Below are positions 1 to 64,000 of a stretch of DNA of 64,000 nt, one piece after another (within the stretch, counting starts at the first letter, position 1; the number at the start of each line of letters is the position of its first letter). The notes below the pieces were generated by a model. It ran no database searches and was not told where the DNA came from. It worked only from the letters and a program-made list of their open reading frames with translations. Source of the stretch: Daphnia carinata (taxonomy: Eukaryota; Arthropoda; Branchiopoda; Diplostraca; Daphniidae); the NCBI RefSeq assembly GCF_022539665.2, contig NC_081334.1, positions 7,224,424 to 7,288,423 on the forward strand, in the 5' to 3' direction. The translations under genes and the position numbers were made by a program.

Positions 1-374
1 ATCAGCAGCGATGAAAGGATTCCAATAACCATGAGCACATAGATACTTGGTTTTTCGTGCACGATATGAGGTACAAGTAAGTGCATAACGGAATACAATA
101 TCGGTCCTATAGGCAAACATTTAAAAACGTGAACAAAAAAAAAAGTAGTTACGTAATTGGCCGAAAAGATAAATTTGAATGAGTGAGTACCAATATTTGC
201 TATTTGGATGACGATAGACATGTAAGATGGAAGACTCCATCCTTCGGGTAGAGCTTGGACAAGAAGAGGCAACTCAACCCAGAGACCGTTGATGGATATC
301 CAAGCGCCGATACCAAACATGACCGAGAGCATGTCGACGAGCGGTACTCGTCTTCTACTTGGTGATGAATCCAT
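1..374 (-). CDS. Riboflavin transporter, SLC52 family, N-terminal part (partial)
   Basis: Multi-pass plasma-membrane carrier that imports riboflavin; only the first two exons are inside the window. Exon 1 (374 down to 191) begins at an ATG and encodes a hydrophobic helix containing INGLWVELPLLVQALPEGW, the most conserved N-terminal block of animal SLC52 proteins, followed by PSYMSIVIQIANIG. A phase-1 intron of 84 bases (190-107; GT donor, TATAG acceptor) splits the glycine codon, and exon 2 (106 down to 1) continues PILYSVMHLL and a second helix. Splicing restores the family's ANIGP stretch; without it the frame runs into unrelated residues. The remaining nine or so helices lie beyond base 1. 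SLC52A1, A2 and A3 cannot be told apart here. The assignment rests on motif recall, not a search. Confidence 0.88.
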   Translation of the reverse strand, partial: MDSSPSRRRVPLVDMLSVMFGIGAWISINGLWVELPLLVQALPEGWSLPSYMSIVIQIANIGTHSFKFIFSANYVTTFFFVHVFKCLPIGPILYSVMHLLVPHIVHEKPSIYVLMVIGILSSLL

Positions 375-1625
375 GTTTGTGTGGCCAACTTGTCAATTCC
401 AACAAGAGATTTTTTTTTCAGCGACCTAAACGATCTAGAACACCGAACCCAACTGAGAGTGAAAATACTTCCAACTTTTAGAACTATGGCATTCGTCCAA
501 AGGTCGTGAGATTATTAAGCAGGGAGGATAAAGAAACGCCCTTAGTTGTTAATGTTTTGATCTTCACTAGAGAAAGGAGAGATCCTAATCAATCGATGCC
601 CTGTAAGAATATTGTGTTCGGCACTCATCGTTTTACGGAGTTTCTTTGTTACTTAAGCTTACAGCTTTACTGATTGAGGCCGTTAAAGTTCTCGCTTTCC
701 CGCCTTCGGAAATTGATACGTGTCATATACCGACTTAAACAGGTCGGCAAACGGAAATATCGAATAACAGATAACAACAGTCGAAGGGTTTGACTGAGGG
801 AAAAAGAGAATTGGTTTAAATACGAAATTTGCCTTGTTAACAATAAAACCTAGAACATAGATAAACCAGGTACCCAAAATCTCAAGATTAACAAGGATAT
901 ACAACCTATGAAAGACGACAAATTTCATTTGTTTCAACGTAGTACACGTGAGGTAAATACATGTGACTGGTTGACTAAGTCACAGCTTTGATCGTTTGAA
1001 ATGAACAGGTGATATGCGTGCCGACTTGCCTCTTCACTATCATAATAACATTTTGTGATAGGTGAAAAATTCTTTATCGTCTACAAGACAATGACCACGA
1101 TCGTCGTAACAATATGAATAGCCATGTTCTCACATGATATTTGCTTGGCAATGTGCCAAACAAACCACCCATTACAGTCTACAGGATGCAAGTGTGGGTA
1201 TAAAAGACCTACCTTAAACCGAAGTCGATTTCCTACATTATGCTCGGGTTGATTTGCCAACACGTAATGTCAGCTTTTATGCTCAGCTAAAATTCAAGAA
1301 AACTATTTAGATTCAGTTAACTGCTCACTACCGGTAACGTAACGTGATGAATCCACAATGTGGCAGCAGACGACTTTTCAATGTGGCGAATTTAGAGCGC
1401 CTCAAACGGCGCAAATGTCTGACATTTTTAACACGGAAAGAATTTCAAAAGGGCATTTACCTATTCCCATTAATGTAATTCTAAGATGAAAGAAATGTAA
1501 TATTTGAATACTAACAGAATAATATAATACCTTTAGATCACAGACGTGAAAAGGAAATCATTTTGGAAAAAAAATTGGGGCTAGAAGATGGGTGAAACAA
1601 CCGAGTTTATTTCGTTAAAAAAGTC
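375..1625. other. Intergenic region between SLC52 5' end and NOP2 3' end
   Basis: About 1.25 kb with no recognisable gene. It should hold the promoter and 5' leader of the riboflavin transporter. An open minus-strand frame of 84 codons at 683-937 has no recognisable domain or clear splice context and is probably chance. A near-palindromic TGACTAAGTCA (about 973-983) resembles an AP-1-type site, but one site of that length is weak evidence. Confidence 0.5.
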
Positions 1626-3769
1626 CTATTTTCTTTGTTTTATGGGTCCTTTCATTTTTTTGCCAAGAACCTTTTTCTTTAGGTTTCCAGCCTTCTTTTT
1701 TACGATACCTGTTTTAGCGACACCGTTGGCCTTCACATCCTTCACATCACTTCCATTTTTTATTTTTGGATTCGAATTTTTGTTATTCGAGTCGTTTGCT
1801 TTGTTTCCCTTTTTCCTTTTCATTCTTCTGCTCTTTGCGGATGTGTCGTCACCAGAATCGTTGCTGTTCTTCTCTTCGGCAGGTTCTTCTTCTTCAATTT
1901 CCACGGCTGTTGAGGGGATGGTATTGGATATCTTCTTCAGTTTTGCCACGAAAAAACCGTCCATATTGTGAGTGTGGGGGTAGAATCTCCTGCATAATTT
2001 TATGGATGGGTGGAACCTGAGATAATACACGGGGAAAATAATTACTCCGTTCTAGCTGTAATGCTTAAAAATAAGCTTACACTAATTTTTGGAATCGAGG
2101 AAAGCCATCTCGACCGAAATCGAGACCCGTCTCGACAACTTTGACGTGTCGTTTTTTAAGTGCATAATCTACGACCCATTCATTTTCTTGGACGAGCACA
2201 GAACAAGTTGAGTAGACGATGTATCCACCCTCATCAGCACAATCTATGGCGGCCAGAATAAGTTCTTTTTGAAGATGAGAGCAACGGCTAACGTCTTTAG
2301 CATCTTTAGATGTTTTAGCTGAGGGATCTTTGGAAATGACACCTGATCCGCTGCAGGGAGCGTCAAGCAAGACACGATTGTATCCCCTACTCATCTGCAA
2401 CACAACATCTAAGGTTATATATGAAATTTGCCGAAGATGTTAATTAGTGAACCTTGGGCAGAACTTTTCCGTCATAAGTCATTACGACAGCGTTTGTAAC
2501 TCCAAGACGGTGGAGGTTACCAACGACAGCCTTAGCTCGGTCAGGATTTGCATCGTTTGCAAATAGCATGCCCGTATTTTTCATTAGGGCAGCAATATGA
2601 GAAGTTTTGCCACCAGGTGCAGCACTCATATCAAGTACTTTATCGCCTTCTTGGGGCGCCAAAGCCATGACAGGCAAAAAAACTGGAGGCTCCCTAAATA
2701 AAGATTATGTTTTGATTTTTTTTTTTTTTTTAGAAAAAAAAAAATAACTACAGGCTTACCTGTAGAATATAGTGACCAGCTAGGTACTCGGGGGTGGCAC
2801 CGACTGGTACCTGGGAGTTGTATATCACAAGACCAACTTTAGACCATTTGCCAATGGGGTCGAGGTTCACACCCCTGTTGATGAGAGCCTGAGCCAAGTC
2901 TCGTCTCCTTGTTTTTAAAGTATTGGTACGAATCGTCATTGGCCTAGGGGTTTCGTTGGCTTCAAGGAACTCGATTAGCTCGTGAAGTGGAAAAGTTTCC
3001 ATGAAGGCTCCCATCAGGAATTCATTGTAGCTGTAATAGGTACAGAGATCTCTGCGCAGTTGATCAAGATATTCGACTCTGTCACGACCCTCTTCTCGTT
3101 TGACAGTGAAATCACTAAGAACTCCTACAACTTCTTTAATTCTTGATTTCAAAATTGTCAGGTCTGGTGGCAATAGCAATTCTTTCTCTATTTCTTCCCC
3201 ACTTGGAAGAGTGTACTTTTCTGATTGTTGGATATTCATCAACAATTCTTTTTCGCCAAGCTCATCTTCTTGTTGTTTTTTCAATCTGAGTTGCTTTGAT
3301 TTCTTTTCAATAGGTAACTCCTCCTCATCTTCATCGGAACTGTCTCCAGAGCTTCCCTTAAAGTTGTCGTTTAATGGTTCATCATCTTCACTTTGTTCTC
3401 CCATGCTATCTGAATCTCCATCATTGAAGAGTTTTTTTTTTTCACCATCATCATCCGACAAACCTTCACTGTCAATGGACTCATCGGAAATAGTTTTATT
3501 TTTCTTGGCAGGTTTCTTACGGGTAGCTGTTCCAGCTTTTACAGCACTTCGTTTGGCCGCACGTTTCTGTGACCGTCTACCCAAAGTTTCCTTTGGTTCT
3601 TTCACTAGGCATCAAGATACAAACATTTAACTGAAATCTAAATGATAGAAATATAATCTGTTTTTATACCTTCTTTTAAATGGACTGGTAAAGTTGGGGG
3701 TTTCTGTTTCTTGGCTTTTCTGCCCGGACCACTTGGGGTCTTCTCAACAAAATTACCTTTACGTCCCAT
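1626..3769 (-). CDS. NOP2: NOP2/NSUN1, 25S/28S rRNA (cytosine-C5) methyltransferase
   Basis: Nucleolar SAM-dependent enzyme that makes 5-methylcytosine in large-subunit rRNA and is needed for 60S ribosome assembly. Five exons: 3769-3670, 3604-2760, about 2693-2453, 2394-2081 and 2016-1626. The N-terminal third is basic and acidic low complexity ([12 protein letters not shown], then D/E-rich), as expected of a nucleolar tail. The catalytic core shows the SAM-binding [29 protein letters not shown] (product-release cysteine) and STCSV (catalytic cysteine), then the NOP2 signature [19 protein letters not shown] lysine-rich tail ends at TAG 1628-1626. Exon 3 carries one extra base in a run of seven T relative to the conserved GASS[11 protein letters not shown] reading (see findings). 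The head-to-head neighbour is NCKAP1. Identity is very secure. Confidence 0.95.
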
Positions 3770-4176
3770 TTTATTTAAATTTTTATGTCAAATGTCAACT
3801 GGAAAAAATCACTCAAAATAGGTTTAAACAATATAGGGACTCACTGAGAAACACGTGCGGACAAACCACCATTGAAAGCAACAATGCCAACTGTCAAATA
3901 TATTTTGTTCTTCATAAAATTTGTTGTTCATCAAATTCGTACTTTTAAAATACAAAAAACGATTTTAAAATTTTATTTTTTAGGAGTGGTTACGTCGCAT
4001 TGCTGATTCGAATATTTAACACCAACTTGTAAAATTGCTATCGGTGACAAGCCGACAACTCCCGACAAGCAAGCTACTAGGCTTCGAAGTGTCAAATCAG
4101 ATGCCTTGGTCGTCTGTTAGAAATATTGTTTATCATTCTCGGTGCACTGTTTTCAGAACAGTAGATTAATACCGTG
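3770..4176. promoter_or_regulatory. Shared divergent promoter region, NOP2 / NCKAP1
   Basis: About 400 bases separate the two start codons, which point away from each other, so both promoters and 5' leaders must lie here unless unseen upstream exons exist. No TATA box or named factor site was identified with confidence. The role is inferred from gene orientation only. Confidence 0.5.
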
Positions 4177-7100
4177 ATGTCTCGCCCGCTGATACCTGGT
4201 CAGCAAAAACTTGCTGAGAAATTGCTTATATTAAATGACAGGGGTCTCGGGATGCTGACGCGGATATATAACATTAAAAAGGTATTGCCAAAATGATGAA
4301 TAGGGTGTTGCCCATCCTCTTTCTTTGCTACATCGTATGAGTTCGTTGTTTATATTCAATAACCGTATGTTCAAATTGGCAGGCTTGTGGTGACGCAAAT
4401 TCAAAGCCTGCATTCTTGTCAGACAAAACTTTGGAGTCTTCCATCAAGCTTGTCATCAAGAAATTCCCAAACATTGATGTCAAAGGGGTATGTTCAAACT
4501 TAAACATTTACCAACAATGATGTAACTAGAGTTTACTACCATCTTAGCTTCAAGCCTTGCTGCCACATCGAAGTGAAGTGATGAAATCCCTTTCCTTATA
4601 TTACAACACTTTTGTGGACCTTTTGGATTTCAAAGACAAAGTTGGGGAGCTACTTACAACAATGGATGCATGCCAAGTTCACTTGGATATCGTAAGAAAA
4701 AATTGGGTTGTCTTAAAAACACCACATCCTAGTGATAATTTCCCTTGAATTTTTCTAGGCTTTGAATTTTGATCTTACCAAAGCGTATTTGGACCTTGTC
4801 TCGACTTATACTTCTTTGATGATTCTACTTTCCCGTGTTGAAGACAGAAAAGCAGTACTGGGACTTTACAATGCTGCACATGAATTGTCACATAACCACA
4901 GGTAGAGATTTAAAAACCATTAAACCTCTTGATGTATTGACTAAAAAAACTTCCTCATTGTGTTAGTGATGTGAGCTTCCCAAGACTTGGTCAGATGATT
5001 ATGGATTATGATCCACCCTTGAAAAAACTGAGTGAGGAATTTATACCTCATTCTAAGTTGCTGGTTTCAGCTCTTCTTTCCCTCCAGACTGTTTATCTTA
5101 GAAGGAATCTGACTGCTGATAAATGGAGGTATCAATCAAGCATTCCATTATAGCATTTAAAGTGATATTGAAACCACTGAATTTTATTCTAGGTCTGCCC
5201 AAATGCTTAGTTTAACGTCCAACCAAAATCAAATGTTAAATCCGGCACAAACAGACACCATGCCCTGTGAATACCTATCACTCGACTCATTCGAACGGTG
5301 GATTATCTGTAATTACTTACTTTTACTTTCGCGTGACTTCATATTTCCGAATATTCCTACCTCTTTCTCCTTTTTCTTAGACGGATTCACTCTTTGTCAT
5401 CAGTTTTTAGCCCAGCCGGTAGCGGTCAGTTTGTGGATGAACGCGTTGCAATCTGGTTGGGTTCTACCCCTATTTCGCGATGAAGTTATATGTTTTCACT
5501 CGTACATTCAAACTTTCTTCGATGGAATCAAAGGCTATGGAAAACGTGTGACTGAAGTGAAGGAATGCTTTAATTTGGCAGTGCTAAACGCGTAAGATTC
5601 TTGATGATTTGTACAAAGCACAATTTTCGCTATCGTATATGACCATAGTTATTTGTGCAAACGATTACTTTATTTATTGATTTTTTTTTTTTTTAATAGG
5701 GGAAAGGTTCATATGGATCGACGTATGTTCCTACGTACAGCTCTTCGGGAATTGGAGCTTATTCTTACTGATCAGCCGGGCCTGCTTGGACCCAAAGTAT
5801 GCAATAAAATATGACGAAGAGCTACTATAGTTACTATATTGCATTATATGAACCTTTAGGCGTTGTTCGTCTTTATGGGACTCAGCTTTGCGCGCGACGA
5901 GGTAAATTGGTTACTCCGCCACCATGATAATCCTCCGCCAAGAAGTAATAAGGGTAAAACCGCAGAAGATTTGGTCGATCGCCATTTACCTGAGTTGTTA
6001 TTCTACATGGAAGAAATACGGGCTTTAGTTCGCAAATACAGGTACTACAATCTAAAATAAAAATATTTGTTTGAGTCGTAACCTAATCGCTAATCTTTGC
6101 CACTTAGTCAAGTGTTACAACGCTATTACGTTCAGTATTTATCGGGTTACGACGGCGTATCATTAAATCAACTATTGCAACCATTGCAAACCCTGTCTGA
6201 GGAAGAGAGTATCATTTTGTCATCACTGTGTAACACCATCGGATCACTGAGCATAAAACAAGGTAACGTCTTTGAAATATTTCATTGAATCTTGATTCGC
6301 ATAATAATAAGATTTTTAGTGGAAGACAACGAATTATTTGATTTCCGCGGCCTACGTCTCGATTGGTGTCGCCTACAAGCATATACCTCCGTTGCTAAGT
6401 CTCAACTAGTTTTAGGTGACCACAGGGATCTGGCAACACTCCTTAACACAATTGCATTCCACACAAAGATGGTAGATGCCCTTGACGACATGCTGACTGA
6501 TACCTCCGACCTTTCAATATTTTGGTTAGTTTAATGATAATGCTAACCGAAAGCAATACTGGGACTAATGGAATGTTTTCATTGGTTTTTATTGGTAGTT
6601 TCTACAACAAATTGTTTGAAGATCACTTTCACATGTGCCTGGAATTCCCAGCGCAGAACCGATACATCATTGTTTTCCCATTAATTTGCGGGCATTTTCA
6701 AAATTGTACTCATGAATTGTGTCCAGAAGAGGTGAGTCTTATTTCAGATTGTTATCCCTTTTAATAAAGAAATTACTAATGTAAAAACCTTGATATGCAG
6801 AGACATCATATCCGCGAGCGAAGTCTTTCGGTAGTCAATGTCTATCTCGAGGAAATGGCTAAAGAGGCTAAGAATATTATCACGACCATTTGTGACGAAC
6901 AGTGCAACCTAAGTGACAGGGTAAGAATAGAGTTACCACGAATGCGACACCGATCTAATGTACTTTGTAATAGCTTCTACCAAAACACTGCGCCCCTCTT
7001 ATAGCCCACGTAGTCAATAAGAAGAAGCGTGAAAAGTTCAGGAAACCTGAAACAGATAAACCAGGCATGGAAAGTTACCGAAAAACACGAGAAGATCTCA

Positions 7101-9128
7101 CCACGTACGGTTTTCTTTTTACGTTTGTTGTAGAATTTCTGTTTACTTATTCATCTGATACGCAGAATGGATAAATTGCATATGGCATTGACGGAGCTGT
7201 GCTATGCTATTAATTACTGCCCAACCATCACCGTATGGGATTATGCATTTGCTCCCAGAGAGTACCTCTACCAGCATTTGGAATCCCGATTTGCTCGCGC
7301 TGTCGTAGGCATGGTTATGTACAATCCTGAAACGGGCGATATCGCTAAACCCACAGAGCTTTTGGCAAGTGTAAAGGCGTATATGAACGTCCTTCAAACA
7401 GTGGAAAACTATGGTATGAATTATATTATAATTAAAGAGAATTACCCTTGATTAATATTTTGTCTACTAGTTCACATCGATGTCACACGAGTTTTCAATA
7501 GCGTCTTGCTTCAGCAAACCCAGTCTGTAGATAGCAATGGCGAAAAAACTATCGCGGCCCTATATGTTGCTTGGTGAGTTAACTACTTGTTAAAGCGGGA
7601 AAAAGCACATCAATTTAATATCTGTATTTGATGATAGGTATTCTGAAGTGTTGCTGCGTCGAGTAAGTGCAGGGCACATCTGCTTTTCGCCTCTTCAACA
7701 GGCTTTTGTCAGTCTCACAGCTGAGGGCGCGATGCCTTTCAATGCTGAGGAATTTTCTGACGTCAACGAATTACGAGCTCTTGCTGAGTTAATTGGTCCA
7801 TATGGAATGAAATTACTAAACGAGACATTGATGTGGCACACTGCGAGTCAAGTGCAAGAGCTTAAAGTAAGAATTTGTTTGCAATTCTGTTACGTATTCA
7901 TATACGCATATACGTACATATCGTTCGTTAATCTAACATGCATTCTTTGTCAAAATAGAAACTCGTCCTGATGAACAAAGAGGTTCTGGCGGCTCTTCGT
8001 ACAAATTTCGACAAGCCAGAAATCATGAAAGAAGGGACAAAACGTCTGCAGCGTAAGTGTAGCTAAATACGTATTAAGCAGTTACTCCGTTCTTTATTCT
8101 TTATATTTGTTTAAACAGAGGTGGACAATCTGCTACAGCGGATGACCATCGTTGGAGTAATTCTTTGCTTCCGCCAACTCGGCCAGGAAGCTCTAAATGA
8201 TGTGCTGAATCAACGTGTTCCGTTCTTACTCTCATCCATTATAGATTTCAAAGAACATTTCCCGGCAGACGAAGGCGATGCAACGGTAAGCCATCAGTTA
8301 CATTACTTTCATCAAAGATTCCAGCATATCAGTGTCTCTTGCTCTTACCAGGTGGTGAACGAGATGGCTTCTGCAGCCGGATTGAGCTGCGTTGTCGATC
8401 CAGTCTTAGTAACAGCGCTTAGAGCACAACGAAATGGTAATATAGGGCTAATCGTGTGAACTAACTGGCGTTTCCCGATTCTATTAGATGTTTCTATTTG
8501 TTAACAGAAACAAACGAAGACGAACATGCAGTAGCATGCTTGTTGCTTGTATTTATCGCAGTGGCTTTGCCACGTCTGGCAAGATCAGAATCTTCAATGT
8601 ATCGGTATGATTTGACTGTTCTACTCTAAAAAACAGGATTTTCATGATTAACCACATTTTCTTTCTAGAGCTTACTTGGAAGGCCATGCGAACAACGCTC
8701 ATTGCCTTGCTGCAGCGGTCAACACGGTTTTGTGCGCTTTGTTCGCTTTGTCGGGTAAAAGGGACACAGAAGAGAGATTGAAAGAATTCTTAGCTGTAAG
8801 TGAATTGAATCTCCCTCTTGACATCATTTTTCATTAATTATAACTATTTTACACAGTTGGCTTCGTCAAGTCTGCTTCGCTTGGGACAGGAAGTTGATAA
8901 AGAAGCAATCAAGAACCGAGAATCAATCTATCTACTACTTGATTTGGTAAGCGGTATTTCGTGTCCAACATAGATAGATTCCAAGTTAAACCATTTCCCG
9001 ATTTGTTTTTACAGATCGTGCAAGATTCTCCTTATTTGACAATGGATCTCCTGGAATCTTGTTTCCCCTACGCCCTGTTGCGTAAAGCCTACCAAGCGGT
9101 CTTCCGCTCAGATAATGTCACTTCCTAA
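4177..9128 (+). CDS. NCKAP1: NCKAP1 / Hem / Kette, WAVE regulatory complex subunit
   Basis: Cytoplasmic scaffold that pairs with SRA1/CYFIP in the WAVE complex and couples Rac to Arp2/3-driven actin assembly. About 24 short exons span the gene. Diagnostic blocks in order: [19 protein letters not shown] at the N terminus, [134 protein letters not shown]-type [28 protein letters not shown] and [19 protein letters not shown]. These match human NCKAP1 along its whole length, so the gene is complete. ATG 4177 gives MSRPL, like the vertebrate MSRS start. TAA is at 9126-9128 and an AATAAA lies at 9302-9307. One intron (5309-5380) is a multiple of three with no stop (see findings). Confidence 0.96.
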
Positions 9129-9736
9129 AAGTACCTTTTACCGGTACGGTAACCAAAAATCAGACAAAACAGGAATCAGATGGGTAGTACTTGCATTTTA
9201 ACTTCAAATATTTACAAGAGCCAGCTTTACTGAATTCAGTATTTTTTTTTTTTTTCTCACTCCGTTATCATCTCATTATCAGAGTGTATACCTTGACGAC
9301 CAATAAATTCATATAGAGCTGTAAGGTGGATTAAGGTGGGTTAAGCAACCATGTTTACGTTCTAACTGTTTCACCAACTTATATACTTGCTTTTCCCTGT
9401 GCTTCTCTATATTTGTTTTTTACATATTATCCTTATTATAGTACGAGTCAAGGAAATATGCAATATGTGTTAGCCTTCCCGTTGTTTCAGCACAATGCTA
9501 TGACGATAAACTGTTGCATAGCAGTGCCGACCATGTTCGCGAGGGCTTGTGCAGTCCAAAAATACAACGGGTCGATCATTAAGGTGCTCATTAGAAACGC
9601 CCAACAACGGCTCTTAACCGATAATTATTTATTGAATGTAATATGAAACATAGCAAGAGAAAAGTCCTTTTTTCTATTGCAGGTAACCATGACGATTATA
9701 TAATGCCATTTGCAAAATAAGATCGGGTTAGTGAAG
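9129..9736. other. NCKAP1 3' flank and receptor upstream region
   Basis: The first 180 bases are the likely NCKAP1 3' UTR, ending near AATAAA at 9302-9307. A run of 15 T starts near 9241. The rest is AT-rich and should contain the promoter of the gustatory receptor. An open frame of 77 codons at 9413-9646 has no recognisable content. Confidence 0.5.
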
Positions 9737-11212
9737 ATGATGGCGGTTTCCATGAAGGAGCGGTTCTTTCTCTCTGCTCTTTGGCCTTTAAACAATTTTC
9801 TAATAGCAACGGGTGTTCTGGTACCTTCAAGCCATTCACGTTGGAAGCGTCGTTTATCTCGTTTTTGGGTTTTTTTTATGTTGGGTTTCACAATTCAGAG
9901 CAACATTTATATTTGTGCCACAGGGATTCGATCATTCGACATCCTCTTTTCCGATCAAGAAATAAGTATAGACCAGTTGATACGTGATGTGCTCATGTTT
10001 GATATGATTCGGCTAAGCACTCTAGTCTCCGATGTAATTATTCATATCAGTTTAGTTTTTAGCATCTGGCCTTCAGTGAATTTGTATCTGGAAACTCTCG
10101 AGTCCGTCGATTTCAATATGGGCCGCCCAAAATTGTCGTACTTGAAGCGATTCTCGCTCATTGGTCTAGCGTGCATGCTGTTGGAAGTAAAATTATCGTT
10201 TTTACATATACTGTATATATTCATCATTGACCTGTGAATTTTGTTTTATTCAATTTGCAACAAGGTTTTCTGGTTCTCGGCGTTTCGAATCTATCGGATT
10301 TTATCCTACTCATCTGTTGCGTGGCCCAATGCAATTCAGAATTTTATCAGACTAATTGCCAACCATTGGTTTACCGTTGTACCTGTTTGGATCTATTGTA
10401 TATGCGGCCAACTCCATGCTTTCTACGTCCAGAAAATGGTGGCTAGGTTAAATTTACTTAGCGAAGTGTCAAGAAATACGAGAACGGTAAATCGCATTGT
10501 TTCTCCGCGTTCATTTAACATTTTACGGTCTCTGAGGCAACTGTACTCGGCCGCTGAATTGCTCCATCGTCATTTTAGTACCATGTTGATGGTACATTCT
10601 TGCTCGATGCTAATCAACATGTTCGCTGCTTCCTACTATTCGATCGAGTTTCTTCGTCAAGGAGATATTGTTATGCTTTGCCGGGACAGCAGTGACATGA
10701 TAGGATCCTTTATTCGATTTTGGCTCATGTGTCATACCGCTGATCGGATACGAGAGACTGTAAGTACGTCCTGAGTACAGCTAAACACTCTTGTGTTTTT
10801 AGTTATGATACATTGAAATTCATACAGGCTGCGGAATGCATCCCAATCCTGAGAGAGTTAAGAGACTACACTGATGGAAAGGCAGATGTGATGGCTTCTA
10901 CTGACAGGATTAAAGTACAAATTCCATCACATTATTTCACAGTTGTTTCTTATGTACCTGTAGTCATGGTTTGTTGTTATGCTTCCAGATTACGTCATTT
11001 ATCATTGAGATAGCACAATTGGAAAAGAATGGAGATCGACAGAGTTTGTACGGGTTACTGCCTTTATCCAAGAGGCTTATTATTCCGGTATTGACTTTAG
11101 AATCTCAAATAACGTACGATTTGAACTCAGAATTGAAATTTCTGTGTAGACGATGGAGATTATTTTCACGTACCTGATCATCATCTACCAACTCAAAGCT
11201 GCTGCCCACTAA
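9737..11212 (+). CDS. Gustatory receptor (Gr family), seven-transmembrane, about 397 aa
   Basis: Ligand-gated chemoreceptor channel of the arthropod Gr family. Five exons: 9737-10186, 10265-10759, 10828-10914, 10989-11087 and 11150-11212. All four introns are phase 0, as is usual for the 3' end of Gr genes. Several hydrophobic segments are visible (WVFFMLGFTIQSNIYICATG, LVSDVIIHISLVFSIW, WFTVVPVWIYCICG, MLMVHSCSMLINMFAASYY). The final exon is only 21 codons and gives FTYLIIIYQL, the family's TYhhhhhQF signature; reading through without removing the 62-base last intron destroys it. The joined end, LPLSKRLIIP plus TMEIIFTYLIIIYQ, fits the family pattern for helix 7. The start is the first of two adjacent ATGs (9737, 9740); the open frame continues upstream without another ATG. 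The ligand is unknown. Confidence 0.82.
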
Positions 11213-11427
11213 TTACATACATACCCAAAAATTCCCAGTATATCACTGGACAATTAAGGTGTCAATGATTGGGTTTTGAAATTGTTGTTTCAATTTATTG
11301 CACGTTTAAAAGTGTTGGCTTGTTAAAGTGTACCAATTATCGAACAGAAATGTGTCATGCGAAATAAGAAAGCAAGAATTAAGCAACAAAAGGGAGTAGA
11401 ATGAAAATTTGCGATCGTGGTGGGGGT
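11213..11427. other. Convergent 3' flanks of receptor and peptidase genes
   Basis: 215 bases between two stop codons facing each other; it should hold both poly(A) sites. No other structure was seen. Confidence 0.5.
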
Positions 11428-14400
11428 CTAGAATCCCTCTCGGAGAGAGTCAGCCGCAGCACCGATCAAGAAAGAAATTGCTGAAAGGTGTTGTTTGATT
11501 TGACGCCAAGTGCCGGGCTGTTCGGCTTCCGTCTGATTGCCAACTGTCTTGAACAGATCCACCAAGCCAGCAAAAGTATCGCTGGAGTATTTATCCACAG
11601 AACTAGGAGCGAATACAATGTGACTAAAAAATAAAGGAAAATGAGAATTAAGCTTGAATATTGGATTTCACAAAATTCCTATCGACGTACTTGAATTCGG
11701 GACGGCCGGGAAGGCCGTGAGAATCGACGAATCCTCTTTCGAGCTGCATCAACTGGTCATTGATTTTACGAACGGCTAAAGGACTAGGTAAAGCTATTTT
11801 TGTACTTTCAAGATAGTTATAAATATTAATACTTGATTTCAATTACTTGGTAATGTCCAACCGTGGTACTATGCTGTTGGTGAAATACTCGGTAGCGTTC
11901 CGGAAATGAGCAACTGCTTTTCTAAAATGTTCTGGAAAGAGATTATCAGTTATATAACAGGTTTTAGAAAATGACTTAGTTAGAGGACATACCAAAAGTG
12001 GCTCCGTTCGTGAATGCCACATCCTTGTATCGTGACTCAATCTTAGCGAGATCTTGTTCAAGGAAACGGGCGTAATTCGGAACGTCGAACGGGAGAATAA
12101 CCGATTCACTGAGACTCAAAGTCAATTCAGCCATCTGGTTACAACAGAAATTTGTAAATCAAAATTATGTTTTAAACAAAATGAGCCAACAAACCAGTCG
12201 TGCAACAGCAACGTGATACTTAAATCCAGGATCCATTAAGTTAGCCACCGAATGATAAGTCTCGTAAAGAGTGTGGTAAAGAGGATAAGATCCTGCTTTC
12301 TGTTCCACATGAATATAAATTCGATTGGCACCTAACTATTTGTTACGTATCAAGTAAAAACATACCTCTTCATAATCATAGTATACATCGATTGATGGGA
12401 CACCGAGGACATGACTGAAGACGGTATAATCACTGCCACTTCCTAAATTACCTATGCTGCAATTGTTCGTCCATCAAAATGATATATCATGTCATAGCTT
12501 TGATATAGATATTCAACATTACTCTTACCGTGGTTGGGTGGGATCTTTCGGATCGGGATTGGCCAACAACCAAGTGTCAAAAACAGTTTTACGTCCGGCC
12601 TCCACCTCTGCTGGATTAGGATTGGGTACCATTTTGGCCGCGTCCCGGATTACTGAGTACAGCGAAGGCACTGTTTGACTCTTCAGAGTATAATTACCTT
12701 TTGAAAATTAAAATGAATAGCATTAACACCTTTATAGATAATTTTTACTTTGAGCGGATACCTTCCATGGCAGAGTCAACGTTGATGTAGGCCACGGCAC
12801 GTTGAATAAGGACCTTAGCATGTTCTTCAGCCCATTCGTATGAGCCAATCATTCCGTACTCTTCAGCTCCCCATCCACAAAACATTAACGTTCGCCTTGG
12901 ACGCCAATCTGATTTTTTGTGTGGACAAATTAAACTGTTGGCTATGTACTTTTTATGGCATTGCGTGACTTACTTGATTTTTCTTTGATGTGACCAAACG
13001 TGCGGGCCATCTCTACTAAAACTGAAGTCCCACTAGCCGGATCAATTCCTCCAAGCGTCCACGCATCCATGTGGTTCCCAATCAATACATACCTGTCTGT
13101 TATTTCAACGCATTATACGGGTCATAACTAATTCTATCATCTGAAACAGATGAATTTGTTGTACCTGGTTCTTCTCTTCCATAAAGAATCCCAATTGTGT
13201 TATAGGCTGTCGCAACCTTTTGAGTCATTCTCACCTATGTCACGAAGATAATTAAGAGCTACTACAAAGTGTTTGATCCCCTTTCCATTACCTGTAAGCG
13301 GACAGTCCATTTCCGTTGAGTGGATTTCGAACCCAAAAAGTATGTTGTATTCAGACCACCTTGCCAGTCTTCCGGAGCAGGATTGTCTATTGACATCGAC
13401 CTGTACAAAAAAAAGGAAAGAAAGAAAAAGAGAACAATAGGTAGAATTCTATGGGGAATAGGGTATGTCAACGCCCACCTCAACAGAACTTCCGCTTCGT
13501 CGTATCCAATGGGCTGAACGGGTATTTTCGGCAATGGGGCTTCAGCTTCCGGTAGTCTATAAGCACCCTCTATTATAATAACCCCACAAACAAAGGTCAT
13601 TCTTATTGTTGCCCCCAACATTTGTTGGCCCGTTTCGTACCTAAAGCTGGATACAATGGCGTTAAAGGATCTCCATAGCCTAACAAAACCGAACCGCTTT
13701 GGACAGCCATCCCTGGTAGGCGAGTTGTGTTTGGATATACAGAACTGCGACCTTCCGGTGCAAAATCTTTCGGGTCGGAGAAGAGAATCACTCCAAGAGC
13801 TCCCCCATCTTCGGCAGATTTAACCTTCAAGTGTCTTATTGATAAATTTCCAGAATTTTTAGAATAGAGTGAAAAGGAGTGTTACTATGTTTCCACGAAA
13901 AATGGCTCCATAACGAGCGATGACAATGCGACCTCGAATGTCAATGCCGATGGATCTTAGATACTCATAGTCCTGTTTTCTGCCATAATTGGCGTATACC
14001 AAGTCTCCCTAGTTGGAGAAGTTAAAAAAAAATTTAAATAACGGTTTGTCCTACCGAAAGGATACAAAAACATTTACCTCAACGGTTCCGTTAGCTGAAT
14101 AGGCATTGAAGTTTGGTTGAACCAAAGGTGAGAACTCTTCGCTAGAAAAAAGTGGAGTCTGACGTCCTGAAGTGGTGAAGTTAACCTTGCCGTTGGGATC
14201 AAGAAGCGATACCTGATTTGGATTGTTCTTATCTGGATAGGATAGAAGCACCTTGTAAGGAACCAGATGAGCTTCATCTAAACCTCCGCTTATGAAACGA
14301 TCGCGCACCCAACTAGCTACTTCTAAATCTTGCGGAGTTCCAGCTAAATTCGGTACGCTGCTTAAGTACCTGTGAAATTCATTTTTTATTAATTTGAATG

Positions 14401-14684
14401 CAGTTGTTTAATATTGAAATTAGCATTACTTAAGATATTCACCGATATTTGATGCACTTATCTCTTCCATCACCATTGCAGACATTTTCGCCTTTTCGGG
14501 AGATTCAGCATCTTTGTTGTTACTGATACCATATCGGCCGATAAGAATTCCTTTGATGAGTAAAAAAAAAGGGAAATGAAACTAGTTGTAACTGTGGATG
14601 TTTTTATTAAACTAATTTCGTACCTATTATTAAAAAAATAACAGATGCAGTGCAAATCAAAATCCAATTTGGTTTTTGCGCCAT
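11428..14684 (-). CDS. Glutamate carboxypeptidase II-like (NAALADase / PSMA family, M28B)
   Basis: Type II membrane zinc peptidase; family members release C-terminal glutamate or dipeptides outside the cell. About 14 exons. ATG at 14684 gives a short cytoplasmic start, then one membrane helix ([19 protein letters not shown]). Next come the protease-associated domain ([60 protein letters not shown]) and the M28 catalytic core: [19 protein letters not shown] (zinc His and bridging Asp), WGAEEYG (catalytic Glu), [10 protein letters not shown] (zinc Asp), and [13 protein letters not shown] (last zinc His). The dimerisation region includes [22 protein letters not shown] and [16 protein letters not shown], with a C-terminal GAAADSL matching the end of human FOLH1. 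Length and domain order look complete. Which vertebrate paralogue (FOLH1, NAALAD2, NAALADL1) is closest cannot be decided by eye. It shares a divergent promoter region with BUD13. Confidence 0.92.
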
Positions 14685-15199
14685 CGCTACGACAGCGTTC
14701 CACACCCTTCCGTTCTGGTTTACCTTACAACAGATAATAAGGTTGCTTGAAAAAAAGAACAGGTTATTAAATAGTTTATAATATTACAACGAGAGGAGGG
14801 GAAATGCGGGTAGAAAGTCGGTTCTGATCGCGTGATTCCTATGCGGCAGCACGCAAGTCTTTGGACAGCAACCGGTGAGGATATGACGAACAGACTACCA
14901 TTGGTTACCTGTGGTAAACACGGTAGATCTTATGTATGACTAACAGTGATGGCGCTCTTCTATGAACAAGAATGACCATGAAGGTCCTTTCCGCTAAATA
15001 ATCGTTTTTGTTTTCTTTTTTCTTTTTTCCCTTCTATTGCGCAACAAATTATGCAAGAAGTTGCTTCAATTTTCCGATAGATGGAATGAAGTCCAAGTAA
15101 GCATTCCAAAGAGATGGCGCCGTTTTCTACGTATGGAAGCCGTTGTTTCAGAACCGCGAGGCTAGTTGAAAATTCTGTAAATATTTTGTCCAAAATAAA
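14685..15199. promoter_or_regulatory. Shared divergent promoter region, NAALADase-like / BUD13
   Basis: 515 bases between two start codons pointing apart. The peptidase's in-frame ATG at 14684 could be preceded by further leader sequence here. No core promoter element was identified with confidence. Function is inferred from orientation. Confidence 0.5.
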
Positions 15200-16754
15200 A
15201 TGAGTGCGCCCTTAAGTAAATTGGAATATCTTAAGAAGTACATGTCTTCTTCAAAAAAAGAAGAAGAAAAAAAAGTGAAGAAAAAGAAACTGAAGCCCTT
15301 ATTAAAAGCAAAAGGGTAACTGTTCATAAATGTTTTCCACATCCAGTTTTATTGTTGCAGTGAATGGTACATGTTTTTTATTATTTGTTATTTACAGAGG
15401 AATAAAAATTGTTGATGAAGAAATTGACCTAAGAAAGATAGCTGCAGGTTACGAGAAAGATGAAGACCATTTAGACAACCAAGAAGATGCACCTTCAATT
15501 GCTGGAGTTTTGGATGAACGATCAGAGGAGATGAAAACTAAGCAAGATTTTATTGAGAGTTCAAAGTGGAAGCGCCTTGGGATTGATGAAAATGATGGAG
15601 GAAAACCAATATCCAAATTAAATACAGAACAAGATGTTAATTTGAACCGTAGTCGTAAACCAAAGAAAGATTCAGTTGTCATAAGAAAACCTGTCGTGGT
15701 TAAGAAAGAAAGACATGATTCAGATTCTGATCCTAGTCCACCTCGAAAAAGACATGACTCTGATTCTGACCCTAGCCCTCCACGAAGAAAAAGGCATGAT
15801 TCAGATTCTGATCCAAGCCCTCCAAGAAGAAATCACCATGATTTAAATTCCGATACAAACCCCCCAAGACGAAGCAGAAAAAATTCGGATCAAAGCCCAG
15901 CGCGGAAACGGAAAACTTCCGACTCGGACCAGAGCCCGCCAAGAAGGAGCAAAGCATCTGATTCTGACCAGAGTCCACCAAGAAAACATCACAATCCTGA
16001 CGATGATCTCAGTCCACCTCGCCGGAAGAAGAATTCTGATTCCAGTCCACAAAGACGCATCAAACGTGATCCCGATGGAGACCTCAGCCCTGTGCGTCCT
16101 AATACATCAGCATCTCGTGGTGGAGTTTCCGAAAAACTTACAAAAACCTTAGATGGAAAGATTGCCGGTCTTCAGACTGGTAGAGCTTTGCGCGAGGAAA
16201 CGGAAGAATTACGCAAAAGAGAAGAGGAAGCCTTCCGAAAAATGGACAAGTCACTTACTGGGCAGAACGCTACCACTGCCATTCGAGCGGGAAAGATGCG
16301 TCAAATTGAAGCAAAGCAGCAAGTAGAAAAAGAAAAAGCCGAGAAAATCGCCAAGCTGCAGGAAGCTTACCAGAAATGGAACAAAGGACTCAAGCAAGGT
16401 GAAAGTCAGTCCACGAAATTAGCAGAGGACGTTCACGAAATGTCGAAACCATTGGCCCGTTTTGCCGGTGACGAGGATTTGGAAAGGTTGTTACGTGACC
16501 AAGATCGCGAGGGTGACCCTATGGCCGCCTACATGGCCAAAAAGAAGGCCAAGAGCGGGGACGGAAAGGGGAAAGCCTCCAGACCTGTCTACAGGGGTCC
16601 AGCTGCTGCTCCCAATCGTTTCGCTATATTACCTGGCTACCGATGGGACGGGGTTGACCGGTCTAACGGCTATGAGAAGATGTACTTTGAAAAGCAGAAC
16701 AAGGCTGTCGCCATAGCGGAAGAGGCCTACAAATGGAGCGTGTCTGACATGTGA
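15200..16754 (+). CDS. BUD13: BUD13 homolog, RES-complex pre-mRNA splicing factor
   Basis: Nuclear component of the RES (retention and splicing) complex, bound to the activated spliceosome. Two exons: 15200-15315 and 15398-16754, joined by a phase-2 intron. The N terminus MSAPLSKLEYLKKYM matches the BUD13 start. After the intron comes GIKIVDEEIDL, then SSKWKRLG. A long arginine/serine/proline-rich repeat tract follows (separate entry). The conserved C-terminal domain has KPLARFAGDEDLERLLRDQD, REGDPMAAYMAKKKAK, GPAAAPNRFAILPGYRWDG, VDRSNGYE and the terminal AYKWSVSDM, nearly identical to vertebrate BUD13. An AATAAA poly(A) signal lies at 16779-16784. The second exon also has an open frame starting in the intron at 15330, but the upstream exon is clearly the true start. 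Confidence 0.95.
15709..16107 (+). repeat. Degenerate 39-45 bp coding repeats in BUD13 (DSDxSPPRR units)
   Basis: About nine tandem copies of a unit reading approximately RHDSDSDPSPPRR, with decay toward the 3' end (for example NSDSSPQRR, DPDGDLSPVR). The same kind of repeat, RHDSPDPSPPRR, is found in human BUD13. The serine-proline and arginine content suggests a disordered, phosphorylated RS-like segment. Confidence 0.9.
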
Positions 16755-17634
16755 TTTCGATGATGCTTCATCTTACTGAATAAATCCACATTTTTATTTT
16801 TATTCTCTCGCCTGACGGACTCATCCATCACAACTTTAAATTGCAACCTTTTAAACAACGAGAGCTTTGGTCAATTCCATATGAATGGCGTATACGCCTC
16901 ACAGTTCTCTTATAAAGTAATACTCGACTCCATGCAGTCCATGAAAGTTGCCTAACCCATGTAGAGGTGCGGCCAAGCATGAATATCACTTGGTAAATGG
17001 AAAATCCTATCCGGAAGATGACAACCCATACTGGCCTTGACTGCTTTTAAATCATTCGTTTTATACTAAAGAAAAAAAAAACGACACACGAAAAAGAAAA
17101 AAGAAAAGGCGCTGGGTCGATTATGTTAAGTCCATTGAGTACGGTATGGTCAGATGGCGCTTTACCTCGCTGAGTGTGTCGAAAGAGAAGGGAGGAAGGT
17201 CACGGCACGAAGTGGGCCGTTTTCAGGTGTGCCCTGTCGGGCGGTGTGTGTGTCGGGGCTTTCTCTCTCCTCTTTTTTCCCCTGTTTAGTCTCCTCCTTT
17301 ATGCTCAGTTTATCCAAACTTCTCTTTTTGCTGTCTCATTCTCTCTCGCTGCAGCTAAAGGCTGGCTATTGGCTCGCACGACGCGAGACGAGAAAACACA
17401 TCTCTTTTCGGCTTTTGAAAGTACGCAGCCGCTCTTCTGGGAGCTTCAGTCTCGGTCGTAGCCACCTGGTAACACGTCTGCTGCTAGTGCTCTGCCTTGT
17501 ACCTCATTGCTGTTTCTAAAGTTTCAGTTTTTGTTCTGTTGTGAATTGAAAGGAGATACCGATCAGTTCCAGAAGAACAGCAAGTTCGTTTATTACAACG
17601 CTTAAACCGGTGCATTTGTTTGCAAGCGTGAAAA
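16755..17634. other. BUD13 3' flank and FSTL1-like promoter / 5' leader
   Basis: BUD13 transcription should end shortly after 16784. A purine run (AAAGAAAAAAAAAACGAC..., 17070-17105) and a T/C-rich stretch (17265-17345, with CTCTC motifs) lie upstream of the next gene. Open frames at 17154-17519 are low-complexity pyrimidine translations and were not accepted as genes. Confidence 0.5.
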
Positions 17635-19454
17635 ATGCTAAGGATAATCAGCCTTGTTTCACTCTTTTGCCTCATATTGCACGGGAGTCTGGCATCCAAC
17701 TCTGAGGTAAGCACCATCTGAAAAGAACTGGAAAGCATTTTTTTTTTGTTGTTGCTTAAAATGGTGATGCTTGTTAATGTCAACGCGAAGCCTCACCGGT
17801 AGATCCTATGAGGAATGCCTGTTTTCAAAAGTTTGGCCTCAAAACTAGTGACTGTATAATCCCCTCAACGACCGGGCCATCACGTTCGCATTCTATACTG
17901 CCTCATGCACTTTATGCTATCTGTACAGTCACATTCTTTTTGTATGAAAATGAGATAGGCTTGTTTGGTGTACTTGTGCATAATCTATTCTCCTATTTTG
18001 TACTTGCAGGAAAATGCGCTGGATCTTAGCTTAGGCGAAGGTATAATATCTACAAAAGAAATGATCTTCAGAACTTTTAAAGATGTTAAGAAATTTATAA
18101 TTGTGACCTGCATGATGAATAGATGAATGCAGTATGATGGTATGCCGGGCTGGAAGAGAGTGTAAAGTAGGTGCCGATGGCGAAGCCGCTTGCACTTGCA
18201 TCGCCTCCTGTCCCGATCACTTTGTACCCGTCTGCGGCAGCAACAATCAATCGTACGATAACTTTTGTCTGATGCACCGCGATGCTTGCCTCACGGGCGT
18301 TCACATCAGCCTCAAGAAGAAAGGATACTGCTCTAACAAATCTATCAAGAAAAAGTCCAGCAAAAAGGATAACATTAAAGAAGAAAATCATTTCGAACCA
18401 GGTGAGTCAATCATCCCTTATTCGGTAAGAACACATGTGAAAGTTGTGTTTGTTTGCGGAATCAAGTGGTTTGCTTCCAATGGGAGAGGGATGCCCTCCG
18501 CCGTCAAATTATCACCTACTTCCGACATCACACTGCCGATCAGAGCTGGTACCGGCCAGATCTGAAGAGTTACGAGAAACAGTTTGCCCGTTTTTTCATG
18601 TGCGACACATCTAAAGACAACTTTGTCGACGCCAACGAACTAGCTGCTTGCGTAACCGAAGTTCCCTTTGCCCTTCGTACCACGACCGCCACCAACGAAC
18701 TTGTAAAGTAAGTTGGAAGCATTTCAGATTCTTGTTGTTACGTTTTACCCAAAACGATTAATAACAAAATATGTTTTTTTTTGTAAAGAGTTTTGTGTGT
18801 TGACGCCATCATTGATTCAGCGGATACAAACTCAGATTGGCGTTTGGACTTCGAAGAATACAAAACTCTGATGGATTCCAGTTTCCAGCCTAAAGAAAAG
18901 CGTAAGTTATGAAAATGCACTGTGTCAATAGTGTTTGCTAAAATACCTTTCGATTTCCAGTGTGCTCTTTGGAAGGGAAAAAGTACGAGGATGGCTCTCA
19001 AACAAAAGTCGACTGTAACGATTGGTAAGCCTATTTATTTCTTAAATTTTTTATAAATGCGTGAAGTGGAAATGTCATCGTACCGTGATTGGCATCGATT
19101 AGTGTCTGCGCCTGTGGTAGCTGGGTGTGCTCTTCCAAAAAGTGTGACGAAGAGCTGAATGAAATCGATGACGTAGATGAAGATGAAGATTTGGAGGATG
19201 AGTTGGACGAAGATGAGGACAAGAGCGAAGATTTAACAAGCACCAAGGACGAGGTTAAAATTCTTAAAATCGAAGAGGACATCGATCTGAAGATTGACGA
19301 TCCGGACGAGGATCAACCACCTAAAATCAATTCAGATGATGACGACGATATGGATGACGAAGACAATGAAGATGATGACGACGAGGACTACGATGATGAA
19401 ATCGATTTGAAGCCAATCAAGAAATCTAAAAATAAGAAGAAGAAATCTACGTAA
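17635..19454 (+). CDS. FSTL1: Follistatin-like protein 1 (FSTL1 / follistatin-related) with acidic C-terminal tail
   Basis: Secreted SPARC-family glycoprotein; vertebrate FSTL1 binds TGF-beta/BMP-type ligands and receptors. Seven exons. A signal peptide (MLRIISLVSLFCLILHGSLA) is followed by a short acidic linker, a follistatin/Kazal module (CRAGRECKV, ASCPDHFVPVCGSNNQSYDN, HRDACLTGVHI, KKGYC), the family's VVCFQWERDALRRQII helix, two EF-hand-like loops (DTSKDNFVDANEL and DTNSDWRLDFEE), and a small VWC-like cysteine module (CSLEGKKYEDGSQTKVDC, VCACGSWVCSSKKC). Domain order and spacing match FSTL1. The EF loops keep acidic positions 1, 5, 9 and 12 but lack the central glycine, so calcium binding is uncertain. 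The last exon adds about 110 residues dominated by Asp/Glu, ending in a lysine-rich KSKNKKKKST, which vertebrate FSTL1 lacks. Confidence 0.9.
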
Positions 19455-20116
19455 TTCGTTGGGTCTTTTTACCAACTCTTTAGTTTTATTCCACAGTTAG
19501 CTTCTGCTTTTAGTGACGTCGTTGCGTTCCAGTTTGGGGAGCTAAACCCTGCTGTCCTATTTACATTTTAGTTGAGTCTTAATCTTATCTAAGCCCGAAT
19601 TGTTAGTGCATTTTATCGTGTTATACTGACGAGCTAATTTTCTTTTATGTTTATTTCTACAACGAGCTAAAATAACAACCTGGGTTAAATTCCACTTGAC
19701 GCTTTCGCCCCTACGGCGCTGTACAATACATTCCCCCGGCAATCGAAATTCTACGCACCTTCAGACAGCTGCATGTATCTCGGATAATATTTTTAGTTAA
19801 AGGCGGACATTGATGCATCGATCGAGTTGCAAAACAACATGCTTGGCGTATACATAGGTGTGTATCCCGCACCCTGAAAGGCAGCCTTCGAGCTCTGCAC
19901 GATCGTTTGATTGTCACAGGTATGGCGTTGTGACGAGCTTTGCATACTGTTATCTGATAGAGACAACACGGGGAAAGCCAAAGAATGTAAAAAATCTATT
20001 TCGGGTTTGCTTAACCTTATTTATTTGCGTAATCGTTTCAGAATTAGGTTGACATCAGTGAACACCTGTGCGCACAGGTTGCTTTCAAATGGGCCTGTTT
20101 GGGTGGAAAGGATAAA
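19455..20116. other. FSTL1-like 3' flank; no further gene seen
   Basis: The first part is probably 3' UTR. No RNA gene, repeat or convincing reading frame was found in the rest. Short frames at 19557-20052 overlap on both strands and look accidental. Confidence 0.45.
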
Positions 20117-20374
20117 TTACTCAGCGTGGGCGGATGACGCTTCGTTCAAAAGACTTGGAAGGTTTCTCGGTTTTGCTATCTCTTCTTTAGTGAATGGGCG
20201 TCGTGATGTGAACAGCCAGAGCCAAGGAAAACAGCTATAGAAGAGTCCTAGTGGTGGGACATCCTCGTCATCGTCGGACATGCGAAGCTCTTTATCATTA
20301 TTGCCACTGAGTATGCTAGGGTCTTTCATTGTGAATAACTGCGTAAAAAGAATTGCGGTACGGGAACTATGCAT
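20117..20374 (-). CDS. Small hypothetical ORF, 70-85 aa
   Basis: A minus-strand frame with ATG at 20374 or 20329. The second start gives MKDPSILSGNNDKELRMSDD followed by EDVPPLGLF, a tryptophan-containing hydrophobic patch (CFPWLWLF) and KEEIAKPRNLPSLLNEASS. The acidic opening and balanced amino-acid mix look more protein-like than surrounding frames, but no family was recognised, no splice sites support it, and its length could arise by chance. It could be a short gene, a 3' exon of something else, or nothing. Confidence 0.2.
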   Translation of the reverse strand: MHSSRTAILFTQLFTMKDPSILSGNNDKELRMSDDDEDVPPLGLFYSCFPWLWLFTSRRPFTKEEIAKPRNLPSLLNEASSAHAE

Positions 20375-20725
20375 GAGATGCTATTATAATGGATGGAGCA
20401 ACGGTTGTGCAGGTTAAGCCTGTACACAAAACATCGACAGTTTTTTGTTTGATTTCAATGGAAAATAGTTGGAAATTTAAAAAAAAAATAAATTCACACC
20501 TTTTCTTCCCATTGTGTTCAGAGTATCGGAATCTGTGTTTTTAAACAAAAAACCTTGCGCGGTTAAGAACGATACTTGAAAGAAAAAACTGGAACATTAA
20601 GCGAAGCGAACTACAAATGAAATTTGTTGACCTTATCACACTTCTTCGAAGCGAATGACTAATACGCATAAACTTGAACTAGAAAACCCAAAAAAGAAAA
20701 GAAAATTTCTTACCAAGGAATAAAG

Positions 20726-23700
20726 TTATACCGGTCGACTAGGGGAAGGAGAGCACCACATGTCTCGAAGCTGACTAGCGCTAAAAGGTGTGCCCATTTC
20801 TTCCGGATAGTCACTGTTCAGTTTGGCTCTCTTTTTTGGCGTTGGCAACTGGCGTGACCCACATTCCCCCAGACTTTCTGTCTCTAGATGCCAGGGTTGA
20901 TCGTGCTTAAGATGGCCAAAAGATGAGTTTTGTTCCACGTCCTCGACTTGCAGTTCATGTTCTTCACTATTCATTTCATGAAAATAGCGAACAATCTATA
21001 GACAGATAACCAAAAAAGTTATTCTTTAATATCAGTAAATGCTGTAAAAGTTCCTACTTTGATTCTTTGACGTAAACTTGGAATCCGATCGCAAAGAGTT
21101 TCAACGGGCAGCGAAAGTAGTTCTTTCGCGCTAAAGTGCTGTGCGATTAAGGACGCAGTGACGGCATTCAGTTGCGGAAAATGCAACAATAATTTGGCAT
21201 CGTCATTCAAGGGCTGCAGATGTGATTCAATGTCTTGAGTGATCTCGTCCTCTGCAATGTCTTTCATGATGAAAGCCACTTGGTGATAGTTGACAGCTAT
21301 GCGCAGTTTTAAGTGAAATCGAGTCTCGTATTTCTTGCGATCCTTTTTCTCGTAAAAGCGGACCAGACCGGCAAGTGAGTGCCATTGCAAAGGCGGCTTA
21401 GAAGAGCAGATAACACCTGGCGCCAATACGACTATCCAACATTTTGTGCATTTCAAACTCGTTGTCAAAACTCTTAAACGGGTTTCTTCAAATTTTTCCT
21501 GTTCATGAATGATTAGCAATGCCGTGTCTGCATTAATCAGGACATCGGGTTGATATTTAGCGGTGTAACCTAAAAATCTAAAGGAAAGAAAAACCACAAA
21601 CGATCAAAAATTTTCATCAACAAAAGCTCCGATTTTGTGACTTACTCGTAATCGCAGTCATATACTACGAGGTGCCCGTCCGCTTCAATAGCATCCATGA
21701 GTTCCACATTATTCTTCAGATGCGCAGATACAATTACTGGCAGGGTGAAATCGGTTGATCCAGTGGACGACGACTTGTCAGTGTTGTTCTGCATAACTGA
21801 AGCCGGACTGCTTACGTGGATCGAATCCTTATTTGGGCTCTGACTCAAGACTTTTTCCATATTTTGTTCTTCGTCGATATGACTCTGCGATGCATCACAG
21901 GACTGGTTGAGAAACTGGATACCAGTTCCTTCTTGAATACTAAGATAAAGCTCTTGTGTAAGGTAGGTTGTAGAATTTTCTTTGTTATGCTTAAAAGAGG
22001 ATTCGCTTTCCATACTGGCATCAGAGTCGTCTTCAATAGAGCTATCAACTTCCATTTCCTTAGAAGGAGAAAGATCGTGATGACGAGTTGGAGTCGAAAT
22101 TGACACTGGACACGTTTGCTGGTCAGGAATGCTTTGTTGCTCTAGACAAACCGGTCTATTAATCTCTATTGCTATTTGAGTGACATTAGCAGATTGCCAG
22201 TGCTTTTCCATTGGCCACGTCGATGACCATTCATAATGGATGATGAGAAATAATAAGCTAGTCGGGAAATTTTCGGACAATTTTTCTGCAATAATGATGG
22301 GGTAGCTACCATTCGGGAAAAAAGGTGTGGATTCTGGACACCCGATCCGCGTATCAACTTCACACTGGATGCCAACATCGGTAAACAAAAGTTCGATGCG
22401 TTCGGCTAGCAAACTTGAATGACGGTAGAGACGAATCCAAATTTTGCGATTAGTTTTATCTTCACCGAGCTGACGTATCACAATCCTTTTCAGTTCTACC
22501 AACTTAGGATGCCACGCTTCCAGTTTTTTTGGACGTAGTCGTAGAAGTTGCATTACCAGCGATTTGTAATCACCTGTCATGGAGACTGCTATAGAGAATG
22601 AACTAAAAATAATAACAATTTGTTTACCTTCTAGAACTGTTTCATGGGTCTTTTCGAAATTTGCAAGTGTTCCGTAAGCAATATCGTAATCGATATTCAA
22701 AAACAAGTCGAGCCCCTTGTTTATGCCGTGTAAGCTGAGTAAAGTAGGTAGTATTTTTTTCAATTCTTTTTCTGTTGTAGAAGTAACTAACTGTCAAGAA
22801 AAGATGAGCTTTTAATTTTATGAGTTTTACCATTGTGGTTTTGCCCAGAATCTAATTCAGTTCTGTTGATCTCCTGCTGTAATTTTAAGAGATATAGACG
22901 TGTCGTTTTTGGATCCAGTTCAGCAAGTGGTGACGATTCTTTCAACAGATCTCCAATCAAAGGAGAGTTGGTCTGTTTTAAAATTTGTAAGCACCCATAG
23001 ATATGGGCTTCCATTAATTTCAGCGAACTGGCTGCAAAGCCTGCAAACATTTAATTGGTAATTTTCCTAGCAAAGCGCATAGGCTGCATCACCTGGTAAT
23101 TCGGCAATTGTGCGTTCAACAGGTATAACACTAAATTCTTCCGGGATGTTCGGGTTTTTTGTGACCTGAAAATATTTATCGGGTAAATAAATTGTTATTT
23201 TAGATATATTTCTTTAAATGGTATACCTCTAAGTGAGTATTTGGAACTAGGAATGCTACTTGTTGTTTTTCATTCATTTCACTCCTAGGATCTTCAAGTT
23301 TGTTTTCAATAACTTTCACGTCGGGGACAATATTTAGATCATTAACTTGACGAGCGAGGTCAAATAAGTAATCACAAGATGGTGTTTCAGGATAAGGAAT
23401 ATCCTTCAAAGGCACTTTTATGTTGCCTAGTGAAAGGCATGTTTGTGGGGAAAAATTGTCAGCTGGTATAGCAGGTAATAGGGGTGATGGATTCATTTTC
23501 AGAGGATCCTAATTGAAATATAGTTAGTAAGCTTGGGGTAACATTATGCATAAATATCTTACATCAAACTGTAGTGGTTGTGAAGGAATTTGTTTTGCCT
23601 CTTCGTAAAAAATGTTGGCTGGGCTGGACTCCTCATAGATGAGATTTCCAAAAGGTTCACACTTTGTAATCTGCAGATCTTTGGTTGACAAAACTTCAGG

Positions 23701-24129
23701 GCTAAACTCCCACAATTCTGAGAATTCCAGTGTGCTTGGATCATCCCTACAATGGTCGGTATTAGTCAGTATAAAAATGACAAGAAACTTTAAACACTTG
23801 CAATTTGGGTATAGTAGGTGTAAATTTAGAAAAGATTTCATTGTCAGTGGCATTTTGTGGCAAATATTTTTCTTCAAACCTACAATTAAATTTCTTTAGA
23901 TGCTTTTATTGAGAATTAATGAGCAAATATAATACTGTATTATGTCTAAATCTGATTGTTGTTTGAAAATTTGCTGATAATCCACAGGGATTTCCAAGTC
24001 GGCTTTGTTCCAACTTGGCCGTAGAAGACTGGTACATTTTTCTTGCATTATCTTCAATGACGATGAGAATGGATCTTCGTAATAATATTCACCATTTCCA
24101 TACGTTGGTTTGGAAACTAGCCTTTTCAT
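20726..24129 (-). CDS. Probable SHOC1/ZIP2-like meiotic XPF-related protein
   Basis: About nine exons. SHOC1 (Zip2 in yeast) is a nuclease-dead XPF relative that stabilises meiotic recombination intermediates at crossover sites with SPO16. ATG at 24129 starts MKRLVSKPTYGNGEYYYEDP; a long mid region includes LPTLLSLHGINKGLDLFLN and a serine-rich linker. The C-terminal third shows an ERCC4-like fold (LKNNVELMDAIEADGHLVVY, DVLINADTALLIIHEQ, CTKCWIVVL) without a clear ERKxxxD nuclease motif, then a helix-hairpin-helix (LLLHFPQLNAVTASLIAQHF, LPVETLCDRIPSLRQRI). Near the end, RQLPTPKKRAKLNSDY resembles the C terminus of vertebrate SHOC1. The family is fast-evolving and recognition is by pattern only. 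Other XPF/FAAP24-type proteins are the alternative. Open sequence continues upstream of the ATG without another ATG. Confidence 0.65.
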
Positions 24130-24211
24130 TTTTAATTTTGTTACCGATAGAACAATCGAGACACGTGTCGTTTGAATATGACGCAATTTCTTGGGAAAAT
24201 CTGTGCCCGTC

Positions 24212-24292
24212 AGGTGGCGGAGAATCGAAAAATAGAATGTCTTTTGTTTCAACGGTTCTCGAAATTTTGGCGCCTTCTCAAACGTGTTCGTG
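24212..24292. repeat. Dispersed repeat copy 1 (pair with 36633-36711)
   Basis: 81 bases align with 79 bases at 36633-36711, same orientation, at roughly 75-80 percent identity, with exact shared blocks GTCTTTTGTTT and GCGCCTTCTCAAACGTG. It sits just upstream of the SHOC1-like start codon. Each copy is followed about 1.45-1.5 kb later by a tRNA-His with a 13-base intron, suggesting an old duplicated block rather than a mobile element. No terminal repeats or target-site duplication were seen. Confidence 0.75.
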
Positions 24293-25701
24293 TCTTCGTG
24301 GAAAAAAGACGTGAACTAAATGGTGGTCATACCATGGTAAAAAAAAAAATGGACACGTCTTCGATTTTCTTTTATTTCTGGGGCCTGAATACCTTGGCCA
24401 CAAATGAGTAAGTATAAACAGAATAAGAAATTAATATGGTTTGCTATCTATATTTGTGTAACCTCTAACCTGTGTTCTCTTTTACCATGACTTCAAATTA
24501 TTTGGAATTTGCACGTGCGTTTTGTAGACCACAAAGTCTGCTTTAAGCATTTGGAACATACAGGTATCTTGTTTATGATATACTTTTGACCTAACCTGAT
24601 CTGCTGATGACATATTCGTAATCATAGAGGGCTTATTCTGGTACAAGTTGGCTAGCTTTACGCCAACAAGAATTTAGTAGTGAAAATTCAATAACACTCC
24701 TTTTCCAAAGTCTGGAAAACTAAACGGAAAGTATCAACTAAATTCAGGTAGCCTACACATTTTGTATGATCCCATGGTTACACTGCTCCAATATCCTTTA
24801 ACATGATTCCCTCTTCCGTAATCAGCAGTTTGCTAAAACATTTTAAAGTCTGCCAAAAAGTACATTACTTTTTTAATTCCCACCCATCATACGTGCCAAA
24901 CAGGAAGTAACTTTTAGCCAACAGACAAAACTTGTTGAGTTTGTTGACTGATAGTGTTGCATGCCATAATCCTGCATTGGGAGAGAAATCGTGAACGATG
25001 TTAGCGAAATATTCTCGATCTTGGTAGTAATTCGAGAATATAAAGTTAAACTTCACTTTAACTTAGCCAAAATGTAATAAAATTTTTTACAAAAATGTAT
25101 ATATATATCCACTGCACATGCAGAACAATGAGTTACTCTGTATAAAATCCTTTCATTAATTATTTTTGTATTGTTGAAAATTTTTTCAATGTATTAATGT
25201 TTAATTTTTCTTGTTGTTTCCAGCGGTGTCGCTCTTAGCAGGAATGTAGAGGAATAAAATCTGAGGCGAAGCGCGAGACGCAGGCATTCAACAAGTAAGT
25301 CTACGTTCAAAATTGTATAAACAAACCTTATATCCCAATTGGACTCCTTATTTTCGCTTTCTGTTATATCCAAACTGATTATTATTGCCTGATCATAAAT
25401 TTTCTCTTCTACTCAATAGGTGTGAACGCCTCTACTAGTTGCAGCCACAAGTCCGTTGTGCAATTACAATCAAGGTAGGAAAATACGCATTAAACTACAG
25501 CATGATTTTGAATAGTTCTTGGATGGATCGGGCAGTTGTTCCTCTTTCAGCTTTTTGTAACATATCATTGCGTAGGGAATCCTAAAGAAAGAATTTGCAA
25601 CCTGTTTGGTTGTTGGTAGGATCTGCCACACACGAGATTATTCTGGGATCCATTACTCTAAATTTTTATTTCAATTTCGTTTGCCAATTTTTTTCGCATA
25701 T
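24293..25701 (+). other. Possible spliced non-coding transcript upstream of tRNA-His 1
   Basis: No protein gene seen. Splice-like pairs on the plus strand include a donor GTAAGTATAA (24408), an exon-like stretch about 25225-25293 bounded by TTTCCAG and GTAAGTC, and another about 25431-25474 bounded by TCAATAG and GTAGGAAAA. Reading frames through these are closed. Similar donor strings (GTAAGTATAA and GTAGGAAAA) recur in the block that precedes tRNA-His 4. Transcription is inferred, not shown. Confidence 0.35.
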
Positions 25702-25786
25702 GCCGTGATCGTCTAGTGGTTAGGACCCTACGTTGTGGAAAAACGGTAATTCCGTAGTAACCCAGGTTCGAATCCTGGTCACGGCA
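25702..25786 (+). tRNA. tRNA-His(GTG) with 13-base intron, copy 1
   Basis: Cloverleaf: acceptor GCCGTGA with TCACGGC and discriminator A, D arm around TCTAGTGGTTAGGA, anticodon stem CTACG with CGTAG, loop TTGTGGC (anticodon GTG), and T arm CCAGG-TTCGAAT-CCTGG. The mature part is the usual animal tRNA-His sequence, 72 bases. Thirteen bases (AAAAACGGTAATT) interrupt the loop between positions 37 and 38, the canonical place for a nuclear tRNA intron. No T-run terminator is close downstream. Confidence 0.93.
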
Positions 25787-25982
25787 ATTCCATATTTATC
25801 TAACAATATTGCATCGCAGTGCAATTCAGAGTTCAATGCTTCAGGAAAATCAAATCAATTGAATTAGTTTACCTTCGAAAAATCAACCGATGCATCCCAA
25901 TAGCGAGCACACATTATCCGCGTTTTCCGTGAAAAACACGCAGCAAAATTAGATATACATTTTATCTATCCAAACCATAAGT

Positions 25983-26224
25983 GCCGGTAGCTTGGCGCGC
26001 TGCTGTAACCCTGCTTCTGGGGGGCTTAGTTCAGGGACGATTTATGGCATGCGTAATGTTTACCCGTCAACATGCGGTGGTTGTTACGTCCGGATAGCTG
26101 CCACGAGAGAATGTTGATTCCTCGAAGGCCACAGTGTTAGTTACACTGTTTCGGCGCAGCGACTAGAGTAGCACTGGGGGCAGGCAGACGTTACGTATGT
26201 CTATAGGATCGAACCTGTTCTTTT
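25983..26224 (+). ncRNA. SRP Alu-domain-like RNA, copy A
   Basis: The 5' end aligns with signal recognition particle RNA: GCCGG, a hairpin with stem GTAGC/GCTGC and GGC in the loop, CTGTAACC (the SRP9/14-binding turn), a second hairpin CCCTGCTTCTGGGG, then GGCTTAG. TCAGGGACGAT pairs with the 3' end ATCGAACCTG to close helix 5, and TTTT at 26221-26224 ends the gene. A TGGC-type A box (near 25993) and a 3' GGATCGAACC resembling a B box suggest RNA polymerase III. The centre contains a 7-bp hairpin (ACAGTGT, 26131-26137, with ACACTGT, 26143-26149) but no recognisable SRP S-domain motif. Confidence 0.6.
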
Positions 26225-27964
26225 ACTTTTCTTTTTTAGACATTTTTTGTGTTCTCCTTGTACGGGATCAATGATGGGAATCAGCTGAAATATTTTTGCC
26301 TACGTAGAAACATTTAAAAATGGATAACTAGGAAAATGTGTCCAGCGTAAGTTATTCCTTACTCTCGGAAGGTGTTTGATTTCATAGACTATTATCAAGG
26401 GGAATTTTTGAAAAATTTTAAGTATCGTAACGTTTGCTGAGTTATGGCTTTAAGAAAGTTTAGCTAGAAATGGGCGTCCCTATCCTGAGTATTATTAATA
26501 TTTTCTTTTGAAGGTGATTTTTTTTGCCAGAATACCGTCAGGCAATTGATTGCGCCAACACGATAACTTTCTTTCGTGTGTGATTTTTTCGCTTTTCGAT
26601 GAAAACTGCTTTGTTGTATGTTTTACTCACTAAACGCATAATGATATGACAAATGAGATTAGACAAGGCCCCGGGTAGGCAGATAAGACTTTGTTATGCC
26701 CTCACTTTTTGTTTCCTTTTTTTTTTTTGTCACTTGTTTTCCTGACGTCTAGTAAAACAGCACCTGGCGTCAGTGTAAACGTCATTAGCCGTTACGAAAA
26801 CAAAAGATTCACTTATGGGTTTTTTCATTCTGACCTAATCCATTTACGTTCTCACTGGTGTAGTAATTCATGTTTTTACCCAGATTGATCTCGTAAGTTC
26901 TATTTTTACTCAAATTGATCTCGTAACTTCTGTTTTATCCAACATTGAAATTAATCACCTTAAAAAAAATTATAAGACCGAACTTGTTATATAATTTGAA
27001 CCGATTTTGTCTGACATGGCAAGTGAAATCTTGAAAATTGCCGCGTTGTTGCGTCGTGCATTATCTTTTTCTTATTTTCGTTTTTTTTTTAAATGATGAC
27101 ACCGTATTGTTTTGAGATTGCGTCAGCTAGGCTAACACCAAGAATTTCGTGGTACAATTTTGAAAACGTTTGTAATTATAGGCGTGACGGCATCAGGATT
27201 CACAGGTGAACACTTTTTTCAAAGATTTTGGCGGGCGTGTATTGCCCAGTTATAAAAAAATAATCGCAATATCCAAACTGTTTCTACACACTTTTTTCCC
27301 TGACGGATTACGTTGTTTCTTAATAATTTGTGAATCTAGAAGGTACGAAACTTCAAACAGTCAGTTTTCTTGCATTAACAAAATTCTCCCATTGTTTTAT
27401 CATATTGAAATTGCCTCGGTTTGGGTTTCGATTATTTTCATCGGTTTTCGATAAATCTAGGTTTTTTTTTGTTTTTTTTGGAATGACCTACTTTTTGGCA
27501 TGACCTTGTTTTTGACAATTCCTATTGCACCCCAATAGCCAAATAACCCGCTCAATCCAGAGGGATCTAGCGTAAAATTCGACGTGGCTAGGGTACGATA
27601 ATCGTTCAGATCAAAAATATGGGTTTCGTATAGGATGACAACAGTGCCTCAAGAATGCCAATAGGAATAGTGCATCATTTTCAGACAGCTTGCTTTGCAA
27701 CGATGACGTCATTGTGTGAAATTCAAGAATTATGGGTGGGATTTGTTCATGCCATGTTACAAAAGGGATCGGATGTTAAAAGTATTTTTCTTATGCAAAA
27801 CGTGTTATTTTTTTTTTTTGGTTATACTCCGTTTTAACATATCCAAAACGTTTTTATTTCCAAGAAAAATGCAAGGTTACGCAAATTACGATTTTTCATC
27901 ATTTTCTTTGATTGATGGGGACCTTTGCAAGTGAATATCTATTTGAATTTTTAACTATTAGAAT
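26225..27964. other. AT-rich spacer between RNA copies A and B
   Basis: 1.7 kb with no recognised gene or mobile element. Open frames at 26691, 27206 and 27655 lack protein character. It holds the small tandem duplication listed separately. Confidence 0.5.
26882..26943 (+). repeat. Two-copy 31-bp tandem duplication
   Basis: Two adjacent units of about 31 bases share ATTGATCTCGTAA, TTCT and TTTTA with a few substitutions. This is local slippage or tandem duplication; no function is suggested. Confidence 0.75.
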
Positions 27965-28218
27965 GCTGGCAGTGTGGCGCTCTGCTATAACCCTGCGTCT
28001 GGGGAGCTTAGTGCAGGAACGGTTTATGGTTAATCCATTGCGTCTACTCCGTTGTAACCGTGTGTTAATGTCCGCCTCGTTTGGAGTTGCGAAGGCATTT
28101 CTCCTGTGGTGGTTAGCGATTTCGTTGGTACTGATTTCAGGTCTCGTTAACACCGCAACGGCGGACAGGAGATCCGGAAGGCGCTGAGGTTGGCCTATAG
28201 GATCGAACCTGTACTTTT
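27965..28218 (+). ncRNA. SRP Alu-domain-like RNA, copy B
   Basis: Same scaffold as copy A: GCTGG start, hairpin GCAG/CTGC around TGTGGCGCT, CTATAACCC, CCCTGCGTCTGGGG hairpin, GAGCTTAG. The closing helix GTGCAGG pairs with CCTGTAC at the 3' end, and TTTT at 28215-28218 terminates. The internal part is unrelated to copy A. Its ends pair as GTCCGCC (28070-28076) with GGCGGAC (28160-28166), enclosing about 80 bases. Open frames across it are accidental. Confidence 0.6.
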
Positions 28219-28564
28219 ATGAAAAAGTTTTTTAATGGAAAATTTCGATTCTGTTTCTAATGTAAAACCAGTTGAACCGGGAAATGAATTTTTGTCAAAC
28301 AAAGAGTATTTTTTTAGTAAAAAAAAAAAAAGGCTAAAACAAATCGCCCTGAATTGTTTGCCGTTTCACAACATTTCAGCACATTCTAGAAACAGTAGGG
28401 GAGAGGTTGGCACTAATTACGAACCTGTTGATCATACCTATTTTTATTTGGATATTTTTGTCTATCGTTTACGCATGGGACAAATAGCGATCGTTTCGAT
28501 ATGGAAGGCCGTTAACGTGACGCTAGCAAGATAATAGATATCCCCGTTTGTTGCATTCATAATA
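28219..28564. other. Spacer between RNA copies B and C
   Basis: 346 AT-rich bases including a run of 12 A at about 28320. Nothing else was recognised. Confidence 0.5.
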
Positions 28565-28827
28565 GCTGGTAGTGTGGCAAACTACTATAACCCTGCTTCT
28601 GGGGAGCTGAGAATGGGGATGCCTATGAATATGGTTGCGGTTGTCGAGTTGCTAGATTTTCAGGGCGGAGCCGCGATGCAGGTGGTTCCGGCCCGCTTAG
28701 CTACATGCCATCAATCCTCCGGCAGAAGGATTGTCGGAGGATGGAAGGCGAGTAGCTAAGCGTCAGCAGAATTTCAATGGTACACCGTGTGCCAGACCTG
28801 GGATTCTTAGATCGAACCCATTCTTTT
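28565..28827 (+). ncRNA. SRP Alu-domain-like RNA, copy C
   Basis: Same scaffold with compensatory changes: the first hairpin stem is GTAG/CTAC instead of GCAG/CTGC, and the closing helix is GAATGGG/CCCATTC instead of GTGCAGG/CCTGTAC. CTATAACCC and the GGGGAGCT element are kept, and TTTT at 28824-28827 terminates. The centre is unique and carries a 67-base hairpin (28695-28761) with a perfect 10-bp base GCTTAGCTAC/GTAGCTAAGC and an inner stem TCCTCCG/CGGAGGA. The covariation argues that the RNA fold, not just the DNA, has been maintained. Confidence 0.62.
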
Positions 28828-29285
28828 AACGTTGAACTTTTTTACTAATGGAAAAGAACCGCTTGAATTTTAATGAAGTCAAATTTTTTCCACTTTCGAT
28901 CAAGAGGTGTTCGTTGAATTTTTATATTCTTTTCACCAGTTTTTGTTTTCCGTCATATTTTGGACGCCATTGTGTTACCTAACAGAAAATAAGATAACAC
29001 TCACCGGTGTGTGCGTAAGGCAATACAGGCATTTTTGCCTTCTCCCAATCTATTTTATGTTATTGCAGTTCGAACTTAAAAAGTCTGAGTTCGGAAACTA
29101 GGTGTCACTTTTGCAGTAAAAACAACCGCATCAGGGAAAGAATATTCGACCAGAGAAACTTTTCTTGGAATTTTTTTTTTTTAATTTAAATGTCTTGATT
29201 TACCATTTTCGCAACTTTCGATAGTGTCGAGAGATCGTAAAATTATTCCTACAAATAATTGTTGATGGCTTTCATTTTTAATCAT
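28828..29285. other. Spacer between RNA copy C and tRNA copy 2
   Basis: 458 bases, AT-rich, with a 14-T run near 29170. No gene recognised. Confidence 0.5.
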
Positions 29286-29369
29286 GCCGTGATCGTCTAG
29301 TGGTTAGGACCCTACGTTGGGGATTACAATTATCCCGTAGTAACCCAGCTTCGAATTCTGATCACGGCA
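29286..29369 (+). pseudogene. tRNA-His-derived gene, anticodon GGG, decayed T stem (copy 2)
   Basis: Acceptor, D arm and anticodon stem match the tRNA-His copies, and a 12-base intron (ATTACAATTATC) interrupts the loop at the same site. The anticodon reads GGG instead of GTG (nominally proline), and the T arm is CCAGC-TTCGAAT-TCTGA, which breaks several pairs. The loop, arm and acceptor otherwise remain recognisable. A TTTT lies about 10 bases downstream. It most likely no longer works as a tRNA. Confidence 0.8.
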
Positions 29370-29591
29370 ATTAATTTCATTTTATCAAATGGATCCGTGC
29401 GAAGGTTGAACTGAATCCACTTGATAATCGAAAATTTGTCGTCGGCGTATTGAAAATCTGTGAAAATTCACGTTGAAAATTGGCCCGTCTATGAATTTCC
29501 AATTAACCGTTTGATGTTCATGCGAAAGCCTAGGCTAGCATACATTAGCTACACGAGAAAAATCAGTAAAGTATTATTGATTTGTTCTATA

Positions 29592-29856
29592 GCCGGCAGA
29601 CAGGCAAGCTGCTGTAACCCTGCAAATGGGGGGGCTGAGTACAGGGACGATTTATGACAATTAAGGTGTCTATAATAAAGTGAGGTGTTGGCTAATGTCC
29701 GGCTCAATGAGCAAGAAATTCGCCAAAGTGCAAGAAACTCTCACGATCGAAACCCATTGCAAAGGTGATCGTGATTCAGAAGTAAAACTGCGGCGACGGG
29801 CAAAAGTATAATAAGTAGACACTGCGAGCCGTCTATAGGATCGAACCTGTTCTTTT
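29592..29856 (+). ncRNA. SRP Alu-domain-like RNA, copy D
   Basis: GCCGG start, hairpin GCAG/CTGC around ACAGGCAAG, CTGTAACCC, a CCCTGCAAATGGGG hairpin, GGCTGAGT, closing helix GTACAGG/CCTGTTC and TTTT at 29853-29856. Its 5' and 3' ends are closest to copy A (shared CAGGGACGATTTATG and GTCTATAGGATCGAACCTG). The centre differs and holds an 8-bp hairpin (TCACGATC, 29741-29748, with GATCGTGA, 29767-29774). It follows tRNA copy 2 by 222 bases, much as copy A follows tRNA copy 1 by 196. Confidence 0.6.
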
Positions 29857-30142
29857 ACGTTCTTCCTGCCCCCTTTTTCATGTCATCCATAGAACAGCTA
29901 ATTTTTTTTTAAAGGTTAATTTATATCGCAAAAAGAAAAATATTGCCTAGAGGACGTTGATTGTTTTAGTCTTTAACGGTAATCGCAGTATCTTCGTTCA
30001 CGCACAGAATAGGCAATTTTATTAGTAAACAACAGGCTAAAGTTAAACTTAAATTTTTGTTCTCTCAGTAAATATGTTTTTGGATATTTCAGTGGAAGTA
30101 GTTGAAAAGGAAATTCAATGTGTTTTTGATTCTAGTTTTTCA

Positions 30143-30233
30143 GCCGTGATCGTCTAGTGGTTAGGACCCTACGTTGTGGATTCGCAACGTATACAAAACC
30201 GTAGTAACCCAGGTTCGAATCCTGGTCACGGCA
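30143..30233 (+). tRNA. tRNA-His(GTG) with 19-base intron, copy 3
   Basis: The mature sequence is identical to copy 1 (72 bases, anticodon GTG, intact T arm). The intron after position 37 is 19 bases (ATTCGCAACGTATACAAAA), different in sequence and length from the other copies. CAACG inside it can pair with CGTTG at the anticodon-loop edge, as precursor tRNA introns often do. TTTT lies 8 bases downstream. Confidence 0.93.
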
Positions 30234-30617
30234 CAAATGTTTTGTCTTCATTCCAAATGTTGAGCTTTCGTCGGAAACATTCCGTATGCCAGCGGGCTAG
30301 ACTTTGTTATTCGTGAGTAGATATTGACGACGATCTTCTAACATTGACCATTCAACTTTGACCGGACGTGTGGTGTTCCATTTTGAATTATCCCAGGTTG
30401 TGAAAGCGAATCATTTTCCCACGTCATTTTTACTCTGAAGGATATATTGAAATCCCTTTGAAGTTTTTCAGTTTTTAAGCCTTGCATGTTTTGCACTAGC
30501 TAAGTGAATTTGTGCGTATAAAAGAATGTTCGACACATATTCTCACAACAAAAGGACATGCAAAATTGACTATTTTCCAAAATGCATGTATTTTTTTTAT
30601 ACAAGAGTTTCAGGGAA
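30234..30617. other. Spacer between tRNA copy 3 and ELP3 3' end
   Basis: 384 bases; the distal part is probably ELP3 3' UTR. No other element was recognised. Confidence 0.5.
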
Positions 30618-32950
<2,333 letters not shown>

Positions 32951-33153
32951 AACTTCCTATCAACACAAAACTTAGCAAAAATTTGGAATTTAAAATTCTT
33001 ATTATCGTATGAATGGCCTTCGGTGAACTTGTTTTGATCTAATTTAGCCCAACAATAAATATAACAACCAACAATTATGAATCGCTTAATAACTAAACAC
33101 AATTATCAATTCTAGGCCAAAATATGCAGCAGACGAAACTGACACGTGTGGAC
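32951..33153. promoter_or_regulatory. ELP3 promoter / 5' leader region
   Basis: Upstream of the ELP3 ATG and, on the other strand, of a possible plus-strand transcript. No core element identified. Confidence 0.4.
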
Positions 33154-33780
33154 CACCTGAGATCTTTGGCGCTGCGAAACGAATATTGACATTTTAAACG
33201 AAGAAGAAACCTTCAGCTGGAACATGTTGAATTCAGCGAGAATGATAGTGGAAAAGATATTAAAATGTTATGGCCTTCGAAAGGGATGTGTTAGGTATGA
33301 TTTGTTGTACAAAATTTTAATACCACAAGTCAATGTTACTTTTCTCAATTGCATGTCTTGCAGGAATCATAGGAGGAATGAAGACTACAGCAATGTGTAA
33401 CAACTGTGCAATTTCAAAAAAAGGATGCACTATAGCAAAATATATTTTGGTAAGGACATTACTATAACTGTTTATAAAAAATTACCTGGTATGTGTGGCA
33501 GGGTTTGACTATGAAGGTCCAATCGAACTTGATTTCACCTTATTGTAACATATTGGTCTTTACATGTTATGTGTTATATATCTGTTATATAGTCTTGTGT
33601 TATGTTTTATGAATGCTTCCTTTTTCAGATAAGTAGTGATACTGTTGATCCAAATTTTTAATTATCTTATTACCTTTTTACACAGGGATAAATCTCCGTT
33701 TGGCGATTCGAACTTTCGCCCTTTCGCTAGCACGCCATTTTTAACTAGAAGAATTCGCTGAAAAAATGTTCAAGGTAAGC
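33154..33780 (+). other. Possible 5' exons of a plus-strand transcript
   Basis: Four exon-like pieces with plausible splice signals: one ending about 33296 at GTATGA, one about 33363-33450 (TTGCAG to GTAAGG), one starting about 33630 after TTTTTCAG, and one about 33687-33774 after TTACACAG ending at GTAAGC. The first could encode a 35-residue peptide starting MLNSARMIVEKILKCYGLRK and stopping in the second exon. The last ends in an ATG followed by TTC AAG and a donor, like a first coding exon (M-F-K) split by a long intron. No downstream partner exon was found in the window. It may be a leader of a distant gene or a non-coding RNA. Confidence 0.25.
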
Positions 33781-36632
33781 AATATTTTTAAATTTTTTAT
33801 TCCAATTTTGATATGCGAAATCCCCTAAAATGAAAACCGGATTGGTGTGGAAGTTTTACCTGCCACCTTATTATAGCGAACATGTTCAGTTCTCAGCAGA
33901 ATCCGTATCGCGCGTTAAAACCAACAGTGATGGCCGTCTATCTAGTTCTCCTCTGACTCAACCTCTTTTATTTTTGCTCGACGAAGCTCTTTATTCTTAA
34001 AGCCATAGAAAATATTTCCAGCGACAACCTTAACAACATTTTTTGTCATCCAACATATGGACCGCAACTATTAGGCGCATAGGTTCTGACTGTATGGGGA
34101 GCTATTGCTGAAAATGGCCGTTGCGCTTAAACTCATCGGCTAGAACGACTACATATCAAAAGCTCTTGGCAAAAGCAGTAGCAACAGCAAAGAAATGATT
34201 GTTTATCAGTCAAAGTCGACCCTATCTATGTAAATGATAGTCTGACAGAGCCATCCTTTCAGAAACGTTTTCCTTTTCCCGTTTTCCCCCGTCTCTTTCC
34301 TGCAGTTGATTGAGCCCCGTTTCCGTATTGAAAATATTTAAATAAGTCCGTGACACAGTTCGATGTTTGCGTTATAGCTTGAAGTACCGTCATCTTCATT
34401 TTTCATGAAGTTTTATATTCTTCCTTTTTGCTTCTTCGTCCTTTTTGCTGCGTCGCAATAACCGGAATGTCTCTCCGTGGGGTGAGATGAGCTAAAAGAA
34501 AAAGCCTCCGATGCCAAATCAGCCTGAAACTTTGACATCGAGCACAATAACAACTCCCGCACCATGCGCCCTATTTCTCTTTTACCCTTTACGTATATCG
34601 TTCGGAATTCGAGTCGACATTCAATCACGAGCTCTCCCAAGACGTAGAAGACCAACAAAGATAGGGCGCCGCAATCGTAAATTATTCACCACCTGTCACA
34701 ACAACGATAACAAGAAAGCGAAACTACAAAGGATATGCTTTTTTTGTTTTAACATTTAAATTTTTTGCTCTTAATCCACTTTGGCGTAGAATCATTTATC
34801 GTTTCTGATTCAAACTAAATTAAAATCGAGATTAAACTACCCCAAAAATTACCCAAGTTGTAAATTTGAGAAAATGCCAATCACTAGATGGCGTTTGTGT
34901 TGAAGTTCAATACGATCAATTTTCTGACGGGATTTTTTTTATTAGAAAGTGGGGAGTGGATCGAATAGGGAGGAGGGGAGAACAAAAAAATTGGGGGACG
35001 CTACGCGAAACGACGCTGAGCGTCTCTCTGCTTTTACGATTGTGCGCATCAGAAAGCTTCGGGAGCTTTATTCGCAAAGTCTCCGTGTGGCAGCAGCTCG
35101 CTGGCACGTCTGCTACGGATTGATGGGCGATAATAATTCAGAAATACAGGCGACCGGACCCCCGTTTTTATTACGCCGGGGCCATTAAATTCTTTCAAAC
35201 CTTCGGGTTTTCCTTTTTTTATACTTTTTGATTCAAGATTCTTTTCCACCCCTATCTCTCTTTGACCCTCCGCGCATATAGGGTGATGAACAAGAGATAT
35301 CCTCAGCTCTTCACTGTAGGTCCATCATCAATTTATAGCAACAGATTGCGTGAGAATTCCCGTCGCAATGGACGCGAAAAAAAAGGGGGATGAAGTAGTG
35401 GCAGTCATCTTGGCTATACAATGTGCGGTCTTGATTCTGCAACGTATGTAGAAGGGTAAAAAAAAAATGCATAAAAGAAGGACTCATTTCATTTCCGGCT
35501 TTCTGTGCAACACGCGCCTTGCGTTGCCCTGCCCGCGTGCGTATTTTTACGACGTATTCAATCCCGTTGACTTTTACGGGTCAGGACAGTTTTGTACTTT
35601 TATACTTTGAACAGGACATACTATTTTTTGTTGCTGTTTTACTTTTTTTTCAGTCTGTTGGGGAGGGCTTGTTGTTGGTCTGTCTCGCAACACACAAACA
35701 CACCACTGTTACCTCCCCTAAATGACGAAAAAAAACACGTGTTTTTATGGATTTCAATCGAGTCTTATTCAAAGTATAGAAAAGGTTCCTTTCTTTTTTA
35801 TAGATATATTTACTTTTTTTTTTGCTCTCCCCTAATCTCAGCCGATCAAAAACCATCGTAAAGACATTATGACCTCGTCAAACCCTCCAGAGCGGATATC
35901 CCTTTCACTTTTTATGTCAAAAACGAAAAAGGTTTTTTTGCGAAAAAAAAAAAAAATTAAGGGCGAACTAGGAAACGTGGGATCTTCTCGTGTATCGTTG
36001 TCGTTTTTTGTTGTCGCTCTGATTTGATAGTCTTTTTCGTCTATAGCGCTATTGTGTTTGATGATATAACCCGTACAATGTATTCGAGGAATCGCGCCGA
36101 TGTTTTTTTTTTTTACGTACCAGGCGATTGAGGGGGGGGGTTTCATTGGGACCCTGTTAAGGGTTTAGTGTGATGCTTGCATTACAACAAAATAGTGTAA
36201 CACAAAAGATGCTGTAATTCTGTTCAACTGTTGCGATGGCATGGAGGAGAATCCTTATCTCTCTGAGAAAATGATCCGATGGCGAAAAAGCGATAATGAA
36301 ACACAATAAAGTGTAATAGGGAAACACAATTTCTTTAGACGTTTTGTGCAATGGTATCCTTTATTTGTATTCGAGCTTATTACAAGTTTCTCGTTTTGCA
36401 ATCACTAGTTAATGATTCCAAATTCAATAGTTAGTGGGACAAAAGAAAACTTAATACTAGTGCATTGCAATATTTTTTATAACTAATTTAGTTTTGTAAA
36501 TTTATTTTAAAATTAGTACATGAAAAAAGTACTAATTATTAAAGTACTACGTACTTTAAACGATAACCAAAAAGAAACGTCTAATTTGTTTTGATTTTTA
36601 TTGTTTCAGTATTGATTGGGCGAAACTCCAAT
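33781..36632. other. Gene-poor region
   Basis: 2.85 kb without a recognisable gene. Several AT-rich tracts and T runs occur; open frames overlap each other on both strands and have no protein character. Confidence 0.45.
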
Positions 36633-36711
36633 AGGTGGCAGAAAATTTTTCGCGAACGTCTTTTGTTTTAACCGTTTCCGGAATCTTCGCGCCTTCTCAA
36701 ACGTGGTCTTG
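36633..36711. repeat. Dispersed repeat copy 2 (pair with 24212-24292)
   Basis: 79 bases matching the copy upstream of the SHOC1-like gene, with the same orientation relative to the downstream tRNA-His. It is followed by a donor-like GTAAGTATAA at 36795, also seen after copy 1. An inverted CCAAT (ATTGG) lies just upstream at about 36614. Confidence 0.75.
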
Positions 36712-38082
36712 CTTGAACGTTCGCAGAAATCAGTAAGTGTGCAACGTGTAAGGAGATGTTTCTACCCTTCTTTTGTCCTGGACTTCAAAATTTTGTAAGT
36801 ATAATATTGAATTCAGTTAGATTTATTTAACTTGTGGCCTATTCGACTGCTAAACTCTTACCTTAACGAGTTTCAGTGGAAGTGGAGAGAATTTAATGTG
36901 AAATACTTGTATTTGCCAGTCTTTCCTCCCATTTTGTGTGATGGGGAATGGTATGAAGCATTTACCCATCATTGACAATAATTTGGCTACTTTCTTGAAC
37001 TGTATTTATTCATTTAGTTAGGCAAGGCATAAGTGATCCTTTCCCATGTTCGTATTTGGGCACCATGCCTGTAATTGAGGTATATGGAAATCCAGGCAGA
37101 ATTGCATAAGAGTTCGTGAACTTTCAAGAGGACAGGCCACGTATCAACAAAGACTTTAGGTTGCTTTGAAATTAGCAGCTCAGTTTCACATCTTGTTGCC
37201 CGTCAGTCACACTTGTGCCTAAAACAATGTATTATTGTCACTTTTATTTGAAATTGTTTTTTTTAGTTTTGCAAAGTGTCAAGGAATTTCGTAGTTGCCG
37301 TTGTGCTGATCGTAATATTGCCTTCAGCTCTATGCAATCGAGAAACCGAAGTCGCAAATAACTTGGGGAAAGAATTCTTTCAGTAGTCAAGAACGTACCG
37401 TGAAACCCAACAAAGTGTTTTTTGAACAACTGGCTTGGTAGTTTTCCGTGGGGTTGGCAAGCAAACGTAAAAATTAATGTAAACTAAATCGGCGTACAGT
37501 CTCACTGTAGTCGTGAGCAAAGTGGCACCACATGTCTAGCTTTATTGCCAGATGCTTTCTGAAGTCACTACTATGTTGTGCAATAAGTTTGATATGTGCT
37601 TGGGATTTTCTAACTAAAATCCATCTACTAATTTTAGGAACATCCATGTTTCCAAAAGCAGGCAGTTTACAATTCAGCTTTGTAAGGACATTCACAACTG
37701 GAGAAACATGTGTGTACCGTTTATCAACACGGAAAGCTGTTTCAGGTAAATGATTAACTTATTCTAATCTACTAAAAGTGGCAAGACTAACTGCAGTTTT
37801 TTCTTCTCTAGGATGCTGGTGATATACTTCGCTATCGATACTTCTTTGATGCTATGGGGTGTAGCGTCTTCGTTCCAGTGCAACAGTAGCTCTATAAGGC
37901 CCATTACATTGAAAGGTAGGAAAAATCAGAAATATTTTTAGATTTGACATAGGAAAGATAGGTTTTTATTTCTTTCGGCCGTTAGGTAGATCTTTTTGTA
38001 AAAAGCAGGTTAGGTTGTGCGCGGTGTTTAAATTTTTTTCTTCCACGTTCTTTGTTTGGAAATGCTGTCAGTTTGTACATAT
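36712..38082 (+). other. Possible spliced non-coding transcript upstream of tRNA-His 4
   Basis: No protein gene seen. Splice-like signals include GTAAGTATAA (36795), TTTCAG before about 36880, a GTAAATG donor at about 37745, CTCTAG before 37812 and GTAGGAAAA at 37916. The exon-like end ATTACATTGAAAG before GTAGGAAAA resembles ATTACAATCAAG before GTAGGAAAA in the first block, which also lies about 200 bases before its tRNA-His. Confidence 0.35.
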
Positions 38083-38167
38083 GCCGTGATCGTCTAGTGG
38101 TTAGGACCCTACGTTGTGGAAAAACGATAATTCCGTAGTAACCCAGGTTCGAATCCTGGTCACGGCA
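38083..38167 (+). tRNA. tRNA-His(GTG) with 13-base intron, copy 4
   Basis: Mature part identical to copies 1 and 3. The intron AAAAACGATAATT differs from copy 1 at one base. It lies 8 kb from the main cluster, at the end of the second duplicated block. No close T-run terminator follows. Confidence 0.93.
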
Positions 38168-41100
38168 ATTCATTCTTGTTGCCAACAGACATCAGGGCGT
38201 CCTAATCGTTTAGGACAACCTTCAAATAGAATTTTCTTCGGGAGGGTCCATCAGGAATCGCCGGGAAATGGGTGTAATTCTTTCAACAGTTGTGGCAAAA
38301 TGGGTAAAAAAAAATCTTATATCCTTAGATAAAAGATGGCGCAAAAACAGGACGGGCAATAACAGAGTTATAAAATTGTTGACGTTGCATGTCTGTCGCA
38401 AGATGTTGTCCCTCTTTCATTCCAAGATCAAAACAGCGATTAAGCTTTCTACATTTTGTATGGCAGCATCCGAAATGCTTCAATAACATTAGCATAAAAT
38501 GCAAATTGACACGAAAAAGTTTTGTATTGCTTGTTGTTCGGTGTAGCTCACGTACGTCGCCATCTGCGACTTTGTACGATGGAAAACAACAACATCCCCT
38601 CCCCATGTCTGCGTTAAGTTGTGGACCATATTGGAAGGTACGCAGATAGAAACAGAGAGATTGGGTTGATATCAATCGACCATGTCGACTGTAATATTTG
38701 ATCAAAGTAACGAGCTAATGGAAAACAGAGAGAGAACTCCGACTGACATAGTCTCTCTGTGACAGTCTTTGACAAACAAGCTAGAGCTAGAGCAAGGGTG
38801 TGTATATAACAAGGAATAATCCCGACGAATGCAAACAGCAATGGCGTAGGCAAGAAGAAAAGGGGAAGAGGGGTGGAAAAAGGGGGGATGGGGAGGAGGG
38901 GAAGGGGGGGGAGTGTGCGGTAATCACCGGGATGGCGTTCAACATCTGACAGTTTCGAGTCCGCCAAGGCACACAGAATAGAGCAGGTTGAAATTCCCCT
39001 GGCGAGTAGCTTCATCGACGATACATAAGAGAGGGGAATGAAAGTGTACGGATGAGACATAGTACACATAACAGTTTGACGGTATCGTCGGGGGCAAATA
39101 ACAGCTGAAAAAAAAAGGGAGCGTCGTGGCGGATAAACATTCAAGAAAAAGGGAAGGGCACCGCCATTTCAAAAAATACCCTGACATTTTCTGTAGTCTT
39201 GTCTCTGTTGCACGTTTGCCATGCAAATGTTCACTCTAGCGTGACACGCGCTGTACGTTCTCCTGTTTTTGAAAAAAAAAAAAAAAAAAAAGAAGCTAGC
39301 CATGAAAGCTTACTACTAAAAGTCTTTTTTCATGACATCTCCTTTTATATCTCATATGGAATCGTTTCAGGCATATTTTCGTTTTTATTTGTTTAGTCCT
39401 TTGATCTTTCATGGATTGAATTTCACCTTCATTACACACTCTTTTATTGTTTGCGATCGTCTTCCCTTTTTTTTTTTTTGAAAATCTAAAGATCAGGTTT
39501 CTTTTGATGAGTTTTGATTCTCAGTTTGCGTTTTTTACGGGCACTTAATTTTGATCGTCATTCAATTTGAATGAATAAAATCAACTGCCTCGATTTTTTT
39601 TTTCCTTTCCCCCGTAATTCAAATCGTTCCCTCCTCTCTTTTTTGGGAAACCAAATGTATGCGGCCGAAGCTAATATAACTGTCAGGTGATAAATGATGC
39701 AATTCGATCAAGTGGCCGATCTACAGTCGGCCACTTGGGTCCCGCATAGCGTCGAAGGGTTAGTGATCATATTATTCAAATCAAGCGGCCGCTCGGCGGT
39801 CAGATTGGGGACCCGAAAAGCGGAAAAGGGATCGTCATCACAAAAGAATAGGAGCCTTGTTGTCCACCACACTCATTCAAATTCTCCTTTTTTTTTCCCG
39901 TTCGACGTGCACCAAAAAGGGGGGGGGGAGGGATAGTATAAAAAAGTAAACACACACACAAAAAAAAGGCGGTTTGACCATTACCGAAAAGCGTGTCGCC
40001 ACAATTCGGGTGTATCGAAACGAATGTATAGAGTAGATAGAAAAGGCAGTGGGTGTATTGAACCAATAATGGTCCGGCGAGCTTCTTTTGTTTGCCCGAC
40101 TCTTTACGCTGGCCCTCATCGCTGGAGGACCTTTTTTGCCAAGGGGGTAGAATCGACACCCTCCTCCTTCCCCCCTTCCCTCCTTTTCTTTTTGTTTGTT
40201 GCCGTAACCCTTTTGTAATGTTAATCTCGATATGATCTAGACGCTTGTACTCGTCTAGTGACATGCAGAGATGGATTGTTATTATTTATTCCGGCCGGAA
40301 GTTTGCATCCCGACTTCCGTTTTTTTGTCACTCCGAATTTCTCTGTTCCATCTCCTTTTTTCTTTTGCTGAATTAATTAAAAAAAAAAGAGAGAGAAACT
40401 AGCCGAGTCACAATCGAGCAAAGTTAATTATGTCTTCCGGGATGAGCGCCAAGGATCGTTAAGAAGCGATCATAAAACTAACAGGGAAAGGTCCACAAAA
40501 CTCATAATCTACGCACAACGTTACAGACCTTTTCTTTTTTTTTTTTACCGCAATGGAAATATCAACAGTCGACTGTTAGATATTACCATTTCAGCTCGAC
40601 TTGTTTTAATTACAGCACTAAACAGTTTTGCCAATAATCAAGGGATGAAAAATACACCGAGAGATCTATTTCATAGTCCGAGAATGGGGGACCGGGGCGG
40701 GTTGGTTAGGCTATATCTATATGTTCGCTTGATCCCTATCATTCGAGGGGGAGGGCAGGTTCCTTTTCGTAGTCCAGTCGTAAGATTTTTCGTTGGTTGA
40801 GATGGCAAAACCGAAGCTCATATATTATTAGACGTCTACCGTGCGCGCACCCGAAACTCTCTCCATACGTTAAGATAGATAGCGCCGCCAGTCGTAAAAA
40901 CTCGTACGCACAAAACTGAAACTAAGACGAATAGGGGAAAAAGAAAAAATCCTTATAGCTTACGATAGAAGGAGGGCACTATGTTATCTGGTTTTCTTGT
41001 ACTGTCTATGCCCGGCAAGGTTTATACATCAAAAACTCTTGAAAGGGAGGAGGAGGAGTAGGGATTTAATCGACTGGAATGAGACCCCCCGAAAAAAAAG

Positions 41101-41857
41101 AAAAAGGGCGCAACGTAAAGTCGCTTACGTAGTGGGTCGGCCACCGTTTATGTGCGTCGAAAGGATCTGCCTCTTCGTTTCGACGTGATATAATAACTCG
41201 ACATCCCAACAGCTTTTTTCTCGATTCAATTAAAACGTAAGGGCTTCGTTTGGGAGGGGGGGGGGGGTTACATTTTTTTTTTTTGTTTTTACGTGTCAAT
41301 TAGGTGAAATTTGATTTGATGTTATGATGATGAATTATTAAAGGACGTAATTGCTGACGCGTTTCTGTTAACGAACTCCCTAATGGACTCTCGATTCGAA
41401 ATGCGATACAAGTCTCGCTTCGCCATATAATCTTAGTGTCGTAAAAAAAAAAAAACAAGGAAAAAACATAACTTGTTACGGCGGTTGGGTGACTATAAAT
41501 GCGATGCATCAGAAACAGATATCGTATAGGATTTAATGTCATATCGCGCGGGTTTTGATGTCCTTTGCGCATGAATACATCAAAATGGGGCACTCTCTAT
41601 GAGGCATCACGTAGGACATGTAGACGCAACAAAAAGGGAAGGCGGCGGATGTGCTGCATGTCTATAATATAAAAATGGTTATTGATAAAGCATAATAATA
41701 AACCGCGCAATGTCTAGATAAAAACCAGGAAGAAGAAGGAAGGCAAAAATAATAAAAAAAAATAAAAATAAGAAAGACGCTCCATATTGGGTCCGACCGT
41801 CCGCCGCTTTACCGAATGTTCAAAGAAGAAAAAAAAAAGTTGATTGAATCATAGTCT

Positions 41858-41862
<5 letters not shown>

Positions 41863-41890
<28 letters not shown>
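41863..41890 (+). repeat. (CT)n microsatellite
   Basis: Fourteen uninterrupted CT units, the longest CT array in the window. Confidence 0.95.
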
Positions 41891-41894
<4 letters not shown>

Positions 41895-43512
41895 GTTGAT
41901 ATCATAAACATATACACGGAAAGAGCAGGGTGGCGATGCTATACCCCCTCCATCTTCGATGTGCCGGGGGTAGGAAGGGAGGGGCTTCTATAGTAGGTAC
42001 TATAACGACGGTGACGACGTCGAGCGGCGGCAGCTTTCTGGCTGCCGCGACGAGGAGCAATCATCATCGTTCCCTCAATGTATGTCTCTGTGTGTGTGTC
42101 TGTGTCTGTATATGTTTACTACCCGGTCGTCAAAAAGTCGAGCGTTATGGCTTCTGCTGAGCGTATCTAGCGACAATAGGGGAGGGAGCGATTGCCCATA
42201 GCGCCCAGTCCAGTGTATATGGTCTACTAGTGTTGGGTAGCATCGATTTGGACGACCACCATCAAAGTCACCATCAACTAAGACTTTTGAAAAAAAAAAA
42301 AAATGATAATAATAAGGCGGGGGGAGGGGGAGATGGTGACGCTATGCATGTTAAGGACCAAGTGTTTATAGACACTGTGGAAAAATTCAGGAGGGACTCG
42401 GTCGTTTTCAATGTCTCTGTTTTTGAATCGAGCGCCGCAACTTTTGAGCGCGTTCAAACTTTGCCGCGCTTGAAATCGTAAAGAAAATCGGCCACCATTT
42501 CTGAAAATGGAAGGCCCTTTCTTCTTTTATTTTTATTTCAGTTAAAAAAAAAAAAAAAAAAAAAAAAAGAAGAGTGAACTTTTTACAAATAGCGTAAGGG
42601 ATGTGGACAATGTTGATAACGTAAACAGGGCAGTCAAACGAATTTTATAGCCTGTCGATATTTATGGAATCTATTTATGCAACTTAATGGAACGTTGCGA
42701 GAGATAGCGGGGCAGTTCGTCTTCGTCGTTTGAAATTCGGAATATCTTTTTATGTTTTTTTACGGTTTGATGTACAGTGTGCTGTTAGATCGTAAGGACC
42801 TTCTATAGACTTCCCACGGAGACATCTGTGCCCTCTCAAAAGAAGTTTATTGTCTATTTCAAAAAATTCTTTTTTTTTTTTTTTTTTTTTTTTATCGCCT
42901 TGAATTTAATGATCCATCGGAAGACATCAAGTTTTTCCCAGGTGCCCTTGACGATCTCGACATTTCACATCTATTGACACGCTTACCTATTTCGCCTTTA
43001 TAGCTCTACATCGTTTAAGTTTGATAACAAACGAATCAGAGGTGTGAAAGATCTAGTAATCCACTTTGTGTAAAGAACTTGCTGTCCTGAACAAAAAAAC
43101 TGTAATTCTATCGCCATAAAATCCATGTCCTCCAGTGGGTTTGTTGTGTCACACCTACCCCTTATGGGGAGGGGGGGGGGGAGGGCTAGCAGATCAGAGC
43201 ATCTGTTGGAAGAAGAACCATTTTGCAGTGACGCTGTGTTTATTTCAATTCTAGCAGTTTCATCCCTCCCTTTTATTGTTGGGAATTGATGGCAGGTTAT
43301 TTGGTTGCATAACAAGACCCCCGTTTTTTTTTTTCTTTCTTTCTCCAAACAACAAAAAATAAAAAAGAGAGGCTGGTTTAGCATCGGCATCATGTTGCTG
43401 CGGCGGAATACGTAATCCGACGATAGGAAAAGGGAAGCGTTCACAATTCATTAATCATCTGTCAGATGAGAAAGTTGCGACAGTTTGCCTTCAATTTCTC
43501 GTTTCGTACAAG

Positions 43513-43534
43513 CACACACACACACACACACACA
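43513..43534 (+). repeat. (CA)n microsatellite
   Basis: Eleven CA units. Confidence 0.92.
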
Positions 43535-45524
43535 TCCCACAGACATTGTACACATCGAAGGGTAGGTGGAGGCATAAGAATAGAGGGAGAAATAAGATTC
43601 GCCGCATCCTCCCCTCTCCGCTCCTGTCATTCAAAGCGTCTCTTCTTACTCGGGCACGATTTTTTTTTTTTTTGTGTGTGTCTGTGTTTGTTTCCGACAT
43701 AAGACGATGAGAGGGGGGAGGGAGCACCGATGCTCTTATCCACTTTGTCGTCTGTTGCTTCTCTTCTGTGGTGACGCGTGGCTCTTTGACGCATCGAGGA
43801 AAGAGATTCTCTTTGACACCCGTAAGCTCGATGTGCCTCTTTTTATTTTTTTGTAATCTACGCTAGTGAAAATCGAAAGTTGAACAAGGAGGGAGAGACT
43901 GGAAACAAACATCCGGAATAATAAGTTTCATTCGTATAAGGAGCGTTTAGCAAAGAAAAAAAAAGGGGGGGGGGTGTGTTTTATTATGCAAAGATGTAGA
44001 TGAAGAGGAAGAGAGAAGTAAAAATCTATTAGCGGATCTTCCTCTTCAATAACGTCAAATCCAATTGCTTTTTTTTTCGTTGACGAAAAAAAGGTCTGGA
44101 ACGACAGAACTTCCGTTCTGGAATTCAATTCAACTGCAAAACGTATTTTTTTTTTTTTTATTTTGACTGATTTTTCCCTTTTTTTTTTTTTTTTTTTTTT
44201 TTTGAAATGCGTGGCTTGTAGAAATGTTTATGGTAACTGAAACTCGTTTAGCCGACTTTTAAGGTTTGAAAAAAGCTTTTTCGTCCATTACTATTTAACT
44301 ACACTCAAATAATAACAAAGAGGGAAGCCTTTTTACGTAAGGGCGGCTTACAAAATGGACACATTTTTTTTTTTTTACCTTTCAAGTTCAGGGAAGCTGG
44401 GACCGTGATCACATGAGATCAAACTCCCTTAAGTCGATCTCATTTTCTATTGATACAAACATCTTTTTTTTTTTTTTTTTTTCTCCCAACATTTTGTTTG
44501 TTTCTATTTGATCGTAGCCCCCCCCAAAAAAATGAGGAGACATAACGCAATGAAATTGCCTCTTGGCTGACAGCGTGCACGATGAACGTTACGTCTCCAA
44601 ACCCCTAAGTATGTACGTATATGAGCCGTGTTCATAACCGACCGGACACATTGCCAGCAAAAATCCTGGAACAAATATCTTTCCCCATTTCTCGCACACG
44701 GCCCACGTCTCAATAGGCCCTTCTTTTTTTTATTTTTGTTTGTTCTTTTGTGCTCTGTGTAAATGTCATCCGGATCCTTTAGCGCCTTTTGTCTAGTAGC
44801 GTTCGACTGGAACTTTACACGTATTATTATTGGTCGTGTGGACGTGTACAACTCCATAAAAATGGTGCGGGGTCCTACCAAAAATGACTCGTCCACGCTT
44901 TTTTTTTTTTTTTTTTTTTATTATTATTCTTGTTCTTATTTTCGTTCGTTTCGTATTTTTGTCTCGATATCATCGAGAGAGTATGGGGCGTGTCTGCATC
45001 TATATGTATACGAATGAACTTCCGTCTCGACCGTACGCCCGATCGGAATAAGCCAATCTTCTCAGTTATTTAATATCATTTTTTTTTTTCTTTTCTACTT
45101 CTCGTGTTGTGAATGTCCATTTCTTTTTTTTTTTCTTTTTGCGTTACGTCTATCCAGCGTAATATTCCGGTACGGAAGAAGCTAAAAGAGGATAGGAAAA
45201 AAAAGGGGAAGTGAAAAAAAAAAGTCTAATCCGGAATGAAGTTCCCCTCTTTTTTTTTTTTTTATGGAAAAAAAGGTTCCCGTCGATGGACCATGTCCAG
45301 TGACATAGACCCAAGCTGTCGTCAGAGCTGCCTGTCACATGTCTTTGCTCACATCCTTTTTCCCCTTCTGTCCGTTCGCTGTATGGGTCGACGCTCTTGC
45401 GATTTGAGATCGTCGACAGGCTGCACTTGTCCGTGTAAGGCAATCTAATGCGCTCAACACACAGCGAGTTTGGTGAAACGACAGCATCGAGTATGAACAC
45501 ATTCGAACCCTGTCAGATTAGCTT

Positions 45525-45552
45525 TTTCTTTTCTTTCTTTCTTTCTTTCTTT
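45525..45552 (+). repeat. (CTTT)n microsatellite
   Basis: Roughly seven tetranucleotide units, slightly imperfect at the left end. Confidence 0.85.
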
Positions 45553-45897
45553 CCTCCCCCGACGGCTTTTTCTATTTTCCCCTCTCTATGCTTTTATTTT
45601 TGGGACGGCCTCTTGTCCACCTAAGTGGAACTGATATTCACTTGTCGTTTGACTCGGAATGACAATAGATTTTAATGCCATCAATTCTTGTAGGTCCCCA
45701 CATTTATCCGATTTTTGAAATGAACTTTTTTTTTCTTTTAACGGACTGCGGCCATGTTTGGCTGCGATCCCACATTTTTCATGGGGTCGTTTAATAGACT
45801 GGACATATATCATTAATACACACAGATATCTCTCCGACATTGTCCGCAAATGAAAGCGAATGGACCAACATCATAAATCAAGGGAAGATGATCAAGT

Positions 45898-45915
45898 CCC
45901 CCCCCCCCCCCCCCC
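45898..45915 (+). repeat. Poly(C) run, 18 bases
   Basis: The longest cytosine run in the window, directly after AAGT and before TGTTG. Such runs are prone to sequencing and assembly length errors. Confidence 0.9.
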
Positions 45916-46128
45916 TGTTGCGTCACGTGATGCAGCAAAGGTTTTTATTTCGATGCAAGTTAGAGAGTCGTCGAAAGAGATCACGGTCGGCTGCCGTTGT
46001 AAACGCAACAATCATCAACTTCTTGTTGCCCGCAAACACATATACACCCGTTTTTAGTTAGGTTTCAATGTTATTGTTTGGTTATATCAAATAGGTGAAT
46101 AGAAGTTTCGATGTTTGAAAAGATTGTT

Positions 46129-46152
46129 GTGTGTGTGTGTGTGTGTGTGTGT
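46129..46152 (+). repeat. (GT)n microsatellite
   Basis: Twelve GT units. Confidence 0.92.
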
Positions 46153-47892
46153 ATAGAAGAAGAAGTGTTTTGGATGGTTGGGTGGATGGCGTCGTGATGG
46201 ATGATTGGCTCTCGATTTCCGCTTTTGCTAGGAGCAGGGGGGAGGGGATGTTCGAGATCGTATTTTCATCTGGTGATTGTGTTGATATAGAAAATATTTC
46301 TCTTCGCTTTTTTTTTTTTTTTTTTTTTTTTTTTATTTTGTATGTATTTTCTGATTTGTTTAGCTATTTTTAGATTTTCCATGTGATTTATGTCTTTATA
46401 AATCATCATATATTCCGCCTACCTCCTCCCACTTTATTCCTATAGAAAAGTAGTGCGGGCTCTCTGCACGCCGTCACAGGCACGTGACCTGTGCTCATTG
46501 CGACAATCCGATTTTTTTTTGTGTGTGTGTGCGTCTTTGGCCATCGCTCGAACGGCGTTGACGATTCGAAAATCGATGATGCCCCAAACAAAAAGATGGA
46601 AAACGGTCCAGTTTTTTTTTTTTTTTTTTTTTTTTTTGTTGCATCAAAAAAAAAAAAAAATCCGATCATCATCGTCGGACACGACATGGATTGTAGGCAT
46701 ATAAACGAGTGTTTGTTTGTATTTACTCTCTCGGCCCTATTCCATCATGACCACTCTGTTCTCCCCCCTCTTTTCGGTACACGCACGTCCAGCAGCGACA
46801 CACACACACACACACACAAAAATCTCGCCTAGTTATTTACTAGATGGCGTCCTTTTCTATTCCCCTTGTATTTTATTTTTTTTTTTTTTCATATTCGATC
46901 GTGTTTTCTGCTCAAGTGAACGTCATCGCTCAAACAGAGCGCACGTTGTCCGTCAACGCTCCCAATCTCTAAGTCGATCCCTTTCTTTTTTGTTTGGTTC
47001 CCTTCTTCTTCTTCTTCTTTCAAAATGCAATTAACGAATCAATCATCGAGCCATTGGGCGGATAGAGTAGACTTCCCGTTTGTGTTATTGTTGTATAGCG
47101 AGGCTGCTATACACCAGCAACAGTATGTTTCATGCACTATCGAAGGTATCAATCCCCCGCATTTCCTCCAACTCGAAAAGAAGAGGGGGGGGGGGGGGAG
47201 GAGGGATGGATGACGACAAAAAGCCGCGGTCATCCGGTCCGAATTGTTCACCATTTTTCCGGCTATTGTTGATGTCTAAACTAAATAACTTTGCGAAAAA
47301 AACAAACAAACATATGATCGCATTTTTGTTTTTTAATACTATCACGTACATAATGCAAATTCGATCTTTAATGATTTATTGGCCGCGATAAAGATGCATG
47401 CAAAAGGTTCAATTACTCAGTTTTAAAATATTGCGTGGTGTCGTTTGCAATCACTTAAGCTGAAATAAGCAAGTCATGAAGGACATTTTTCGCTGATGTT
47501 TCTATTTCATATTCGAATGTAAAACTGCTGAAGTAGGCGCGTCATAATAAAATTGTTGGACCAAACAATTTATTATGAAATTCATTTTTCTTGCAAGAAG
47601 AGGTCAGCAGAGAAGAAAAAAAAAATAAATAAAAGGTACAATACATTGCGGCTTTTAATGCAATTGCACGGTCCATACTATTGTTGCCCGGCAGCCGGAC
47701 AATAACAAAAAGACGCACTACCCCCTTTTCTTTTTCCACGGGGGCACTATGCTCTAATGGGTTAAGTGATGAATGAGGGGATACATTAATACCACCAACC
47801 CTTTTCTTTTTGTCTATTTATAGGCACTACGATAATTGGACGGCTAGCCGCAAGAGAAATGTCAATCCGTTTGGTATCCATGCCCCAGGTGG

Positions 47893-50086
47893 ATGACAGT
47901 CTTAACTATGTGGAAGAAGAGAGCAGTAGGCAATCCTCGGCGCATTGTTTGGACGATGGCTAATACCAAATCGAACATATTTGAGACGTCGGAGAAAGAA
48001 GAAGAGGAGAATTGCGATTGGACGAAGTTTGCTGGACGATCGACTTGCGCTGCCGTGATTCACTTGGCCGATCAATCGCAACCGGTGCCTGCCAAAATCG
48101 TGTGGAGGATCACGTTGGTCGTCGGCATCGTCCTGACGGCCACCTCCACTTACTTTTCGGCCTCGTCGTTTATGTCCTTTACGGGACATAGCGAAATGAT
48201 GTTGCAGACGGAACGAGATAATCGCATCGAGCATCCCCGATACCACATTTGCACTTCCAACACTTTTAACTTGACCATTCTCAAAGGTTAATATTTTTTA
48301 AATTCAATTCAATTGATGGGAGAACAGAATTAAATTGTTTTTTTTTTTTTTTTTTTTTTTTTTTGTTTTTTTTTTTGTTTTTTTTCGTATTTTATAAACG
48401 TAGAAATGGGATTCGTTGAAGCTGAGATGATCTCCTACTTGACGCTGATGACGTCGCTCTTTGTCGTGTCACCTTCGCTCGTCCGGGATGTTGAAAGACA
48501 ACGCCAATTGGAGACCAAATTTAATGAAATACTCAACGAAAAAGGCATCGAAGATGTCGCAGAAATTCTCCGACTAGCTTTACTCAAGTAAAAACACCAA
48601 TTTTTAAAATTTTGATGAAAAAAAAAAAGTTAATTCTAATTAAATTAAGATGCGAAGATATCATCGCCGGTTGCATCTTGTCGCCAGCCGTTCACGTCGA
48701 CGGTTTCGAATGCTGCGCTAAATTTTTCCCGTTGGGTAGTTTCGTCTCACCGACTGGCGCTTGCGTCACTACGTTCTCCGCTCCACCTATTATCCAGGTA
48801 TGAAATATTTAACTTTCAGTTTTTATTATTCATTTTTTTTTTTTAAAATAACGTTGTTTTCGCCGCAGCGCATACCTACATTGGGATTCGGTTTGGTTGT
48901 ACTCGTTAAGGACTTGCGAGTTACGCGCGGTATGATTTTATTCCAGTTGGTTTGTAATGGGCTATTGATGTAATGTTGTTCATTCGATTAGCATTGGATA
49001 ATTCCATCATCAATCCGATTATGGCTAATCAGAAAGGAGTGACATTTTCAGTCACCGACAAGTGGACGGATCCCATGGTGGCCTTGCTCAGGGAGCGTCA
49101 TTACACTCGCATCGGACTATGGACTTCCGTAGCCATTTCCAGAACAACCGTTAAGAATTAAATCTTCTAAAAACACTTTTAAACCTTATAAATATTGTTC
49201 CATATTTGCAGATCAACGATGAGGAAATTATGCACTCGGTCGTATCTAGAAAATTGTGCGCCACTCGAGACGGGCAAAACACTTTCCTACATTTGGTGCC
49301 GGCGTTTAAAAATTACACGCTAGACAATTGCGTTTATGCTGCACGTCAAAAGCGCATTACTGAAATCATCAATTGCTATATTATAACACTGCCCTACAAA
49401 GGTTTTTATTTTTTTTTATTTTTAAGGATTATTCTATCATGGTTTCATGATTAAGCCCATCTTTTTCAGGTAATCTGCCGCCATGCCGCCCACAGCAAAT
49501 GTTAAACCTCGCGCTCCGGTTTTTTAGCGCTTTCGGAGAATTGACTGATCCGATGTTTGGAGCCGCTAAGGGTAACAACTTGTTGTTGGTTTCATCGTGA
49601 TCTTTATTATTTGTGAATCGTTTCTTGAAAAAAAAAAAAAAAAGATTGCGTTACCGAGTGCTGGAGAGAAAAATATGATGTTTCTGCCAGCTACGCCGAT
49701 TTGCAATGGGCGGCTAATTTCCGATTCGGCAACTGGACCATATCGCCTAATCAAAGGTAAATCCGCTACCATATTAGCCTCAAAGGATAAATAATAATTT
49801 CAATTTGTGTAACAAGCAATCAATTAGCTGCGCTAAATTTCTTCTACCCGACCTTCACCCAAAATTTGTTGGTCAATCATTACCCAACTATCAACCAAGG
49901 CCTTGGTGAGACATTTTTTTTTTTTATTAAACAATTTGAAAATGAGTTAATTTTTTTTTTTTGCTATTTTTGCAAGGCATTTTGGGTGGCAATTTGGGCC
50001 TTTTTCTCGGTGCCAGTATGGTGACGCTGATTGAACTGATTGTGTTCTGCTTCAGCTGCTGTTGCCGAACCAAGACATTCAAATGA
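47893..50086 (+). CDS. DEG/ENaC (pickpocket-like) sodium channel subunit
   Basis: Amiloride-sensitive-type cation channel subunit at the plasma membrane; arthropod members act in mechanosensation, chemosensation or osmotic sensing. About ten exons. The N-terminal cytoplasmic part leads to WTKFAGRSTCAAVIHLA, then membrane helix 1 (IVWRITLVVGIVLTATSTYF). The extracellular domain has paired cysteines (KCEDIIAGC, FECCAKFFPLG, TGACVTTF, DCVTECWREKY). After a splice at 3' site AACAAG (before CAATCAATTAGC) the frame reads ALNFFYPTFTQNL, then ILGGNLGLFLGASMVTLIEL, the pre-TM2/TM2 block with the GAS selectivity-filter motif, and a short tail CCCRTKTFK. TAA-type stop TGA ends at 50086. The start is uncertain: ATG 47893 is in frame, but a better-context ATG at 47859 opens another frame (see findings). 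Stoichiometry and stimulus are unknown. Confidence 0.85.
48338..48385 (+). repeat. Interrupted poly(T) tract in first DEG/ENaC intron
   Basis: More than 40 bases that are nearly all T, broken by single G, forming an extreme polypyrimidine tract just before the exon-2 acceptor at 48403. Confidence 0.9.
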
Positions 50087-50701
50087 AGAAGGAAAATGAA
50101 ATTGAATGGAACGAAATAGTTTATTGGACAAAAAATTTCAAATAATGTCTGGAAAAAAAGAGAAAGATTTCACCGTAGATACTATCAGATCATTAGATTA
50201 CAATAATGGCGTTCGTCATCAGACAATTAATCAATACATTTAATATACAGGTTGTGATAGAAAGACTGGCGGGTAGCATATCCAGAAGTGATATTTCATT
50301 ATGGGCACATGAAATAATCTTTTTTCATTCATTTTTTTGCATCATTAATTATTTGCATCGAACTATTTTGTTGGTCGATAGAAGAAAGAAGTAAAATTGT
50401 AGCCCCAAGAAAAAAAAGAAAAGGACAAGACTAGCTAAAAAAAAAAAAAAAAAGAAAGTATTTGGCAAATCAACATTGAGCCGCAATTGATAGCAAAAAA
50501 AACAATTTCACAAATTCTTACAAAAGCATATTAATTTCCATGTTTTCTTTCTTTTTACAGAGTCTACATACTCTACAAGTAAAATGAAATTACAAAAAGG
50601 AGAAAGAAAATGTTGAAAGACATTTCGAGTTGGGTAGGATGAGATGTAATAAAACAATTCCCTTTCCTTCCTTTATTTATTTATTTTATTTTTTTTTTTT
50701 T
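50087..50701. other. Convergent 3' flanks of DEG/ENaC and BH3-protein genes
   Basis: Holds both 3' UTRs. TTTATTTATTTATTTTA at about 50674-50690 provides AATAAA poly(A) signals on the minus strand for the BH3-motif gene. A run of 16 A lies at about 50439. No other gene seen. Confidence 0.5.
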
Positions 50702-51223
50702 TTAACTAGATATCCATCGCTGGATCCTCCAACCGGCGTAGGCGATCAAACCGTGTAAGATGCAAGTTTGTATCCACGAGCTAGCAGTGCTGGATGATGA
50801 TGAGAAATTTCGGCAGGCGGCTCTTGCCGGCCGCCGTGATATTTCAAACTGATCAGCTATTCGTCGAAGATCGTGGCCGACTTGTTTCCAGTTGTCTGCC
50901 GCACTTTTGTCTTCATCCGGCATCCGGAATTGCCGCATGTCTTTGACTGAAGGAGAGTCTGGTTCTTCCTCGTCACTCGCCGCCGACAGACGATGGCCAA
51001 GTTTGTCACTTTGCCGAGGCACCACATCCGGAAGGCTGTCAACCGGATGACTCTGGAACGGATACGACTCGTCGGAAGGATCGTCCAGCAAGGCCAGCGA
51101 CTCGATCACGTGGCAGTGGCAGCACACGAGCACCCTGTTGTTGACACTTTGTCCTGCCGGATCGTAGTCCGTGACGGGATCGAACGGGATCGCTCCGCAC
51201 AGGCTGAAAAAAGGTAGGACCAT
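50702..51223 (-). CDS. Candidate BH3-only protein (Bim/Bmf-like), 173 aa or 3' exon
   Basis: Family members bind pro-survival BCL-2 proteins through the BH3 helix and trigger apoptosis. Residues 115-128 read VGHDLRRIADQFEI: a BH3 motif with the conserved L119, the D124 required for binding, and hydrophobics V115, I122 and F126 at the expected spacing. It is strikingly close to vertebrate Bim (LRRIGDEF) and Bmf (IADQF). The preceding sequence is acidic and disordered (SDEEEPDSPS), and residues 150-172 form a hydrophobic tail (WIQTCILHGLIAYAGW) fitting a mitochondrial anchor. The ATG at 51223 is followed almost at once by TTTTTTCAG, a perfect 3' splice site at 51206, so this may instead be a terminal exon beginning LCGAIPFDPV with a remote first exon. 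No BH1 or BH2 is present. The function is inferred from motif and tail only. Confidence 0.65.
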   Translation of the reverse strand: MVLPFFSLCGAIPFDPVTDYDPAGQSVNNRVLVCCHCHVIESLALLDDPSDESYPFQSHPVDSLPDVVPRQSDKLGHRLSAASDEEEPDSPSVKDMRQFRMPDEDKSAADNWKQVGHDLRRIADQFEISRRPARAACRNFSSSSSTASSWIQTCILHGLIAYAGWRIQRWISS

Positions 51224-54200
51224 TCTGCCTTTGCTTTAATTTATTCCGCGTTATTTCGAATATCGTTCGTCAAATGTTGCGTGGGGAACTCTCTCTGAAC
51301 GTGGCGAACACAAAACACACACACACACACTTTGAGAGACACTACTCTGTTTGTACAGCACGTGTTGACACATCTGCGTTGCGTGACCGACTGTGCTGGT
51401 TGGCGATCCTACGGCAGCATCAAGTAGTCTGTGCTGGACTAGGGGGGAGAACACGGACGTCGGAGTGGCTACAGCAGCCAAGGGGATGATGCAGCTGGCG
51501 TCGCTAGGAGTAGGGTGGTAAAGGGGGTGGGCTCAAATGCGGACTGGGAGGGTAGAGCGTGTCACTCCCCTTCTTCCACCCTGTTTTTTTTTTATATTCA
51601 CCATATCCTCCTGTTCTTTTTTATTTGTGCGTGTGTGTGTATTGTGTCGACTTTTTCTTGTGGACCAATCACAACGTTGGCGTTCTCATCCGTCTCCCTT
51701 TGGCATCCATGTCCGAAAAAGAAAGTCTTTGTGTGCGTGCGTGCGTACAGAAAGAAGAAGAACATTGTCACCTATGACATACCACATTGTACTCGTCGAG
51801 CTTGGCCGTCTCGGTGACACACGTCATTCCCTTCCTTTTTCTTTTTGTGTTGTCCACCGATTGATGCAGCGTCTTACAATGTGTTTTAAAGGAACCAGCT
51901 GAGTAATCTGATTGATCCTCCGGATTATTCTCTGTTGAATTGCCGCTTAATTAGTTACTGATCCTGAGTCGCTAGGTCATTTGTGAATGATTTAACCTTT
52001 TTTTTTCCCCCTCGTACATCAAAGAGGATTGACATGAAAAAAAAAATGGAATAAATTAAAGCAATCGAATGAAGAGGATCGACAATGTTGTCGGTGATCC
52101 CATTTTTTATTTATAGGCCTCTAGCAACGACCTCATTATATTCTTTGATTGCTAACACGATCGTGCCAAAGCTCAGTGGTGATGTTTCCTCGCCGTCTTT
52201 TCGTTACGACATCATATATAGAGAGGGCACATCTTTTTCGATCCTTTGCTTGGGAATAATTCAATTCCGAATCATGTTGTGCCTCTTTTTTCTTCTTGTT
52301 TTGGAAGGATCAACTTCCCATCCCGCGAGGATACATCTCTCTCTCTCTCTCGTTAATACTTTTATTTTTTTTTTCGCTTGTTGCCGAGGGTCCAATCTCA
52401 ACAAGTCTCCGACCCCTCTCGTCTCACACCCGCGACCGGCATTTTTTTTTTTTTTTTTTTATTTTTATGTTTGACTATATTGTGGCACTTTCTTTTTCTT
52501 AGCTTTTTCTTCCTTCTACTGTAGGGTCCAGTTTTTTTCTCATTTTATTTTACGATGGATATAGTAGCTAGTGGTGTATGGCTTCCATTTGTGTAGTGTA
52601 CAACATCTGCTGCGTGGTGTAGGATAGAAGAAAAAAAAAGGGGGGGGGGAGCGCGACGCTTCTTCCGTCTCGTTAAGGGGAAAGACTTAACGCTTCGCAC
52701 CTAAGAATGATGGCCTCTCTCTTTCTTATTTTTTAAAGCGCCAGCCGTTTCTTTTTTGCGCTCGTTTGTGTTACACGGCATAGCAGTACGGACTCTTTAT
52801 GATTCTTTCCCTTTTCCCCCTCTCTTTACATGCAAGTGTAATATCATCTGGGTGAATCATCAGAGCTAATAAAACGTTCGAGAGATAAAAGGGGGGAAAA
52901 AGAAGAAGAAAAAAAAGGGCTAAAAAGGTATAAATCAAGACTTGGGTTCGTCTTCTTTTTATCTCTATATAAATATACACAAAGACATTGTGCGTTGTGT
53001 GTGTGTCTGTAGAAGAAGACGCATTTTTGCGATCCGATGTGACCCTCCTTTCCTCGCACATCTTTTTGATGTCGAGAGAGGCAATTAAAAATAGAGGGAA
53101 ACGGGTGGGGGTTGCGCAGGAACTTTGCCAACAAGGGCGGGGGGGATATGCGTTCATCCATCGGCGATTCTATTGTTCTTTCTGCGTTTTTTTTTTTCAC
53201 GAAAAAAATATATATATATATATATCTAGTTCTTCCCCTTTTTTCTTTTGGTGATTCTCTTTTGTTTGTGGCCAATATTCGCCGTGAAAGAGCAAAAAAA
53301 AAAAAAAAAAAAAAAAAAAGATGTGGGGGGGGGGATGACACAATAAGGACGATGCGTGTTCTTATATTGGGGATCAATCATTCATTTTTCTTACCCCTCG
53401 CTTCTCATTTCTGGCGATCCGCCGGAGTCGATTGCCTCTACGAAGCTGCACACACTCTTCTTTTGTTCTTTGCCTTTTTTTTTTTTTTTTTGACGGATTG
53501 AAATTCTATGCGGGACACGTATATAGAACTAGACCCGTCTATCTGTTTGTTACGGGATTGGATATGTCACCGATGTCAAACCAAACGAAAGATTTTCCCT
53601 TTTCGTGGGGTACAATCGCTCCATCCCCCACCGTCTTGTAGCTGCTGATTTATTCAAATTTCTACGATTGACTCTAGTTCTTTTTTGTGTGTGTGTGTGT
53701 TGGGCTTAGTATCTGATAACAGAAGAAGGGGGGAGGGGGTCTATAGTAATCCAATCGCGTCCCGGTGCAATCAAATCGACTCGTTACCCGTACACGATCG
53801 ATACACGGAAGACAACAACAAAATCGTGATCCTATGGGATTTTGTAGTGAGCGCCGATTCAATTTAACATTTATCTCTAAAAAATGGGGACCGACAGTTG
53901 TTTTTTTTTTTTTTTTTTGTGTTGTTTGAGATTTCATTTGCAACAGATTTCATTTTCTACGTTCGCATCCCAGTCGAGACTTTGTGAAAATTAACGAGCC
54001 CGTCACATCGGAGGTCGTGTTCAGAATAAAAGTCGGGCTGCAATCATCGGCAGACGGCCCTTTAAAAAAAGAGAACAGCGTCGTTCTTTGGAGAAAAAAA
54101 AAAAAAAAAAAACCCGAAATATATCGACAGACATAAAAACAAGACGTTAAAAAAAAAATAATGCACAACACACACACAAACACGTTACGCGGAGCGGTAG

Positions 54201-57200
54201 CGGTAGCAAGCAACAGTCGTGATTCTTCCTTTTTTTTTTTATGTCTGGAACGATTAGGTCTGTTTTTGAACATCTCGCCGTCGAGAGAAATGGAGAGTTT
54301 GACTTTGACGGCGTTTTACCACTGTTATGCAAATTCGAATTTACCAAATAAAAACTTACGAAAGAAAAAAGGGGAGGAAGGGGGGATGGGGTTCAAATCG
54401 CTAGCTACCGATGTTTTGAACTGTCACGGTGTTATATCACAAGCCTATCATGGGTTGTAAAAAAAAAAACGGGAGTAACCTGATCTCGTTCCCCGCCAAA
54501 ACATTTGAAATTTCTTTTTTCATATTCTTTTCTTTTACGATACAACAAACGCCGAGCTTCATATATATATTTTTCTTTTTAATAGCGCACTTAAAAGAAA
54601 AAGAAGTCTGGCGATAGTATCGAACCTAAACAAATGAAGTTTTTACTTCTTTGACTCCTTTTGTCACGGACGCGTTAAATATCTGCCATCATAGACATGC
54701 AAATGATGACGAAAGGGGTTAGAAATTTGAAAAAAAAAGAAAGAGGGGGGGATGGCGTTTTGTTGTTATTTGATATAGATATACTTTCTCTTGATTTTCT
54801 CTTTCGTTTTTCTCTCCGCTGTTATTGTTGTCATTCGATCTTTTCAACCATCATCCCCCCCCCCAAAAAAAAAAAAAACAATACATTTTTGCATACGCGG
54901 GAGAGATGAATCCAATGAAAAAAAAAAGTCCCCTCCCTTCTCCTTGGAAAGAATAAAGAGGAGAAACGTCATTAGTCGTCGTCGAACGGGAGAAGTATAA
55001 TCAGTTTAGGTATTGAAACGATGTGAGTCTATAACGTAGATGTGGGTGGTGCGAAAGAGAAAGAGAGAGGACAAAGAAGCGGGGAGGTTTGCGTGCGTGC
55101 ACGTATTTTGGAGCGAACGCGGATTGATGGGGTAGGAGGCGAACGATGTGGCCTGATTAGCATAGAAGAGCGGCGTCGCCGGCAAAGCTCATTTGCATCC
55201 CGCTGATGTGGTTAAAATGCTGTTTCCCCGTCTCCTCTTTCCGTCTGTGTGTATATAAATGTACACTGGCGAATGTGTAAACGCCGCTTTTGTGTCGAGT
55301 GCAGTTCTAAAATGATGATCGAACAAACACTGGAGAGAGATGAAGGGGGGGGGGGTTTGGCAAAGGGGAGAAGTGGACAGCGCTTTATTTTTGGCGGGCA
55401 ATTTCGAAAACCGAAAATGAGTCGATCACGCGTGAATCGCCTACCTACGGGAACATTCAATTATAAAGCGGGGGGGGGGGGGGTGGATAGAGAGAGAAAG
55501 AGCAGGAAAACGCAAATGGCGTCATGAAAACGACGCCGGACTTGATGCGTGTAACGATTTCCCGTCCCCCATCATCCGCAGCACATCAGATGCAGAACAT
55601 CATCAAAGCGATTCTCTTTCCATTTTTTTTTTTACTACGTATGCGTAGCGAGCGTAAACGTTTGAACTCCATAGACAGCGCAGCTGTTTTGCGTTTAAAA
55701 AAAAAAATTGTGTTTTTATTAATTTTGTTTTTGAAAGCCACACGATGCGTGTGTGTACGTAGCACGGCGAAAATGAATGATTATTATCGAGCTTTTTGGT
55801 CGTTAAATTGCAACATTCGCCGTAATGATGATGACGGCCTGTGATGAACGCCGTTTCTATCGAGCGACGCCATCATAAACACTTGTATAGAACTCGCCGG
55901 TTCATCTTGTGTCTTTTTATTATTCCTGCTCATTTGCATACGTGCGTGGACATGTTTCAAAGCCCGAGTGCACTTGTCTCGACATCCCCCCCCTTGTTGT
56001 GTAAATCACGCCGCATAAATGGGAACCACCCATTTATTTTAAAGCCACCGTTTCTAGTAGGCCTTTCTCTAACAAAATTGCATCATTCTTATTCAATCCT
56101 CGAATCAGCGAAATCTTTAAAATACACACCCCCCCCCCCACTCCTCAAAAGAATTTCTTTTTTAATGGAAGAATGTCCTAAAATTAGAGCTTAACAATTA
56201 ACCCCTCCTTTGGAATTGCGTCGTACGGTCAGTGGGGGAAAAGAAAAAGAACGACCGTACCGCATGTCGGGAGCAATAAACAAAAGAGTCAAGTAAAAAT
56301 ACGGGAAGAAAAAAGAAGAGGGAAGGGGGGACAAGAAGAAAAAAAAAAGAGACAAGTTACACTAGCGCGATCAGTTTGCCCGTACTAATAGGGGCCAGTA
56401 GTAGCAGCGTAGTATACAACATTTGTAAGCGACGGGCATGCATTTCGGGAGCCCGGGCAGATGTTTCGCAGTCTTTGCGCTTCTTGCCATGTTTCGTGTC
56501 AAGTCTATTTTTACGTTGAACAAAACAAAAAAAAATCTGGAGACACACACACACAGAAGAGCTGAGTAAAAAAAAAGAAAGAAAGAAAAAAAAAAAAAAA
56601 AAAGAAAACGAGGAGAATAATAATAATAAAGGGATCTATACTGCGTCTAGGAGAGAGAAAAAAAAAAGAGTTGGGAATGACCGTAGAAAACTGGAACAAA
56701 GAGTCATCTTTCACCGCAAAAGGACTTGACAAGAGTTAGCTGTCTCTTTTTTCCCCTCTCCCTATTTCTACTTTTAAACTTGCGGGAAATTCAAGATAAA
56801 ACACACACACACACACACACAAAAAAAAAAAGAAGCTCTTCATTTTGGCCATGGTTGCATACCACTTGGCTCTGCTGGAGGCCACCTGATTTCTTTCTTC
56901 CTTTTTTCTTTCTCTTCTGTGTATATCTGTTGATGGTCTGCTGGGTTCATGCGTCGTTAACTAGACGGGACTAATAGACGTCCATAATACGGAAGGAGAG
57001 CTTGCTTTTCGAGATCCCGGCGCGCTCTTTGGAAGACGTGACAGGTCACGTGATTGACTCTGAACTTTTTCTTTTAAAAAATCACAGGACCGTCGAACCG
57101 ACTCCGACATGCCAGACTAACAAAAAATAAAAAAAAAAAGGAAAAAAAAGGAAGCATGTTTTCAAAAACAAAAGAGGTCCCCTGCCGAGCTCTAGAATTT

Positions 57201-57699
57201 CTGCGCAATTCTATATCCACTACGCGTGATCTCGTATGTTGTGACCCACTTTGAAAACTCGCATTTTTTTTTTTTTTTTTTTTTTAATAAACAAAAGATG
57301 ATACGGGGAGATGCACGTTCAACAACGAATTTTGTCTGAAGATTGACTTTTAAGATCGGTTAAGATTTATGAACAAATGCAATGAGTTTAGCGACACCAG
57401 TGCGGGGGAACACACAACAACATTTAGTGATGAATAGCGGAGATAGGTCAATTGCCGGGGCAGCAAAAGTTCTGTTTAGTAGGCCCAAAGGTCATCTGTC
57501 CATTTCTCAAAGAGCGGGACGCTTTTAATGGCCACTTGAAATTGGTCATCGGGGGGAACGGGGGGGGGGGGCGTTACATAAGGCGCAAGCGATAGAGAAA
57601 ACTAGTCTAAATGTCTAATAGAAAGGGGTGGAGGGGGGAGGCGATGTTTCAGTAGTTTGACTATCTAGGCCTCTGCACACAGAGACACTCGTACGAGTG

Positions 57700-57906
57700 T
57701 TAACAGATCCCATTGACGGCGTCACTTCCCCCCCCCCCCCCTTTCCGGCTAACGATTGCGCCGTTGTGATCCTCTAAATGCATCGTTGAGCTATTAACCT
57801 TGCGGCCTATGTTGTAGAGCTCCACGCACTTGATTGCAGATGCTGCCTCCATTGGGCCTACGGTCCAATCAAAGAAACACATACTACCATTTTGTTCGAA
57901 CGACAT
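57700..57906 (-). other. Isolated open frame of ordinary complexity, possible exon
   Basis: ATG at 57906 starts MSFEQNGSMCFFDWTVGPME and continues with AASAIKCVELYNIGRKVNSS and HLEDHNGAIVS before hitting a glycine run from poly(G). About 53 residues have a protein-like composition, rare in this region. A weak donor (GTTAGC) follows. No family was recognised and chance is a fair explanation. Confidence 0.15.
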
Positions 57907-58005
57907 GATCGTAAATCAATCGGCTTGGTTAAATCAAACATTCGACGGGCCTTTTTTTTTTTAGTTTTAGGCCCGTAGTTATTGAACCAACAAGTCCGCG
58001 TCTCG

Positions 58006-58037
<32 letters not shown>

Positions 58038-58449
58038 AGACGTTCAGTTTCATTTCACCACCGTTTGCGGTATTTAACGTGCGCTCATTTCATCCCTTTC
58101 GTTTTTCTTTCTATTACAGCACACTCCCTTTTTTTTATATTTTAAACAAAAATGTATATATATACATCTCTTTTGGTATTATCCGATAACAATAAAGAGA
58201 TTAGGAGCTTTACAGTTTTTTTTTTTCGGAAAGAAAAAAAAGCCCCGTTTGGTCCTCTTAACGAGCCCCATTCGTTTGGGGTTGCATATAGAAAAGGAGA
58301 GAGCTTCGAATGTTCAAATCCAAACTGACAGCAGACACACATACACGTGACTCTTGGAAGCTTTTGTCTGTCAATGTTCCACGAGTGGGTGGTACGTAGT
58401 AGCGGTGACCATGTTCCCCTTTTTGTGGGTATTAAAAACTTTAGAAAAT

Positions 58450-58450
<1 letters not shown>

Positions 58451-58480
<30 letters not shown>
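58451..58480 (+). repeat. Poly(T) run, 30 bases
   Basis: The longest uninterrupted homopolymer seen in the window. Confidence 0.93.
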
Positions 58481-58481
<1 letters not shown>

Positions 58482-61400
58482 AAAAGGTTTTGTGAATGCG
58501 CAACAGCCTAAGAGTCACGCCAATTAGAAACGGATCAATGTCTTTGCTTGTTTATTGATAAATAGAAACATGCAGCCTGCGCCTTGTTTTTCCTGCGTTG
58601 AATATTCAAATGCTCGTCGATGAACTCATTTCTATAAATAATGATGCGAAACTTGCGCAAAGCCGAAGCGGAGCAGAAAAGAGTTGACACGTGACGTCTC
58701 ATTAGCCCGTCGCTATCGGCTTGACGTGTCTATTCACACTTGCCCTGATTATCCGATTTGTTTTCGATCTGATCTGCGTCCTGTCTCTCTTTATAAACCC
58801 TTCCTTTCTCTATTTTGAATACGGGCTGTCTGTAATGCGAGCAGATCATTAACGACTCCCGCTGTTTTCGCTCGAATTTCAGAAGATTTATTATTTTTAT
58901 TTTTTTTTTTCATTTGAATATCGCAGTTTATTTATTTGATTGTTATAGGAGGCAACTTAGTATTCGACTTTTTTTTTTTTCTAAGGATGTCGCGTTAGAA
59001 AGGACTTTTTTTTTGTTGTTGTTGTTTTCTTCCAAAACAATCATTTGAATACTGTAGTCCGAGTATGCAAATCGCTGTTGACTCAAGTGCGCTAGGAAGA
59101 ATCGAGGCGTCAACATCACCCCCTGCTGCTATTAACGACGGGTTTTCGTGTTAGTTACACATGTGATGTCTCCTATCAAAAAGGGATTTCTACGTTTCAT
59201 TTTCTTTCGTAACTCGTGTTGATTCAGATGTTCGCTATTTTGAAAAAAAAAAAAAAAAAAACAACTAGGGAAAACAAAAAAAAAGTAGGGGGGGGGGGAA
59301 ATAATTCGAATAAAAAAATCGAAAAATAGGACCAGGTGTTTTCCATCTCGAATGTAAACATATGTCGAACATTTTTCTTTCTTTTTTTTCAGTTCGCCGT
59401 ATGCCGATGTATTCATTTTTTTTCTTCTTAACGATGTGGAATTTGAATATTGAAGCGGGTCGATTAATGAACGTCTAACGATTGAGACGGAAGGAGGATG
59501 TCTATCGAAAGAATGATGTGTTTTTATTTCGGAAGATGGTCTGACCACGCCTTCTTTTTGCCGGACATTGTACAATGTGTAAAAAAAGATGGGCGTATTA
59601 ACAGGTGCGGCTTGTTTTGTTTTGTTTTTCCCTTTAAAAAAATAAGGGAAAAGGTCGTAAAAACTCTTTGTACGTCATAAAAACCTTTTTAATGTCGGAA
59701 AACAATTCGTTTCGGCGCAGACAATGTGAACTTTTTTTTTTTTTTTTTCGAATTTGGAAAGCGAGCTCCATTTTGAATACGTCGAATATTGAACAAGAAA
59801 ATTGCCTTGTCGAACATATTCAAATTGAATACATCACGCAAAGTGAGCATTTTTTATGTTTTTCGGAGACGGTCGGGCTACTCCTCTCTTTTTATACAAT
59901 TTCCAGAAAATGTTGAATATGTTAAACAGATGGTCTTGTTTGATGTGAACCATTAAAAACAAATTTTTATTTCATGGATTTACGAAAGAAAAACGCGCCA
60001 AAGTTCAAATTCGTTCAAAAAAATAAGCATCGCTTGAACACAGGGATAGAACCAAATCTTTTTATTGTAGTTTACGGTTGGAAGAAAACAAATACAATAA
60101 CAATGCGGGCTTAACTTTGCCATTGTCTGCAATCAGTTCGGATCGCAGTTTGAAGCCGCCGAGCTTATCTGCTGTTGTTCTTTTTCTTTCCGGACTTCTT
60201 TGCCTTCCGTTTCGTTTAGCTGCGCGCGCTCGCGCTCTCTTTATTTATGACCCCCCGAAGCTAGTAACAATCGACTCTTCTTACTAACCATGTTGTTCTT
60301 CCTTGCTATTGACGTAACGCGAGTTAAACGCGTGAAATTTCCCACGTGGCTCATTCGGGAGCCCGAACCGGCCTATTTAGTCACAAAAGAAAAGAAAAAG
60401 AGGAAAACTATAGCGCGAGCTAAAAACACATCTAAATAACAAACTAGCAGAAGCAGTCATCCCCGAAAAAAAAAAAAAAAAAAAAAAAGAAAGGGCCTTA
60501 GAAAACGGACAGTGTTCTCCCCATTACCATTTACCAAGTTCAATGAATCGGAAGAATGTTGCCTATAGTTTTTTTTTTTTGAGGGGGGTGGTCCTTTTTT
60601 GTGTGTGTGTGTGTCCCTTGTTATGTCGATCGGTAGCAGACTGACACATGGTGATCTTTCAGACTATGTTAGAAAAGAAAAAAAGCGATCGCTAAATTAG
60701 GTGGAAAGATTGTCTTTTTTTTCTCCCCCTGTCCCGAGTTAAGAAGAAAAAAAAAAGAAAATGAGATGGTTCATTAGATAAATAAAATCATGTCAAATTG
60801 CTAGTCATTTACCAATATGTCAATCTACTATTACACCAGTCAAGGAAGAACGAAAAAAATGAACCCAGTTTTTTTTTCTTTTCTTTTCTTGTATAATTTC
60901 ACGATTAGGAATTATTGCATAACAAAAGACAATTGACAAATGTGTATACATTTCGTATAGACACAATTTTTATGGTTGTTTTTTTTTTGTTTTGTTTTGT
61001 TTTTCTTCCCCGTTACATCTTGCGTCCGGGTCACGTGGATCCCACAACGTGCCGTGTCACTTGTACAAATGGTTTAACAATATAAATCGCCCCCCCCCCC
61101 CATTTTCAACGCTGTTCTCTCTCTCTCCCTCTCTTGTCTATTGCGACGGACCAAACTTCGAGAATAACTATTATTTTTTTTTTATTTTAATTTAATTTTT
61201 TTTTTTGCTCTCATTTTCTTTTCCTTTTTTTTTATCTGCGACGCGTGTAAAACTCGGTACGCAATCCTAATCCCCCCCCCCCCCCCACCGGATATATTCA
61301 AAGAAAAATACGTGAGGCATCGCGCGTATGTATTTGTTCATTGGCTTTAAAATAGCGAGGCAACACATTCTCGTATATTACAGGGTCGGCAATTGTATAC

Positions 61401-62706
61401 CTCAATGTCTTTCCATCATTAACTCTAATTTGATTCAAATGGAAATGTGTTCGAATAAGTGCGAACGAAGAGCTCTATGAATGATGATGAGCCGCTTAAT
61501 TGCCCTGTTGGTAACAGTCGACTAATGGACGTGTGCGGCCAGTCCAATTGATGGTTTAATGAAAGACTGATTGGCTACGGGAATTGAAAGTGGGGTGACG
61601 CCTTTATCATTTTTTTTTTTTTTTTTTTTTCTTCGGGATGTAACACGGAGAAAATGTCGAGTCATTTTCAGATCATTTTCATTGTTATGAACCTCCAGCA
61701 AAGTAAAAGTCTGAAATTTTTTTTTATTTTGAGCCGTCGAAAGTGAAAATGAATTGAATGAAGCAGCGGCGCGTGTCGCGCCCGCAGGGACACGGCCGAG
61801 TCAACATAACGCGATGACGTGATAAATGAACCCACACTGACCACCTGTGACCCTTGGCGCGCACAGCCCATCGAATGTTGGACAGCGAGGGTTCATGCCG
61901 ATTAGATGATGCGTGACATCATTGTCACCTCTGTCCTTACGTGTCCATATGTCGCATTCGAAAAAGTTCGAATTGAAAATCATCTGTGTCGAACTCGGAA
62001 ATTCTTTCGCATCTCTCGTTTTTCTCGAATTTAATCTGCCACATTTCGAAAGTTCAATTATCACGCGATCGTTGCGCGCGTGCGGCCGTGACGCATTTCA
62101 ACGGCGGCCAGCGGATCCTGTCTTTTTAACGCGTTCGGGGGTGTTCAACACGGGTCATTTCGTTTTGAAAACAGTTGAGACACACAACAGTTGTTGGTGT
62201 TTTTCAATTCGTTTTGATGGTTGCTCACTTGGACGCGAAAGCGGCGGGACGACGAAAACAATTTCAAATTGTGACAAGTTTTCATGTAATTTACGACTTT
62301 GCCGCCATATGCGTGCGTTTCAAACATTTTTGAATCCACCCCCTCCATTTTTTTTTTTCTCTTTTACCATAAAAAGCAATATGCCTAAAAGCTTTTTCTT
62401 CTCCATCCATCCGTCCGTCCTCTTTTTTTTTTTTTTTTGGCCCTCGTTGTTGGATAAATTGTGTTATTGATTCAATCGTGAATCACCGTAACTGCTTAAA
62501 ATATCAATACCTTAAAAAAATGGAAAAATCCTTTTTTCCTTTTTTTTTTTTTTTTTTTTTTTTTAACTAAACAAAAAAAAAAAAAAAAAAAGAAAACTAA
62601 CGTACGGGATTATGATTGTTATAATACGAAAATTTACGACTTTTGGGGTGATCTTGTACGTACCCTTTCGGCCGGCAGTTCTTTCGATACGGTATCGCCC
62701 GCCCCC

Positions 62707-62743
<37 letters not shown>

Positions 62744-63054
62744 GGTACCGGGTGGGGGGTTAACGCGTTCCGCTTTATTTTTTCTTTCATTTTGTTGTAT
62801 TTATACAATTTTTTTTTTCTTTCCTAAAATAAATTTCAAAAGGTTTCTGTAGTTTTACAACAATGTTAAATCTATTGTATACCGCTCCCCCCCTTTTTTT
62901 TTTTCTAATATAAGTCGAGTTCAATAGCTTCCGCATCCGCCGTCCGCAACGCCCTCCTCATTTGACCCCTTGCATTGAATTTGTGAAAAAAAAATGTAAC
63001 CCCTCTTTAGAAAAAAAAAATCAAACCATTTCAATCCATTTTTTTTTTTTTTTT

Positions 63055-63237
63055 TTAGATTTCCCCCTTTGCCTCCAAGATTTCTAATAATTCAGGCGAC
63101 GCCATCGAGTTAGTAGTTAACTGTATTGTGTCAAACTGGACTATTTGATCTTTTTGAAACAAGTCGTTTTCGAATATACGGGTAGGAGTCTCACTTTTTT
63201 TGTGTGTGTGCTGCCTGGAACGTGTGTCACTTGACAT
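63055..63237 (-). other. Possible terminal exon, minus strand
   Basis: The frame ends with NDLFQKDQIVQFDTIQLTTN, then SMASPELLEILEAKGEI and a stop. The composition is protein-like, in contrast to neighbouring translated homopolymers. No acceptor or family identity was established. Confidence 0.12.
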
Positions 63238-64000
63238 CCATTAAACTATTAAATCATTTCGTCGTTCAATCGGATGGCACCGTGGGGACATTGAGGGTGT
63301 GTGTGTGTGTATCTTTTTATGTAACTATATTAGGGACGAAGCAAAAAGAATCCCGTGGCGTTTATTTTTTTCAAACGCAATGGGAGTTGCCGCACTTTTT
63401 TTTTTTTTTTTTTTTTTTTTTTTATCAAAAGCACTTCAGTATCTTTTCGCCTAGTGAAATAGGATGGCACGAGTACCAAAAGCTTTTTGACTTGTATTTT
63501 TTATTGCCTCCCCCCTCACTTTGATTATATTGACACCATCAATTCTTTCTTTTATTTCTGCCAACAATACGCGAGTTTCAAAAAAAAAAAAAAAAGTGTT
63601 CAAGCTGTCGAACTTTATATTTTTAAAAGAAATCAGCATGCTCTGCTGATTGGCCGTGATTGTGATTTATTTTTTTTTTTTTATGACATTCCAGTTTTTT
63701 TTTTTTTTTTTTTTTTATAAATGTGAATTGTTCCATATTGACAACCGAGGGGAAAAGTGTTTTGAATCTTTAAAATTTTTATTCAAAAAAAAAAAATGTC
63801 ACGTGGGATTGTGTAGAGTTAGAGACCGACTTCCTGTACAACGTTCATAAACATGTTGTTCTTTCGCTGCTGCCGAGTACCTATTTACGATAGGCTTAGT
63901 TTGGGTTATTAGTCGTTTACGTAGACGATCTCGTACAACCACCGGGTGTGTGTCTACGACACCCCGCGGGGAAATCACAGCCAACGAACTCTTGATTCAT

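Follow-up and report, generated by a model that had tools for sequence, protein, structure and literature searches.

BC200 RNA of primates carries A-rich and unique tails. S-domain-free, SRP-derived Alu RNAs are known in primates as BC200 and Alu RNA and regulate translation via SRP9/14; Alu RNPs that contain SRP9/14 inhibit initiation, and the same protein pair is bound by BC200 (excerpts of PMC8185352). Judging by titles and the opening lines of abstracts, in a search of largely open-access papers, we found no report of Alu-domain RNAs from Daphnia or any other arthropod.

We analysed a 64-kb window of the Daphnia carinata genome (the whole stretch of 64,000 nt) that holds four such candidate genes, A to D. 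Like BC200 and the small cytoplasmic Alu RNAs of primates, A–D have an SRP-derived Alu domain without a recognisable S domain, a unique remainder and few copies; unlike them, they are of an independent lineage, form four paralogues with differing tips, and have a long, structured, two-armed rod instead of A-rich and unique tails. They share an Alu-type head and a Pol III B-box with the 7SL-derived SINEs (Alu, B1) but are four copies found at one locus, not dispersed. Metazoan SRP RNA (7SL, RF00017) has the same Alu helices 2–4, pseudoknot loops, rod and two-armed tip, with GUCCG at the same offset (in A, B and D) and tRNA-His genes nearby. A–D differ from it in score (16–37 bits vs a cut-off of 70) and in length (242–265 nt vs about 297); B and C also have UAU in place of UGU, and the loop sequences of 5e and of helices 6 and 8 were not found in the four copies. 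We put at roughly 55% the probability that A–D are old SRP RNA duplicates under selection as Alu-domain RNAs, probably Pol III translation modulators like BC200.

The four copies

All four genes lie on the forward strand, in the interval between an ELP3-like gene and a gene at 21-24.3 kb, and are supported by Metazoa_SRP matches, layout and folding. Copy A (25983..26224, 242 nt) has a UGUAA turn, a 55-bp rod and a two-hairpin tip (36.8 bits, E=5.1e-7; fold z −4.58); copy B (27965..28218, 254 nt) has a UAUAA turn, a 48-bp rod and a two-hairpin tip (34.1 bits, E=2.9e-6; z −1.81); copy C (28565..28827, 263 nt) has a UAUAA turn, a 39-bp rod and two strong hairpins (24.2 bits, E=0.0022; z −5.45); and copy D (29592..29856, 265 nt) has a UGUAA turn, a 44-bp rod and a two-hairpin tip (16.1 bits, E=0.026; z −2.57). 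The covariance model matched each copy from its 5' end, always below the Rfam gathering score of 70 bits. The bit scores and E-values for A, B and C come from a 5.1-kb scan in which D was unlisted (up to E=10); that for D comes from a 269-base search of D alone, and its full-length match leaves the centre unaligned. Starts and ends of the matches to A, B and D were identical to those originally predicted, and for C the start (28565) agreed but the match closed at 28721.

The 62-nt heads and 30-nt tails each beat all 200 dinucleotide shuffles in 6/6 pairs, and all four copies end in ..CTTTTA, so that the conserved ends and terminal T-runs of the original prediction stand. The heads are 60–77% identical to SRP RNA. 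The centres, described before as not alignable, were at chance in five of the six pairs, B–D being slightly above (3/200 shuffles as good). The 200-nt flanks were at chance level in 12/12 comparisons, the closest being equalled by 15/200 shuffles. Folding was uneven: 5/200 shuffles fold as well as D and 11/200 as well as B, whose modest fold counts against our preferred reading, as does the D centre, which folds as well in antisense as in sense (z −2.65 against −2.09). The C centre reached z −8.4.

Twenty-four proper SRP RNA genes, scoring 164.8–256.3 bits with the same model, sit elsewhere in the genome; A–D, all below 70 bits, are thus, in line with the original prediction, not ordinary SRP RNA genes but extra to an intact set. 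A search of 108 Mb for the Alu-type 5' end recovered only these 24 genes and A–D, with none in a backwards control. The window held no fifth copy at up to 6 head mismatches, and an exact pattern gave 0 matches in viral contigs and 0 in prokaryotic contigs, as expected for an animal RNA.

Alu domain

The Alu 5' domain (helices 2, 3 and 4), placed by alignment and pair counts, spans 25983..26026 in A, 27965-28008 in B, 28565-28608 in C and 29592-29636 in D (+ strand). The assignment of the shared ends to an SRP-type Alu domain was borne out by the Metazoa_SRP matches and by helix covariation of A–D with true SRP RNAs. When A–D were combined with four distinct true SRP RNAs, pairing in these helices held for 96.9% of 96 cells, against 42–62% with slid partners, and the set showed six double-changed pairs and 19 double-change cells, against 0–3 such cells with slid partners. 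Among shuffles, which ignore the relatedness of the sequences, 0/500 reached the covariation score, 0/500 the 19 double-change cells, 19/500 the six double-changed pairs and 189/500 the number of pair types. The compensatory changes claimed from the four copies are present in helix 2 (one pair, C-G/U-A), in helix 3 (pairs C-G/U-A) and in the closing helix of C (C-G/U-A and A-U/G-C), but the Alu covariation of A–D alone does not beat shuffles, 59/500 of which reached its score, and this weakens the preferred reading. The closing-helix score was reached by 17/500.

The turn between the hairpins, worded previously as one motif, is UGUAA in A and D and UAUAA in B and C. UGUNR is found in A, D and 24/24 true SRP RNAs. 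Since UGU is the motif recognised by SRP9/14 (PMC8137916, in part), UAU in B and C counts against an SRP9/14-bound Alu domain. The GGC and GC of the pseudoknot loops are kept in 4/4 copies. D has an A at the site where the third pseudoknot pair would, on the pairing that we assume, expect C, a further point against the preferred reading.

Central regions

In the predicted folds, each centre forms a rod of 39–55 bp closing in two hairpins, as in SRP RNA. The 5' strand of this helix-5-like rod lies at 26028..26094 in A, 28010-28076 in B, 28609-28657 in C and 29637-29701 in D, and the two-hairpin tip at 26100..26149, 28083-28157, 28663-28761 and 29702-29796, respectively (+ strand); 0, 0, 3 and 1 of 200 shuffles gave as good a layout for A, B, C and D. 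GUCCG stands at nt 106 of A, B, D and 23/24 true SRP RNAs (nt 106-110 of A; 26088..26092 in A, 28070-28074 in B and 29697-29701 in D, + strand), a coincidence that 0/2000 shuffles reproduced for A, B, D and SRP. C has no GUCCG at that offset and the least certain rod, to the detriment of the preferred reading. The 5e motif of SRP RNA has a 3-nt loop for SRP72 (PMC2995471, in part); reading GUCCG as its 5' strand in Daphnia is our own mapping. In A, B and D, the strand predicted to pair with GUCC lacks this 3-nt loop.

The original prediction had described unrelated central domains, private inserts held in an Alu-type cap. This description was dropped because the centres share the SRP secondary-structure layout, three of the four keeping GUCCG; on these modelled folds, A–D have the look of SRP RNA duplicates that have been rewritten and not of a cap around foreign inserts.

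The S domain itself is unrecognisable by sequence in A, B and C, in agreement with the earlier expectation: their centres, scanned singly, had no match to Rfam S-domain or SRP-clan models up to E=10, and a true SRP centre run as a positive control scored 115.7 bits. The helix 8 sequence GCAGCCAAAAGTT, sought as the mark of the internal loops for SRP54, was found in 0/4 copies and in 4/4 distinct true SRPs checked, its 8-mer cores occurring in 24/24 true SRPs. None of 18 SRP-invariant 8-mers was present in any of A–D. A single helix 8 5-mer, AGCAG, at nt 201 of C runs against the preferred reading. For helix 6, where we take GNAR to be the loop consensus for SRP19, the predicted folds showed a GNAR-type loop (GAAG) in B only (1/4). 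The A at the third position of this GNAR loop is conserved (PMC4605306, in part).

Transcription signals and putative partners

The conserved tail, GATCGAACC followed by TGTTCTTTT, lies at 26207..26224 in A, 28201-28218 in B, 28810-28827 in C and 29839-29856 in D (+ strand). GATCGAACC, which we take to be the exact Pol III B-box consensus, occurs in 4/4 copies, whereas a scan of two true SRP RNAs found it in neither. With the T4 ends, this B-box makes Pol III transcription of A–D plausible; the heads contain no strict A-box, which tells against the preferred reading. A common upstream promoter was considered and rejected, the 200-nt upstream stretches being at chance in 6/6 pairs, which likewise speaks against the preferred reading. 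The TAGGATCG common to the tail and the 3' strand of SRP 5e suggested descent of the tail from that strand, but a rough estimate made by hand puts the match down to probable chance. An exon-wise Pfam search of the genome gave no match to SRP9 or SRP14, with controls equally silent, and these proteins are therefore only assumed as partners.

Interpretation and alternatives

On the preferred reading, four SRP RNA genes would have been duplicated long ago and then diverged, keeping the Alu domain (helices 2–4 and the base of helix 5), the helix-5-like rod and the two-armed tip. Neither sequence nor predicted fold revealed the elements on which SRP72, SRP19 and SRP54 are loaded, and the binding of these proteins may have been lost. 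RNA polymerase III would start from an internal promoter, with the B-box in the 3' tail, and terminate at T4. In the manner of Alu RNA and BC200, the Alu end could then be taken by SRP9/14 or by the factor-binding site of the ribosome. Unable to recognise signal sequences, such a particle would tune translation or titrate SRP9/14 and would not target proteins, and each RNA may be tethered by its own tip to a separate partner or site. A–D may thus have become the animal's own RNAs for tuning translation, having kept the ribosome-docking end and lost the part recognising secreted proteins. A constrained four-member crustacean family would show an independent origin of S-domain-free Alu RNAs from SRP RNA, and the locus is small enough for testing the Alu domain alone and why the rod and two-armed shape persist without the SRP54 site. 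A bolder and rather unlikely extension is a second class of SRP-shaped particle, with the Alu end, a rod reaching towards the S-domain site at the ribosome and four rewritten tips, each of which could pause or tag ribosomes when cued by something that is not a signal sequence; if true, SRP RNA itself would have been neofunctionalised in an arthropod.

The SRP-like rod, the two-armed tip and GUCCG at the same offset in 3/4 copies would also suit variant SRP RNAs, in which most SRP proteins (perhaps SRP68/72 and SRP9/14) still assembled into a specialised particle and the S domain had diverged past recognition; helix 8 does diverge strongly in basidiomycete SRP RNAs (PMC4605306, in part). We think this improbable, however, given the missing 3-nt loop across from GUCC (A, B and D, predicted folds), the score of 0 of 18 invariant 8-mers, the missing Rfam S-domain match in A, B and C, and the confinement of a GNAR-type loop to B. 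Equally improbable in our judgement is that A–D are SRP RNA pseudogenes in slow decay, left by an old segment of tRNA-His plus SRP. Their sequence divergence, the UAU turn in B and C, the degenerate tRNA-His nearby at 29286 and the multi-copy SRP arrays of this genome fit such an origin, but neutral decay would hit head, centre and flanks equally. Even decay of gene and flanks is not what we see, heads and tails being conserved in 6/6 pairs and flanks at chance in 12/12; compensatory pairs, SRP-like folds, and T4 ends and B-box in 4/4 copies likewise oppose it.

The tip hairpin of C (28695-28761), which resembles miRNA precursors (31.5 bits for mir-4662, E=5.6e-5, short of the cut-off of 97), and the strongly folding centre around it raise the prospect of Dicer substrates, whose rods and near-perfect C hairpin would yield small RNAs while the Alu end served as a mere promoter or stabilising cap. 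We consider this very unlikely: A, B and D have no such hairpin, a palindrome matching on both strands means little, the joined centres had no other genome match (BLAST-level, 3 candidates scored), and the kept pseudoknot loops would go unexplained. A search of the joined centres for an antisense target gave five matches, namely the four centres and C's own hairpin arm, at a BLAST level that short complementarity could escape. The Alu-like head and Pol III B-box recall a 7SL-derived SINE family, but the centres are not common to the copies, which leaves this reading hardly credible; its dispersed form was rejected, heads and tails occurring, true SRP RNAs apart, at a single locus only.

Neighbouring tRNA-His genes

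Four tRNA-His genes or gene-like copies lie in the window, all on the + strand. One (25701..25787), with extra bases after the anticodon, starts 281 nt before A; ARAGORN called it Ser, and we presume tRNA-His from GTG and its likeness to the tRNA-His sequence as we know it. A degenerate copy with GGG in place of the anticodon (29286..29369) starts 306 nt before D and was missed by ARAGORN and at the Rfam gathering score. Downstream of D is another in which the extra bases form a longer run (30143..30234; ARAGORN call Pro), and the fourth (38082..38168) has no Alu-type head found beside it. Nineteen of the 24 true SRP genes lie within about 2 kb of a tRNA-His gene, and A–D all lie within 1.4 kb of one.

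SRP-type ends of the four copies

Sequence and predicted folding point to copies A–D as SRP-derived Alu-domain RNAs that would have evolved independently and carry a structured rod and tip. A scan of 5.1 kb against all 4227 Rfam families placed Metazoa_SRP on A at 25983–26224 (36.8 bits, E = 5.1e-7), on B at 27965–28218 (34.1 bits, E = 2.9e-6) and on C from 28565, with early closure at 28721 (24.2 bits, E = 0.0022). D (29592–29856) was absent from the list of that scan and was matched at full length when searched alone (16.1 bits, E = 0.026). The start coordinates of the original prediction were recovered for all four copies and the end coordinates for A, B and D, at scores below the gathering score of 70, which is why a standard Rfam run over the window omits them and returned three tRNAs and nothing else.

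The claim of shared ends also held. Pairwise alignments of the heads (62 nt at the 5' end) and tails (30 nt at the 3' end) beat 200/200 dinucleotide shuffles in 6/6 pairs, whereas the 200-nt flanks on both sides were at chance level in 12/12 comparisons (closest, 15/200 shuffles). Among duplicates, conserved ends between chance-level flanks imply that the ends of the RNA have been under purifying selection, as judged from sequence. The centres, said not to align, were at chance level in five of the six pairs; the exception was B–D, with 3/200 shuffles as good.

Alu domain

We aligned A–D with four distinct true SRP RNAs of this genome, and 96.9% of 96 cells in helices 2, 3 and 4 were paired. 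Six pairs changed on both sides (reached by 19/500 shuffles), double-change cells numbered 19 (0/500; 0–3 with slid partners), and the covariation score was 0.506 (0/500 as high), with a shuffle control that ignores relatedness and a contrast that is largely A–D versus SRP, two groups. The number of pair types was unremarkable (189/500). Within A–D alone, where compensatory changes had been described, 59/500 shuffles reach the score. The base of helix 5, where head faces tail, shows C-G/U-A, A-U/G-C and A-U/U-A exchanges (reached by 17/500). In the loops that form the Alu pseudoknot, 4/4 copies retain GGC (helix 3) and GC (helix 4), which we take to be the paired bases, and D is without the C of a third pair. 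The human Alu pseudoknot has three pairs (excerpt of PMC8137916). Sequence and predicted fold together show an SRP-type Alu domain under constraint in A–D.

The UGU turn, recognised by SRP9/14 (excerpt of PMC8137916) within a motif given as UGUNR (excerpt of PMC4605306), is present in A, D and 24/24 true SRP RNAs. B and C have UAU, so that SRP9/14 binding is less well supported for this pair of copies. An exon-wise Pfam search matched neither SRP9 nor SRP14 and was uninformative, since control genomes were equally silent. A and D also share a helix 2 C-G pair, and B and C, which adjoin, a U-A pair; these shared states suggest two older lineages, A/D and B/C.

Relation to the SRP RNA genes

Copies A–D are not this animal's SRP RNA. 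As predicted, they are not ordinary SRP genes: at least 24 true genes score above the Rfam cut-off (164.8–256.3 bits, 294–298 nt), a lower bound with 26/1022 candidates scored, and sit on other contigs (C5, C6 and C8). A pattern of the Alu 5' end (32 places, ≤2 mismatches) had 28 matches in the searched assembly (108 Mb, 106 contigs), namely the 24 true SRP RNAs and A–D; the reversed control pattern had 0. Narrower head and tail patterns matched this locus and one true SRP RNA only, non-exhaustively, D being missed by the head pattern and C by the tail pattern. We rejected a dispersed element on these matches, in which the family appears as one small cluster. In the window (G000:C4:7224424-7288423), the cluster is bordered on one side by minus-strand open frames that end near 24.3 kb and on the other by an open frame with a GNAT domain (30618–31064, minus strand), which resembles the ELP3 C-terminus. 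A BUD13 protein encoded in the window matches that of Daphnia carinata at 99% identity across 96% of its length, which identifies the animal as a water flea.

The true SRP genes on C5 form arrays, about half of the gaps being ~4.7 kb at 8.84–8.94 Mb and ~10.3 kb at 5.96–6.00 Mb. The other strand of these arrays carries tRNA-His, and many SRP copies are identical. One SRP fragment (L027, G000:C5:9334138-9334286) covers model positions 105–246 only (62.1 bits), an S-domain half without an Alu domain and the mirror image of A–D. Another SRP RNA (L024, G000:C5:9328382-9328679; 167 bits) departs from the other copies over its final ~40 nt, where the 3' strand of the base of helix 5 lies, and is probably a damaged array member.

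Centres

A recognisable S domain had been reported as not seen, and our searches agreed. An Rfam scan of centres A, B and C brought up nothing from the SRP clan at E values as high as 10; the corresponding stretch of a true SRP RNA, a positive control, gave 115.7 bits (E = 2.5e-31). The 18 8-mers common to 24/24 true SRP centres, helix 8 core included, were found in 0/4 copies, and C has a single AGCAG at nt 201. Sequence signals of an S domain thus failed to appear in A–D.

The description of the centres as unrelated was not borne out. Minimum-energy folds predicted rods of 55 (A), 48 (B), 39 (C) and 44 (D) pairs. Each rod begins at nt 45 or 46, across from the tail, and leads to a two-branch junction. 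Shuffled centres between fixed head and tail gave an equally long rod and a two-branch tip in 0, 0, 3 and 1 of 200 cases, respectively. Two true SRP RNAs were also folded: L003 shared this layout, with two branches and a rod of 58 pairs that begins at nt 46, whereas the closing helix was missing from the fold of L014. Among the four copies, the rod is least secure in C (mean pair probability 0.63). Fold z-scores of the centres (A–D) were −2.68, −1.87, −8.40 and −2.09 in sense and −2.47, −1.01, −4.32 and −2.65 in antisense, against a background of 30 neighbouring windows (mean −0.14, sd 1.12; one below −2); the sense strand is not preferred in D. The modelled centres are neither structureless nor unrelated. 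The tip of C (28695–28761) is a near-perfect 67-nt hairpin, miRNA-precursor-like and below cut-off on both strands.

GTCCG occurs at nt 106–110 in A, B, D and 23/24 true SRP RNAs and is absent there from C; the exception among the true SRP RNAs is presumably L023, shorter by 3 nt. A 5-mer at equal offset in A, B, D and SRP arose in 0/2000 shuffles, and one in A, B and D alone with 3-nt tolerance in 12/2000. By our mapping, GUCC would be the 5' strand of 5e in Daphnia SRP RNA, facing GGAUCGC. The human 5e motif has a three-nucleotide loop (240-AUC-242), SRP72 binding and a kink-turn (excerpt of PMC2995471). In the predicted folds of A, B and D this loop is absent and the GUCC strand pairs at the tip base, so the SRP72 site was probably lost while the register was kept.

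Proposed transcription and mechanism

All four tails contain GATCGAACC, an exact match to the Pol III B-box consensus; 0/2 true SRP RNAs scanned have it. C keeps it although part of its pairing partner changed, which fits a promoter role. The heads contain no strict A-box, and the upstream stretches had nothing in common in the 200-nt flank comparison. T4 ends 4/4 copies, in line with the T-runs noted before.

We infer that Pol III would transcribe A–D and that the RNAs would form RNPs docking by the Alu end, acting as Alu RNPs do, minus signal-sequence recognition. In excerpts of the literature, the SRP Alu domain docks in the ribosomal factor-binding site (PMC8137916), Alu RNPs with SRP9/14 block 48S formation and translation initiation, and free Alu RNA titrates SRP9/14, BC200 being such an Alu RNP (PMC8185352). 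A–D share the Alu-type end with this primate SRP9/14 RNP, here as sequence and predicted fold. In a literature collection with few subscription papers, no paper was found that connects Daphnia with SRP RNA or the Alu domain, and broader searches, judged on titles and the openings of abstracts, listed no Alu-domain RNA from an arthropod.

tRNA-His neighbours and proposed origin

A tRNA-His lies on the opposite strand 1.4–2.0 kb from 19/24 true SRP genes (the other five are without one near) and on the same strand 0.3–1.3 kb from A–D, A and D each being just downstream of one. This proximity suggests that the cluster descends from an ancient copy of an SRP + tRNA-His unit, since rearranged. The genome has at least 36 tRNA-His-like places; the window has four such genes or remnants (25701–25787, 29286–29369, 30143–30234 and 38082–38168).

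ARAGORN (bacterial code) found three of those in the window and called them Ser or Pro. All 15 tRNA-His-like genes or remnants read (in the window, at L069–L078 and by L024) have intron-like extra bases directly after the anticodon place, variable in length and sequence; to our knowledge, a tRNA-His with an intron is unusual for an animal. The copy at 29286–29369, also altered in its T-arm, and L073 carry GGG at the anticodon place and are either relics or odd isoacceptors.
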